A stretch of 64,000 nucleotides of DNA from assembly GCA_003164715.1 (NCBI GenBank), contig PLTZ01000076.1, positions 1 to 64,000 of the forward strand. Reading direction: 5' to 3'. Below are positions 1 to 64,000 of the stretch, one piece after another (positions within the stretch are counted from its first letter, which is position 1; the number at the start of each line of letters is the position of its first letter). Below the pieces are notes generated by a model. It was not told where the DNA came from. It did not search any database and worked only from the letters and a program-made list of their open reading frames with translations. The position numbers and the translations under genes were made by a program. The DNA comes from Opitutaceae bacterium. Lineage in GTDB: Bacteria; Verrucomicrobiota; Verrucomicrobiia; Opitutales; Opitutaceae.

Positions 1-172
1 GAATCCCTCCCTCTCCGCCATTTTTGACCGATGGCTCCGGGCTGGCCTTCCGCCGGACGGGCTGCCAGTGGTTCGGCTAGGCCGCGCCTTAGGACCCGTT
101 CGGCCGATTCCCAGAAAAGGCTCGCCTGCGAGTGGCCGCGGGAATTGAAGGGAACGGGCGCCGGCCGGTGTT

Positions 173-931
173 ATGCCGGGCAGATTTCAATCCCTCATGA
201 AGAGCCCCCGAATCCTGGCCTTAGGCGTGCTCGCGCTTTGCAGCCTTGCCGCACGCGCGCAGATTGGGCTTCCCGCCTACGTCCCGATGAGGATCGACCA
301 GACGGTTGAGGCGGCCTATCCGCGCAAGTTGGTCGCGATCGGCCTTAAGAGCGGCGCCGCAAGCCTGGCGATCGCGGTCGATGACGATGGCCGGCTCACG
401 GACACCCTGGTGACGGCGTACTCGCATCCCGCGTTTGCAGAGTCGGCGCTCGGGGCCGTGAAGAGGTGGAAATTCGAGCCGGCGCGCGTTCACGGCGCGG
501 CCCGCAAGTCGAAATCCGACATCACCTTCCGGTTCGAGCTCGAGGGCGTCGTCGTGGTGACGCTGACGCCGATCACCTATGGCGAGCTGGTGCACTTCAA
601 GATCGCCCCGGACAGCGAGGCATACAGCGCGTGCACGCTCGCGCAGCTCGACCGTATCCCCAACCCGACAAAGATCGTGAATCCGGTCTATCCGACCCAG
701 ATGGCGCGAAGCAGCTCAGGCGGGCACATCCACGTGGAGTTCTACATCGACGAGACCGGCCGCGTGCGGATGCCGTCCGTCAGCCGGGAAACGGACGAGG
801 CAAGCGAGGAGCTGTCTGCGGCCGCCATCACGGCCGTGGCGCAGTGGCAGTTCGATCCGCCGACCGCGAAGGGCAAGCCCGTGCTTGTGCTGGCGCAGCA
901 GGACTTCAACTTCAAGCCGGCGGCGCCGTAG
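173..931 (+). CDS. Secreted TonB-family protein with two TonB_C-like domains (start possibly at 197, MKSPRIL)
   Basis: ORF with signal peptide (MKSPRILALGVLALCSLAARA) and two beta-rich modules with TonB_C-like patterns (AYPRKLV...VKRWKFEPA; NPVYPTQM...VAQWQFDPP). Confidence 0.75.
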   Translation: MPGRFQSLMKSPRILALGVLALCSLAARAQIGLPAYVPMRIDQTVEAAYPRKLVAIGLKSGAASLAIAVDDDGRLTDTLVTAYSHPAFAESALGAVKRWKFEPARVHGAARKSKSDITFRFELEGVVVVTLTPITYGELVHFKIAPDSEAYSACTLAQLDRIPNPTKIVNPVYPTQMARSSSGGHIHVEFYIDETGRVRMPSVSRETDEASEELSAAAITAVAQWQFDPPTAKGKPVLVLAQQDFNFKPAAP

Positions 932-948
932 CGCCTGGGCGGACGCCG

Positions 949-1560
949 TCAGCCTCGCGTGGTCTCCTGGAAGAACCCCGCGAGCGCCCTACGCAGCCGC
1001 TGGCGGGCGCGGTACAGGCGGGTCTCGACGCCGCGCTCCGAGCAGCGGGTGATCGAGGCGATCTCCCGGTAGGAGAGGTGCTCGTAGTGGTGGAGCAGCA
1101 CCGTGGCCTTGAGGTCGTGAGGAAGCGCGTCGATTGCCCGCCTGAGCGCGTCCAGCGACTCGTCGCGCACGAGCAGGACGTCCGGCCCGGCCTCGGTCGT
1201 GGCCGGGTACAGCCGCGCCTCTGCGCGCTCGCCGGGGGCCCCGGCGTCGGACGACGCCGAGGCGAAGGAGACGGTCGGGTGTCGCCGCTTCCAGCGGTGG
1301 TGGTTGCGGCAAAGGTTCGCGAGTGTGGTGAACAGCCACGCCGGCAGGTTCGTGTCGGGCCGCAGGCGGCCGCGCCCCTGGTAGAGCCTCACGAAGGTCT
1401 CGGCCACCACGTCCTGGGCGTCGGCCGTGTTCTGGACGTAGCGGTAGGCGAAGCCCATCAGCGGCCGCTGCCACCGGGCGATCAGGTGGTTCAGCGCCGA
1501 CGCGTCGCCCCGCTGCAGGTCGAGAAGGTGTGCGCTTTCGGTGGCGGGCTCGGAGGACAC
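949..1560 (-). CDS. ECF-family RNA polymerase sigma factor
   Basis: Sigma70 region 2 (ADAQDVVAETFVRLYQ) and region 4 (LKATVLLHHYEHLSYREIASITRCSERGVETRLYRARQRLRRAL). Confidence 0.92.
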   Translation of the reverse strand: MSSEPATESAHLLDLQRGDASALNHLIARWQRPLMGFAYRYVQNTADAQDVVAETFVRLYQGRGRLRPDTNLPAWLFTTLANLCRNHHRWKRRHPTVSFASASSDAGAPGERAEARLYPATTEAGPDVLLVRDESLDALRRAIDALPHDLKATVLLHHYEHLSYREIASITRCSERGVETRLYRARQRLRRALAGFFQETTRG

Positions 1561-1577
1561 GTGGCGCGGGGCTGCGC

Positions 1578-2033
1578 TCAGTTTGTCAGCGGACTGTCCT
1601 GCGGCGCCGTGACGGCGACTATCCCGAAGTATCTTTCGCGCTGTTGCGGGGTCATTTCGCTGGCGGCGGCCTGGACGAGCCGGCGCGTCGAATCAAGGCA
1701 GGCGCGGTTGATGTTGCGTCGGACCTCGACGAACTTCGCGAATTCGATGAAGTCGACGCGGTCGGCCGTCCGCCTCGTGTCCTCGAAGGCGGCGAACTCG
1801 GCCTGCATCTGCGCGACCTGCGCGGCGAGCGCGCGCAGGCGGGGGCTCGAGGCCTCGTGGAGCTCCCTGATCCGCGCGAACTGGGCGTCGCTCAGGCCGA
1901 GTTCCGAGCGCATCCAGCCGAGCTGCCCGTCGATCGTGCCGGGATCTGCGGGCTGGTGGAGCCGGAAGTAGACCACGTGCGCGGCAACGCCCACGGCCAC
2001 GCCGAGCAGGAGGACGAGGCCGCCGCGCCTCAT
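1578..2033 (-). CDS. Periplasmic heavy-metal-sensor-like (CnrX/Spy/CpxP-type) protein
   Basis: N-terminal membrane anchor plus helical LSDAQFARIRELHEASSPRLRAL and MTPQQRERYFGIV motifs; next to ECF sigma gene. Confidence 0.7.
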   Translation of the reverse strand: MRRGGLVLLLGVAVGVAAHVVYFRLHQPADPGTIDGQLGWMRSELGLSDAQFARIRELHEASSPRLRALAAQVAQMQAEFAAFEDTRRTADRVDFIEFAKFVEVRRNINRACLDSTRRLVQAAASEMTPQQRERYFGIVAVTAPQDSPLTN

Positions 2034-2410
2034 GGCTGCCTTGCGACCGCGTCCGCCTTCATGAGCGGGTCGATCAGTTGAAGGTAGCTCCGGGCGAGCT
2101 GAGCGCTGTGCGCGCGCTGCTCCCGGTTCACGCGGACCTCGGCCATGAAAAGGCCGAGGAGCGCGCAGCTGACGACGAAGAGGATGGCGAAGGGTGGCCG
2201 TGAGAGCCAGGCTTCGATCCCGGCCCAGATTCCGCCGCCTCGGTCCTTCTCCTCAAGCTCGATGCGTCGCCAGACCTCCGCGGCGATGCTCGGCTGCGGC
2301 AGGTCGGGCTCCTTCCAGCGGTCGAGCAGGGGGTCGAGGGGATCGGGTGGGAGGGGCATGGTTCCGGGGATGATTTCGGCGGCAAACCGCATAACACCAT
2401 CCGGGTGCAA
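2030..2410 (-). CDS. Small single-TM protein, putative anti-sigma factor (start uncertain, 2392 or 2410)
   Basis: Single TM segment (PPFAILFVVSCALLGLFMAEV), cytoplasmic N-terminus, overlaps the CnrX-like gene by 4 nt and precedes the sigma gene. Confidence 0.55.
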   Translation of the reverse strand: MHPDGVMRFAAEIIPGTMPLPPDPLDPLLDRWKEPDLPQPSIAAEVWRRIELEEKDRGGGIWAGIEAWLSRPPFAILFVVSCALLGLFMAEVRVNREQRAHSAQLARSYLQLIDPLMKADAVARQP

Positions 2411-2582
2411 AGTCCTCCAAAAATTCGAGCCGCGGAAGGCGGGCTGCCCCCAAGCCGGTTTGACTCCGCCGCGCCGTTCGGCGATCTAGACGTCCCGGGA
2501 AGCCACCTTCCCGTCACGTGAACGCAAATCTCTTCCCCAAGATGGGTTACGCCTCGGGGCAGGTCCCTGGGGCGAAGGGCGC

Positions 2583-4532
2583 ATGACCGCCGGGCACCTG
2601 CTCCTCTTCGCCGCGCTGGCCATGCTCGTGAGCGCCCTGACCGGGCGCTTTGCGAGGCGCATTTGGCTCGCGTCGACGATCGCCGGGGCTGTGGCGGCTT
2701 TGGCGGCGGCGGTCTGGGTGTTGGCGGGCGGCGCCGAGTTCGAGTGGCGGAGCGGATTTCCGGTCGGCGGCGAGCCGCTGCACGTGCGCTTTGACGCGAT
2801 CAGCGCCTTCTTCATCGCCCTGCTGAGCATTGTGGGGGGGGCGTGCGCGGTCTATTCGAGCGAGTACTGGACGGACGAGGCGCACCCGCGCTCGGCCCGC
2901 GCCGGGCGCGTCTGGTGGAGCGGACTCCTGATGAGCCTGGGCGCCGTGCTGCTCTCCTCCAACGGGCTTCACTTCCTCGTCGCCTGGGAGCTCTTTGCGG
3001 TCAGCTGCTATTTTCTCATCACGCTCGACCGCCAAAGGGCCGAGACGCGCCAGGCGGGCTGGCTCTTCCTCGCCGCCTCGCATGCGGCGACCCTGTGCCT
3101 GTTTGCGTTCTTCGCCACCATGGCCGCCCGGACGGGCAGCTGGGAGCTCGGGCCGATGCGCGAGCGCTCCGACCTGTCGCCGCTGTTCTGGCTCGCGCTG
3201 CTCGGATTCGGCGTGAAGGCCGGCATGTTCCCGCTGCACATCTGGCTGCCCTCGGCCCACGCGAACGCCCCGAGTCACGTCTCGGCGGTTCTGTCCGGCG
3301 TCGCCATCAAGGCGGGCATCTACGGCCTCGTCCGCTTCAGCGGCTGGCTGCCCCCGCCGGCCGGCGCGGGCTGGGTCGTGGCGGCCCTCGGGGTGGCGAG
3401 CGCGGTGCTCGGCGTCGCCTTCGCGCTGGGGCAGCACGACCTGAAGCGGCTCCTGGCCTACCACAGCGTCGAGAACATCGGCATCATCCTGATCGGGCTC
3501 GGATTTGCGCTCGTGGCGCGGGCGCAGGGCAATGCGGCATGGGGCCTTCTGGCGCTCGCAGGGGCTCTCCTGCACGTCTGGAACCACGGGCTGTTCAAGT
3601 CGCTTCTCTTCCTCGGCTCGGGCTCGGTCGTGCACGCCACGGGGACGCGCGAGATGAGCCTGCTTGGGGGCCTTTGGCGCGCGATGCCGTGGACCGCCGG
3701 GCTGTTCATGCTCGGAGCGGTCGCCATTTCGGGCCTGCCGCCGCTCAACGGCTTCATCAGCGAATGGCTCGTGTTCCTTGGGCTCTTTGACGCGGTGAAC
3801 TCCCCCGGGAGCGTCGCGCTCGCCACGATTCCGGCGCTGGTCCTGCTCGGCATGACGGGCGCGCTGGCGCTGGCGTGCTTCACGAAGGTGTGCGGCATCG
3901 TGTTCCTCGGCCAGCCGCGCTCCGGCGCCGCCGAGCGCGCGCGCGAATGCGGGCCGCTCATGATCGGTCCGATGATCGTGCTCGCGGCGGCCTGCCTCGC
4001 CATCGGCCTGGCGCCGGCCTTCTTTTATTTGGCGGTGGCGCGAGCGGCCGCTGAGTGGAATCCCGCCTGGGGCGGCGTGGGGGGACCAGCGTCCCTCGGG
4101 ACCCTCGGGCTCGCCAACATCCTTCTTCTTCTTGTCGGCGCGCTCGCGGCGACGCTCCTCTGGTGGCGCACAATCCGCGCCGGGTTGAGGCGGGCCCCCA
4201 CTTGGGATTGCGGCTACGCTAAGCCGACGGCGAGGATGCAATACACCGCGGGCTCGTTTGCGGGTATCATCAACGAGTGGTTTGCGTGGATCCTGCGGCC
4301 CTGGCGCGAGGAGCGCAGACCCGAGGGGGCGTTTCCCTCCGGCGCCAGCCTCGTGGACCACACGCCGGAGACGGTGCTCGAGCACCTGGTGGAGCCCGCC
4401 GGCGAGGTCGTCATGAGGATCTCCGGCCTTGCGCGGCGCCTGCAGCACGGGCGCCTCCAGTCGTACCTGCTTTACATCGTGATCGGCCTGATCGCGGTCG
4501 CGGCGCTGGTGCTGAGGGCCAACGGCCCGTAG
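2583..4532 (+). CDS. Proton-conducting antiporter-like subunit (HyfB/NuoL family), paralog 1
   Basis: Multi-TM; WELFAVSCYFLITL, FGVKAGMFPLHIWLPSAHANAPSHVSAVLSGVAIKAGIYG, DLKRLLAYHSVENIGIILIG. Confidence 0.92.
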   Translation: MTAGHLLLFAALAMLVSALTGRFARRIWLASTIAGAVAALAAAVWVLAGGAEFEWRSGFPVGGEPLHVRFDAISAFFIALLSIVGGACAVYSSEYWTDEAHPRSARAGRVWWSGLLMSLGAVLLSSNGLHFLVAWELFAVSCYFLITLDRQRAETRQAGWLFLAASHAATLCLFAFFATMAARTGSWELGPMRERSDLSPLFWLALLGFGVKAGMFPLHIWLPSAHANAPSHVSAVLSGVAIKAGIYGLVRFSGWLPPPAGAGWVVAALGVASAVLGVAFALGQHDLKRLLAYHSVENIGIILIGLGFALVARAQGNAAWGLLALAGALLHVWNHGLFKSLLFLGSGSVVHATGTREMSLLGGLWRAMPWTAGLFMLGAVAISGLPPLNGFISEWLVFLGLFDAVNSPGSVALATIPALVLLGMTGALALACFTKVCGIVFLGQPRSGAAERARECGPLMIGPMIVLAAACLAIGLAPAFFYLAVARAAAEWNPAWGGVGGPASLGTLGLANILLLLVGALAATLLWWRTIRAGLRRAPTWDCGYAKPTARMQYTAGSFAGIINEWFAWILRPWREERRPEGAFPSGASLVDHTPETVLEHLVEPAGEVVMRISGLARRLQHGRLQSYLLYIVIGLIAVAALVLRANGP

Positions 4533-4609
4533 GATCCCGGGCCTGCCTTGGCCCGCCGAAAAGTTGATCGCCATCGCCGGCCCAACTGCGGCAAGATCGA
4601 CCCTCACCA

Positions 4610-5317
4610 ATGTACTTGAACCTGATCCAGATTGCCGAGTCGTTCGGCGTGTCCGAGAAGGTCGTGGAGGACTGGATCCGTCGCGAAGGTCTTCCGCACA
4701 CGCCCGACGGCGGCAGGCTCCTGTTCGACCGTGCGCAGGTCGCGAACTGGGCGGCGGTGCGGGGGCTGGCGGCGAAGGCTGGCTTCCTCGCGCCGGTGAC
4801 CCCTGCCTTCGCGACGGGCTTCGCAATCGAGCCGCTGCTGCGCTCGGGCGGGATCTGGCGCGACGTGGCCGCGGCGGACGTGACCGGGGTCTTCGCGCGA
4901 ATCGTCTCCTCGCTGCCGGGCGTGACCCCTGCGCTGCGCCTGTTTCTCAGCCAAAGGCTCTGCGCGAAGGGCGGGGTCAACATCGCCCCGGTGGGGGGCG
5001 GGTTTGCGCTGCCGCACCCGAGCGCCCGCATCGCTCTCGGCCGGGACTCGGGCACGGTGGCGCTCATCCTCCTGCGGGATGCGCTTGAACTGACCGAGCC
5101 GCAGGCCGACGCGGTGCCCGTCACGCGCCTTTTCTTCTTCATTGCGCCGACCCCCCGCGCCCATCTCGACATCCTGGGGAGGCTCAGCCGCAGCCTCGTG
5201 CGCGGGCCCCTGCGCGAGGTGGTGATCCGCGGCGGTGCCGACGAGGAGGTATTCGCGGCCGCCGCCGCGGCTGACAGGGCCGCGCCGGGCGCGGCCGGCG
5301 GGGAAGCCGCATCGTGA
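4610..5317 (+). CDS. HTH (excisionase/MerR-like) - PTS EIIA (fructose/nitrogen type) fusion protein
   Basis: N-term NLIQIAESFGVSEKVVEDWIRREGLPHTPDGGRLLFDRAQVANW; C-term EIIA motif GFALPHPSAR containing the phosphorylatable His. Confidence 0.85.
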   Translation: MYLNLIQIAESFGVSEKVVEDWIRREGLPHTPDGGRLLFDRAQVANWAAVRGLAAKAGFLAPVTPAFATGFAIEPLLRSGGIWRDVAAADVTGVFARIVSSLPGVTPALRLFLSQRLCAKGGVNIAPVGGGFALPHPSARIALGRDSGTVALILLRDALELTEPQADAVPVTRLFFFIAPTPRAHLDILGRLSRSLVRGPLREVVIRGGADEEVFAAAAAADRAAPGAAGGEAAS

Positions 5318-7263
5318 CGGCGGGGCCGCCTCTGCTGCTGGCCGCGCTTTGCCTCGTCTCGGGCGCTGCGTTCGGCCGCCGAAACCCGCGGCTATGGCTC
5401 GCGCTGACCCTGGGCGCCATGGCGGCGGCGTTTGCGGCCGCGCTTCTCGTGGGCGTCGGCGCCGCGGACTGGGAGTGGCGCAGCTCGCTTGCCCCCGGGG
5501 GCGAGCCGGTCCACGTCCGCCTGGACGGGCTCAGCGCGCTCTTTCTTGCGCTCCTGTGCGTCGTCGGAGGGGCGGCCGCGGTCTTCTCGCGCGGGTACTG
5601 GGCCGACGCGGGCCATCCCGGCTCTGCACCGGCCAACCGGATGTGGATGAGCCTGCTCCTTGCCGCGATGGGGTTCGTGCTGCTGGCGTCGAACGGCCTG
5701 CACTTCCTCATCGGCTGGGAGCTGTTCACGGTGAGCGCGTACTTCCTGATCACGCTCGAGCGGGAGCACCGGGCGGTGCGGGCTGCGGGCTGGCTGTATC
5801 TGGCGGCGTCGCACGCCGGGACCCTTTGCCTGTTCGCGTTCTTTGCGGCGCTCTCGGTGCGGACGGGTAGCTGGGACCTCGGTCCCCTGCGCGAGCGCGC
5901 CGACCTGGCGCCGCTGTTCTGGCTTGCGCTCTTCGGGTTCGGCGTGAAGGGCGGCATGTTCCCGCTCCACGCATGGCTTCCCTCGGCCCATGCGAACGCG
6001 CCGAGCCATGTCTCCGCGCTGATGTCGGGCGTCGCGATCAACATGGGGCTCTACGGTATCCTGCGGTTCAGCGGCTGGCTGCCGGTTCCCGCGGGTGCCG
6101 GTTGGGCCGTCATCGGCATCGGGGCGGCCGGGGCGCTGCTAGGGATAGCCCTGGCGTTCGTGCAGACCGACCTCAAGCGGCTCCTCGCCTACTGCTCGGT
6201 CGAGAACGTGGGCGTCATCCTGATAGGCCTCGGCGGGGCGCTCCTCGGCGTGACGCACGGCGACGAGCCCTGGGCCGAGCTGGCGCTGGCCGGGGCCCTG
6301 CTTCACGTCTGGAACCACGGTCTCTCGAAGGCGCTGCTTTTCTTTGGCGCGGGCTCGGTGCTTCACGCCACCGGCAAGCGGGAGATGACACAGATGGGGG
6401 GGCTTTGGCGCGCGATGCCGTGGACGGCGGGGTTGTTTGCCTTCGGCGCCCTGGCGATCTCGGGGCTTCCCCCGCTCAACGGGTTCGTCGGCGAGTGGCT
6501 CGTGTACCTCGGCCTACTGAACGCGGCGGCGAGCCGCGGCTCCGCGGTGTGGGCCGTGATACCGGCGGTGATCGTCCTCGGCATGGCGGGCGCCTTGGCG
6601 CTGGCGACGTTCGTGAAGGCGGGCGCGACGGTCTTTCTCGGGGCGCCGCGCACGAGGGCGGCGCAGGACGCCCGCGAGTGCGGGCCGCTGATGGCTGCGC
6701 CGATGCTGGCCCTTGCGGGCGCATGCGCGGCGATCGGGCTGGCCCCGGTCCTCTTCTGGAGGCCGCTCGAGCGGGCCGCGGGCTCGTGGCACCCGCAGTG
6801 GGTCGACTCGGGGGCGCCGGCGCCGCTCGCCGCGCTCGGCGCGGCCCACGTTGCGATGGCCGTCGCCGGCTTCGCCGCGGCGGCGTTCCTCTGGAGGAAG
6901 GTCCGCGTAAACGGCGTCCGGCGGGCGCCGACCTGGGACTGCGGCTATGCGACGCCCACGGCCCGCATGCAGTACTCGGGCGGCTCCTTCAGCGGGATCG
7001 CGATGGGATGGTTCGCCGGGATCCTGGCGCCAGAGCGCACCCGGCACCGTCCGCACGGGCCGTTCCCCGTCCGCGCGAGCTGGCTGGAGCGGGTGCCGGA
7101 CACGGTGCTTGAGCGGGTGATGGCGCCCGCGGGCGGCGCGGTGATGCGTGTGTCGAGCGCGACCCGCAGGCTGCAGCACGGCAGACTCCAATTCTACATC
7201 GTGTATTTGCTGTGCGGCCTCACAGTTGTGGCGCTCTTGACGTGGATAGGAGCCGGGCAATGA
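5314..7263 (+). CDS. Proton-conducting antiporter-like subunit (HyfB/NuoL family), paralog 2
   Basis: Same length as 2583..4532 (649 aa) and clearly homologous along its length (WELFTVSAYFLITL, FGVKGGMFPLHAWLPSAHANAPSHVSALMSG). Confidence 0.92.
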   Translation: MTAGPPLLLAALCLVSGAAFGRRNPRLWLALTLGAMAAAFAAALLVGVGAADWEWRSSLAPGGEPVHVRLDGLSALFLALLCVVGGAAAVFSRGYWADAGHPGSAPANRMWMSLLLAAMGFVLLASNGLHFLIGWELFTVSAYFLITLEREHRAVRAAGWLYLAASHAGTLCLFAFFAALSVRTGSWDLGPLRERADLAPLFWLALFGFGVKGGMFPLHAWLPSAHANAPSHVSALMSGVAINMGLYGILRFSGWLPVPAGAGWAVIGIGAAGALLGIALAFVQTDLKRLLAYCSVENVGVILIGLGGALLGVTHGDEPWAELALAGALLHVWNHGLSKALLFFGAGSVLHATGKREMTQMGGLWRAMPWTAGLFAFGALAISGLPPLNGFVGEWLVYLGLLNAAASRGSAVWAVIPAVIVLGMAGALALATFVKAGATVFLGAPRTRAAQDARECGPLMAAPMLALAGACAAIGLAPVLFWRPLERAAGSWHPQWVDSGAPAPLAALGAAHVAMAVAGFAAAAFLWRKVRVNGVRRAPTWDCGYATPTARMQYSGGSFSGIAMGWFAGILAPERTRHRPHGPFPVRASWLERVPDTVLERVMAPAGGAVMRVSSATRRLQHGRLQFYIVYLLCGLTVVALLTWIGAGQ

Positions 7264-8168
7264 CGTTCATCCTCGAGACCCTTCTTCGTTTGGCAGCGTG
7301 GCTCCTCGCGGCCCCGCTGCTTCCGGGCATCATCAACAAGGTGAAGGCATGGATCGCGGGGCGCCGCGGGCCGCCGGTGCTGCAGCTCTACTACGACCTG
7401 GCGCGGCTCTGGGGCAAGGGCGTCGTCATGAGTACGCTCGCGTCGCCCGGGTTCATTGTGGGCCCAGCCGTGGCGTGGGTGGCCCTGGTGGGTGCCGCGC
7501 TCATCATGCCCCTAGGGGGAGCGGGGGGGGCGCTCAGCTTCCGGGGCGACGTGCTGCTGCTCGTCTACTTGCTCGCCCTGGCGAGGTTCTGCACCGCGTG
7601 GGCCGCGCTTGAGACCGGCTCGGCCTTCGAAGGCATGGGCGCAGCCCGCGAGGTGAGCTACGCGGTGCTGTCCGAGGTGGCCCTGATCACGGCGGTGCTG
7701 TCGCTCAGCGTCCAGACCGGCAACGTGACGCTGACCGACATGCTGGCGCTGTCGGTCGGCTCGGGGGCTGTGCTCCTGGCGGCGGGCCTGTTCGCCGTGC
7801 TCCTCGCGGAAAACTGCCGGGTGCCGTTCGACGACCCGAACACGCACCTGGAGCTCACGATGATCCACGAGGCCATGATCCTCGACCACAGCGGCCCGCC
7901 CCTGGCGGTGATCCTGCACGGGGCGTCGCTCAAGCTCCTACTCTTTGCCGTGCTGCTGAGCCAAGTGGTGCTGCCCCTGGGGCGGCTGTCGCCGCTCGCC
8001 GCGGCCGGAGCGCTCGTGGGCACCGTGCTCGGCGTGACGGTTGCCATCGGGCTCGTTGAGTCGCTGACGGCGCGCTTCGCCTTCCGGCGCGTGCCGCTGC
8101 TCCTCACGGCCGCGTTCCTGCTGTGCCTTTTCGCACTGCTGCTCGCGAGGAAGGGGGGCGTGGGTTGA
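7260..8168 (+). CDS. HyfC/NuoH-like membrane subunit
   Basis: ATG at 7260 overlaps upstream TGA; NuoH/HyfC pattern (AWIAGRRGPPVLQLYYDLARLWGKG; CRVPFDDPNTHLELTMIHEAMILDHSGP). Confidence 0.9.
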   Translation: MTFILETLLRLAAWLLAAPLLPGIINKVKAWIAGRRGPPVLQLYYDLARLWGKGVVMSTLASPGFIVGPAVAWVALVGAALIMPLGGAGGALSFRGDVLLLVYLLALARFCTAWAALETGSAFEGMGAAREVSYAVLSEVALITAVLSLSVQTGNVTLTDMLALSVGSGAVLLAAGLFAVLLAENCRVPFDDPNTHLELTMIHEAMILDHSGPPLAVILHGASLKLLLFAVLLSQVVLPLGRLSPLAAAGALVGTVLGVTVAIGLVESLTARFAFRRVPLLLTAAFLLCLFALLLARKGGVG

Positions 8169-8806
8169 ACTCGACGCTCAACCTCCTGATCGGCATGGCG
8201 ATGGGCCTGAACCTGCTGGCGCTCGGCGGCAGCCGAGTGCCGCAGGTGATACGCGCGGTTGCCGTGCAGGGGATCGTGCTCGGTGTCTTGCCGCTGCTTC
8301 TGGAGCACGACTTTGGCTGGCTGGTCGCTCTGGTCGCGGTGATCACGGTGATGGTCAAGGGATTCCTCATCCCCGGGCTCCTGAACCGCGCGATGCGCGC
8401 CGCAAAGATCGAGCGTGAGATCGATCCGTTCATCGGATTCGTGCCGTCGCTGCTGCTCGGGGCGGGCGGGACGATCGCGGCGGTCGCCGGGGCTCGGATG
8501 CTGCCGCTGCTCCCCGAGCACGCCGGGACGCTCCTGGTGCCCGGCGCGCTGGCGTCCATCTTCACGGGCTTCATCCTTCTGATCGGCCGCGCGAAGGCGA
8601 TCTCTCAGGTCTGCGGCTACCTGATCCTAGAGAACGGGATCTACCTGTTCGGCCTGCTGCTGATCCGCTCGACGCCCCTCCTGGTGGAGTCGGGGATACT
8701 GCTGGACCTCACCGTGGGCGTCTTTGTCATCGGCATCATCGTCGACCGGATCCAGAGGGCGTTCGACTCGCTCGACACCCGCAAGCTCACCGTGCTCCGC
8801 GAATGA
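8165..8806 (+). CDS. HyfE-like membrane subunit (probable TTG start at 8165)
   Basis: HyfE/NuoK-like multi-TM protein, TTGA overlap with upstream stop, collinear with hyf genes. Confidence 0.8.
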   Translation: MNSTLNLLIGMAMGLNLLALGGSRVPQVIRAVAVQGIVLGVLPLLLEHDFGWLVALVAVITVMVKGFLIPGLLNRAMRAAKIEREIDPFIGFVPSLLLGAGGTIAAVAGARMLPLLPEHAGTLLVPGALASIFTGFILLIGRAKAISQVCGYLILENGIYLFGLLLIRSTPLLVESGILLDLTVGVFVIGIIVDRIQRAFDSLDTRKLTVLRE

Positions 8807-10245
8807 GGGAACTCCTGCTCATCATCGTCCCGCTTGCCGGCGCGGCCCTCGCGGTCCTTTGGCCGAGCGAGCGTACGCGCCCCTGGCTCATGCCCGCCGT
8901 CGGCGTCGTGCACACCGCGCTCGCCCTCTGGCTGCTGTTCAGCCCGCCCCAGGTCGACCCCGGCGCGTGGTTCGGGTTCGACCCCATCGCTCGCGCGGTG
9001 CTCCCCGCGGTCTCGATTCTCTTTCTCGCCTGCGCCGCCTACGGCGTCTCCTACCTCAGGATCCGGACGGAGCGGCCCAACCGCGTGTTTGTGGCTTCGC
9101 TGCTCGCGATCCTGGGGCTCCTGAGCGCCGGGCACCAGGCGAGGCACCTGGGCATGCTCTGGATCACCACCGAGGCGGTGACGCTCACGGCGGTGCCACT
9201 GCTCCACTTCAACGGCACCTCGCGGGCGTTCGAGGCGACCTGGAAATACCTGCTCGTCGGGGGCACGGGCATCGCGCTCTCGCTCCTGGGGTCCTTCTGC
9301 CTCGGGTACGCCTCGGTGCGCGGCGGGGGCAGTGGCGACCTGACCTTCGTCGCGCTCATGGCGCAGGGCCACCTCCTGTCGCGCCCGTGGGTGCTGATCG
9401 CGTGGGTCTTCCTTCTCGTGGGCTACGGCACGAAGATGGGCCTGGCGCCCATGCACACGTGGAAGCCCGACGCCTACGGCGAGGCGCCGAGCATCGTGGG
9501 CGCCATGCTCGCGGGCGGCGTCACCACGGTGGCGTTCACGGCGGTGCTGAGGGTGCGCTCGGTCATCAACGCGGCGGGGGCGGGCGCGGCTGCCGACCTG
9601 ACGCTGCTGGCGATCGGGCTGTTCTCGATGCTGGTCGCCGTCCTCTTCCTCCTGGGCACGCGCGACTTCAAGCGGATGCTGGCGTACTCGAGCGTCGAGC
9701 ACATGGGGATCCTGGTCATTGGCGCCGCCCTCGGCCCCGCGGGCATGTGGGCGGCCTTCTTCCACGTGTGGAGCAACAGCCTCACGAAGGGCGCGCTCTT
9801 CCTGAGCGCGGGCAATATCCGGCGGGCCGCCGGCGCGCGCACCGTCGACGAGGTGCGGGGCATGTCCTCCGTCACGCCCCAGTCGGCCGCCATCTTTGTC
9901 GCGGGGATGTTCGCGGTGACCGCGTGCCCGCCGTTCGGCCCGTTCTTCAGCGAGCTGCTCGTTGTGCGCGCCGCGGTCGCGACGGGCCACGTCGGCGCGG
10001 CGGCCATGTTCCTTGGCTGCCTCTTGTTCGCGTTCTTCGGCCTGACGCGGCTCGTCTTCGCCGTGGTCGACGGCAAGCCGCGCCCGGGCGAGGGGGCCGA
10101 GGGCAAGCGGATCCGGGAGAAGGCGGGCGTCATTATCCCGCCGCTGGTCCTCATGGGGATCTCACTCTGGCTCGGCCTCGCGACGCCGCACGCTCTGCAG
10201 GCCGCCTGGACGGACGCCGTCCATCAGCTCTTCCCCGCGCCATGA
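8803..10245 (+). CDS. HyfF-like (NuoL/M family) proton-conducting subunit
   Basis: GYGTKMGLAPMHTWKPDAYGEAPSIVGAMLAGG, DFKRMLAYSSVEHMGILVIG, HVWSNSLTKGALFLSAG. Confidence 0.92.
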   Translation: MRELLLIIVPLAGAALAVLWPSERTRPWLMPAVGVVHTALALWLLFSPPQVDPGAWFGFDPIARAVLPAVSILFLACAAYGVSYLRIRTERPNRVFVASLLAILGLLSAGHQARHLGMLWITTEAVTLTAVPLLHFNGTSRAFEATWKYLLVGGTGIALSLLGSFCLGYASVRGGGSGDLTFVALMAQGHLLSRPWVLIAWVFLLVGYGTKMGLAPMHTWKPDAYGEAPSIVGAMLAGGVTTVAFTAVLRVRSVINAAGAGAAADLTLLAIGLFSMLVAVLFLLGTRDFKRMLAYSSVEHMGILVIGAALGPAGMWAAFFHVWSNSLTKGALFLSAGNIRRAAGARTVDEVRGMSSVTPQSAAIFVAGMFAVTACPPFGPFFSELLVVRAAVATGHVGAAAMFLGCLLFAFFGLTRLVFAVVDGKPRPGEGAEGKRIREKAGVIIPPLVLMGISLWLGLATPHALQAAWTDAVHQLFPAP

Positions 10246-11720
10246 GCACGCCCTCGTTCGCCCTCCTCGCCAACGGCACAAGCATCCCCTGGGCGGGTGT
10301 GCCCGAGTGGCCCGCGCCGGAGCTTGTCCAGAGGACCGGGGCTGAGCTCGAACGCGGGGCCCGGCTTTGCGCGTGGTTCGGGGTGCCCGAGGTGGGCGCG
10401 ACCCGCCTGGTGGCCCTTATCGCGTTCGACGCAGACAACACGCTGGCCGTCGGGCGAAGCGCGCCGTTCGCCGGCGCCTATCCGTCCCTCACGCCCTCCC
10501 ACCCGCAGGCGCACATGTTCGAGCGCGAGGTCTGGGAGAGCCACGGCCTGAGGCCCGAGGGGCACCCGTGGCTCAAGCCCGTCCGCAGGGGCGCCGGCGG
10601 CGCTCCCGCCATGGGGGAGTTCTTCCGGGTGGGCGGCGGCGAGATCCACGAGGTCGCCGTCGGGCCGGTCCACGCCGGCATCATCGAGCCCGGGCATTTC
10701 CGGTTTCAGTGCGCGGGCGAGGAGGTCATTCACCTTGAGATCGCGCTCGGCTACCAGCACCGCGGCGTTGAGAACGCCCTCGTGGGGGGCCCGCGCCGCG
10801 CGACGATGAGCCAGATCGAGGCCGTCGCCGGCGACACCACGATCGGCCACGCGACTGCGTACGCCTGGGTGGCGGAGGCCCTCGCCGGGGCCGAGGCGCC
10901 GCTGCGCTCCCAGTGGCTGAGGGCCGTCGCGCTCGAGCTCGAGCGCCTTGCCAACCACACGGGGGATCTCGGGGCGCTGGCGAACGACGTCGCGTTCCTG
11001 CCGACGGCGTCGGCGTGCGGGAGGATCCGCGGCGATTTCCTTAACTTGACGGCCCTGATCTGCGGCAACCGCTTCGGGCGGGGCCTGGTGAGGCCGGGCG
11101 GCTGCCGCTTCGACCTGGAGCCCGGGCGCCTCGAACAACTGACCGGCCAGCTCGCCGGCGCGCTGTCCGAGGCGGAGCTGGCGATCGGGTGGCTCTGGGA
11201 CGCCGCCTCCGTCCGGTCGCGCTTTGAGGACGCGGGCACGCTTCACGCGAAGCAGGCGACGGACCTCGGGATGGTGGGGCCCGCGGCGCGGGCGTGCGGG
11301 ATCGTGCGCGATGCGCGCTTCGACCATCCGGCCGGCTGGCACCGCCTCGCGCAGGCGCCGGTGGCGGTCTGGCCGGGCGGCGACGTGCTTGCGCGCGCGC
11401 GGGTGCGCTGGCTCGAGGTGCAGCGCTCGGGCCGGTTCCTGCGCGAGCAGCTCGCAGCGGCGGTCGACGGGGAGATGCGGGCCGAGCTGGCGCCCGCGGC
11501 GGGCGACACGCTCGCGGTCGCCCTGGTCGAGGGATGGCGCGGCGAGGTGTGCCACGTGGCCCTGACGGATGCCGGTGGACGCTTTCGAAGCTACAAGATC
11601 GTCGACCCCTCGTTTCACAACTGGATCGGCCTCGCGATGGCGCTTCGCGGGGAGGCCATCTCAAACTTTCCCATCTGCAACAAGAGCTTCAACCTCTCCT
11701 ATTGCGGCTTCGATCTCTAG
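10242..11720 (+). CDS. HyfG/NuoCD-like large subunit lacking [NiFe] ligand cysteines (Ehr-type)
   Basis: ATG at 10242 overlaps hyfF stop; N-terminal NuoC-like domain then HLEIALGYQHRGVE...; CxxC sites replaced (AGDTTIGH and NKSFNLSYCGFDL). Confidence 0.88.
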   Translation: MSTPSFALLANGTSIPWAGVPEWPAPELVQRTGAELERGARLCAWFGVPEVGATRLVALIAFDADNTLAVGRSAPFAGAYPSLTPSHPQAHMFEREVWESHGLRPEGHPWLKPVRRGAGGAPAMGEFFRVGGGEIHEVAVGPVHAGIIEPGHFRFQCAGEEVIHLEIALGYQHRGVENALVGGPRRATMSQIEAVAGDTTIGHATAYAWVAEALAGAEAPLRSQWLRAVALELERLANHTGDLGALANDVAFLPTASACGRIRGDFLNLTALICGNRFGRGLVRPGGCRFDLEPGRLEQLTGQLAGALSEAELAIGWLWDAASVRSRFEDAGTLHAKQATDLGMVGPAARACGIVRDARFDHPAGWHRLAQAPVAVWPGGDVLARARVRWLEVQRSGRFLREQLAAAVDGEMRAELAPAAGDTLAVALVEGWRGEVCHVALTDAGGRFRSYKIVDPSFHNWIGLAMALRGEAISNFPICNKSFNLSYCGFDL

Positions 11721-11739
11721 GCCGCAGATCCCGGCCACC

Positions 11740-12558
11740 ATGTTCGCCGTCGACACCTTCACCCACCGCCTGAAGCGAGGCTGCGAGACGATGGCCTATC
11801 CGAAGGGGCCGGCGCCGGCGCTGCCCGACCGGCACGGCGGGGCGCTGCGCGTCGACGCCGCGAAATGCCCCGACGGGTGCGCCGAATGCCTGCCGGTGTG
11901 CCCGACCGAGGCCGTGACGCGGCCCCCGGGGGGCGGCGTCTCGCTCGACCTCGGCCGGTGCCTCTTTTGCACGGCGTGCGTCGAGGCCTGCCCGCACGGG
12001 GCGATCACCCAAACCGGCGACCACCGGATGGCCGTGCGGCGGCGGGAGGACCTCGTGCTCGGCCAGCCGGGCCACGAGGAGGTGCGGCTCGCCGCGGCGC
12101 TTGACGAGAAGCTCCGCAAGCTCTTCGGCCGCTCGCTTCGGCTCCGGCAGGTGAGCGCCGGGGGCGACGGCGCGGCGGAGGCGGATCTCAACGTGCTCGG
12201 GACCATCGGTTGGGACCTCGGGCGCTTCGGCATCCAGTTTGTGGCATCGCCGCGGCACGCCGACGGCCTGGTCGTCACCGGCCCCGTGCCGAGGAGCATG
12301 GAGCTGGCGCTCCGCAAGACATGGAACGCCATGCCGGAGCCGAAGATTGTCATCGCGGTCGGCACGTGCGCGATTTCGGGTGGGCCGTTCATCGGAAATC
12401 CCGAGGTGATGAATGGCGTCGAGTCGGTCCTGCCCGTCGACCTCTACATACCGGGATGGCCCCCGCATCCGCTGACCATCCTTGACGGGCTGTTGCGGGT
12501 TCTCGGCCGCCTTGACGAAGGGTCCCGCGCCCAGGTGCCGGCGCAAGTCGGGAGCTGA
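11740..12558 (+). CDS. Fusion of 2[4Fe-4S] ferredoxin (HyfH-like) and NuoB/HyfI-like small subunit
   Basis: CPDGCAECLPVCP and CLFCTACVEACP clusters followed by RFGIQFVASPRHADGLVVTGPV...VDLYIPGWPPHP. Confidence 0.9.
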   Translation: MFAVDTFTHRLKRGCETMAYPKGPAPALPDRHGGALRVDAAKCPDGCAECLPVCPTEAVTRPPGGGVSLDLGRCLFCTACVEACPHGAITQTGDHRMAVRRREDLVLGQPGHEEVRLAAALDEKLRKLFGRSLRLRQVSAGGDGAAEADLNVLGTIGWDLGRFGIQFVASPRHADGLVVTGPVPRSMELALRKTWNAMPEPKIVIAVGTCAISGGPFIGNPEVMNGVESVLPVDLYIPGWPPHPLTILDGLLRVLGRLDEGSRAQVPAQVGS

Positions 12559-12687
12559 CGCGAGGCGCACAGACAGGGAAGGGTGGGTGCGGCCTGAACG
12601 CCTCCCGCGCCGTGCGCCTGTGCTTCCGTGACAAGTAGCGTCTTCTGTGGTTGGATGAGCTTGGTTCAGGACCACGAAACCCCCGCC

Positions 12688-14313
12688 ATGAGGACACGCC
12701 TCCGCCCCTGCCTCGCGCTCGTACTCGCATCCGCGCTGCTGGCCCCGCCAGCCGCCACCCGTGCATCGGAGGGCGACCTGCCGCACTTCGTGCATAAGGA
12801 CGGCCGCCACGCCTTCATCGTGGACGGCGCTCCCTTCCTCATGCTCGGGGGCCAGAGTGGCAATTCGAGCGCGTGGCCCTCCGAGCTGCCGGGCGTGTGG
12901 TCGGCGGTCGAGCGGATGCACGCCAACACGCTCGAGGTCCCGGTCTACTGGGAGCAGTTCGAGCCCGCGCCCGGCAGGTACGACCCCTCCATCGTCGACC
13001 TGATGATTGGGCAGGCCCGGGAGCACCACGTGCGCCTCGTGCTCCTGTGGTTCGGGACGTGGAAGAACGGCAGCTCCCACTACATCCCGCTCTGGATGAA
13101 GGCCAAGCAGGAGCTCTACCCGAAGATCATCGGCAAGAGCGGCCAGAGCGTCGATTCGCCGTCACCCCATTTCCCCGCGTCGCTCGAGCTCGACAAGAGC
13201 GCCTTCCGGGCGCTGATGGCGCACCTCAAGGCCGCGGACCCGGTCCACACGGTCATCATGGTCCAGGTCGAGAACGAGTCGGGGGCCTGGGACACGATCC
13301 GCGACTATTCCCCGACCGCCCAGGCGATCTTCGAAGAGCCCGTCCCCGCCGAGCTCCTAGGAGCCCTCGGCCTCTCGGCGAAGTCCGGGGGCAACTGGAC
13401 CGCCGTCTTTGGAAAAGACGCCGATGAGTTCTTCCACGCGTGGTTCGTCGCGCGCTACGTGGGCCAGGTCGCCGCAGCGGGCAAGGAGGCCTACCCGCTG
13501 CCGATGTACGCCAACGCGGCCCTGAGGGACCCGATATCGCCCGGCCCGGCCGGCACGTACGAGAGCGGAGGGCCGACGGACAACGTCCTGGCGATCTGGA
13601 AGGCCGCCGCGCCCGCGCTCGACGTGCTCTCCCCGGACATCTACCAGGACGACAGCGCGCGCTACCGCAGGGTCCTTGAGCTTTACGCGAGGCCGGACAA
13701 TCCGCTCTTCGTGCCCGAAACCGGGTTCTCGCCCTGGTACGCGCACATGCTTTTCGCCGCCCTCGACAAGGGGGCGGTCGGATGGGCGCCCTTTGGAATC
13801 GACCTGGTGGGCGGAGCCTATCCGGTTCCCGCCGCCGGCAGCCGGGAGGAGGACCGGCTAGCGCCGCTCGCCCTCAACTACGGCATCGTGGGGCCGATCA
13901 TGAGGGAGGTCGCGCGGCTTGAATTCGAGGGGCGGCTCCACGCCGTGGCGGAGGAGGCGGACGCCCATACCCAGTCCATGGACTTCAGGAGCTGGACGGC
14001 GGTGGTGACCTACGGGGCCCCCCGTTTCGGAGCCGCGAATGAACCCAAGGGGAACCCGGAGCCCACCGGGGTGGCGCTTGTCGCGAGCCTCGGCCCCGAC
14101 GAATTCCTGGTCGCCGGTCACTCCTGCAGGGTCGACTTCAAGCCGGCCGACCCGGCGTCGAAGGCCAAGCGGGAGTTTCTCCATGTCGAGGAGGTCGCCT
14201 TCGAGGACGGCGGCTACAAGCTCATCCGCATCTGGAACGGCGACCAGACGGACTGGGGCCTGAACCTGCGCGCGGCCCCGGTCGTGCTGCGGGTCCGCCT
14301 GCGGACCTTCTAG
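12688..14313 (+). CDS. DUF5597 / GH42-GH35-like beta-galactosidase family protein with signal peptide
   Basis: LPHFVHKDGRHAFIVDGAPFLMLGGQSGNSS, catalytic-type VQVENESG and VPETGF motifs. Confidence 0.82.
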   Translation: MRTRLRPCLALVLASALLAPPAATRASEGDLPHFVHKDGRHAFIVDGAPFLMLGGQSGNSSAWPSELPGVWSAVERMHANTLEVPVYWEQFEPAPGRYDPSIVDLMIGQAREHHVRLVLLWFGTWKNGSSHYIPLWMKAKQELYPKIIGKSGQSVDSPSPHFPASLELDKSAFRALMAHLKAADPVHTVIMVQVENESGAWDTIRDYSPTAQAIFEEPVPAELLGALGLSAKSGGNWTAVFGKDADEFFHAWFVARYVGQVAAAGKEAYPLPMYANAALRDPISPGPAGTYESGGPTDNVLAIWKAAAPALDVLSPDIYQDDSARYRRVLELYARPDNPLFVPETGFSPWYAHMLFAALDKGAVGWAPFGIDLVGGAYPVPAAGSREEDRLAPLALNYGIVGPIMREVARLEFEGRLHAVAEEADAHTQSMDFRSWTAVVTYGAPRFGAANEPKGNPEPTGVALVASLGPDEFLVAGHSCRVDFKPADPASKAKREFLHVEEVAFEDGGYKLIRIWNGDQTDWGLNLRAAPVVLRVRLRTF

Positions 14314-16121
14314 ACCGGCTTCTTGTCGTAGAAGACGCGCAGGTCGGCGGCCTCCCCCGGGAGCAGCTCCTTTGCCCGCTTCAGGGCGTTTCGGGTGGCC
14401 ATCGTGGCGTTGGCCTCAGCGGGGAAGATGTTCTCCCTGCCGATCTGCCTGAGGAGCCCGCTGTTCTCGAGCACGCGGGTGACCTCGGGGCTGCTCCCGC
14501 TGATGAGCAGGTGGCGGCCGGTCTGGGTCAGGTAGTCGTGCAGGTTCTCCATCGCCATCACCGTCGAGGCGTCGAGATGGCGCGCGTTCTTCATCCGCAG
14601 GATGAATACCCGGATATTCTGGTTCTCCGCGAGGCTGCGGACCTGTTCCTGGAACAGGTCCGCTGCGCCGAAGAAGAGCTCCCCCTCGACATGGATGATC
14701 GAGATCTGCGGATGGGGCCGCTGGTTCGGGTCGCGCAGCTCGGCGAGGTTGCCGGACTCGTTGATCGCGTACTCGACCAGGGTGGGCGTGCTCGTCTTCC
14801 GCAGGAACAGGGCGAGCGAGACCCCAATGCCGACGTAGATGGCCGTGTCCAGCTTGAGAAAAAGGCAGGAGCCGAGGGTCACGACAAACACGACCAGGTC
14901 CGAGGGCGTGGAGCGGCACGAGATGCGGATCTGGTGCCAGTTGATCATCTTTATTCCCACGCGGATCAAGTGGGCGGCCAAGGCCGCGACCGGGATGAAA
15001 TTGAAGACCGGCGTCACAAAGGTGAGGACCACAAGGACGACGGCGCTGCTCAGCATCGACGAGACCTGGGTGGCGGCCCCGCTCTGGTAGTTGACGGCCG
15101 AGCGGGCGAAGGACGACGAGCCGGGCACCGCGCCGAAGAACGCGCAGGCGATGTTGGCCGCGCCCATGCCGATGAGCTCCTGGTTCGGCTCTATCTTCTG
15201 GCCGCTCTTCGCGGCGAGGCCCTTCGTGATCGAGGCGGCCTCGAGCATCCCGAGAATCGAGATGGCGATGGCGGTCACCGCCAGCTCGGGCAGCAGGTGG
15301 ATACGTTTGGGGCCGAACGGATAGCCCGCGAAGGCCGGGACAATCGCGGTCAGCGCGCCCTCATCGCGGACCATCCGGAACGGAATGTGCGTGGGGTGGT
15401 AGAGGGTGAAGATCTTCGCGGCGATCCCGAGGACCGCCAGGCCGATGAGCGCCTCGGGCCAGCGGGGCCGCAGGCGCCGAACCGTCCAAAAGATCGCAAA
15501 GGTGAGGAGGCCTATGCCGATCGCCCAGGGATACACCCGTGCGGTCCCCAGGTCGAAGAGGGCCTGAAGGACGTTGGTCGAGAAGTTCTGGCCCTGCTCC
15601 ACCTCGTACCCGAGCAGGTTGTGGAGCTGGCTCGCCATCAGCAGGATGCCGATTCCCGTGCTGTAGCCGACGACGACGGACCGCGAGATGAACTTCGTGA
15701 TCTCGCCGAAGTTGAGGAGCCCTGCAAGGAGCTGGATGACGCCGATCAGGAAGGCGAGGTAGACGGCGAGCTGGAGCGGCTTGAGGCCGATCGACGAATT
15801 TGCGGCGATGGTCGCCGCCACGATCAGGCTGATGGAACTCGTCGGGCCGAAGACATGGTGGCGGGACGAGAAGAAGAGGGAACCCACAAACCCGCCGATG
15901 ATTACGGAAACGATGACCGGTGTCGGCGGCAGGTTCATGATCAGCGAGAACCCGATCGCCTGCGGGATGGAAACGAGCGTTACCGTCGCCCCGGCGACCA
16001 GGTCGGCCCGGAACTTGGCCCACGAGTACCTGCGAAGCTCGCCGACGAACGGGAGGCGCACCTTGAACATGTGGGAGCCCATCTCCGCGACTTCCTCGGT
16101 TAGCTCCGTCACGCTGTCCAT
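14310..16121 (-). CDS. SulP-family anion transporter with STAS domain (ATG 16121; in-frame TTG at 16127)
   Basis: ATVTLVSIPQAIGFSLIMNLPP, FGPTSSISLI, NQELIGMGAANIACAFFGAVPGSSSFARSAVN; C-terminal STAS (FILRMKNARHLDASTVMAMENL). Confidence 0.92.
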   Translation of the reverse strand: MDSVTELTEEVAEMGSHMFKVRLPFVGELRRYSWAKFRADLVAGATVTLVSIPQAIGFSLIMNLPPTPVIVSVIIGGFVGSLFFSSRHHVFGPTSSISLIVAATIAANSSIGLKPLQLAVYLAFLIGVIQLLAGLLNFGEITKFISRSVVVGYSTGIGILLMASQLHNLLGYEVEQGQNFSTNVLQALFDLGTARVYPWAIGIGLLTFAIFWTVRRLRPRWPEALIGLAVLGIAAKIFTLYHPTHIPFRMVRDEGALTAIVPAFAGYPFGPKRIHLLPELAVTAIAISILGMLEAASITKGLAAKSGQKIEPNQELIGMGAANIACAFFGAVPGSSSFARSAVNYQSGAATQVSSMLSSAVVLVVLTFVTPVFNFIPVAALAAHLIRVGIKMINWHQIRISCRSTPSDLVVFVVTLGSCLFLKLDTAIYVGIGVSLALFLRKTSTPTLVEYAINESGNLAELRDPNQRPHPQISIIHVEGELFFGAADLFQEQVRSLAENQNIRVFILRMKNARHLDASTVMAMENLHDYLTQTGRHLLISGSSPEVTRVLENSGLLRQIGRENIFPAEANATMATRNALKRAKELLPGEAADLRVFYDKKPV

Positions 16122-16203
16122 TGGCAAGGTTTCTTATTGGAGCGCGAAACGCGCAAGCGCGATCTTTCCATGAAAACCGGGTCTTTTCGGCCCTTTAACG
16201 GGA

Positions 16204-16246
16204 GTGTCACGCGAGCGTCACGCGTTCGTAACAAAACGGATGTAAT
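16204..16246 (+). promoter_or_regulatory. Candidate Pho box (three 11-bp-spaced heptamers) and -10-like element upstream of pstS
   Basis: GTGTCAC(16204) GCGTCAC(16215) TCGTAAC(16226), all fitting NNGTNAC at exact 11-bp spacing, followed by TGTAAT (16241-16246). Confidence 0.7.
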
Positions 16247-16297
16247 CTAGAAGGCGGTTCAACCTGCAATAATTCAAACGTCACAGATTCAACAACC

Positions 16298-17317
16298 ATG
16301 CTACCCATCAAATCCAAATGGATCGCGCTCCTGGGGGCCCTCTCGGCTCTTAGCGCGACCTGCGCCCCAGCCCAGATGCTCATCAACGGAGCCGGTGCCA
16401 CGTTCCCCTTCCCGATCTATTCGAAATGGTTCAACGAATACGCGAAGGTGGACCCGTCGGTGCGCTTCAACTACCAGTCGATAGGCTCGGGAGGCGGGCA
16501 GAAGCAGATCCTGTCGGAGACGGTGGATTTCGGGGCCTCTGACGGCCCAATGTCGGACGACAACCTGGCCAAGGCGCCGCGGACCCTGTGGCACTTCCCG
16601 ACGGTCGCGGGCGCGGACGTCATAACGTACAACATCCCTGGCGACGCGAAGCTAAAGATCGACGGCGCGACCATCGCCGGGATATTCCTCGGCAAGATCG
16701 TCAAGTGGAACGATCCGGCCATCGCGGGCCAGAATCCGGACCTCAAGCTCCCGGATGCGGACATCGTCGTCGTCCACCGCTCGGACGGGAGCGGCACGAC
16801 CTACATCTTTACGGACTACCTGAGCAACGTGAGCGCGGACTGGAAGGCCAAGGTCGGCAAGGGAACCAGTGTCAGCTGGCCCACCGGCATAGGCGGGAAG
16901 GGCAACGAGGGCGTGTCCGGGCAGGTGAAGCAAGTTCCCGGCTCAATCGGCTATGTCGAGCTCGTGTACGCCAAGCAGAACAAGCTCCCCTACGCCGACG
17001 TGAAGAATTCCTCGGGCAACTACGTGACGCCGTCCATCGAGTCCGTCACCGAGGCGCTCGCCGCGGCGGACATTCCGGCCGATTTCCGCTTCTCGATGGT
17101 GAATCCGCCCGGGGCAACGGCTTATCCGATAGCGGGGACCACCTGGCTGCTCGTCTACGCGGAGCAGAAGGACCACGCCAAGGGCGAGAAGCTCGTGCAG
17201 TTCCTCAAGTGGGCCTACTCCGACGGCGAGAAGCTGGCTCCCGCCCTCGACTACGCACCGCTTCCTGACGCGCTCATCAAGCGCGCCCTTGAAAAGGTGC
17301 AGAGCATCAAGTACTGA
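16298..17317 (+). CDS. pstS: Phosphate ABC transporter substrate-binding protein PstS
   Basis: INGAGATFPFPIYSKWFNEY, SIGSGGGQKQI, VHRSDGSGTTYIFTDYL; followed by pstCAB-phoU. Confidence 0.95.
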   Translation: MLPIKSKWIALLGALSALSATCAPAQMLINGAGATFPFPIYSKWFNEYAKVDPSVRFNYQSIGSGGGQKQILSETVDFGASDGPMSDDNLAKAPRTLWHFPTVAGADVITYNIPGDAKLKIDGATIAGIFLGKIVKWNDPAIAGQNPDLKLPDADIVVVHRSDGSGTTYIFTDYLSNVSADWKAKVGKGTSVSWPTGIGGKGNEGVSGQVKQVPGSIGYVELVYAKQNKLPYADVKNSSGNYVTPSIESVTEALAAADIPADFRFSMVNPPGATAYPIAGTTWLLVYAEQKDHAKGEKLVQFLKWAYSDGEKLAPALDYAPLPDALIKRALEKVQSIKY

Positions 17318-17333
17318 CGTCGCCAAGAAACGG

Positions 17334-17363
17334 AGCGGGCGTGGATTTTAGTTCACGCCCGCT
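17334..17363 (+). other. Perfect 10-bp stem-loop between pstS and pstC
   Basis: AGCGGGCGTG (17334-17343) and CACGCCCGCT (17354-17363), 10-nt loop, no T-run after it. Confidence 0.75.
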
Positions 17364-17373
17364 TGCTGTCTAG

Positions 17374-18336
17374 ATGAGCACCGCACCGACCCCCTCCTAC
17401 GTCATGCCCGCGCCCGGCTCGCGGGGACCGGACATCGCGTTCAAGTGGGTGGCGATGTTCGCCGCCGCGATGATCGTGGTCCTCATCGTGATGGTTGGTT
17501 GGGAGCTGTACTACGGCTCTCGCCTCGCGATTGCCAAGTTTGGGGCAGGGTTCCTCTGGAGCAGTGAATGGGACCCGGTCCTGGAGAGGTTCGGGGCGCT
17601 CCCGTTCATCTTCGGCACGCTGGTGTCCTCGCTGATCGCGCTGCTGATCGCGGTGCCCCTCGGGGTGGCCACCGCGCTCTTCTTGACCGAGCTGGCGCCG
17701 CTCAAGATGCGCCAGCCCATCATTATCGCGATCGAGATGCTCGCGGCCGTTCCAAGCGTCATCTTCGGGCTCTGGGGCATCTTCGTCCTGATCCCCTGGC
17801 TCAGGGACAGCCTCTTCGTCTGGCTCAAGAGATTCCTCGGATTCCTGCCGCTGTTCCAGGGGCCGATCTACGGGCTCAGTATGCTCGCGGCCGGCATCAT
17901 CATTGCGATCATGATTCTGCCGATCGTCACCTCGATCTCGCGCGAGATCCTGCGCTCGGTGCCCAACCTCCAGCGCGAAGCGGCGTATGCGCTGGGCGCG
18001 ACGCGCTGGGAGGTCCTGAAGATTGCGGTCCTCAGCTACGCGCGCAGGGGACTGTTCGGCGCCGCCGTCCTCGGCCTCGGCCGGGCGCTCGGCGAGACGA
18101 TGGCCGTCACCATGGTGATCGGGAACCGGCCGCAGATCAGCGCGTCGCTCTTTGCGCCCGGTTACACGCTTGCGAGCGTGGTGGCCAACGAGTTCACGGA
18201 GGCGACGACCGACCTCTACCAGAGCGCCCTATTTGAGATCGGATTGGTGCTCTTCGCCGTCGCGATCCTGGTCAATGCGGCGGCCCAGGTCATGCTGAAA
18301 AGCATGAGCGGAAGCGGGCCGGTCAAGGTGAACTAA
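17374..18336 (+). CDS. pstC: Phosphate ABC transporter permease PstC
   Basis: Permease EAA-loop region (REAAYALGATRWEVLKIAVLSYARRGLFGAAVLGLGRALGETMAVTMVIGN) and operon position. Confidence 0.94.
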   Translation: MSTAPTPSYVMPAPGSRGPDIAFKWVAMFAAAMIVVLIVMVGWELYYGSRLAIAKFGAGFLWSSEWDPVLERFGALPFIFGTLVSSLIALLIAVPLGVATALFLTELAPLKMRQPIIIAIEMLAAVPSVIFGLWGIFVLIPWLRDSLFVWLKRFLGFLPLFQGPIYGLSMLAAGIIIAIMILPIVTSISREILRSVPNLQREAAYALGATRWEVLKIAVLSYARRGLFGAAVLGLGRALGETMAVTMVIGNRPQISASLFAPGYTLASVVANEFTEATTDLYQSALFEIGLVLFAVAILVNAAAQVMLKSMSGSGPVKVN

Positions 18337-18341
18337 AGGCC

Positions 18342-19207
18342 ATGACCGAATCCCCCTACCTGCCGACACCCCAGTTTGCGCGCTGGCGCAAGGCGAAGAG
18401 TTCGGCCGTCACCGGGATTCTGGTCGCCTGCGCCCTTGCGGTCATCGCGCCGCTATTTCTGGTGATTTATTTCCTTCTTGAGAAAGGATTTAGCTCGCTT
18501 GATTGGAATTTCTTCACGCAGCTGCCCAAACCCACGGGCGAGGTGGGGGGCGGCATGGCAAACGCGATCGTCGGGTCCGTGGTCCTTCTCGCCATGGCGA
18601 CTGTCTTTGGCGTGCCCTTTGGGATCTTCGGGGGGATCTATCTTGCCGAATACGGGTCCGACCGCGCGAACAACTGGATCCGGTTTGCCGCCGACGTGCT
18701 CAACGGCGTCCCGTCGATCGTCTGGGGTATGGTGGTCTACCTGCTCCTCGTCGTCCCCTTCAAGGGGTTCTCCGCCTACGCCGGGGGAGTCGCGCTGGGG
18801 CTCATGATGGTGCCGCTCGTAATGCGCACGACCGAGGAGGTCCTGATCCTGGTGCCCCAGAGCTACCGCGAGGCGGCGCTCGCCCTCGGTGTGGCGCGCT
18901 GGAAGATGATCGTGGTAATCGTGGTGCGAACCGCGCTCAAGGGGATTGCGACCGGAGTCATCATCGCGCTGGCCCGCATCGCCGGCGAGACCGCGCCCCT
19001 GCTTTTCACCGCCCTCGGCAACACCTTCTGGAGCCACAACCTTAAGGAGCCCATCTCCGCCCTGCCGCTCCAGATATTCGCCTACGGCCTTTCGCCGTAC
19101 GACGATTGGCACCGGCAGGCCTGGGCCGGCGCCCTGGTGCTCATGGCTTTGATCATCGTCCTCAATGTTACGGTTCGCGTTCTGTCGCGGGACCGCAGTA
19201 AAACCGA

Positions 19208-19211
<4 letters not shown>
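18342..19211 (+). CDS. pstA: Phosphate ABC transporter permease PstA
   Basis: [61 protein letters not shown]. Confidence 0.94.
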
Positions 19212-20080
<869 letters not shown>

Positions 20081-20102
20081 AGTCCGCCCAGCCCCTTCCG
20101 CC

Positions 20103-20783
20103 ATGACCCATTACACCGAGGAGATGAACCAGCTGAAGGAGAGCCTTCTCGCGATGGCAAGCCACGCCGAGTCCGCCGTGACCCGTTCCATGCGTGCCCT
20201 GGTCGAGCGCGACGACGCGCTTGCGCAGTCGGTCCTCGACGACGACAACATCATCGACCAGTTCGAGGTGGACATAGACGACATCGCGATCCACCTCCTC
20301 GCGAAGGCTCCGGTGGCCACGGACCTGCGCCTGACGACGGTGGCGATGAAGATATCCCAGAACCTGGAACGGGTGGGCGATTCCGCGGTGACCATCGCCC
20401 GCCGCGTCATCGACCTGCATACCGAGCAGCAGCTCAAGCCCTACGTCGACCTCCCGCGCATGGCCACGATGGCCATCGAGATGCTCCGCGACTCAATCTC
20501 GGCGTTCATCAACCACGATCCGGACAAGGCGCGCGCAGTTGTCCCTCGCGATGCCGAGGTGGACGTCCTCAACCGCCAGCTGCACCGGGAGCTCTCGAGC
20601 TTCATGGTCGAGCGGCCGGCGAACATCACACGCTGCCTTAACCTCATGGTCATCTCCAAGTGCCTGGAACGCATCGCCGACCACGCGACCAACATTGCCG
20701 AGGACGTCGTCTATCTCTACGAGGCGATCGACATCCGGCATTCGGGCCAAAAAGTCCATGAAAGCAAAAATCCTGGTAGTTGA
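20103..20783 (+). CDS. phoU: Phosphate signalling complex protein PhoU
   Basis: Two PhoU helical repeats; follows pstB. Confidence 0.94.
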   Translation: MTHYTEEMNQLKESLLAMASHAESAVTRSMRALVERDDALAQSVLDDDNIIDQFEVDIDDIAIHLLAKAPVATDLRLTTVAMKISQNLERVGDSAVTIARRVIDLHTEQQLKPYVDLPRMATMAIEMLRDSISAFINHDPDKARAVVPRDAEVDVLNRQLHRELSSFMVERPANITRCLNLMVISKCLERIADHATNIAEDVVYLYEAIDIRHSGQKVHESKNPGS

Positions 20784-21444
20784 CGACGAACCGGACGCCC
20801 TGGAGGTCCTGGGGTTCAAGCTGCGCGAAGCCGGCTACACTCCCGTCTTCGCGAAGGACGGGACCCGCGCGCTCGCGATTGCCAGGGACGAGCGGCCGGA
20901 CCTCATCGTGCTCGACCTCATGCTCCCGGAGGTGGACGGTCTCGAGGTGTGCAAGATCCTCCGCCGGGACCCGTCGACCGCGTCCATTCCCGTCATCATG
21001 CTGACGGCCCGGGCCTCGGAAATGGACCGGGTCCTTGGCCTCGAGCTCGGCGCCGACGACTACGTGACGAAGCCGTTCAGCCCCCGTGAGCTCGTCGTCC
21101 GAATCGGCAAGCAGCTGTCCCGCGCGAGGGCGGGCGACGAGCAGGGTGCGCGCCTGATGATCGGCGAGATCCAGATCGACGTGCCGCGCCACGCCGTGCA
21201 GGTGGGGGCCAAGGGGATCGCCCTCACGGCCACCGAGTTCAGGCTCCTGGAGATCCTTGCCCGCAGGAGGGGGCGGGTGCAGTCGCGCGACCGCCTTCTG
21301 CAGGATGTCTGGGGCTACGAGAACCCGATCGACAGCCGGACGGTGGACACGCACATGCGCAGGCTGCGCGAGAAGCTCGGCTCGGCGGCGCAGCACCTGG
21401 AGACGGTGCGCGGCGTCGGCTACCGCTTCGCCGCCGAGGGCTGA
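20758..21444 (+). CDS. phoB: PhoB-like response regulator (REC + winged helix)
   Basis: ILVVDDEPDALEV, VLDLMLPEVDGLEV, OmpR/PhoB wHTH C-terminus; overlaps phoU end. Confidence 0.92.
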   Translation: MKAKILVVDDEPDALEVLGFKLREAGYTPVFAKDGTRALAIARDERPDLIVLDLMLPEVDGLEVCKILRRDPSTASIPVIMLTARASEMDRVLGLELGADDYVTKPFSPRELVVRIGKQLSRARAGDEQGARLMIGEIQIDVPRHAVQVGAKGIALTATEFRLLEILARRRGRVQSRDRLLQDVWGYENPIDSRTVDTHMRRLREKLGSAAQHLETVRGVGYRFAAEG

Positions 21445-21455
21445 CCCCCGAGCGG

Positions 21456-22643
21456 ATGGAAGCGATCCTCATCCTGCTGTGCGCGACGGTTGCCGCGCTG
21501 GCGGCCGCCTGGGGCTGGGAGCGCCGGCTCAGGAAGGCAGAGGGTGAAAGGCACGGGCGAGAGCTGGCCGGTCAGCGGTCCAACCGCGAGGCGGAGCTCA
21601 GGGAGCAGTCCCAGCGCACGGCGGCGCTGTTCGACCGTATGGTGGAGGGGCTTATCGTCGTCGACGCCGCCGGGAGGATCCGGCTGGCCAACCGGGCGGC
21701 CTCGGCCCTCTTCGGCTTCGAGGGTCCCGCGGCGGGCAAGACCATCCTCGAGGCCACGAGGCACCACGAGGTTGCGGCTGTGGTGGGCCGGCTGGAGCGG
21801 GAGCTCGAGGTGCTCGACCACGAGCTGCGGATCGACTCGATGGTCGCCCCCCGCTTCCTCCAGGTGAACGCGCTCGCTCTGCGCGACGCTACCGGGTCGA
21901 GCGACGGGGCGATCCTGGTGTTTCATGACCTGACACGCCTAAGGCAGCTCGAGGGGGTGCGCCAGGAGTTCGTGGCCAACGTGAGCCACGAGCTCAGGAC
22001 CCCGCTCTCGCTCATCAAGAGCGCCTCGGAGACGCTGCTCGACGGGGCGAAGGAAGACCCGGCCTCGCTGGCTCGCTTCCTGCAGATCATCGACAAGCAC
22101 GCGAACCGCCTGGCGCTCCTCATCGACGACCTGCTGCTCCTCTCGACCCTCGACTCCGGGGGCCTCCGGCTGAACCGGCAGCCGCTTCCCGTCCGGTCCA
22201 CCGTTCAGGACGCGATCGACGACCTGCAGGCGCGCGCCCGAGCGCGCGACGTGACGCTCAAGAACCTCGTGCCGGGTGCGCTCGTCGCGTATGCCGACAA
22301 CGATCGCATGCGGCAGGTGATCTCGAACCTCGTGGACAACGCCATCAAGTACGGGCGGGCGGGGGGCGTCACAGCGGTCGAGGCCAGCCAGCTGCCCGAC
22401 GGGCGGATCGAGATCATGGTGGTTGACGACGGCGCGGGCATCCCGAAGGATGCGCAGGAGCGCATCTTCGAGCGCTTCTACCGCGTGGACAAGGCGCGCT
22501 CCCGGGAGCAGGGGGGCACCGGTCTCGGCCTTGCGATCGTGAAGCACGTGGTCCAGGCCCACGGCGGCGAAGTCCGCCTGGAGAGCGAGCCGGGCGCGGG
22601 AGCGAGGTTTGTCATCAGCCTTCCCCCGGTTCCGGTCTCCTGA
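21456..22643 (+). CDS. phoR: PhoR-like sensor histidine kinase (TM-PAS-HisKA-HATPase)
   Basis: [55 protein letters not shown]. Confidence 0.92.
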   Translation: MEAILILLCATVAALAAAWGWERRLRKAEGERHGRELAGQRSNREAELREQSQRTAALFDRMVEGLIVVDAAGRIRLANRAASALFGFEGPAAGKTILEATRHHEVAAVVGRLERELEVLDHELRIDSMVAPRFLQVNALALRDATGSSDGAILVFHDLTRLRQLEGVRQEFVANVSHELRTPLSLIKSASETLLDGAKEDPASLARFLQIIDKHANRLALLIDDLLLLSTLDSGGLRLNRQPLPVRSTVQDAIDDLQARARARDVTLKNLVPGALVAYADNDRMRQVISNLVDNAIKYGRAGGVTAVEASQLPDGRIEIMVVDDGAGIPKDAQERIFERFYRVDKARSREQGGTGLGLAIVKHVVQAHGGEVRLESEPGAGARFVISLPPVPVS

Positions 22644-22668
22644 AGGTCGCGGTGGGTCCGCGCCGAGA

Positions 22669-23706
22669 TCAGTTGGCCCGCAGCAGCCAGACGAACGCGG
22701 CGCCGAGCAGCCCGGTCACGGGGAGCGTGAGCACCCAGGCGAAGACGATCCTCTCGACCACGCCCCACTTGACGGCGCTGAACCGGTTGGTGGCGCCGAC
22801 GCCCATGATGGAGGTCGAAATGACGTGGGTGGTCGAGACTGGCACCCCGACGAGCGAAGATCCGTAGATCACGCACGCGGCCGCCGTCTCCGCCGCGAAT
22901 CCTTGCACGGGCTGCAGCTTCACGAGCTTCTGGCCCATGGTCTTTATGATCCGCATGCCGCCCCCGGCCGTCCCCGCGGCCATCGTGACGGCGCACGTGA
23001 TGATGATCCACTTCGGCACGGAGTTGAATTCGGGTATGCGCAGGAACGAGGCCCAAGCGGGAAGATGCGGGAACAGTCCCTCGCGCGTCGCCGTGAAGAG
23101 CGTCAAGGTCAGGATCCCCATCGTCTTCTGTGCGTCGTTCGATCCGTGGCTAAAGCCCATGAAGCCGGCGCTCGCGAGTTGGGCCTTCCCAAAGAAGAGG
23201 GAGACGGTCCTGGGGCGAACCCGGCTGAACGCTATCATGATGGCGCCCATGAGCATCATGCCTCCGACAAACCCCGCGATTGGCGAGAGGACCATGGGAA
23301 GAACGACCTTGGGCCAGAGGCCGGTGGACCAGTGAAGGACCGCCAGGTTGCCCCGCGAGCCCGCCAGCGTCGCGCCGCACAGCCCGCCGACGAGTGCGTG
23401 AGACGAGCTTGACGGAAGGCCCAGCCACCACGTGAGCAGGCCCCACGCAATCGCCGAAAGAAGCGCGCAGAGCAGGACCGTCATGTCGACGGCGTTGGTG
23501 TCGACCAGGCCCTTCCCAATGGTTGTCGCGACCGCGGTTCCCGAGAGCGCCCCCACCAAGTTCCAGGCTGAGGCCCACGCCACTGCGAGCCGCGGCGTCA
23601 GCACCTTGGTTGACACGACCGTGGCGATGGAGTTTGCCGTGTCGTGGAAGCCGTTCACGTACTCGAACACCAACGCAACAAACACGACGAGAACAAGAAG
23701 CGTCAT
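22669..23706 (-). CDS. pit: Inorganic phosphate transporter, PiT family
   Basis: EYVNGFHDTANSIATVVSTKVLTPRLAV, GLPSSSSHALVGGLCGA, VPVSTTHVISTSIMGVG. Confidence 0.94.
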   Translation of the reverse strand: MTLLVLVVFVALVFEYVNGFHDTANSIATVVSTKVLTPRLAVAWASAWNLVGALSGTAVATTIGKGLVDTNAVDMTVLLCALLSAIAWGLLTWWLGLPSSSSHALVGGLCGATLAGSRGNLAVLHWSTGLWPKVVLPMVLSPIAGFVGGMMLMGAIMIAFSRVRPRTVSLFFGKAQLASAGFMGFSHGSNDAQKTMGILTLTLFTATREGLFPHLPAWASFLRIPEFNSVPKWIIITCAVTMAAGTAGGGMRIIKTMGQKLVKLQPVQGFAAETAAACVIYGSSLVGVPVSTTHVISTSIMGVGATNRFSAVKWGVVERIVFAWVLTLPVTGLLGAAFVWLLRAN

Positions 23707-23719
23707 GGTGCGCTTCCCG

Positions 23720-24358
23720 TCACGAATGCTTGAGCGAGACCTGGACGACGATATTCCCGGCGTTTCGGCACCGGTCCACCGCTTGCTCCACCATCTCGAA
23801 AAGCTTCTGCAGGATCACAAATTCCTTGGCGTCGCACGGCCCTTTGTAGAGCCCGCGCAGCTGCTCGAGCATCACCTTGTCGGCCTCCCCCTCGGCGTAC
23901 TGGAGCCTGTCGTTCGCCTCGCGGATGGACGCGAGCGTCGATCCCTTGCGGAGCTGCTTCACCATGAACACAAGGGCGCCGGCCGCCTGGCCCATCAGCT
24001 CGGCCTGGCGGCTGAACATCTCATGCGGAACACGACCCGGATAGATCGCGAGGCGCTCGACGATCTTCTCGACCTGCTTGGGAATGCGGTAGAGCGCCAC
24101 GGACAGCGCTTCGATGTCCTCGCGGTCGAGCGGCGTCACAAAGGTCTTGGTGAGCGCCTCGGTCATGAGGTGGCGGATCCGCTTCTCCTTCCTGCGGGCC
24201 TGGACGAAGTCGTCCAGTCCGGCCGGCTGCTTTCCCTCGGCGATCTGGTGCAGGAACTTCTCAAAAAGGTCGACACTCACCTTCGCCTCCTCGGCGCCTT
24301 CTTCGAGGAGGTCGAAGAACACATCATTTGTGCCTATCAACTTCTTTAGAAAATTCAT
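23720..24358 (-). CDS. DUF47 / PhoU-like protein, Pit accessory
   Basis: MNFLKKLIGTND start, DUF47 helical pattern, immediately upstream of pit. Confidence 0.9.
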   Translation of the reverse strand: MNFLKKLIGTNDVFFDLLEEGAEEAKVSVDLFEKFLHQIAEGKQPAGLDDFVQARRKEKRIRHLMTEALTKTFVTPLDREDIEALSVALYRIPKQVEKIVERLAIYPGRVPHEMFSRQAELMGQAAGALVFMVKQLRKGSTLASIREANDRLQYAEGEADKVMLEQLRGLYKGPCDAKEFVILQKLFEMVEQAVDRCRNAGNIVVQVSLKHS

Positions 24359-24365
24359 GCATGTT

Positions 24366-24384
24366 GTGTTACAAACGTGTCACG
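24366..24384 (-). promoter_or_regulatory. Candidate Pho box just upstream of the DUF47-pit start codon
   Basis: Minus strand reads CCGTGAC-ACGT-TTGTAAC (two NNGTNAC heptamers, 11-bp spacing), about 9 bp before ATG at 24358; CGTTTGTAACAcAAC resembles CGTTCGTAACAaAAC of the pstS box. Confidence 0.55.
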
Positions 24385-24416
24385 GCTGTGGCGACGCAAA
24401 ACACGCGCCCTGGGGC

Positions 24417-25202
24417 TCATATGACCCCGCGCAGCTTGAGCCAGAGGAGCCCGAGGTATTCGTGGACGGCGACGGTGCTGCGCTCGAGCGACTCGCTGTC
24501 CCACCCGAGGTCGGTCCACTCAGCGGCCTTGCCCGCGTGGGCGACATAGTCCGAGGGGCACGGCACGATCTCGACGCCCGCCCTTCTGAACAGGCCCGCG
24601 GACCTGGGCAGGTGCCAGGCCGAGGTGACCAGCGCGACCCGGCCGCCGCCCGAAAGCTTCGCGATGGCCAGCGACTCCTCCTCCGTGTCGCGCGCCGTGT
24701 CGACCTGCGTGATCCGGGACGGGCTGACGCCGAGAGACTCTGCGGCCCGGGCGAAGACGGCCGCCATGGGTGGGTGACCCTCGGCGCCGGGCCCGCTCAC
24801 GACCAGCCGAGCGTCCGGAAGGACCCTGAGGATCCTGACCGCCTCGACGATGCGCGCGAGGCCGGGGGCCGAGAGCTGGCTTGTCGCGGGCAGCCCGCGG
24901 ACGTCGCTGTAGCCGCCGCCAAGCACCGCGACGAACCTGCAGCCCGAGATCGCCGTGGGAGCCGGTGCGCCGACGGCGAATTCCGGGATTGGGGGATACC
25001 ATGCCTCCAGGGGAGCCAGGAGGCGCGCGCTCAGGTACCGGTTTGAAAGGAGTGCCAGCAACAGTGCGGCCGCGGCCATGAGCCGGCGCGCCAGCCTTGG
25101 GCGGTTTCCCAGGCTTAGGAGCAGAAGGCCGGCCGCCATCAGGGCCAGGCAGAGCGGCAGCGGCATCAGCCAGTACGAGATGATCTTCTTGGCCAGAAAC
25201 AC
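24417..25202 (-). CDS. YdcF/SanA/ElyC family (DUF218) protein
   Basis: N-terminal TMs; FVAVLGGGYS, ARLVVSGPGAEG, ALVTSAWHLPRSAGLFRRAG. Confidence 0.87.
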   Translation of the reverse strand: MFLAKKIISYWLMPLPLCLALMAAGLLLLSLGNRPRLARRLMAAAALLLALLSNRYLSARLLAPLEAWYPPIPEFAVGAPAPTAISGCRFVAVLGGGYSDVRGLPATSQLSAPGLARIVEAVRILRVLPDARLVVSGPGAEGHPPMAAVFARAAESLGVSPSRITQVDTARDTEEESLAIAKLSGGGRVALVTSAWHLPRSAGLFRRAGVEIVPCPSDYVAHAGKAAEWTDLGWDSESLERSTVAVHEYLGLLWLKLRGVI

Positions 25203-25210
25203 GCCAGGAA

Positions 25211-25585
25211 TCAGCTCTGAGGCTTCAGTTGGGCCACCATGGAGCCAAATTCGGGGTGGCCCATAAGCCCCTGCAGGTCGGGATCATGCGACATCCACTC
25301 GAAGTCCCGGTAGCCGAGGCCGATCGCATGGCGCAGGGAGCGAAGCGCGTCTGCATAGCGTCTGCTCAGCGCCAGGCTGCACGCGAGGTTGTAATGGGCG
25401 GTGGCGTTGGCCGGCTGGAGACGGACGAGCTTCCGGTCCATCCTCAGGCCGTCGGCGATCCTGCCGACCTTGGTGTAGAGCCCCCCGAGGATCTCGATCG
25501 CCTCAACGCACTGCGGATCGTTCCTTAGGACGCTCTCAAAGAAGCCGAGCTCGAATGCCGTGTCGCGCGGGGGATCCTCAGCCAT
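25211..25585 (-). CDS. Small tetratricopeptide-repeat protein
   Basis: TPR-like repeats (ANATAHYNLACSLALSRRYADALRSLRHAIGLG). Confidence 0.7.
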   Translation of the reverse strand: MAEDPPRDTAFELGFFESVLRNDPQCVEAIEILGGLYTKVGRIADGLRMDRKLVRLQPANATAHYNLACSLALSRRYADALRSLRHAIGLGYRDFEWMSHDPDLQGLMGHPEFGSMVAQLKPQS

Positions 25586-25604
25586 TTTTCAGTCGCCGTT
25601 GGCG

Positions 25605-26066
25605 TCACGACCTGCGGGGGCAGGATCCGGTGTCCCTGAGCAGGTTGCAGCGCGCGCTCACCTGCAGCCGCTGCGAAACCGGCGAGAGTCCGAGCTTTGA
25701 GGAGACCGTGCTTCCGTACCACTCCATGAAGGGTGCGCTTATCTCGAAGATCCGGTCGCAGTCGAGGCAGACGACCTGGGCAATCTGGGTGTTCTGCTCC
25801 AGGTTGGGCATGTAGAACTTCTCGCCGCTTCCGATGTCGATCTCCCTCATCAGGGCGCTCTGCGTCATGATGGGAAGGGTGCGGTAGACCGTCGCCCGGG
25901 ACACGGAGTCGTCGATCGCGCGCGCGTAGTCCAGCAGCTGCTCGGCCGTGAAATGCTCCTTCCGGGCAAAGGCGGCGTCAAAAATCGCAAGCCTCTGGCT
26001 GGTCACCCGGAGGCCTTTCTGGGCGAGGAACTTCCTGAATTTTTCCCGGGCCTTAGGGATACTCAC
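25605..26066 (-). CDS. Fur-family transcriptional regulator (GTG start at 26066)
   Basis: [38 protein letters not shown]...[25 protein letters not shown]. Confidence 0.87.
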
Positions 26067-26175
26067 ATGGGGACTGTCGCTCCCGCGGGGTGGGTGTGTC
26101 AATTCGATCCCTGCGGCCCGCAATCGGGATTGCGCGCGCCCCCTCGCGGGAGCTCAATCGCCTCCTACTTCCGCG

Positions 26176-28413
26176 ATGATCGTCGGCGTGCATCCACTGG
26201 CCGGTTTCGACAAGGTCCTGCACTACAAGGTGCCCGAGGGCCTGCGCTCTGCCGCCAAGGTTGGCTCGCTGGTGCGGGTGCCCGTCGGCCATGCGGTCCG
26301 GCTCGGCGTGGTCGGCGCCGTCGGGCCCCCGGCCGACTTCCCGTTGGATCGCCTGAAGTCCGTCGCCGCGGTCGTCTATCCCTTTCCCGCGCTGACCCCG
26401 GACCTCCTCGAACTCGCGCGCTGGATGGCGGGCTACTACGCGGCGCCCCTGGACGCGGTCATCGAGGCCATGATCCCGGCCGCCGTCAGGCGCGGAACGC
26501 GGGTCAAGGAACAGCGGCTCCTTCGGGCGGGCGCGAAGCTGTCCCGGGAGGACGCGGCCGCGCTCGCCCGCCGGGCGCCAGCCCAAGCCCGGCTCTATGC
26601 GTTCATGGAGAGCCAGATCCTGCCCCAGCCGAAGGGACTCATCCTCGAGCGCACCGGGGCGACCGCGGCGACGGTGCGCGCCCTGGTCCTGCGGGGACTC
26701 CTCTGCGAGGAGGCGAGGCGCGTCGAGCGCAGCGCCTACTCGGACGACCTTGCGCAGGGGGAGCTCGTGGCGGCGCAGCCGCACGCCCTGAATGGCGAGC
26801 AGGGCGCCGCCGTGTCGGCGCTGGCGGCCTCGCTGAAGACCAGAAAGTTCGGGGTGACGCTCCTGCACGGGATCACGGGTTCAGGCAAGACCGAGGTGTA
26901 TCTCCGGGCGATCCAGGCCGCTCTCGAGGCGGGGGGCGGGGTGATCCTGCTCGTGCCCGAGGTTGCGCTCACGCCGCAGACGGTCGCCCGCCTGAGGTCG
27001 CGCCTCGAGGCGATCGCGCCCGGGCACCGGTGCGTCGTCTGGCACAGCCACCTCGGGGAGGGGGAGAGGCTGGACGGCTGGCTGGCACTCGCGTCGGGCG
27101 AGGTCCGCGTCGCGGTGGGCGCCCGCTCCGCGGTCTTCGCTCCGGTCAGGAACCTGCGCCTCATCGTCGTGGACGAGGAGCATGAGCCGGCCTACAAGCA
27201 GGACGAGATCCCGAGGTACCACGGCCGCGACGTGGCCGTCATGCGGGCCCGGCTGTGCGCGGCGCAGTGCCTCCTCGGCTCCGCGACGCCGTCGCTCGAG
27301 AGCTACGCCAACGCGCTCGCGGGAAGGTACGGCCTGCTGCGCCTCACCCGGCGAGTCGACGGCCGCAGCCTGCCCTCGTTCACCCTGGTCGACATGCGGA
27401 TCGAGGCGGCCCGCCAGCGAGCGGCCACCGCACTCTCCCGGACGCTCTCCGACGCGATGCAGGCCAGGTTCGACCGCGGCGAGCAGACGATCCTCTTCAT
27501 CAACAGGCGCGGCTACTCGTCGTCCATGCAGTGCCGCAAGTGCGGGGCCGTCGAGGAGTGCCCGCACTGCAGCATCTCGATGACCTACCACAGGACGGAC
27601 GAGACGCTGCGCTGCCACCTTTGCGGCGAGCAGCGCCCGGCCCCGGTCCGGTGCCCCAAGTGCGGGGCCCCGGACATCCGCTGGAGGGGACTCGGGACCC
27701 AGCGGGTGGAGGAGGCCGTCAGGCGGGTGCTTCCGAGGGCAAGGATCGAGCGGCTGGACTCGGACACGATGGGCAGAAAGAACCGATTCCGCGAGATCCT
27801 GGGCGACTTCCGCAGGGGGAAGATCGATATCCTGGTGGGCACGCAGATGATCGGCAAGGGCCTGGACTTCCCTAACGTGACGCTCGTCGGCCTGGTGGAC
27901 GCGGACCTTTCGATGCACATCCCCGACTTTCGGGCGAACGAGAGGACCTTCCAGCTTCTGGTGCAGGTCGCGGGCCGGGCGGGCAGGGGGGACCAGGCCG
28001 GCGAGGTGGTTGTCCAGAGCTTCACCCCGCAGGCCGAGGCCATCCAGTTCGCGCGGCATGCCGACTTCGGGGGCTTCGCCGCGGCGGAGCTCGAGGTGAG
28101 GACCCGGTTCGGCTATCCGCCGAGGCGACACCTCATCCGGCACCTTTTCCGCGGGAAGAACCCGGACAAGCTGAAGTTCTTCGCCGAGCAGTGGGCGAAG
28201 CGGGTCGCCGAAACCCTGGGAGGCCGTCTGGAGCTCCGGGGGCCCGCCCCCGCGCCCATCGAGAAGATCCGCGACGAGTACCGCTGGCAGCTGTGGTATT
28301 TCGCCGCGAGCGTCACCAGGGTGATCGGCGACCTCTCGGAGCTCAGGGCCGAGTTCAGGTGGCCGGACGACATCTCCCAAATGCTTGATGTCGACCCCAT
28401 GAATCTCGTCTAA
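26176..28413 (+). CDS. priA: Primosomal replication restart helicase PriA
   Basis: GITGSGKTEVYLRAI, VDEEHEPAYKQDEIPRYHGRDVA, zinc-binding CRKCGAVEECPHCS...CHLCGEQRPAPVRCPKCGAPDI. Confidence 0.95.
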   Translation: MIVGVHPLAGFDKVLHYKVPEGLRSAAKVGSLVRVPVGHAVRLGVVGAVGPPADFPLDRLKSVAAVVYPFPALTPDLLELARWMAGYYAAPLDAVIEAMIPAAVRRGTRVKEQRLLRAGAKLSREDAAALARRAPAQARLYAFMESQILPQPKGLILERTGATAATVRALVLRGLLCEEARRVERSAYSDDLAQGELVAAQPHALNGEQGAAVSALAASLKTRKFGVTLLHGITGSGKTEVYLRAIQAALEAGGGVILLVPEVALTPQTVARLRSRLEAIAPGHRCVVWHSHLGEGERLDGWLALASGEVRVAVGARSAVFAPVRNLRLIVVDEEHEPAYKQDEIPRYHGRDVAVMRARLCAAQCLLGSATPSLESYANALAGRYGLLRLTRRVDGRSLPSFTLVDMRIEAARQRAATALSRTLSDAMQARFDRGEQTILFINRRGYSSSMQCRKCGAVEECPHCSISMTYHRTDETLRCHLCGEQRPAPVRCPKCGAPDIRWRGLGTQRVEEAVRRVLPRARIERLDSDTMGRKNRFREILGDFRRGKIDILVGTQMIGKGLDFPNVTLVGLVDADLSMHIPDFRANERTFQLLVQVAGRAGRGDQAGEVVVQSFTPQAEAIQFARHADFGGFAAAELEVRTRFGYPPRRHLIRHLFRGKNPDKLKFFAEQWAKRVAETLGGRLELRGPAPAPIEKIRDEYRWQLWYFAASVTRVIGDLSELRAEFRWPDDISQMLDVDPMNLV

Positions 28414-28422
28414 TCGCCCACC

Positions 28423-28725
28423 ATGCTGATCCACTCCGTGTACTTCTGGCTCAAGCCCGAACTCACCGACGCCGAGCGCGCGAATTTCCGCGCCGAAGTG
28501 CAGAAGCTCTCCGCCGTGCGGACGATCGAGAAGATTTACGTGGGGCCGCCCGCGTCCCTGCGCGAGCGGGACGTGACCGAGCGGAGCTTCGACGTGGCGC
28601 TCACGATCGTCTTCAGGGACGGCCCGGCGCACGACGCCTATCAGGTCGACCCGATCCACCTCGCCTTTGTAGAGAGGAACCAGCGGTCCTGGACCCGGGT
28701 CCAAGTCTACGACTCGCAGGAATGA
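28423..28725 (+). CDS. Dabb (stress-responsive A/B barrel) domain protein
   Basis: MLIHSVYFWLKPELTDAERANFRAEV...FDVALTIVFRDGPAHDAYQVDPIHLAF. Confidence 0.85.
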   Translation: MLIHSVYFWLKPELTDAERANFRAEVQKLSAVRTIEKIYVGPPASLRERDVTERSFDVALTIVFRDGPAHDAYQVDPIHLAFVERNQRSWTRVQVYDSQE

Positions 28726-28868
28726 CGGCAGGCCTGCCGGTCCCGGTCCGCGCGGTCGACATTTGATCGCGATGCGGGATGGATGCCGGGGTCCGTGGCG
28801 GCTAGGCGGTCCTGTGGTACTTGTCTGTTGCGGCCGACGCCATCCGCTCGGCGCCCGGTGGTACCGCG

Positions 28869-29492
28869 CTAGGTCCGGCGGTCGTTCCAGGCCGCGTAGT
28901 CGGCTGGCGTGTCGATGTCTGCGCCCAGCTCGGGCAGGTCGATTGCGGCCACCCGCTCCGCCTCCGAATTGAGCAGCTTGCGTGCGCCCTCGTCGCCCCT
29001 GAGCGCCATGAGGGCGCCAAAGTGACCCCGGCCGAAGACGGCGGGGGCGCCGTTTCGGCCATGATAGCGAGCGGCCGATGTGCGCCCCGTCGCCCGGTGG
29101 AGCGAGGCGAGCAGCAGGATCACGTCCGCCGAGAGGCCCGGCTGGTCGCACGGCGCGAGGAGGACGGCGTCCAGGGAGGGGTCGGCGGCGAGAGCCGCGG
29201 CGAGCCCCGTGCGGATCGACGAGGCCATGCCCTCCTCCCACTGCGCATTGTGCGCCGCAACGATCGGCCTTTCGGCGATCGTGGCCCGGACCACCTCCGC
29301 GTTGGCCCCTAGGACGACGACGACGGGCCGCGCCCCAGAGCGGAGCGCGGCGTCGACGGCGCGGGCGACCATGGGCCTGCCACCGATGTCCAGGAGCTGT
29401 TTCACGGCCCCCATGCGGGAGGATCCGCCGGCCGCCAGCAGGACGGCGCCGAGCTTCTTGGGCCCCGCGGGCGCGTCCGCGGCCTCAGGCAT
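28869..29492 (-). CDS. MocA-like molybdopterin nucleotidyltransferase
   Basis: LGAVLLAAGGSSRMGAVKQLLDIGGRPMVARAV; adjacent to xdhC and molybdenum hydroxylase genes. Confidence 0.85.
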   Translation of the reverse strand: MPEAADAPAGPKKLGAVLLAAGGSSRMGAVKQLLDIGGRPMVARAVDAALRSGARPVVVVLGANAEVVRATIAERPIVAAHNAQWEEGMASSIRTGLAAALAADPSLDAVLLAPCDQPGLSADVILLLASLHRATGRTSAARYHGRNGAPAVFGRGHFGALMALRGDEGARKLLNSEAERVAAIDLPELGADIDTPADYAAWNDRRT

Positions 29493-30483
29493 GGATCGGC
29501 AGCTCGCGCTCGCGAAGCGGGCGCGCGTCGCGGCCCGAGAGCACGGCTCTCATCTCGGCCACGATGCAGAGCGCGACCTCCTCGGGAAGGTCCGCGCCGA
29601 GGTCGAGGCCTACCGGCGCGCGCAGGCGAGCGCGCATCTCGGAGGTGACGGCAAGGCCGTTTCCGACGAGGTCGGCGACGATCTTCTCCGCCCTGCGCCT
29701 GGGTCCCAGGAGCCCGAGGTAGGCCAGGGGGAGCGGCAGGAGGTCCTGCAGGAGCGGCACGTCGTGGAGGTAGTGGTGCGTCATGACGACGGCGAGGGAG
29801 CCGGGCGCGGGCGCCGCGCGCCCGACGAGGGTCTCCGCCGGCCCGGACAGGAACACGGCCGCCCCTGGGAAGCGCTCGGGTGTCGGCATCGCGGGCCGCG
29901 GGTCGGCCACGGTGACCCTCCAGCCGAGCTCGCGGGCGAGCCGTGCGAGCGGCTGCGCGTCGTCTCCCGCCCCGAATATCGCGAGCGAGACCGGGGGCCC
30001 AATCCGGTCAATGAAGACGCTGGCCCTCGGGCCCGGAGAGGCCTCGGCGGGGTCGTCGCGCAGCCGGGTGCCGACCGGACCGCCCGGGTTCTCCCAAACG
30101 ACGGCGAGCTCCGTGGGCCTGCCGGCGCGCAGGTTCTCCTCGAGCGCGGCCGCCCAGCGCGGCCGCGGCTCCACGGGCTCCAGCAGCACCCTCACGACGC
30201 CGTTGCAGCCGAGCCCCACGCCCCAGACAAGGTCGTTCTCCGCCGACGTGTCGTAGACCACGAGTTCGGGGCGCCCGCTTGCCGCCACGCGGCCCGCCCG
30301 CTCGACAAGGTCCTCCTCAAGGCACCCTCCGCTGATCGAGCCGATGCGCCCCGCCCCGTCCGTGACCAGCATCCGCGCCCCGGGCCTGCGGTAGGACGAT
30401 CCCTCGACCTTGGTGAGGGTTGCCATCACCCCGCCCGCGCCCGCCCGGCACAGGTGCGCGACAATCGCCTCCAGTTCCTTCAT
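29485..30483 (-). CDS. XdhC/CoxI-family molybdoenzyme maturation protein
   Basis: [61 protein letters not shown]. Confidence 0.88.
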
Positions 30484-30514
30484 GGACGGATGGCTTACCG
30501 GGCGCGCGCCTGCA

Positions 30515-32731
30515 TTACGACCAAGAAAGGTCCGTCCTCGATATCGGGAGCTGGCGCACGCGCTTGCCGGTGGCGGCGAAGATCGCGTTGCACACGGCCG
30601 GCGCCAGCGGGGGAAGGGCGGGCTCTCCCAGTCCGGTGGGCGGGTAGTCGCTCTTGACGAAGTGTATCTCGATCGAGCGCGGCGCATCCGCGATCCGCAG
30701 CATCGGGTACTCGTGGAAGTTGGACTGGACGACGCGGCCCTGCTTGATGTCGAGCTCCTGGCGCCAGGCCGCGTTCAGGCCGTCCGTTACGGAGCCCTGA
30801 ACCTGGTTCTCGGCGCCGCTCAGGTTGACGATCTGCGATCCGACGTCGACGGCGGCCACGACGCGGTCCACCCTGAGCTCTCCCGCAGGCGTGACCGTCA
30901 CCTCCGCCACCTCGGCGATGTAGCCCTGGTGACTGAAGAAGTACCCGAGGCCCATGCCCCTGCCGCGGGGCAGCGTCTTTCCCCAGCCGGACTTCTCGGC
31001 CACCTCGCGCAGGACGCTGCGCATGCGCGCGGCGTTGTAGGGGCGGCCCCTGGGGCCGGTGCCCGGGACCATATCGCCTTCGCCCAGCAGGGCCAGGTTG
31101 AACTTTACGGGGTCCCTGCCGGCGGCGTGCGCAAGCTCGTCGAGGAAGCTGCAGATCACCCAGGCGTAGGTGCAGCTGCCCGGGGCGCGCCAGGGGCCCT
31201 GGGGCACGCCGTTGTCGAGCGTGCTGCTCAGGAGCGCGAAGTTCGGCACGAAGCGCGCGGGATATTCATCCGCGCCCATGTTGGAGCCGAAGGAGACATG
31301 GTGGCTGCGCCACGCGCTCAGCGCGCCCTGCGGGTCCACCGCGCCCTTGAGGAAGTGAAACCCGCCGGGCCTGTAGTGGTCGTGCTGCAGGTCGTTCGCG
31401 CGGTCCCAGAGGAGCTTCACCGGGACGCCGAGGCGCTGCGAGATCGCGGCCGCCTCCGCGACCGGGTCGGAGTCGAGCCTCCGGCCGAAACCGCCGCCGA
31501 TGCGGGTGATGTTGACCTTCACGTTCTCGGGGGCGAACCCGAGCACCTGCGCGGCGAGCTTGCGCGCGCCGTCCGGGTTCTGGGTCGGGGCCCAGATCTC
31601 GGCCCTGTCCCCCTGCACGTGCACAAGGCAGTTCTGGGGCTCCAGGTTCGTGTGCGAAATGAAGGGGTACGCGTAGGCGGCCTCGAGCACGTGCGCCGCG
31701 CCGGCGAACGCCTTGTCGACGTCCCCGTCCCTGCGGTCCTCGGACACCCCGGGCGATCCGGCGGGCGCGCGCGCGAGCTCGCGCGCCTGGCGGGCGAAGT
31801 CGTCCCAGCTGCTGTTGGGCAGCCGGCCCTCCTTCCAGGTGACCTTCAGCTCGTTGCGGGCGCTGAACGCGGCCCACGTGGAGGTGGCGACGATGGCGAC
31901 TCCCGGCACGAGGCCCGTCAACTGGCCCTCGGGCACGGTCCGGTCGATCGCGAACGCGTCCACGACGCCCGGCAGGGCCTTCACGTGGTCCAGGTTCGCG
32001 CTCAGGGGGCGGGCGCCCCAGACGGGGCTCTTCTCGTAGACCGCGTGCACCATTCCCGGCCGCTTCTGGTCGATTCCGAAGAGCGGCTGCCCGGTGACGA
32101 CCCTGGGGTTGTCGACCCCGCCGATCCGCTTGCCGAGCAGCGTGAAGTCCTTCGGATCCTTCAGGACCACGGAGCCCTCGGCGGGCACGGGCAGGGCCGA
32201 GGCCTTCGCCACCAGGTCCCCGAACTTGAGGGACCGGCCCGACGGCGCGTGGCGCACCGCGCCCTCCCCGGCGACGCACTCGTTCGCCGGCACGCCCCAC
32301 GTCTGGGCCGCCGCCTCGACCAGCATGGTGCGCGCGGCGGCGCCGACCTGGCGCATCGCCGTGTAGGACATCGGCGTCGACATGCTCCCGCCGGCGAACT
32401 GCGGGCCGAACGCCGCATCGAGTGGCGCCGAGACCACCTCCACGCGCCTCCAGTCCGCCCCGAGCTCCTCCGCGATGATCATCGGCAGCGAGGTCTTGAT
32501 CCCCTGGCCGACCTCGGGCCTGGGGGAGTAGACGGTCACGCTCCCGTCGGCGGCGATGCGGAGGAACGCGTTCGGGATGAAGAGACCGTCCGTCTTCTCG
32601 ACGTCGGGCTTCACGACCTGCGCCATCCCCGAGGGCCGCACATAGTAACCGAGGACGAGGCCGCCCCCGGCGAGGGTCGCCAGCTTCAGGAAGGACCTGC
32701 GCCCGAGGGGCGCCCGAAGCGTCGCGCTCAT
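30515..32731 (-). CDS. Xanthine dehydrogenase family molybdopterin-binding subunit (IorB-like), Tat-type leader
   Basis: [22 protein letters not shown] leader; [42 protein letters not shown]. Confidence 0.9.
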
Positions 32732-33210
32732 GCCCGGGTCTCCCTCCCGGCCGCAAGGAGCTCGGCCGCCCGGTGGATCCCCGCGCGGATCCGGAAATAC
32801 GTTGCGCAGCGGCAGAGGTTCCCCGCCATGGCCTCGTCGATGTCGGCGTCGCTCGGGCTCGGGTTGTGGGCCAGAAGGGCGGCGGCCGACATGAGCTGGC
32901 CGGGCTGGCAGTAGCCGCACTGGGCGACGTCGAGCTCGCACCAGGCCCTCTGCAGGGGATGCTGGCCGTCGGGGGAGAGGCCCTCGATGGTCGTCACCTT
33001 GGCGGAGCCGACCGCGGAGACCGGGGTCAGGCAGGCCCGGGCGGGCGTGCCGTCCAGGTGCACGGTGCACGCGGCGCACTGCCCGATGCCGCATCCGAAC
33101 TTCGTGCCCACAAGGTCCAGGTTGTCCCGGAGCACCCAGAGCAGGGGAGTCTCCGGAGCGGCGTCGACCTCGTGGGAGCGCCCGTTAACCTGCAGGGTGA
33201 ATGTGCTCAT
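32728..33210 (-). CDS. [2Fe-2S] subunit of molybdenum hydroxylase (IorA-like)
   Basis: [24 protein letters not shown] and [18 protein letters not shown]...[12 protein letters not shown]; 4-nt overlap with IorB-like gene. Confidence 0.92.
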
Positions 33211-33275
33211 GCGCGCCTAGGTTGGAGTGGCGCACCGTACTGCGGACGCGGCTCCTGTCAACGGCGCTCGCTCGG

Positions 33276-35843
33276 TTAATCGGCCTTCGGCGGCATGACC
33301 CACTTTACCAGGGCCGACTGCAGCTCGGCCTTTCGGACCGGCTTTGAGAGGTAGTCGTCCATCCCGGCAGCCAGGCATTTCTCGCGGTCGCCCGTCATGG
33401 CGTTGGCCGTCATCGCGACGATGCGCACCGGCGCCTTCCAGTTCACCTGGAATGACTTCTCCTCCTGGCGGATCAACCGCGCCGCCTCATAGCCGTCCAT
33501 CTCCGGCATCTGGCAGTCCATGAAGATGATGTCATAGGGCACCTGCTTGAGGGCGCTCAGCACCTCGTGGCCGTTGGCGACGGCGTCCGCGGAGAACCCG
33601 AGGCCCTTGAGCTGCGCCAGCGCCACCTTCTGGTTAACGATGTTGTCCTCGGCCAGTAGGATGCGCGCATGGTGCTGGGCCGGGGCCGCCTGCGTCTCGG
33701 CGGCGGGCGCCTCCCCCTTGGGCGCCTTGGTAAAGACGTGCTCCGCCGCGGCCTTGCCGAGCACGTTGACCAGGCAGTCGAACAGGCGCGACTGCTTGAT
33801 CGGCTTCACTAGGTAGGCGTCCACGCCGGCCGCCTTGAGCTCGTCCTGCGTGTGCATGTAGCCCATCGACGTGAGGATGATGAGCCGGGTCGACCTTATC
33901 GCGGGGTCGGCCTTGATTGACCGGGCGAGCGTCATCCCGTCCATCTCGGGCATCTGCATGTCGAGGAGCGCGAGGTCGTAGGGCTTGCCGTCCGCCGCGG
34001 CGGTCCGCAGCAGGTCGAGGGCCTCGAATCCGTTGGCCGCGCTGCCCTTCTGCATCTTCCACGCGTAGAGCTGGTGGCGCAGGATCTGCCGGTTGGTGGC
34101 GTTGTCGTCGACGACCAGGACGCGCAGGTCAAACAGGTCCCGGAAGTAGATGGAGGGGGCGGGCTCGGCCGGTCCGGTCTGCTTCTCCAGGCGGGCGTTG
34201 AAGAAGAATGTCGAGCCCTTGCCGATCTCGCTCGTGACCCCGATACGCCCTCCCATCATCTCGACAAGCTGCTTTGAGATGGCGAGACCGAGCCCCGTCC
34301 CGCCGAACCGGCGGGTCGTGGAATTGTCGGCCTGCGTGAACGCCTGGAAAAGCCTCGGCTGGATGTCCGGAGGGATGCCGATCCCGGTGTCCTTCACGGA
34401 GAAGCCGATGACGGCGTGGGTGTCGGTCTCGCTTTCTCTTGTGACCCGCACGACGACCTCGCCCCTCTCCGTGAACTTGATCGCATTCCCGATCAGGTTG
34501 GTGATGATCTGCCTGAGCCGGCCCGGGTCGCCCCGCAGGCGCCTAGGCAGGTCCGGGGGAAGCTCGCAGGCCAGCTCGATGCTCTTGTGCCGCGCCCGCT
34601 CGGCGAACATGTCGAGCGCCCCCTCGACCGTCTCGACAAGGTCGAAGTCGAGCGTGTCGAACGCCAATTTGCCCGCCTCGATCTTCGAGAAGTCGAGGAT
34701 GTCGTTGATGATCGTAAGCAGCGAGTCCGCCGAGTTGCGGATCGTCTCGGCGAACTCCCTCTGGACCGGCGCCAGCTCCGTGTCCAGCAGCAGGCCCGTC
34801 ATGCCGATCACGCCGTTCATCGGCGTGCGGATCTCGTGGCTCATGTTTGCCAGGAACTCGCTCTTTATCCTCGACGACTCGAGCGCCGCGTCCCGCGTCC
34901 GCGCCAGCTCGAGCTCCGTCTCCTTGAGGGTGGTGATGTCGACGATGACTCCCACCAGGTTCCACTTGTCGGGCGCCACCCGGTCGAGGGACACATGCTC
35001 GTGCAGGCAGAAGGTCCTGTCCCCCACGACCACGTGGAACTCCTGGTCGTAGTCCGGCTTGCCCTGCAGCATCGCGTCCCGGGCCGCCTTGTTGATCTGG
35101 ACCCATTCGGGCACCATCTCCTCGGTCCAGAGTATCTTCTGCCCGGGCTCCGAGTCCTTGCCGAAGATCCGCTTGTAGAGGACCGACTGCGGCAGGTAGA
35201 ACGACCAATCCTGCCGCCCGTCCGGCTGTCCCGTCGCGGTGGCCTGCCAGAGCAGGCAGTCGGCCCCCTTCAGGATCTTCTCGATCTGGCTCTCCGAAGC
35301 CTTCTGAGCCTCCTCGGCGTTGCGCCGCTTGGTGACGTCGCGGACGACGCCCGCGAGGTTCCACTCGTTGGGCCCGGAACGCCGGATCAGGACCTCCTCG
35401 GTCAGCCAGTGCGTCCCGTCCGGGCCGATGATCCGGAACTCCTGCTGGTAGCCGTCGGCGCCGTTCAAGAGGGCCGCCGCGGACACGACCTTTGTCCTTT
35501 CGTGGTCGGGGGCCTGCTCGTCCCGCCACAGCCCCCCCTCGTTGCGCAGCTCGGCAAGCTTGTAGATCGAGTTCTCCTGGAGGGTCGGCGGCATCCGGAT
35601 CTTCCAGTCGAAGGTCGACCCCGTCCTCGTGACCCGCGCCCACCACGGCAGGATGTTCGACCGGTTGAACGTCTCCATGAGCAGCTTGTAGCTTTCGTAC
35701 ACCTCCTGGCGTTCGGCGTCGGCCGCAGGCTCGCCCCTGCCGCGCCGCCTCTTCAGGAAGCCGATGAGGGCCGCCACGACCCAGCCGCTCAGGCAAGTGG
35801 CGCCAAGCGCAAGGACGAGGGCTGTGTTTGAAGCGGAGGGCAT
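33276..35843 (-). CDS. Hybrid sensor histidine kinase, PAS/PAC-HisKA-HATPase-REC-REC
   Basis: [47 protein letters not shown]; two receivers ([26 protein letters not shown]). Confidence 0.92.
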
Positions 35844-35970
35844 GCGGGCTCTGGGGAAACCGGGCCGAGTTCGTTCGTGGCGGTGGGGGTGCTGGCGCGC
35901 CGGGGCGTCTGGGCGTGGTGCGACCGTAGGAAAGAATTGCGCAAACTTCCTGTCAACGGGCAACCCGCCT

Positions 35971-37866
35971 TCAGGTGAGCGCCTCGTGCACCGCCCGCAA
36001 CAGGGAACGCGGGGTGTAGGGCTTGTTCAGCACGAACCGGGGTCTCCCTTCCTTGGTGTGCTCGCCCACGGTGTCGCGGCCGTAGCCCGTCGTGAGGATG
36101 ACCTTCAGGGCGGGCTTCTCCGCCTGGAACAGGGCGGCCAGGACCGGCCCCGAGAGCTCCCCCGGCAGGACGACGTCGGTCAGCAGCAGGTCGATCCTCG
36201 CCGAATGCCAGCGCCAGACCTCCTTCGCGTTCTCGCCGGACTTCGCCTGGAGGAGCGTGTAGCCGTCCTGCTGGAGCACGGCGGCGGCGAACTCGCGCAC
36301 GTTGGCCTCGTCCTCGACGAGGAGCACGGTGGCCTTGCCGCGCTTCTGCGCGGGCAGGGGCTCGGGCGCGGGGGCCGCGGCGACCTCGTCGCGCACCGTC
36401 GGAAGGTGGATCCTGAAGACGGAGCCCACGCCCTCGTGCGTCTCCACCTCGATCCAGCCGTCGTGGCGCCTGACGATGTCCTGGGCGGTCGCAAGGCCGA
36501 GGCCCGTGCCGCGGCCCTCGTCCTTCGTGGTGAAGAAGGGCTCGAATATCCGCGGAAGGATGGCCGCGGGTATTCCGGAGCCGGTGTCGCTCACGGAGAT
36601 GCAGGCGTACTCCGCCGCGGGCGCCGCGACGTCCCTCGGCGGCCGGACGCCGTGCGCCGGCAGGCCCACGGCGATGCTTAAGCGGCCGCCGCGCGGCATC
36701 GCGTCCCGGGCGTTCACCGCCAGGTTCATGAGCGCCTGCTCGATCATGGCGACGTCGATGCTCGCGCGCGGCGACTCGCGGACCGGCTCGAAATCGATGA
36801 CGATCGTCTCGCCCAGGAGCCGGCGGAGCATGCCGACCATGGCCTCGACCTCGGCGCTCAGGTCGACCACCTCGCGCTTCGGCAGGCGCTTTCGGCTGAA
36901 GGGCAGCAGCTGGCGCACGAGGCCGGTGGCGTGCCGGCTCGCGGTGAAGACCCGCTTCAGGGCCTCCTCCGACGCCGGCGGAAGGTTCTCCTTGTCGAGC
37001 AGCATGCTCACGTAGCCCGAGATGATGGTCAGGAGGTTGTTGAAGTCGTGGGCGATGCCTCCCGCGAGCCGCCCCACGAGCTCCATCTTCTGCGCCTGAA
37101 GCAGCTCCGCCTCCAGGCGCTTGCGGTCGGTGATGTCCGAGGCCAGCCCGACCATCCTGAGCGGGCCGCTGTCCTTCCCCGGCGCGGGGAAGCCGCGGTC
37201 GTGGATCCAGCGCACCGACGCGTCGGGCCTGCGGATGCGGTAGTCGGCCTGGTAGGGCGAGCGGGTCGCGATCTTCGCGCGGACCTCGGCCAGGACCGGG
37301 CCGTCCTCCTCGAGCACCCCCTCCGGCCAGGGGCCGTCACCCGCGGGTGGCCCGCCCCAGACGTCGGCGTAGGAGGGGCTCACGTACAGGGCCCTTCCCG
37401 ATGCGGCGTCGCACACCCAGAACACGTCCCGGATGTTCTCGGCGATCTCCCGGAACCGCTCCTCGGCCTCGTTCAGGCGCCCGGGCTGCGCGGGCTTGCG
37501 CAGGGCCTGGAGGATCGCCGCGGGAAGCCGTTCGAGGCGGTCCTTGTGGACAAAGTCGCTTGCGCCGCGCCTCAGGCATTCGGCCGCCCGGTCCTCCCCG
37601 GTCGAGTCCGAAACGATGATGTAGGGCACCCCGGGCAGCCTCGAGAGGGCCGAGTCGAGGGCGGCCATCCCGTCGTAGCCCGGGACGCAGTGGTCGGCCA
37701 GGACAAGGTCCACGTTCCCGCGCTTCAGCGCGGCCTCGAACTCGGCGCGGTTCGCGGCGCGCTCGAACGCGAGCGAAAGCCCCGTCGACACGGCCATGTG
37801 CCGGATCCGCTCATGGTCGTCCGCGTCGGCCTCCAAGTTGAGCACGCGCAGGAAATCACGATTCAT
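35971..37866 (-). CDS. REC-PAS-HisKA-HATPase-REC hybrid kinase
   Basis: ATG at 37866 ([17 protein letters not shown]); N-term receiver ([13 protein letters not shown]), [22 protein letters not shown]-term receiver ([15 protein letters not shown]). Confidence 0.9.
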
Positions 37867-37920
37867 TGCGGGTGGCCGGTGTTCGCGATCGCTTGGGGAA
37901 GGGGCGTATATTCGGGGCGC

Positions 37921-37958
37921 GCCGCCGCCCCAAGACTTGGTTTGGCCGCCGCCCCAAG
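37921..37958. repeat. Direct repeat GCCGCCGCCCCAAG x2, 24 bp apart, in an intergenic region
   Basis: Identical 14-mers at 37921-37934 and 37945-37958, with CCAAGACTTGG palindrome at 37930-37940. Confidence 0.7.
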
Positions 37959-37979
37959 GCAAGGAATTCCGCCTGCGCG

Positions 37980-38588
37980 TCAGGACCTGAGGAGCGCGTA
38001 GAGGCCGAACGCCAGGAGTGTGGCGCCCGAGACGCGGTTGACCGCCCTCATCCAGCCGGTGCCGACGCGCGAGCGGACCGCGCTCACGCCGCCGCTCAGG
38101 ATGAGCCACCAGGAGGCGGAGCCGAGGAAGACCCCGAGCACCAGCGAGCACGCGGCCAGGTACCCGGCCGAGGCGCCGATGCCGAAGGCCGCGAACACGG
38201 CCGCGAACGAGAGTATCGTCGCGGGGTTGGCGAGCGTCAGCAGGAACGTGGACCCGTACGCGGCGAGGGCCCGGCCGGCGCACTGCGGTGCGGCGTCGGG
38301 GGCCGGTTTGGCGAGGAACGTCTGCACGCCGAGGCAGCAGAGAAACGCGCCGCCGGCCATCCCCAGCCCGTACCGGTGGCCGACCAGGAGGCCCGAGACC
38401 GCGGTGAGCCCGAACCCCGCCACGCATCCGTACACGGCGTCCGCGGTGGCCGCTCCGAGCCCCGCCATGAACCCCGTCCAGAGGCCGTCCCGCAGCGAGC
38501 GCCGGATGCAGAGGACGCCGATCGGACCCACCGGGGCGGCGATGGAACCCCCGATCATCAGGCCTTTGAGGAGGAGTCGTGGATTCAT
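37980..38588 (-). CDS. LysE-family amino-acid exporter
   Basis: MNPRLLLKGLMIGGSIAAPVGPIGVLCIRRSLRDGLWTGFMAGLGAATADAVYG; NPATILSFAAVFA. Confidence 0.85.
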   Translation of the reverse strand: MNPRLLLKGLMIGGSIAAPVGPIGVLCIRRSLRDGLWTGFMAGLGAATADAVYGCVAGFGLTAVSGLLVGHRYGLGMAGGAFLCCLGVQTFLAKPAPDAAPQCAGRALAAYGSTFLLTLANPATILSFAAVFAAFGIGASAGYLAACSLVLGVFLGSASWWLILSGGVSAVRSRVGTGWMRAVNRVSGATLLAFGLYALLRS

Positions 38589-38739
38589 GCGGCGCGCCCG
38601 GGTTTCGCGGGCCGGGCGATCCTCGGCGAGGCCGCGGCCCCGGTCCACGACAATTCGAGCGGGGATACGCCATGGGGCCCCGGCGGGCGCCGGCGCTTTT
38701 TGTGCTGCCCCTGCGGCCCGCCCGGGCCCACCCTGCGGC

Positions 38740-40416
<1,677 letters not shown>

Positions 40417-40494
40417 GCGGACCGGAACCGGGACCCCGGTGGTTGTCGGCCCATTTGGCTTTCGCGCGCGGAGGATTCCCGATAGTCGTGCGTC

Positions 40495-41526
40495 ATGAAC
40501 CCCCTCCTTCCACTCCGGGCAGCCCTCGCGGGCGGCCTCCTTGCCGTTTGGACGCCCCCATGCCCCGCCGCGGACGCCGGCGCGCCCCGGGCGCGCGCGG
40601 GCCTACTCCTCGTTGCCAACAAGGGCGACCGCACGCTCTCGATTGTCGATGCGGCCTCCGGACGCCAGCTCGCGGCCGTCCAGGAGAGCGGGGAGACCGG
40701 GCACGAGGTCGCGGCATCGCCGGACGGCAGGCGCGCGTTTGTCCCCGTCTACGGCAGCGCCCGCGTGGGCCAGGCGGGCACGGACGGTCGGCTGGTCGAC
40801 GTGATCGACCTTGAGACGCGCTCGGTCGTCGGGACGATCGACCTCGGCAGGGGCCTTCGCCCTCACAAGCCGGTGTTCGGCCCGAAGAACGGGCTGCTCT
40901 ATGTGACGACCGAGCTCGACAACTCGGTCACGATCATCGACCCGGCGACCCTCAGGATACTGGGCTCGGTGCCGACAGGCCGCTCCCAGTCCCACATGTT
41001 GGCCATCTCGAGCGACGGACGGCGGGGCTACACCGCCAACGTTGGCTCCGGCACCGTCTCGGTCCTGGACCTGGACGCGAGGGCGCTCGTCACGACGATC
41101 CCCGTCGCGACGATCGTGCAGCGGATCTCGCTCTCGACCGACGACCGGTGGGCGTTCACCGCCGACCAGACCAAGCTGAGGCTCGTGGTCATTGACACCG
41201 CGACCAACGCCGTCAGCACCTCGATACCGCTGCCGGGCCTGGGCTTCGGGACGACGCCGACGCCCGACGGCAGGTGGCTCCTGGTCACGCTCCCGGCGCT
41301 TCGGATGGTGGGCGTGGTCGACCTGGGCAAGATGCGGGTGGTCCGCACGCTCGACGTGCCCAGTGCACCCCAGGAGATCCTGGTGCGCCCCGACGGCGGG
41401 GTCGCCTACGTCTCGTGCGACCAGAGCAGGCAGGTCGCCGTCCTTAACCTCAAGGATTGGAGGGTGGAGCGGCTGATCGACGTCGGCCCGGTGGACGACG
41501 GCCTCGCCTGGGCCGGGGCGAACTGA
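40495..41526 (+). CDS. Secreted YVTN/YncE-type beta-propeller protein
   Basis: Signal peptide; repeated VVDLGKMRVVRTLDVPSAPQEILVRPDGGVAYVS-type blades. Confidence 0.85.
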   Translation: MNPLLPLRAALAGGLLAVWTPPCPAADAGAPRARAGLLLVANKGDRTLSIVDAASGRQLAAVQESGETGHEVAASPDGRRAFVPVYGSARVGQAGTDGRLVDVIDLETRSVVGTIDLGRGLRPHKPVFGPKNGLLYVTTELDNSVTIIDPATLRILGSVPTGRSQSHMLAISSDGRRGYTANVGSGTVSVLDLDARALVTTIPVATIVQRISLSTDDRWAFTADQTKLRLVVIDTATNAVSTSIPLPGLGFGTTPTPDGRWLLVTLPALRMVGVVDLGKMRVVRTLDVPSAPQEILVRPDGGVAYVSCDQSRQVAVLNLKDWRVERLIDVGPVDDGLAWAGAN

Positions 41527-41546
41527 TCTCGCGCGCCCGCCGCGGC

Positions 41547-41846
41547 CTACTGCCGCGCAAAATACCGGGCGAAGATTCCGGTGCACTGCCGCGCCATCGC
41601 GAAGTCCTTGGCCGTGAGCCCGCCCTCGGAATGCGTGGTGAGCGTCAAGGTCACCCGGTTCCAGCGGATGTCGATGTCGGGATGGTGGTCGGCCTTGTCG
41701 GCCTTCATCGCGACCCGGTTGACGAAGTCGATGGAGTCGAGGAACCCCGTGAATTCAAACGTCCGGCGGATCGTCCGGGCGCGCTTTGTCCAACCCGGGA
41801 GGGCTTTGAGACGGCGGCTGACCTGCGTGGGACTGAGGTGGGGCAT
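41547..41846 (-). CDS. 4a-hydroxytetrahydrobiopterin dehydratase (pterin carbinolamine dehydratase)
   Basis: 99-aa protein, FVNRVAMKADKADHHPDIDIRWNRVTLTLTTHSEGGLTAKDFAMA. Confidence 0.92.
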   Translation of the reverse strand: MPHLSPTQVSRRLKALPGWTKRARTIRRTFEFTGFLDSIDFVNRVAMKADKADHHPDIDIRWNRVTLTLTTHSEGGLTAKDFAMARQCTGIFARYFARQ

Positions 41847-41851
41847 GGGGC

Positions 41852-44389
41852 CTAGGGGTTGAGGACGTGATCCGCGGCCAGGACAAGGAACACGTAGTCG
41901 GACGTCGCGTAGCCGAGGCAGTACTCGCCCTGCTGCCAGAGGAACGGCCACTCGAGAAGCTCCGGGAAGTCGGGCCTTATGAGCGCCGTTCCGGACGTGA
42001 TGCCGCCCGGGATGTACGACCAGTCGGCGCGGTTCATGCCGTAGGCCGGTATCATCGACTTGGCCCCGACGCCCGAGACAAAGGAGGCCGTGTTCGGCCC
42101 CGGGTGGCACCCGAGGATGAAGTCGAGCGCGTGCATCATATAGGTGGTCGGGAAGATGTCGGGGGCCCCCGCGTGGAGGAAGTACTGCTGGACCCCGAAC
42201 CGCTGGATGTCCCAGCCGGCCCCCCAGATCCTCGGTTCGTAAGGCAGGCCGTACGGCGTCTTGAGCTCCAGCGCGTCGATCTTCGACCTGTAGCCCTTCA
42301 GGGCGTCCCGTATCTTGGCGACGTAGGCCGGGTCGTTGATGAGCGCGAGGGAGCGGGCCCCCAGCCACCCGAAGCGGGCCACGCGCGCCACGACGGCGTC
42401 GCCGAGGCCCACGATCACGTCGGCGTACGGCTTCTCGCCGGTCGTCTGGTAGAGTTCGATCGCCGCCTCAAGCCTCGAGACGGAGGTGTCCGGAGCCTTT
42501 GCGTTCCTCCAGAGCTCCTTGGCGATCCGCAGGCAGTCGCGGGCCAGCGGGTAGTTGAACCCCCTGAGCGCGCGGGACGCCGCGGCGAGGCCGCCGGCCG
42601 TGTTCAGCTCGCGGGCGGGATTCTCCTCCGTGAACACCCAACGGTCGTCGGCCGATCCCTCGGAGCCGAGCGCAGGCAGGTGGCCGATCCTGGGCTCCGA
42701 CTGGTCGCCCGCGACCGCGGCGGCCGCGAGCACCCTGACGGCCTCGCCGTCCGTGTCGTGGAACACCTTGTTGTCCGTCATGTCGGCCGCGTCGCCGAGG
42801 AAGGTGTACTGGTGGAGCGACGCGTCCTGGATTCCCCGGTAGAGCCGGCCCATGGAGTTGTAGGCCCCGACGATCGAGAGCACGCCGTGCTCGATCTGCT
42901 GGAGCACGTCCGGCTTCCCGTCCGGCCGGTGGATCTCGACGATGTGCGACGCCTGGTCGATTGTCGTGTTGTCGAGGTCGGGGTGGAACAGCTCCCAGGC
43001 GAGCGCGAGGCCGTGGACGGTGTCAATCTGCGACTCGATGCGCAGGTCGTGGTCGCCCGCGTCGTACCATCCCCCCAGGTTGAGCCCCGGGACGTGCTCG
43101 CCCGGTTTGAACTTGGTCAGCGTGGACGGGCCCTGGAGGTAGCCGTCGAAGTGATTGTGGTTCACGGGCGCCATCAGGGCGTCGTCCATGTGCGAGAGCC
43201 CGTGCCACACGCGGTAGTGGTCGTTCACGCGCATGTGGGCCATCTGCACCGGCAGGAAGTACTCGACGGTCGGCTGCCATACGTCCCGCTCGAAGACATG
43301 CTCGCTGATCTGGAACGGGTTTGAACGGGCCTCGCCGTAGCCGACCTCGTACATGCCGGGTTCCACGACCTGCGTGAAGTCGAACTGGAGATAGTGGTAG
43401 CGCAGGAAGTTTCCCCAGTCCTTCGCCGGACGCAGGGCGACCTTCTCGGGGCCGGCGCCGGTGATCCGGTAGAGCGCGACGGGCTTGAACTCGGTCTCGC
43501 GGCGGTCGAGCTCGATGACGGCGACCTTGGGCTGCTTCGGGTGGTACCCGACCTGGGAGACCTGGATGACGGGGTCGGACCTCCACCCGGGGATCGCATG
43601 GGGCGTCACGAGCCACTCCACGGCGTCCTTGGTCGCCCCGGCCGGCACGAGCGCGCGGGCGACGAACCATCCGTTGTTGTGCTGCGCGCGCCCGTCGAGC
43701 AGCTGGATCTCGCCGCCCTGGACGACCTCAATCGTCATGCGCTGGCGCTCGGACTCCGGGGCGACGGTGAGCTTCGGCCCGTGGCCGAGGGGCGCCAGCT
43801 CGTAGTCGCCATCGCTGACGGCCCCGGGCCCGTTCGGCTGCCTGGGGAACGTCCCGAACTGCCCGCCGATCTCGTAGGATTTGCCGAAGAGGATCCCCGG
43901 GAAGAGCTCGAGGTTGAAGCCGACCTTGCCGGCCCACCCGGGCGGAAGCGGCTCGTCCAGGTCCACGATGATCCTGAAGGAGCGCCCCTCGGGCTTCACC
44001 TTCAAGACGTAGCCGAGCTTCAGGTCGGGATAGGTGACGGGATTGAAACCGCGCTGGTTGTTGCTCTCGTCGGGGTACGACATGTGCACGCTGATCTCAC
44101 GGGCGTCGCGGTTGACGGCGCGGACGCCCACGACAGGGGTCGGCTGCCACTGGCCGGGGGTCGGCTCAAGGCGCAGGTCGCCGTTCGTGGCGACGCGCTG
44201 GCCGTTAAGGATGATCCCGACGCCGCCCTGGTGGCCCTCGGGGTAGAAGTCGTGGGCCAGCATCACGTTGAGCCCCGTCATCTCCAGGTACTCCTTGTCG
44301 TTGATCGAGAGGGTGTCGTCTGCGGCCGCCGCTCGGGCCGCTGACGCTGCCAGGATCAATCCGAGCAAGGGGGCAATGGGTAGCTTCAT
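41852..44389 (-). CDS. Glycoside hydrolase family 9-like protein with N-terminal Ig-like (CelD_N) domain
   Basis: Signal peptide; QVGYHPKQPKVAVIE; GGWYDAGDHDLRIESQIDTVHGLALAWE; HPGPNTASFVSGVGAKS. Confidence 0.88.
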   Translation of the reverse strand: MKLPIAPLLGLILAASAARAAAADDTLSINDKEYLEMTGLNVMLAHDFYPEGHQGGVGIILNGQRVATNGDLRLEPTPGQWQPTPVVGVRAVNRDAREISVHMSYPDESNNQRGFNPVTYPDLKLGYVLKVKPEGRSFRIIVDLDEPLPPGWAGKVGFNLELFPGILFGKSYEIGGQFGTFPRQPNGPGAVSDGDYELAPLGHGPKLTVAPESERQRMTIEVVQGGEIQLLDGRAQHNNGWFVARALVPAGATKDAVEWLVTPHAIPGWRSDPVIQVSQVGYHPKQPKVAVIELDRRETEFKPVALYRITGAGPEKVALRPAKDWGNFLRYHYLQFDFTQVVEPGMYEVGYGEARSNPFQISEHVFERDVWQPTVEYFLPVQMAHMRVNDHYRVWHGLSHMDDALMAPVNHNHFDGYLQGPSTLTKFKPGEHVPGLNLGGWYDAGDHDLRIESQIDTVHGLALAWELFHPDLDNTTIDQASHIVEIHRPDGKPDVLQQIEHGVLSIVGAYNSMGRLYRGIQDASLHQYTFLGDAADMTDNKVFHDTDGEAVRVLAAAAVAGDQSEPRIGHLPALGSEGSADDRWVFTEENPARELNTAGGLAAASRALRGFNYPLARDCLRIAKELWRNAKAPDTSVSRLEAAIELYQTTGEKPYADVIVGLGDAVVARVARFGWLGARSLALINDPAYVAKIRDALKGYRSKIDALELKTPYGLPYEPRIWGAGWDIQRFGVQQYFLHAGAPDIFPTTYMMHALDFILGCHPGPNTASFVSGVGAKSMIPAYGMNRADWSYIPGGITSGTALIRPDFPELLEWPFLWQQGEYCLGYATSDYVFLVLAADHVLNP

Positions 44390-44509
44390 GGGCGGTCTCA
44401 TGGGGAAGGGGACCGGCCTTCGCGGCTGCACTTTCCAGGCCGGGGTGGGCAAGGTTGCCGGAATTCCTCCAGAGGCAAGGCAATCCCGGTCATGGGGCGG
44501 GTGGGGCCA

Positions 44510-46720
44510 TCACACGTCAACGGCCACGACCTCATGCGCGGCGATGGACGGCACGGTCACCTCCAGCGACCCGCCGGCCGCCGCGAACTCCGGCGTCGTG
44601 CCGGCAACCAGCAGCCTGACGGCCTTCGCGCCCAGCCCGTCCGGCAGCCGCACGCGCACGCGCTGCTCCCCCAGCGGGACCAGCTCGCGGACTGGGCCCT
44701 TCATCATCATCGGGTTCGTGAGGTTGACGAGGTGCACCGTCAGCGAGTCCCGCTGGCGCCACAGGGTGACGTCGAGGACGCCGCGGCCGGTGACGGTCAC
44801 CGGGGGATCCTCGTTCGTCGCCCACGCGACCGCGTTGCGCATCAGCGTCCCATGGTCGACGGCGAGCACCTCCCAGAACGTCCGGTCGACGTCCCACGGG
44901 AAATAGGCGACGCGGCCGTCGCCGGGGAGCTCCCGCAGGAAGACCTGCGGGATGTTCGTTCGGGGCTGGCGCGCATAGACCTTCTCCATCGGCAGGTCGG
45001 GGTAGGACGGGATGAGCGTGAGGGGGGACTGCGACGGCGACGCGTTCGCCTCCGCGACGACGCGCCACACCCCGTGGATGATGCGGGGCGCGTCCCCGAG
45101 GCCGGCGAGCAGGGGATGCCCCGGCCAGGCCTCGTGCTCGAGGCGAAGGTACGCGTTGCGCATCGGGCCCTCGCACGAGCCCTTCCACGTAGCCCCGAAA
45201 AGGTCGGACAGCCCGAAGTCCCCGCGGCGCGCCCCCCATTCATCCTCGAGGGACGTCTCCGAGGTGGCGACGAGGCCCCCTCCCCGGGCGACGAACTGCC
45301 GGAGCTGGTCGCACTGGCGGCCGGAGAGGGCGGCGACGTTTGGCAGGATCAGGGCCTTGAACGGGGCCAAGTGCTCCGCGTCGAGCAGGCGGTCGTGGAC
45401 CATCTCAAACGGGACACGCGCCTCGATCAGCGCCTGGTGCCAGCCGAGGCCAGCGTCCTCCGTCGCGTTGGGCGCGCCCTTCTCGGCGTGGAACCAGCCC
45501 GTCTGCTGCGAATAGACGACCGCGACCCGCGCGAGCGGCCGCTCGTTGCGCAGATAGCGCTCGGCCCCGTGGCACCAGCCGTAGAGCTCTTCGACCGGCT
45601 TCAGCCAGCGCGGGTCGTTGATCACGCCGCCGAACTTCGTGAACCACGGCCGCATGCCGTTCGCTATCCCGTCGGCCACCCAGAGGCGCGTCTCCTCGGC
45701 ATTCTGGACGGCGTCCTTCCAGCGGTGGACCCCGTCCAGGCCCACGCTGAAGATCCCGACAGCCGGCTTGCCGCCGAGCGCCGCGCGAAACTCCTTGGCA
45801 TTCTTGCCGTTGGCCCAGGGCGCCATCAGGCCCGTGCGCGACTGGCGGTCCGCCATGAGGGTCGGCGCGAGCTCCCCGATGCGTCTCATGTCGAGCGGGC
45901 TGTTCGCGCCGCCCCCTGTGTTGGGGATGACGCACGAGTCCGGGTTGACCGCGCGCACCGCCGCGTCCCAGACGGCCCAGAGCTCGAAGAGCCGCTCCTG
46001 CCGCCAGAGCACGAAGGCGCGGTTCGCGGGGACCCGGGGATCGTCGTTTCGTGGCAGTTCCAGGCCCGTGGCCGCCCTGAAATTCCTGCGGCAGTGCTCG
46101 CAGTAGCACATCCCCGATCCGTCCCAACGGTTGATGAAGATCCCGTCGACCCGGTAACGGGACATGATCTCCCGCTTGACCTCGGTCATGAACTCGAAGT
46201 TGTACGGGCCGAGGCCGCACGTCACCCACATCTCGGGCGATGCCCAGTGGCGGCGGGGCTTCCCGTCGGCGCCGACGGCGATCCAATCGGGGTGGGCCGC
46301 CTGGACGTCGTCGTAGGTCGCGTGGGGGTCCGTTCGCGCCAGCACGACCATGCCGAGCCTGCGGCATCCCTCCACAAGCCCCCCGAAGACATCGCGGTCG
46401 CCGAGCCACGCGCTGCGGTGATGGAAGGGGACCTGCGTCGGGTAATACGCCACGCAGCCCCCCGCGCTCAGGCACACCGCGTCGGAATGGGTGCGCCTGA
46501 AGTAGTCGAGCCAGAACTGGGGGTCGAACTTGCCCGGGTCGTCCTCGACAAGCGTGAGCTGCGCCCAGCGCATGGGCCGCTCCGCCCACGACGGGGCCGC
46601 CGGGGTGCCGCGCGGGGCCTGCGCCGCGCCCGCCGGACGGACGGCGAGCTTGCCGAGCGTGACGGCGGCCCCGGCGATGGCCGAGGTCTTCAGGAAGCTG
46701 CGACGGGTGAGGTCGGGCAT
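44510..46720 (-). CDS. Tat-exported glycosidase-like protein (GHL6 / beta-galactosidase-like barrel)
   Basis: RRSFLKTSAIAGAAVTLG leader; YRVDGIFINRWDGSGMCYCEHCRRNF pattern of GHL6-type proteins; beta-galactosidase trimerisation-like middle region. Confidence 0.72.
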   Translation of the reverse strand: MPDLTRRSFLKTSAIAGAAVTLGKLAVRPAGAAQAPRGTPAAPSWAERPMRWAQLTLVEDDPGKFDPQFWLDYFRRTHSDAVCLSAGGCVAYYPTQVPFHHRSAWLGDRDVFGGLVEGCRRLGMVVLARTDPHATYDDVQAAHPDWIAVGADGKPRRHWASPEMWVTCGLGPYNFEFMTEVKREIMSRYRVDGIFINRWDGSGMCYCEHCRRNFRAATGLELPRNDDPRVPANRAFVLWRQERLFELWAVWDAAVRAVNPDSCVIPNTGGGANSPLDMRRIGELAPTLMADRQSRTGLMAPWANGKNAKEFRAALGGKPAVGIFSVGLDGVHRWKDAVQNAEETRLWVADGIANGMRPWFTKFGGVINDPRWLKPVEELYGWCHGAERYLRNERPLARVAVVYSQQTGWFHAEKGAPNATEDAGLGWHQALIEARVPFEMVHDRLLDAEHLAPFKALILPNVAALSGRQCDQLRQFVARGGGLVATSETSLEDEWGARRGDFGLSDLFGATWKGSCEGPMRNAYLRLEHEAWPGHPLLAGLGDAPRIIHGVWRVVAEANASPSQSPLTLIPSYPDLPMEKVYARQPRTNIPQVFLRELPGDGRVAYFPWDVDRTFWEVLAVDHGTLMRNAVAWATNEDPPVTVTGRGVLDVTLWRQRDSLTVHLVNLTNPMMMKGPVRELVPLGEQRVRVRLPDGLGAKAVRLLVAGTTPEFAAAGGSLEVTVPSIAAHEVVAVDV

Positions 46721-46870
46721 GGCGGTACGGCTGATTCATCGCCGGGACTTGGGCCGAAGGCGAGCCTATGACGCGCCGCGGCCGGCAAGACGGGCGCGTC
46801 TGGGCGGGGACTGCATTTCCCCATTGATGCGGGGCGCCTCCCTGTTGGAATGCCCCAAGGCGGACACCCC

Positions 46871-47263
46871 ATGGAACCCTCCGGAGTCATCCAACACAGG
46901 CTGCGCTCGGCCGGGGCCTCGGCGTCCGAGATCGAGGAGCGGTTCATCCGCGGGACCGGTCCCGGCGGCCAGAAGATCAACAAGACCTCGTCGACGGTCT
47001 GGCTCCGCCACCGGCCGACGGGGATCGAGGTGCGCTGCCAGGCGCAGCGGTCGCAGGCGGCAAACCGGGAACGGGCGTGGCTGGAATTGTGTGGAAGGCT
47101 CGAGGCACGGGCCCGCGCCGCCGAGGACGCCGCGCGGCAGGCGGCCGAGAAGCGCCGGCGCCAGACCCGGCAGAAGAGCCACGGCCAGAAGGTGAGGATG
47201 ATCGAGATGAAGAAGCACCGAGCCCGCCACAAGGCGGGCCGCGGGCGCGTGAGTGACGAGTAG
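46871..47263 (+). CDS. Release-factor-like GGQ protein (RF-1 domain, ArfB/RF-C-like)
   Basis: [43 protein letters not shown] and Lys/Arg-rich C-terminal tail; lacks codon-recognition domain. Confidence 0.88.
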
Positions 47264-47268
47264 CCGCG

Positions 47269-47883
47269 TCAGGCGGCGCCGTCCTCGGCGCGGGGCGTAG
47301 GCCCGGCGGCGTCGAACGCCTCCTTGAAATGGCGCCGGCACATGGCGACATAGCGGTCGTTGCCGCCGATCTCGACCTGCGCGCCCTCCCTGACGGCCTT
47401 GCCGTCGGCGCCGACGCGCAGGTTCATCGTCGCCTTTCGGCCGCAGTGGCAGATCGTCTTCAGCTCGATCAGGTTGTCCGCGAGGCCCAGCAGCTCCGCG
47501 CTGCCCGGGAAGAGCTTGCCCTGGAAGTCGGTGCGCAGGCCGTAGCACAGGACGGGGATGCGAAGTGTGTCCGCGATGTCGGTGACCTGCCAGACCTGCT
47601 CCGGCGTGAGGAACTGGGCCTCGTCGATGAGCACGCAGGCCACGGGCTTCTCGGCATGCGCGGCGCCGACCTTCTTCAGCAGGTCGTCGGCCGCCCTCAG
47701 CGCGATGGCGTCCGACGCGAGGCCGATCCGCGACTGTATGCGGCCGTAGCCCGCGCGCGTGTCCAGCGCGGGCATGAAGAGCATCGTGCGCATCCCCCGC
47801 TCCTGGTAGTTGTAGCTCGACTGGAGGAGCACGGTGCTCTTTCCAGCGTTCATGGCCGAGTAGTAGAAGTAGACCTTGGACAT
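47269..47883 (-). CDS. tdk: Thymidine kinase
   Basis: [60 protein letters not shown]. Confidence 0.93.
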
Positions 47884-48017
47884 TGCGTCGACAGGCTTTA
47901 CGCCCGCCGCCGAAAAAGGCGAGATCGCGTGTTCCGGCATCCCCGCCTTCGCCCGGGCCGGCGCATTTTTTCGAACACCCAGCATTGCGCACCGGTCCCG
48001 CCGGGCCAGAATGGGCC

Positions 48018-50879
48018 ATGCCCCTTAACCCCGGAGTCTGCCCGGCGTTCCGGCCCCCTTTCCTTGCAGCCGCCGCGTGCTGGCCCGCCCTGGGACTCGC
48101 CGTGTTGGCGGCCCTCCAGCTGCCCGGTCCTCGCGCCGCGGCCTCCCTCCCGCTTCCCGAGTTCCCTAAACCGGACTTCGAGCGGGCGGAATGGGCCAAC
48201 CTGAACGGCGCGTGGAAGTTCCGCTTCGACCCCCAGGACGCCGGCGAGAGGGCCGGCTGGGCCCTCGGCCGCACCGCGTTCCCCGACACGATCAGCGTCC
48301 CCTTTCCGTGGGGCTCCCGTCTGTCGGGCCTAGACGACCGCGCCGCCATCGGATGGTACCGGCGCACGATCCACGTCCCCGCGTCATGGTCGGGCAAGCG
48401 CGTGTTCCTCGTCCTGGGTGCGTGCAACTGGCTGACCCGGGGCTGGTGCGACGGCCGGGCCCTAGGCGAGCACCAAGGCGGCTACACGCCGTTCGAGTAC
48501 GAGCTGACGGCCTTTGTGAAGTGGGGCGAGGACCAGGAGCTCGTGCTCCGCGTCGACGACCTGCCGCGCCCCTTCAAGCTCTTTGGCAAGCAGGGCTACG
48601 GCGAGGCCAGGGGAATCTGGCAGACGGTGTACCTCGAGGCGCGGCCCGCGCTCCACCTCGTCTCGCTCCACTTCTCGCCCGACATCGACGCCGGCAGGGT
48701 GAACGTGAGCGCGCAGCTGAGCGGACCGGCGCCCGCCGGTGCGCAGCTGCGGCTGCGGTTCCCCAACGGCGACGCCGCCGAGAGCGGCACGGCCGTCGAG
48801 CCGGGCGCGCGCGAGGCGCGGTTCGCCGTGCCGATTGCCCCGGTGCACCTCTGGGCGCTGGATGACCCCTACCTCTACGAGGTCGAGGCGGTCCTCGCCT
48901 GCGGAGCGGGCACGGACCGCGTCTCCTCGTATTTTGGAATGCGCAAGATCAGCGTGGAGCCGATGCCGGGCACGGGCTTCCCGTACGTGGCCCTGAACGG
49001 CAAGCCGCTCTACCTGCAGATGACGCTCGACCAGTCGTACCATCCCGACGGATTCTACACCTTCCCGAGCGACGCCTTCATGCGCGACGAGATCCTGCGG
49101 TCGAAGCGGCTGGGGCTCAACGCGAACCGGATCCACATCAAGGTGGAGGTGCCGCGCAAGCTCTACTGGGCTGACCGGCTGGGCCTGCTGATCATGGCCG
49201 ACGTCCCGAACTTCTGGGGGGAGCCTGTGCCGGAGGCGCGCGCGGAGAGCGAGTCTGCCCTGCGCGGCATGGTGGCGAGGGACTTCAATCACCCGTCGAT
49301 CTTCAGCTGGGTGCTGTTCAACGAGACGTGGGGACTCACCACCACGAGGGACGGCAGGAAGAGCTACCTGCCCGAGACCCAGGAGTGGGTGGGCTCGATG
49401 TACCGCCTTGCCAAGCGGCTCGATCCGACCCGGCTCGTGGAGGACATCTCGGCCTGCAACAACGACCACACCGTGACCGACCTCAACTCGTGGCACGCGT
49501 ACCTTTCGGGCTATGCATGGGGCGAGGAGCTTGACCAGGTGTCCAGGGACACGTTTCCGGGATCCAAATGGAACTTCACCGGGGGCCGCGTCCAGGGCGG
49601 CCAGCCGATGTTCAACAGCGAGTGCGGCAACGTGTGGGGCTACGACGGGAGCACCGGCGACGTGGACTGGAGCTGGGACTACCACATCATGATGAACCAG
49701 TTCCGCCGGCACCCCAAGATCTCCGGTTGGCTCTACACCGAGCTGCACGACGTCATCAACGAATGGAACGGCTACTACCGCTTTGACCGGTCGGAGAAGG
49801 TCACCGGCCTCGACTCCTTCGTACCGGGAATGTCCGTTGCCGACCTGCACCGGCCGCTCTACCTGTCCACGGGCGGCGACCTTTGCCGCGACGTGAAGCC
49901 CGGCGAGTCGGTCCAGGTCCCCGTCTTCGCCTCGTTCCTTACGGACAAGGCACCCGGGAAGGATCTGGTCGTCCGCACCGAGCTCTTCGGCTGGAACACG
50001 CTCGGCCGGCGCGAGAGCTACCAGCGCGCGGAGCGGGCGGTGGCGTTCGAGCCGTGGCTGGCGCGCGAGCTCCCGCCGATCCCCGTCACCATGCCGGACC
50101 ACCCCGCGCTGGCCGTCCTCGCCCTCACCCTCGAGAACGGGGCGGGCGTCGTGCTCCAGCGGAACTTCACGACGTTCCTCGTCGCCGACGGACCGTCGCC
50201 GCGCACCGAGACCGTCCCCAATGGCACCGGCGAGCTTCGGATCGTGCGCTTTGCGCCGGACACGTTCGCGTCGGCCCGGTGGTCGCAGAAGCAGTGGGAC
50301 GTGCTGGGCGGGCTCAAGGTCGACGGCGCCGGCTACGGCTACTTTGAATACCGCCTGCCGTGGCCCGCCGGCCTCGAGCCCCGGGCGGTCTCCGGGGCGT
50401 CGCTTGTCCTTCAGGCCTCGGCAAAGCAGCTGTTCGGCAAGGACCGCGACCGCACGACGCCCGTGGACGGCGACTACATGCTCGGCCGGGGCAGCCACGA
50501 CCCCAGCGCGAACCCGAACGCCTACCCGATGACCGGAGCCGCGGCCTTTCCGAGCGCGGTGCGGGTGCGGGTGAACGGAGTCGCGGCCGGGAGCTTCTTT
50601 CTTCCCGACGACCCGGCCGACCACCGCGGCGTGCTCTCCTGGCATGCGCAGCCCCGCGACAAGAAGCTGCGCGAGGCCGGATCCTACGGTTACCTTGTCC
50701 AGGCCGCGATCCCCCGGGAGGCGCTGGGCGCGGCGGCCGCGGCGGGGCAGATCGTCCTTCGCCTGGAGGTCGACGCGGCGCTCCCCGGCGGCCTGGCCGT
50801 CTACGGGGAGAGGTTCGGGCGCTACCCCGTGGACCCCGCGCTCATCTTCGAGGTCCCGGCGCGAGGCCCGGGACCGTGA
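48018..50879 (+). CDS. Glycoside hydrolase family 2 protein (beta-galactosidase/glucuronidase-like)
   Basis: [59 protein letters not shown], nucleophile-type [10 protein letters not shown]. Confidence 0.9.
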
Positions 50880-50885
50880 GCGGGC

Positions 50886-53800
50886 CTACTTCTCGAGGAG
50901 CAGGAGCCGGGACGACTTGTTCTCCAGCGTGGATTCGATCGAGAGGAGCGCGCCGTAGTCCTGGGGCGCGACGACCGCGGGCAGGGCCGAGAGCTCCTGC
51001 GTGACCGACCAGGCGCCTCCCGAGACGCCCGCCGAGACGCGCACACTTCCGGCGCCGTCGGGGGCGGTGAGGGTCTGGCTCCTGGGCGCGATCACCAAGT
51101 GCGTGAACCCGGCCGGCAGCCCGACCTCCGCGCGGATGGTCTCCAGCCGGTCGTCCCTGATGAACAGGGGAAGCGTGCGGCGGTCCGTGTAGGTCGGGTA
51201 GAGGCCCAGGGAATACGGCAGGTCAAGGTACATGTAGCGCCCGTCCACCACGGCGTAGTGGTCGATCTCCACCGTGAACTGCTCGAGGCCGGGGTAGGTG
51301 CCGAAGTCCGTCCTCAGGTCGCCGACCGGTCGGGCCCCCTGAGCGACCTTGCTCACCGCCTCCTGGTAGTAGCGGCGCCGCTCCTCGGGCGGGAGTTCCG
51401 AGAAGAACTTGTTCATCTTTCCGTATCCGGCGCCCGAATACTCCCTGCGGATCTCCATCCGGACCTTGCCCGAGGGATCGAGCGCGATCCGGTACGTGGT
51501 CGCCCGGCGGTTCTCGTCGCCGCGCGCCGGCGCGACGGTCCCGTAGCTCTGGTCCGCGAGGTTGATCGCGAGCTTGCCCTCATGCGAGACGGCTCCCAGG
51601 CGGGAGTACTGGTCCGTGTCATTGAAGTAGTAGCTGTCGTCCCCGACCCTGACCCTCACCAGCACCGCTTGAAACTCGTGGGGGAGCGGGAACGTGGTTG
51701 CCACGGCGCTAAGCGCGCCGATCGCCGGTTCGAAGGAGGCGAGCACGAACTCGGGCTTGAAGCCCGCGGCCGTGAGCATCGCGTGCAGGAGAATCCCCTG
51801 GTCGGCCCCGTTTCCGTAGCCGTCCGAGAGGGTGGTGTCGGCGTCCGAGAGCTCGCTCAGGCGAAGGTCCGTGAACGACGGCCCCGCCGGCCGAATCGAG
51901 CGGCTCACGTAGTCGCGGATGGCCCTCGAGGCGTCGAGCCTCGTCGCGGCGCTCGCGGTCAGTTTGCGCGCGAGCTCCTGCGCCTTCGCGGAGTGCCCCG
52001 AGCGGTCGAGGAGCGTCCGCTCGAGCTCCGCGAGGTAGGCCGAGGGGTCGCCGACGTAGTACGCGACGCCGGCCTCGTACAGCCAGCCGGGCGGCAGGTC
52101 GTACTCGGCGGGCATGGCCCTCACGTTCGAGGCCTTCCACGTCATCACCCGCTTATTGTCGGCGGCGGCGCTCGTGGCGGTGACGATGCCGGCGGGCCCG
52201 CGGTCGAGCGTACGCAGGGCAAGTCCGGCCGGCGCCGTGATCTGGAACACCTTCTGCACCAGCTCGTTGCCATCCTGGAAGGGCTGGAATCCGGATAGGA
52301 AGGCCTTGTCGTGGAAGGCGAGCTCGTACTCGACCTCGAGGGTCGACCCGATGTCGACGCCGGGCAGGTTCGCAACGAGGATCCGGCCGCCGGTGTAGCG
52401 CTTGGCCGAGGCGTTCCATCCGGCGTCCATCGCGTTGATCTCCTCCTTGGAGATCTCCTGGCGTTGGCCGGCCTTTGACGTCACGACCGCCCGGACGAGC
52501 CGGGCGTCGGCGATCGAGGGGTTGTAGTCTATCTTCACCTCCGACTCCTTCTTCTTGCCGCTGTAGTTCAAGATCTCCTTGACGATCCGCACCCTGAACA
52601 CGGCGCTGTGCGCGTCCTTGACCTCAAGCTGGAGGTTCTCCTCGAGCACCCGGGAGTCGGACTCCACGGGCGCCGCCGCGCCCGCGTCCGCCCTGGCCAC
52701 GGCGGCTTCCCGCTTCGTGTCCGAGGTCGACAGGACGGGCGCCTTCCGGTCGTCGTACTGGATCTCCTTGAGCGACTGCTTGAGGCGCAGGTACTGCGCG
52801 GGCGAGAACTCCACGACCTTCAGCCTCACGTCGCGGGAGCAGGCGAGCACCCCGTCCCTGAACGAGAAGTCCCGGTGGTAGCTGGCGCACTCGTCGTCCT
52901 GCGCGGCGCACGTGGGCATGGACACGGACCCGGTGAAGCTGGGGGCAAGCTTGAGCGAGACGTCCTCGTGCAGGCCGCACGCCACGAATGTCTCCATCGG
53001 GAACCTGCGCTTCTCGAGGCCCGTTCCCCCCAGGATGAAGTTCACGATGCCCATGTCCTTCCCGACCCACGGCACGTTCACCACGGCCTTGCCCTCGCCG
53101 AAGGCCGTCGTGTTGCCGGCGGAGAACTCGATCACGGCGCGCACGGGCACGGACGTGTCGAGGATATTCTCGGGCGTTATCGCGAGGCTCTTCAGGGTGG
53201 CCCCGGGCAGCGCGCGCTTCAGGTTCGCCTCGAAGAAGCGCCGGCGGTCGTCCGGCTTCATTTGCGCGAAGGCCTGGCGGTACTCGTTATCGTTCACGCC
53301 GTCGAACGACATCTCCGAGCGCGCCTCGAGCGTGCCCGCCGCGTCGATGGTCCCGCTCGTCGAGATCCTCATCATGCTCTTCTCCGGGGGATCCACGGGG
53401 CTCAGGCGCAGGTTGTCCCCCTCGGGGCGGCACGCCAGGAAGCTCTGGTTGCTCTCGTACGTGGGCAGGAGGTCGCGGGTGTTCTCGTCGGTCGGGTCCA
53501 TGAGGACGTAGTCGCCCTTGTGCAGCTCAACCCCGACGATCGCGTGGTTGAAGAAGGGGTTCGGCACCTGCGTGTCCTTTTTCCAGCCCACGCTGACCAG
53601 CACCGGGTAGGCGTTCTGGCCCGCGGCCCGCAGCAGCGACACCAGCAGCGCCGCCTTGTCCCGGCAGACGCCGTACTTCTTGTCGTACGTGATGTGGACG
53701 TCGTGGGGCTCGAAGCCCGGGCGGTCCTTCTCGGGCGTGATGCCCATGTAGCGGATCTTCTTCGAGACGAAGTAGAACACCGCCTTGATCTTCTCCATGT

Positions 53801-54728
53801 CGGTCGCGGCCCCCGCCGTGAGGTCGGCGACCTGCTTCTTCATCTCGGGCGTGATCGCGTCCAGGTGCGGCTTGCTCAGGTCCCAGTACCAGCGCGACAC
53901 GACGCTCCAGTCCGGCGTGGTGCTGACCGAAAGGTGCTGCAGGACCTCCTGGTAGGGCGGCATCGCCGGCTCGTCGAACATCCGGGGGACCCGGTTCACC
54001 TCCCAGTCGTAGACGATGAAGCCTCCCTCCGACCGCTGGGTCGCCGCCACCGTCCCCGGGATCTCGTCGCGCAGGGCGACCTGCCGGAGCGGCTTATCGG
54101 CGGGCATCCGGACCTCGAGCGCCAAGTGCCGGGTGTAGCCGGACCCCTCGAACATGAAGTCCTCGGCGTAATCCCCGGGCAGGAACGGGCGGGTGACGGT
54201 CGAGCGGACGACCGCGTGGACGATGTCGCCGATCTCCAGCTGGGGGATGTTCACCCGCAGCACCTTGGAGTTCGGGTCGTAGATGTTCATCTCCATCTGG
54301 CTGTCGTCGATGCTCTCCTTCGAATTGCCCGCGACGTCGACCGGAACGACCTCGCCGCCGGGCTTTATGACCTCAAGGAGGGCCACCTCGGCGGTGTTGT
54401 AGGGGAGCATGAAGCCGAGGTTGAGCGTGTTGTTGTTCCTCTTGCCCTTCTCCGTGAGGACCTTCGTGAAGGTTTCGTCCTGGACCTCGGCGGTCCCGTC
54501 CTCATGGATGACGCGCAGGGACTTCTGCTCGACAAGGGCCTCGTCGCAGTCGGGCAGCTTCGCCAGGTTCACGTCGGCCGCCGCGGCCAGCACCGCCTTG
54601 GTGTCGGACGGCGCCCAGTCGGCGCCCTTGTACAGGGCGCTCTCGTCCGCTCGCGCGGGCGAGACGAACGCCAGGGCTGCTGCGGCGGCGAGGACCAGGG
54701 ACAACGGGACAGGGTGGCGGAGGGTCAT
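50886..54728 (-). CDS. Large secreted protein with two DUF3857-transglutaminase-like modules
   Basis: Signal peptide; module 1 with KYGVCRDKAALLVSLLRAAG / FFNHAIV / MDPTDE; module 2 starts near LEENLQLEVKDAHSAVFRVRIVKEI with GYGNGADQGILLHAML. Confidence 0.87.
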   Translation of the reverse strand: MTLRHPVPLSLVLAAAAALAFVSPARADESALYKGADWAPSDTKAVLAAAADVNLAKLPDCDEALVEQKSLRVIHEDGTAEVQDETFTKVLTEKGKRNNNTLNLGFMLPYNTAEVALLEVIKPGGEVVPVDVAGNSKESIDDSQMEMNIYDPNSKVLRVNIPQLEIGDIVHAVVRSTVTRPFLPGDYAEDFMFEGSGYTRHLALEVRMPADKPLRQVALRDEIPGTVAATQRSEGGFIVYDWEVNRVPRMFDEPAMPPYQEVLQHLSVSTTPDWSVVSRWYWDLSKPHLDAITPEMKKQVADLTAGAATDMEKIKAVFYFVSKKIRYMGITPEKDRPGFEPHDVHITYDKKYGVCRDKAALLVSLLRAAGQNAYPVLVSVGWKKDTQVPNPFFNHAIVGVELHKGDYVLMDPTDENTRDLLPTYESNQSFLACRPEGDNLRLSPVDPPEKSMMRISTSGTIDAAGTLEARSEMSFDGVNDNEYRQAFAQMKPDDRRRFFEANLKRALPGATLKSLAITPENILDTSVPVRAVIEFSAGNTTAFGEGKAVVNVPWVGKDMGIVNFILGGTGLEKRRFPMETFVACGLHEDVSLKLAPSFTGSVSMPTCAAQDDECASYHRDFSFRDGVLACSRDVRLKVVEFSPAQYLRLKQSLKEIQYDDRKAPVLSTSDTKREAAVARADAGAAAPVESDSRVLEENLQLEVKDAHSAVFRVRIVKEILNYSGKKKESEVKIDYNPSIADARLVRAVVTSKAGQRQEISKEEINAMDAGWNASAKRYTGGRILVANLPGVDIGSTLEVEYELAFHDKAFLSGFQPFQDGNELVQKVFQITAPAGLALRTLDRGPAGIVTATSAAADNKRVMTWKASNVRAMPAEYDLPPGWLYEAGVAYYVGDPSAYLAELERTLLDRSGHSAKAQELARKLTASAATRLDASRAIRDYVSRSIRPAGPSFTDLRLSELSDADTTLSDGYGNGADQGILLHAMLTAAGFKPEFVLASFEPAIGALSAVATTFPLPHEFQAVLVRVRVGDDSYYFNDTDQYSRLGAVSHEGKLAINLADQSYGTVAPARGDENRRATTYRIALDPSGKVRMEIRREYSGAGYGKMNKFFSELPPEERRRYYQEAVSKVAQGARPVGDLRTDFGTYPGLEQFTVEIDHYAVVDGRYMYLDLPYSLGLYPTYTDRRTLPLFIRDDRLETIRAEVGLPAGFTHLVIAPRSQTLTAPDGAGSVRVSAGVSGGAWSVTQELSALPAVVAPQDYGALLSIESTLENKSSRLLLLEK

Positions 54729-54958
54729 GACTTCGGGGAATTTCGGTTCAGGCGCAAAGAGGCGGTGATTAAACGAGCTTTGCAACGTTTTCAAGGAATC
54801 CCACGAACCGCGCGCCGCGTCCCTGGGCCCCTGTGCCCGCGGGCCGCCCAGGGGATCCGCCGCCCAAGCTTGCCTGCGGCGGGATTCGCCCCAATGCGTA
54901 GTGTAGCGCCGCGGCGCAAGGGTGCGCAGCCCGGCCGCCGGCCCCGAACCCCCGTCTC

Positions 54959-56512
54959 ATGCCCGAAAAACTCCTGCAGCTCTCCGACATCGGGAAGCGT
55001 TTTGGCGCGAACCGGGTGCTCGAGTCCGTCTCGTTCGACCTCTATGCGGGGGAGGTGCACGTCCTGGCGGGCGAGAACGGCGCGGGCAAGACGACGCTCA
55101 TCAGGATCCTTGCGGGCATCCACCCCGAGCACGAGGGGACCATCGAGCTCGGCGGGCGCACCGTCCGGTTCAGGAACCCGATCGAGGCAAGCCGCCACGG
55201 GATCTCCGTCATCCATCAGGAGCTCTCGCTGGTGGAGTCGATGAGCGTCGCGGACAACATCTGCCTCGGCCGCGAGCCGGCGCGGGCGGGGGGCCTGCTG
55301 CTCGACCGCCGCGCCCAGCTGGAGCGCGCGGGCGAACTCTGCGCCCGCCTCGGCCTTTCGTTCACCCGGGAGGATCTCGGCCGCAGGGCCGAGCAGTTTC
55401 CCCTCTCCGTCAAGAACCGGATCGAGATCGCAAAGGCCCTGGCGGGCGACGCGCGCATCATCGTGATGGACGAGCCCACGAGTGCGCTCAACCACGAGGA
55501 GGTCGAGCGGCTGTTCGCGCTGATCGACCACCTCAAGGCCAGGGGCTGCGGCATCGTCTACATCACCCACAAGATGGAGGAGATCTACCGGGTGGCGGAC
55601 CGCATCACGGTCCTGCGCGACGGGCGCCGCGTCGGTACGGCAGCGGCCGCGGACTGCCCGCCGCCGACATTGATCCGCTGGATGATCGGGCGCGATCTCG
55701 CGGAGCAGTTTGCTCCGCGGGCGGGGCCGGCCGCCACGGGGGTGCGGGCGCCGCGACTCGTCGTCAGCCGCTTCACCGTGCCGAGCCCCGGTCCCGGACG
55801 GCCTCCGGCGGTCCGGGACCTGTCCGTCGCCGTCCGCGCCGGCGAGATCGTGGGCTTCGCCGGCCTCCAGGGCGCGGGATGCTCCGAGCTCTTCAACGGC
55901 CTGTTCGGCGCGTACGGCGCCGTGTGCGGCGGCCGGGTCGAGATCGACGGCGAGCCGGTCCGCCCGGAGAGCCCGGGCGCCTCGATCCGGCGCGGGCTCG
56001 CCTTCCTGACGGGCGACCGGAAGAACACCGGGCTTGTCCTCGGGATGAGCGTCGAGCGCAACGTGAGCCTGTCGTCGCTGCCTAGGGTGTCGCCGGGAGG
56101 CGTGCTTTCGCCCGGCCTCGAGCGAAGCCTTGCGGAGCACTACGTCGGCGCGCTCGGCATCCGCCTCGAATCGGTCGACCAGGAGACGGGCGCCCTCTCG
56201 GGCGGGAACCAGCAGAAGGTCGCGCTTGCGAAGTGGCTCGCGACACGGCCGCGCGTCCTGCTGCTCGAGGAGCCCACGCGGGGGGTCGACGTCGGCGCTA
56301 AGCATGAAATCTACGGGCTCCTTCGCGGCCTGGCGGCCGAGGGCCTCGCCATCCTGCTCATCTCGACCGAGATGCCGGAGCTCCTCGGGCTGTGCGACCG
56401 CGTCGTGGCCCTGCACCGCGGCCGGGTCATGGGGGTCTTCGACCGCTCCGAGGCGACCCCGGAGCGGGTGCTTGCGGCGGCGATGGGCGCCGACGTGCCG
56501 CAGGGGAACTGA
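54959..56512 (+). CDS. Sugar ABC transporter ATP-binding protein (RbsA/MglA type, two NBDs)
   Basis: GENGAGKTTLIRILAGIHPEHEG, VIHQELSLVESMSVADNICLGREP, LSGGNQQKVALAKWLATRPRVLLLEEPTRGVDVGAK. Confidence 0.95.
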   Translation: MPEKLLQLSDIGKRFGANRVLESVSFDLYAGEVHVLAGENGAGKTTLIRILAGIHPEHEGTIELGGRTVRFRNPIEASRHGISVIHQELSLVESMSVADNICLGREPARAGGLLLDRRAQLERAGELCARLGLSFTREDLGRRAEQFPLSVKNRIEIAKALAGDARIIVMDEPTSALNHEEVERLFALIDHLKARGCGIVYITHKMEEIYRVADRITVLRDGRRVGTAAAADCPPPTLIRWMIGRDLAEQFAPRAGPAATGVRAPRLVVSRFTVPSPGPGRPPAVRDLSVAVRAGEIVGFAGLQGAGCSELFNGLFGAYGAVCGGRVEIDGEPVRPESPGASIRRGLAFLTGDRKNTGLVLGMSVERNVSLSSLPRVSPGGVLSPGLERSLAEHYVGALGIRLESVDQETGALSGGNQQKVALAKWLATRPRVLLLEEPTRGVDVGAKHEIYGLLRGLAAEGLAILLISTEMPELLGLCDRVVALHRGRVMGVFDRSEATPERVLAAAMGADVPQGN

Positions 56513-56516
56513 AGGC

Positions 56517-57503
56517 ATGAGGACCCTGCGCCGTTGGATCGAGCGACCCGAGGGGAGGGCCCTGTTCGCCCTCCTCTTCATCCTGGTGATCGGCTGCGTG
56601 TTTAACGCGCACGACGCGTTCTTCCGCTGGGGCACGCACCGGGACATGCTCCGGCAGGTCTCGGTTTACGGCATCCTCGCCTGCGGCATGACGCTCGTCA
56701 TCGTCACCGGGGGCATCGACCTGTCGGTCGGAAGCGTGCTCGGGCTGTGCGCGGTTGTGTTCGCGCAGCTCTCGCTGCGCCGCGGCCTGCCGGCGCCGGT
56801 GGCGGTGCCCGCGGTCCTGGCCGTCGGCGCCGCCGCCGGGCTCGCGTCGGGGGCCGCCGTCGCGCGCTACCGCATCCAGCCGTTCATCGCGACGCTCGCG
56901 ATGATGGTCTTTGCGCGCGGCCTCGCGAAATGGCTGTCGGGGGGCGAGAAAGTCTCCCGCGCCGTGCAGCAGCCCGACGGGAGCTTCTCCTACGTGGACC
57001 TGCCGGGCGCCTTCGAGCGCCTGGACGCGAAGGTGTGGGGCGGGAACGTGGCGGTGGTGACGCTCGTGTTCCTGGGCTGCGTCGCGCTTTCCTGGGTGGT
57101 GCTCACGCGGCTTCGCTACGGGAGGTACCTCTACGCGACCGGCGGCAACGAGGAGGCGGCGCGCCTCTCGGGGGTGCCCGTGCGCCGGGCGAAGCTGCTC
57201 GCCTACGGGATGAGCGGCGTCTTCGGCGCGGTCGCGGGCATCTGCCAGGCGGCGCAGGAGCAGCAGGGCGACCCGGAGGCGGGCGTCTCGTACGAGCTCA
57301 CGGCGATCGCCATCGCGGTCATCGGCGGCAACAGCCTCGCGGGCGGGCGGGGCGGCATCGGGCTGACGCTCCTCGGGGCGATGACGATCGGCTATCTCGA
57401 GAAGATCCTGAGCATCAATGCCGTCGCCGAATCGAGCCGGCTGATGCTTACCGGAGCCATCATCCTGGCCGCGGTCCTGCTGCAGCGGCGCAGGATCGAG
57501 TGA
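56517..57503 (+). CDS. Sugar ABC transporter permease (RbsC type)
   Basis: GILACGMTLVIVTGGIDLSVGSVLGL, IQPFIATLAMM, AIAVIGGNSLAGGRGGIGLTLLGAM. Confidence 0.94.
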   Translation: MRTLRRWIERPEGRALFALLFILVIGCVFNAHDAFFRWGTHRDMLRQVSVYGILACGMTLVIVTGGIDLSVGSVLGLCAVVFAQLSLRRGLPAPVAVPAVLAVGAAAGLASGAAVARYRIQPFIATLAMMVFARGLAKWLSGGEKVSRAVQQPDGSFSYVDLPGAFERLDAKVWGGNVAVVTLVFLGCVALSWVVLTRLRYGRYLYATGGNEEAARLSGVPVRRAKLLAYGMSGVFGAVAGICQAAQEQQGDPEAGVSYELTAIAIAVIGGNSLAGGRGGIGLTLLGAMTIGYLEKILSINAVAESSRLMLTGAIILAAVLLQRRRIE

Positions 57504-57546
57504 CCGGCCCCCCGGGGACCCGCGCCTTCATCCCATCCGAACCTCC

Positions 57547-58497
57547 ATGACGACCCGACTCTCGCCGACCGCCCTCATCCTCGCACTTGCCTGCGCCTCG
57601 CCCGCCTTCCCCAAGGACGGGGGAAAATGGGTGGTCGGCATGAGCCAGTGCAACCTGGGCGAGCCCTGGCGCGTCCAGATGAACGCCGACATCCGCAGGG
57701 AGGCGGCGGCGCACCCGGAGCTTGAGCTCATCTTCAAGGACGCGCAGAACGACACGCTCAGGCAGCGGGCTCAGATCGAGGAGTTCGTCAACTCGGGCGT
57801 CGACCTGCTCATCGTTTCGCCGAAGGAGGCGGCGCCCCTCACGCCCCCGGTCGCCGAGGCGTACCGGCGCGGAGTCCCGGTCATCGTGCTCGACCGCCGG
57901 GTGCTCGGAAGCGACTACACCGAGTTCATCGGCGCGAACAACCGCATGATCGGGAAGGCCGCCGGCGCGTGGGCCGTCGGTCGCCTCGCCGAGCTCCCGG
58001 CGGTCAGGAAGGGGGCCCGGGCGCGCGTGGTGGAGCTCGAGGGGCTGATGACCTCCATTCCGGCGCAGGACCGCGGGGCGGGGTTTCACGAGGCGCTCAA
58101 GGGGGCGCCGGTGGACATCGTCTACACGGCGGACATGAAGTGGCTCGAGCCGCAGGCTCGGATGGAGATGGAGTCGGCGCTGTCGGTCCAGCCGCAGATC
58201 GACCTGGTCTTCGCGCACAACGACCCGGGCGCGCACGGCGCGTACCTGGCGGCGCAGGCCGCCGGCCGGGAGCGCGACATCATCTTCGTCGGCATCGACG
58301 CCCTGGCGCAGGAGGGGCAGGTCTACGTGAGGCAGGGCGTGTTGGCGGCGACGTTCGAGTACCCGACGGGCGGCCGCGAGGCGGTGGAGGACGCGCTCAA
58401 GATCCTGCGCCGCGAGAGCGTGCCGAAGGAGGTGACGCTCAGGTCGCGAGTCTTCACGCCCGACAACGTCGCCAGCGGAGGCGAGTGGCTCAAGTAG
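57547..58497 (+). CDS. Sugar ABC transporter periplasmic substrate-binding protein (RbsB type)
   Basis: Signal peptide; VVGMSQCNLGEPWRVQMNADI; VDLLIVSPKEAAPLTPPVAEAYRRGVPVIVLDR. Confidence 0.93.
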   Translation: MTTRLSPTALILALACASPAFPKDGGKWVVGMSQCNLGEPWRVQMNADIRREAAAHPELELIFKDAQNDTLRQRAQIEEFVNSGVDLLIVSPKEAAPLTPPVAEAYRRGVPVIVLDRRVLGSDYTEFIGANNRMIGKAAGAWAVGRLAELPAVRKGARARVVELEGLMTSIPAQDRGAGFHEALKGAPVDIVYTADMKWLEPQARMEMESALSVQPQIDLVFAHNDPGAHGAYLAAQAAGRERDIIFVGIDALAQEGQVYVRQGVLAATFEYPTGGREAVEDALKILRRESVPKEVTLRSRVFTPDNVASGGEWLK

Positions 58498-58534
58498 GGG
58501 GAGCTTCCCCCTTCCGGCGGCCGCCGGAAGCCCG

Positions 58535-60139
58535 TCACACGTCCCCGCAGACCGACACCTCGAGCCCCAGCTCGGCCATGGCCGCGGCCTTGGTGAAGAG
58601 CGCCTTCCGGGCCTCGGACCGTCCCGGGGCGTAGGCCACCTGGATGTGGTTGCTCTTGTGGCGCGCCATCATCTGGTCGCGCGAGATGCCCTGGAGCACC
58701 GCGTGCATGATCGGCCACTGCGGCGTGGTCAGCCGCCACCGCTCTTCGCTCTCGCGCTTCGGCAGCCTGACCACCTCGGCAAGCCCGGTGTCGAACTTGA
58801 GCCTCCCGTCCTCGATGAAGACCCGGCTCCAGACCACCCAGCCCGGCTTGCTCACACCCTTCAGGGTCCCTCCCCCCAGCCGGAAGAACATCGGCGGCTG
58901 GCGCTCGCTCGTCGCGCCCCTGAACCCGCCCGTGAAATGGGCCGGCGGGGCGGCTCCGGAGATGAGGAGGACCCAGACATAGGCGTCGACGGCCCGGTCC
59001 CGGTAGGCCCTTCCCCACCTGATGTCGTGAAGCGTGGTCTCCGGCGGATACCCGAGCCGCCTCCAGAGCTGGTAGGTGACGATCGCGTCGAGCCCGGCGC
59101 ACTCGTCGACCTCGTTGAAGTGTGGCAGCGCCTCGCCCCGGTACAGCACCCTCCCGGTCGCCTCGTCGCGGACGGGCGGGCGCACCCTGCTGTTGAGCAG
59201 GCCTTCGGCCAGGTCGGACGCCGGCGCGAGGTCCCTCAAGCCCTGCTGGTACTGGATCCCGATGGCCGCGGCGCCGAACTCCGCGGCGATGCGGACGGCG
59301 GCGACGTACATCTTGCACTGCAGGAGCACCTGGCCGCGGGTGAGCTCCGTGGCCTCGTCGGTCCCGAGCGCGAACCCCACGCCCCGGTTCCGCATCCACC
59401 GGTAGACGGCGCGGGCCTCGCCGTCCTTGACCGTCAGCATCCTCGCGTAGAGGGTCGACTGGCTCAGCCGCTCCTTGAAGACCCCGGTCGGATTGAGCAG
59501 GTGGTCGGGGATGATCGCGTTGAACATGCCCATGCAGCCCTCGTCGAAGACGCCCATGATGAGCTTGTCGCTCCTGAGGCGGCGGGCGTAGGCGCGGCCC
59601 GCCCTGGCGGCGGCGGCCGGGATGCGCAGCGCCGCCAGCGGCCTGGCGTGGGACGTGTCGTGGCGGACCCTGCCCGTCTTGAGCCACGAGCGCAGCCCCC
59701 GCAGGAAGAACGGATCCGTGAACCCCTCGCTCCAGAGCGTGCTGTAGCGGACGCCCGCCTTGGTCAGCGAGGCGTTCAGGTTGAGGAGCCCGACGAGGCC
59801 CGGATAGGTGCCGCTCCAGTTCGCGACGGTGAGGATCGGCCCGCGGTGGGAGATGAGGCCCGCCAGGACGTGCTGGCTGTACTGCCACACGGCCTCGGCC
59901 ACGACCAGGGGCGCGTCGCGCGGGATCCGGCGAAAGACCTCCATGCCATGCTTCTGGCTGTCGATGAACCCGTGCCGCTTGGCGCGGTCGTAGCCGTGGG
60001 CGCGCCGCACCCTGCGGCCCTCCCGTTCGATGGCGGCGACGAGGAGCCGCTCCATCGCGGCCTGCGCCTGCTCGCACTGCCGGTTCGCCGAAAGGCGCAG
60101 GTCGCCGTTTGCAATGAGGTAAATGGCTCTGGAGCTCAT
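58535..60139 (-). CDS. L-fucose/L-arabinose isomerase-like protein
   Basis: FucI/AraA-like organisation with C-terminal ARHKSNHIQVAYA; convergent with sugar ABC genes. Confidence 0.7.
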   Translation of the reverse strand: MSSRAIYLIANGDLRLSANRQCEQAQAAMERLLVAAIEREGRRVRRAHGYDRAKRHGFIDSQKHGMEVFRRIPRDAPLVVAEAVWQYSQHVLAGLISHRGPILTVANWSGTYPGLVGLLNLNASLTKAGVRYSTLWSEGFTDPFFLRGLRSWLKTGRVRHDTSHARPLAALRIPAAAARAGRAYARRLRSDKLIMGVFDEGCMGMFNAIIPDHLLNPTGVFKERLSQSTLYARMLTVKDGEARAVYRWMRNRGVGFALGTDEATELTRGQVLLQCKMYVAAVRIAAEFGAAAIGIQYQQGLRDLAPASDLAEGLLNSRVRPPVRDEATGRVLYRGEALPHFNEVDECAGLDAIVTYQLWRRLGYPPETTLHDIRWGRAYRDRAVDAYVWVLLISGAAPPAHFTGGFRGATSERQPPMFFRLGGGTLKGVSKPGWVVWSRVFIEDGRLKFDTGLAEVVRLPKRESEERWRLTTPQWPIMHAVLQGISRDQMMARHKSNHIQVAYAPGRSEARKALFTKAAAMAELGLEVSVCGDV

Positions 60140-60184
60140 GGGCTGGGGGGGCGGGAGGGAGCCCGCCGTCCGATGTGTCGATTC

Positions 60185-61741
60185 TTAAAACCCGGGAATT
60201 CGGTCGAGGAACAGGTAGCGTCCGCGGTGGCTGTCCGCCGCGGCGCCGGGATGGGGCGAAAGGTGCATCACTGGGTAGCCATCCGAGGCATTGTACTCGG
60301 GCCAGCTCGGCAGGCCCGGGCCGTTCGGGTTTCCCGTCCTTGCGAAGTTCGTCCAGTACGATGACACCAGCTCCGATAGCTCGTGGTCCTCGGGCCGCCA
60401 CGGCAGGTTCTTGGAGTAGAGCGTGCGGAAGACAAATTCGATTTCTCCGGAGTGGTTAGCCCTGGGCTCCGCGCCCGGGGCCGCGTCCTTCGGAAGCGGC
60501 AGGGGCTGGTCGAATTCATACCGGTAGACGGGGCTCCCGCCGGTCCTCAGGTGCACTTCTAGCCATTTCCACGTGGGGTAGCCCATGAACCTGTCCCCCT
60601 CCAGGTCCTGCGCCGCCCGCTTGGCCTCGGAATCGGTCGCGGCCGGGTAGAGCTCCAGGAAGGCCCTGGCATTGGCGCCGAACCGGGTTGAGGCGAGCGC
60701 GACGTAGTTGGCCACCGTCGGGGAGGCGCCGCCAAAGAAGGAATCGTAGCTTCCCTCGTCCCGGTTCCATCCGGCCAGTAGCGGTATCCGGCTCTGCGCG
60801 CCTGCCGCGTAGGCGGTCGGGCCGTCGGCCGTCAGGAAGTATCCGTCGACATCCGGCGAGAAGTACTCCTGGGGCAGCTTGAGCGCCGCCTCAAGAACCT
60901 CCTTCGCGGGCCTCGCGCGCAGTTCCTCGATCGAGGCGCCCCCAAACGCCGTCTGGGCGAACTTCAGGCCCTGCGCCTCGGCGTCGGCGCGCGCCGTGAG
61001 CGGCAGCGTCGAGCCGAAGAAGGCGCCGCTTTCGCCGATGGCGCGCTGGAAGAGCCCCTGCGCCAGAGGCGACGCCATGAGGGCGCAGACCGAGACCGAT
61101 CCCGCCGACTCGCCAAAGACGGTGACGTTGTCGGGGTCGCCGCCGAAGGTGGCGATGTTCCTCTTGACCCATTGGAGGGCGGCGAGCTGGTCGAGGAGCC
61201 CGTAGTTGCCCGACGCGTGGTGCCCCGACTCCTGCGCCAGAGCGGGGTGGGCGAGGAACCCGAACACCCCCATGCGGTAGTTCATGGAGACCACCAGGAC
61301 GCCCTTCTTCGAGAGGTTCCCCGCGTCCTGGCGGGGCTCGGACGACGCTCCGGCCACGAATCCCCCGCCGTGGATCCACACCATGACCGGCAGCCTGGCC
61401 TGGGGCGGATTCGCCGGCATCCAGAGGTTGAGGTACAGGCAGTCCTCGCTTGGCCCCGTGTCGTGGAACACCATGTCGTCGTAGATCCGCCCCTGCATGG
61501 CGCGCGGGGGGAAGTCGACCGCCTTGCGCACCCCGGACCAGGGCACCACCGGCTGCGGCGCCTTCCAGCGCAGCGCGCCCACGGGCGGCGCGGCATAGGG
61601 GATGCCCTTGAAGGTGCGCACCTTGCCGTCGGCGCTCACCGCCCCCTCCAGCACGCCGTCAGCGGTCTTCAGCTGGACGGTGCGCACCTGCTGTCCCTGC
61701 AACATCCCGGGCAGGAGCGCGAATAACGAAATCAGTTTCAT
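60185..61741 (-). CDS. Type-B carboxylesterase/lipase with signal peptide
   Basis: LYLNLWMPANPPQARLPVMVWIHGGGFVAGAS, nucleophile VFGESAGSVSVCALMASP, HSGEIEFVF. Confidence 0.92.
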   Translation of the reverse strand: MKLISLFALLPGMLQGQQVRTVQLKTADGVLEGAVSADGKVRTFKGIPYAAPPVGALRWKAPQPVVPWSGVRKAVDFPPRAMQGRIYDDMVFHDTGPSEDCLYLNLWMPANPPQARLPVMVWIHGGGFVAGASSEPRQDAGNLSKKGVLVVSMNYRMGVFGFLAHPALAQESGHHASGNYGLLDQLAALQWVKRNIATFGGDPDNVTVFGESAGSVSVCALMASPLAQGLFQRAIGESGAFFGSTLPLTARADAEAQGLKFAQTAFGGASIEELRARPAKEVLEAALKLPQEYFSPDVDGYFLTADGPTAYAAGAQSRIPLLAGWNRDEGSYDSFFGGASPTVANYVALASTRFGANARAFLELYPAATDSEAKRAAQDLEGDRFMGYPTWKWLEVHLRTGGSPVYRYEFDQPLPLPKDAAPGAEPRANHSGEIEFVFRTLYSKNLPWRPEDHELSELVSSYWTNFARTGNPNGPGLPSWPEYNASDGYPVMHLSPHPGAAADSHRGRYLFLDRIPGF

Positions 61742-61834
61742 GTGTCTGGGCTTCATTTTGTTCCTGCTTCAATCTGTGGGTTCCTTGGCATGGGCCGAGA
61801 TTTCGGTTGGCCGGGTTACGGGCGCCTGTGGCCG

Positions 61835-64000
61835 TCACCCGAGCACGGCGACAATCTGGGCGCCGTCCCTGAGCAGCTTTTGGGGCACGGCGTTCCCGTC
61901 GACCCGCTTTCCGTCGACCGTGAGCGACTTCACGCCGCGGCACACCCCCGCGGGGTTCCTCACCTCGATGTGCACCCGCCTCCCGCGGAAATTGCGGATC
62001 GCCGAGAACCCCGGCCATGACTTGGGGATGCACGGATCGATGCGCAGGCCGCCGACCTCGGGCCGGATCCCGAGGATGTGCTGCGTGGCCGTGTAGTGGG
62101 CCCACGACGCCGTCCCCGAGAGCCAGGGGACCCGCGAGCGGCCGAACTTCTTCGACGCCGGCGCGTGCGTGCTCTGGCAGTGGACGTAGGGCTCAATCTC
62201 GCGCAGCTCGGCGCGGCCGTTCTGTGCGGACGGCATGAACGCCCGGTAGTAGGCGTAGGCCTGGTCGCCGTCGCCGCGGGCGATCTCCGCAAGAACCGCC
62301 CAGCTCTGGGTATGGCTGAAGATCCCCCCGTTCTCCTTGTTCCCGGGGTTGAAGAGGACCGCCCGCATCACCTTCACGGACGTCTTCGCAAAGGGCGGGT
62401 TGCACAGGGCCACGCCGTACTCCGAGGCCAGGAGCTCCCTTACGGCCCCGAGTGCGAGCTTTGCCTGCACCGGAGTCGCCGCGCCGGACATGACGGCCCA
62501 GCACTGCGTGTTGAGATAGATCCGGCCCTCCCGAGCCTTGCGCGTGCCGAAGACCTCGCCGTCCTCGCTGATCGCCCAGATAAACCAGCGGCCGTCCCAG
62601 CAGACCTTCGCGATCTTGCGGTCGAGTTTCTCCAGCTCGGCGAGCGCCCACCGGCGCTCGCCGGGCCTGCCGAGGCCGGCCGCGATCTCGGCGTAGGTCG
62701 CCAGGCCCAGCCTCAGCTGGAACGCGACGAAGACCGATTCCCCCTTGTAGCCCAGCTTGAGGCAGTCGTTCCAGTCGGCCAGGAGGCCGCACGGGAGCCC
62801 GTGCTTGCCGACCCGCCCGAGGTTGAACTCGAGGGCCCGGCGCAGGTGGCCAAAGACCGTCGCCCGGCCCCGGTCGGCGTACGGGACGACCTCGCGGTAG
62901 AACGCCGTGTCGCCCGTCTCGGCGACGTACGCCGGGATCGTGTTGAAGAACCACAGGCAGTCGTCGCTCCTGTAGTTCTGGGGCGGCGTCGGCCTCATCC
63001 TTCCCGGTGCGTGCGACCAGGGGCGAATCTCGGGCTGGGCCCCCCCGGTCGCGTCCTGCCCCGAGAGCATGAGGACCAGCCGGCTTCGCACCTCCCTCGG
63101 CAGCATGCCCGCGACGCCGAGCATGTCCTGGACCGTGTCGCGGAAGCCGAAGCCGTCGCGCTGGTCGCCCGTGTACACGAGCGAGCATGAGCGGGACCAT
63201 TCGAAGGTCATCAGGGCGTTGTACGCGCCCCAGACGTTGGTCATGTGGTCGAAGTCCGGGTCGGGGGTCTTCACCTGCAGCGCGTCGAGGAGCCCGTGCC
63301 AGTGGCGCTTAAGTCTCCCGAGTTCGCGGTCGACGGCGTCCGCGGACGCAAAGCGCGCGCGCGTCCGCTTGGCGCGCGCGTGATCGCCTATCCCGAGGAG
63401 GACAAGGATGTCGGCCGAGGCCCCGGGGGCCAGCTCGAGGTCGCTCTGGATGGCGCCGCATCCGTTGTCCGAGAACTGCTCGTGGTTGCCGCAGGAGCCC
63501 CGCTCGACGGCCTCGGGCCGGTCGAACGACCTGTAGACGCCGAGGAACTTCTCCCGCTCGCAGTCAAAGCCGGCGATTGTCCCGCCGACCTGCGTCATCC
63601 ACCAATAGCGGGCCTGGTCCTTGTTCGCGAAGTTCTCCGGGTCGCGCGGCAGGCGGCGGCAGGAGGAGGCGAGGATGAACCCGTCTCGCCATACGGCGTC
63701 GGAGATGAACTGCGCGTACTGGAGGTTCAGCGTGTCCTGGATGAGGTTCCACTCCGTCGTGAACTCGCAGAACGAGAAGACGCTCAGGCGCCGCGCGCGG
63801 TCGCCGGCGTTGGTGACCCGAAGGCGCCAGTACTCGAACTCCTGGCCCAGCGGCACGAAGTACGTGGCCTCGCTGCGGATGCCCCGCCACTCGCTCTCGA
63901 TGACCGCGTAGCCGAGGCCGAACCGCGTCCTTGTCCGGTATTCCTCAAGGGGCTTTCCGACCGGCTGCCACGCCGCGGACCAGAAGTCGCCCCCGTCCCT
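61835..64000 (-). CDS. GH94 (cellobiose phosphorylase/GT36-like) protein, 5' end beyond window
   Basis: Frame stays open to window edge (…FGLGYAVIESEWRGIRSEATYFVPLGQEFEYWRLRVTN); GMLPREVRSRLVLMLSGQDATGGAQPEIRPWSHAPG; CPSKSWPGFSAIRNFRGRRVHIEV-type C-terminus. Confidence 0.9.
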   Translation of the reverse strand, partial: RDGGDFWSAAWQPVGKPLEEYRTRTRFGLGYAVIESEWRGIRSEATYFVPLGQEFEYWRLRVTNAGDRARRLSVFSFCEFTTEWNLIQDTLNLQYAQFISDAVWRDGFILASSCRRLPRDPENFANKDQARYWWMTQVGGTIAGFDCEREKFLGVYRSFDRPEAVERGSCGNHEQFSDNGCGAIQSDLELAPGASADILVLLGIGDHARAKRTRARFASADAVDRELGRLKRHWHGLLDALQVKTPDPDFDHMTNVWGAYNALMTFEWSRSCSLVYTGDQRDGFGFRDTVQDMLGVAGMLPREVRSRLVLMLSGQDATGGAQPEIRPWSHAPGRMRPTPPQNYRSDDCLWFFNTIPAYVAETGDTAFYREVVPYADRGRATVFGHLRRALEFNLGRVGKHGLPCGLLADWNDCLKLGYKGESVFVAFQLRLGLATYAEIAAGLGRPGERRWALAELEKLDRKIAKVCWDGRWFIWAISEDGEVFGTRKAREGRIYLNTQCWAVMSGAATPVQAKLALGAVRELLASEYGVALCNPPFAKTSVKVMRAVLFNPGNKENGGIFSHTQSWAVLAEIARGDGDQAYAYYRAFMPSAQNGRAELREIEPYVHCQSTHAPASKKFGRSRVPWLSGTASWAHYTATQHILGIRPEVGGLRIDPCIPKSWPGFSAIRNFRGRRVHIEVRNPAGVCRGVKSLTVDGKRVDGNAVPQKLLRDGAQIVAVLG

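Follow-up and report, generated by a model that had tools for sequence, protein, structure and literature searches.

In the 64,000-nucleotide stretch of Opitutaceae DNA analyzed here (the window), the last gene of an eight-gene Ehr cluster encodes a small subunit, EhrS, in which three of the four ligands of the N2-type iron-sulfur cluster are gone, and this protein belongs to a clade of ten EhrS in which ligand loss is accompanied by constraint on the remaining complex. We assign a probability of roughly 45% to the reading, drawn from sequence comparison, that this clade has lost the N2-type cluster and that the complex nevertheless assembles and works without it, using a charge-mimicking pocket and acting as an ion-translocating or ion-gating machine. 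How electron transfer is coupled to ion pumping in complex I and its relatives is a long-standing question; a lineage that drops N2 yet keeps the complex under full constraint would represent a natural separation of the two processes and a natural test of whether complex I-related machines need their last Fe-S cluster. Should ion movement by the complex persist, that activity would not depend on electron transfer through N2 in this branch. The original survey of the Ehr family is reportedly that of Marreiros et al. (2013), and we found no report of an N2-less Ehr or NuoB in the open-access library searched.

Table 1. Genes of the Ehr cluster (2583-12558) in their order along the window, followed by cluster-binding sites within EhrS.
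Feature	Position	Strand	Evidence
EhrA-1, HyfB/NuoL-like antiporter-type subunit	2583..4532	+	PF00361 6.5e-49; conserved E136, K212, K243, E394
HTH_17 + PtsN-like EIIA protein, invariant His136	4610..5317	+	HTH_17; 12-homologue profile matches PtsN structures, E 3.8e-7
EhrA-2, second HyfB/NuoL-like subunit	5314..7263	+	PF00361; Asn at K243
EhrD, NuoH/HyfC-like subunit	7260..8168	+	PF00146 2.5e-26
EhrC, HyfE-like membrane subunit	8123..8806	+	hydrogenase 4 membrane subunit model 5.6e-20
EhrB, HyfF/NuoN-like antiporter-type subunit	8803..10245	+	PF00361; HyfF models
EhrL large subunit (NuoC-NuoD/HycE-like), NiFe ligands absent	10242..11720	+	PF00346, PF00329; ligand positions replaced
EhrS, fused two-cluster ferredoxin + NuoB/HyfI domain	11740..12558	+	translation, domain matches, PDB alignments, model
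Ferredoxin motif 1, C43-x3-C47-x2-C50-x3-C54, intact	11866..11901	+	80/80 ferredoxin Cys kept in ten-member clade
Ferredoxin motif 2, C74-x2-C77-x2-C80-x3-C84, intact	11959..11991	+	80/80 ferredoxin Cys kept in ten-member clade
Former CxxC of N2-type cluster, now D143-G-A-A146	12166..12177	+	CxxC in 85/85 intact homologues
C210, sole N2-type Cys left in window EhrS (GTCA)	12367..12369	+	replaced in 7/10 clade members
Trp240 codon TGG in PGWPP	12457..12459	+	W in 10/10 clade, C in 85/85 outside

Codons and motifs were read from the 272-amino-acid translation of the EhrS gene, which joins a two-motif ferredoxin (approximately residues 36 to 105) to a NuoB/HyfI domain (approximately residues 112 to 258). 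A sequence-only reading of this gene had reported SAGG-DGAA-E, DLGRFG, PGWPP, and GTCA in its NuoB-like half, and we confirmed all four in the open reading frame (SAGGDGAAE is residues 139 to 147, positions 12154-12180, and DLGRFG is residues 159 to 164). It had also described two retained four-cysteine motifs in the N-terminal half, all eight cysteines of which are indeed present; the extra residue that it pointed out in the first motif is there as well, as a trait of the family rather than a peculiarity of the window gene. By alignment to the PDB entries for MbhJ and HycG, residues D143, A146, C210, and W240 coincide with the four N2/G1 cluster ligands, so that three of four are missing and no normal proximal cluster can form, as had been proposed. 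Other cysteines supplying the cluster, named beforehand as a finding that would overturn this conclusion, could be ruled out, since the NuoB half of the window protein contains C210 only and that of five of the ten clade members is devoid of cysteine.

An AlphaFold2 model of the window EhrS built on a 102-row alignment reached a pLDDT of 88.9 and a pTM of 0.87 (only 13 rows gave a pLDDT of 41.7), and it matches the NuoB-type folds of HycG and MbhJ, with a target-normalized TM score of 0.85 for MbhJ. As modeled, the EhrS sequence is compatible with a normal fold minus the cluster; the model is no proof of stability, because AlphaFold omits cofactors and most alignment rows are intact homologues.

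We determined how widely the loss extends by aligning Ehr small subunits from two scans: one of the window's own family, in which 42 of 252 genomes had matches, and one of GTDB 220 genomes, from which we took 80 homologous loci, the best 80 of 226 relatives, beyond which further clade members may exist. After removal of duplicates, 85 of the class A EhrS proteins carried cysteine at each of the four ligand positions, whereas ten, drawn from both scans, had W240 and degraded ligands; the CCCC pattern thus occurs in 85/85 outside the clade and 0/10 inside. Their residues at positions 143, 146, 210, and 240 read DACW (window), DVCW, NEDW, DDAW, CACW, DADW, SEEW (twice), DDGW, and CESW; PGC has become PGW and the CxxC is broken in every one, and the other ligands were lost repeatedly. 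Even with the four ligand columns omitted, the EhrS tree groups the ten as one clade arising by a single change (SH-aLRT 96), and a five-gene tree agrees on the clade (85/96). Loss is therefore lineage-wide, and the presence of members in five Opitutaceae genera, including one from a genome assembled as a single 5.96-Mb contig (G174), indicates that it is no assembly error. Likewise, ten distinct homologues from independent assemblies that share PGW and ligand losses, against CCCC in all 85 others, exclude chance or sequencing error. Within the genus to which the window belongs, the EhrS of one genome (G180, locus L105) is intact.

Several observations concern the margins of this set. A frameshifted homologue at L125 that appeared ligand-less proved to be two overlapping pieces of an intact gene and was left out. 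When genomes sampled from the order and the phylum were scanned for DNA encoding PGWPPHP, the matches were mostly due to chance and yielded no further clade member. The two SEEW proteins (L031, 10001-10843; L134, 12250-13107) pair as sisters in the EhrS tree (96) but are separated in the five-gene tree, a hint that operons have exchanged ehrS by recombination.

Constraint on the ten-member clade is evident from several measures. Its members retain 80/80 ferredoxin cysteines versus 5/40 N2 cysteines. The ratio of EhrS to EhrL distances is 0.954 in the clade versus 0.967 in intact homologues (0.85 to 1.07 in random sets of ten intact sequences), and the pN/pS of EhrS is 0.245 versus 0.230 in intact relatives. 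All 135 EhrL columns that are invariant in intact homologues are kept in the clade, as are 93 of 100 such columns in EhrS, the seven broken ones being the four ligands, C15 (Arg in 4/10), and positions 160 and 215, where the changes are mild. When all eight genes are considered, the positions with 90% or greater conservation among intact homologues that most of the clade has lost are the four ligands, R61, L178, and V198 of EhrS, and F368 of EhrL. Close homologues with intact ligands, which had been expected to signal local decay, do exist, but the loss marks a supported clade in which purifying selection on EhrS is undiminished and EhrL is fully conserved. The strict retention of N2 in the 85 intact homologues implies that it matters there. 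As a side observation, C15 (11782-11784, in the RGCETM stretch) is a cysteine in nearly all intact EhrS and differs in its Arg frequency between the two groups (Fisher p 0.0003); it may be functionally tied to N2.

The replacements at the vacated site follow a pattern. Exactly two of positions 143, 146, and 210 are Asp, Glu, or Cys in all ten clade EhrS, with Trp at 240 throughout: an Asp or Cys at 143 goes with exactly one ionizable residue at 146 or 210, and an Asn or Ser at 143 with ionizable residues at both. Related pairs in the five-gene tree have swapped the positions (window DAC and L013 DDA; L014 CAC and L065 CES; L017 DAD and L039 DDG). Asp and Glu make up 15 of the 25 replacements against a background of 10%, even though, from the Cys codons TGC and TGT, GAC is two and GAG three changes away. 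Within-column permutation gave a p value of 0.0013 (0.003 for the nine unique patterns, 0.006 with two pairs merged) and tree simulation with fitted rates gave 0.0002 for the two-Asp/Glu/Cys count. The cells are not fully independent and the pattern was noticed post hoc in ten related sequences, so we take it as a strong lead and not as an established rule. It would suggest a role for cluster charge at the interface and offers a falsifiable rule for new sequences.

We assigned the window cluster to the Ehr complexes on the basis of its membrane subunits together with an EhrL that lacks both the NiFe cysteines and the quinone-site residues. EhrL aligns to HycE of formate hydrogenlyase, but in the rows inspected VCGIC has become VAGDT and DPCY has become NLSY; by the same kind of reading, Ile and Gly stand at the residues aligned with Nqo4 His38 and Tyr87, which we take, in numbering and role, to be the quinone-site residues. 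Channel Glu and Lys residues are conserved in EhrB (K211, E384) as in EhrA-1. Neither a NuoEFG NADH-oxidizing module nor a formate dehydrogenase is encoded among the eight cluster genes. Residue 243 of EhrA-2, Asn in the window, is a TM8-type Lys in nearly all homologues and differs in 2 of 7 clade members; ehrA-2 itself is apparently absent from the L014, L028, L068, and L085 operons, where ehrA-1 and the HTH gene are followed by ehrD, so a second antiporter subunit may be optional. PtsN proteins control potassium transport in other bacteria, which would fit a role of the complex in ion homeostasis. The HTH_17 and PtsN-like EIIA gene sits between the two ehrA genes or adjoins ehrD in most homologous operons, making a link of PTS-Ntr signaling to Ehr possible, and the cluster-less operon of L031 carries, between its ehrB and ehrL, a further HTH-EIIA-like gene of divergent sequence (7670-8426).

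In the mechanism that we favor, Trp240 would occupy part of the emptied cavity and exactly two anionic residues (Asp, Glu, or Cys) would replace the net negative charge of the [4Fe-4S](Cys)4 cluster, by which, we propose, the electrostatics of the EhrS-EhrL interface would be preserved. The complex would still assemble and function without N2, as its conservation suggests. We treat as tentative, and on the doubtful side, the claim that evolution swapped the terminal Fe-S cluster for a charge mimic made of protein alone (Trp and exactly two anionic residues), yielding an ion-translocating complex that works without an electron path to the former active site. Electrons would enter the two ferredoxin clusters and find no wire onward into EhrL. 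Successive clusters in formate hydrogenlyase lie less than 14 Å apart (PMC9474812), and removal of the last one would probably open a gap too wide for efficient tunneling into EhrL. A conformational machine is favored because EhrL lacks both known kinds of active site, NiFe and quinone; the complex would most likely serve to translocate or gate ions at the membrane, with its soluble arm either sensing redox state or relaying a redox- or binding-dependent conformational change. The PtsN-like protein of the operon possibly controls the complex.

The two-residue pattern could also reflect a different metal site, in which the acidic or thiol pair, perhaps with Glu147, binds a single Zn, Fe, or Mn in the old pocket and serves a structural or redox role. 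C210, present in three members, or an acidic pair might likewise hold another metal. All ten members indeed offer two metal-capable side chains, exclusively Asp, Glu, or Cys, and Glu147 is invariant in the aligned set; however, two ligands at shifting positions would be unusual, no His has been recruited to the vacated ligand positions in the clade, and Trp fills one corner in every member, so we consider such a site unlikely. Next in order, and unlikely too, is a rerouted path in which the ferredoxin clusters pass electrons to another acceptor docked on EhrS, bypassing N2 and EhrL. Full retention of the ferredoxin ligands shows that those clusters matter, which speaks for this explanation, but no oxidoreductase gene is common to the flanks of the clade operons, and EhrL has kept its conservation without gaining a docking signature.

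That the complex is on its way out, with the cluster lost first, would be in line with a 2026 paper in which the Ehr of Geobacter is regarded as drifting and without function (PMC13194489). Several ligands were replaced independently within the clade, and NiFe had already been lost in the family. We nonetheless judge decay improbable: reading frames are open and gene clusters present in all ten members across five genera, pN/pS, divergence, and EhrL are as in intact relatives, and the replacements are non-random. Least credible of all is provision of the cluster in trans: another protein, or a second Ehr small subunit that bears N2, would stand in, and the cluster-less EhrS would be a regulatory subunit. 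In L007/L133 and L134, ehrB and ehrL of the cluster-less operon do enclose a complete further Ehr set whose N2 ligands are intact. However, L012 shows the same nesting with an intact EhrS, and no second Ehr is present in the window genome, where the remaining EhrL matches are two distant NuoD-like genes and the remaining small subunits are two NuoB, one Hox-type, and one Mvh-like protein (the latter two named by eye from sequence). The Hox-type gene adjoins a large subunit that retains CYDPCLSC.

We compared the window cluster with known systems. The energy-converting hydrogenase-related family (PMC6349859, PMC10284858) is characterized by a large subunit without NiFe cysteines and by NuoH-like and antiporter-like subunits in the operon, all of which the window cluster shows; the N2-type ligands, usual in Ehr and not defining in those papers, are incomplete in its EhrS. 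The Geobacter sulfurreducens Ehr (GSU0739-0745; PMC7894505), compared by its description rather than its sequence, is alike in having a large subunit without NiFe ligands, NuoH-like, HyfE-like, and antiporter-like subunits, and two NuoL-like EhrA genes, whereas the window clade additionally lacks the N2-type ligands in EhrS. The best PDB matches in sequence and fold were E. coli formate hydrogenlyase (HycG/HycF/HycE, 7z0s) and Pyrococcus Mbh (6cfw), EhrS resembling HycF and HycG fused; unlike these, the window Ehr has neither G1 ligands in full, nor a NiFe site, nor a formate dehydrogenase, and by the standards of a group 4 [NiFe] hydrogenase its CxxC pair is replaced and its proximal [4Fe-4S] cluster retains one of four ligands. 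With complex I (NuoB/NuoD/NuoI) it shares the homologous N2 position and a ferredoxin pair equivalent to N6a/N6b; in contrast, the tandem cysteines, N2 itself, the quinone-site His and Tyr, and the NuoEFG module are wanting. The channel Glu and Lys residues of its NuoL/M/N-like subunits are those expected of a putative antiporter-like machine. In the same bacteria, class B Ehr sets (e.g., L007, 7445-8341) often adjoin a class A operon, being nested between its ehrB and ehrL in L007 (756-8341), L012 (1-2051, partly visible), and L134 (3067-10619), lying 3' of it in L028, L045, L068, L074, and L085, and preceding it in L127. They too combine a fused ferredoxin-NuoB small subunit with an EhrL without NiFe ligands; unlike the window protein, class B EhrS keeps all four N2 ligands (CNGC) and, of the ferredoxin cysteines, only C54, C74, C77, and C80, one cluster's worth.
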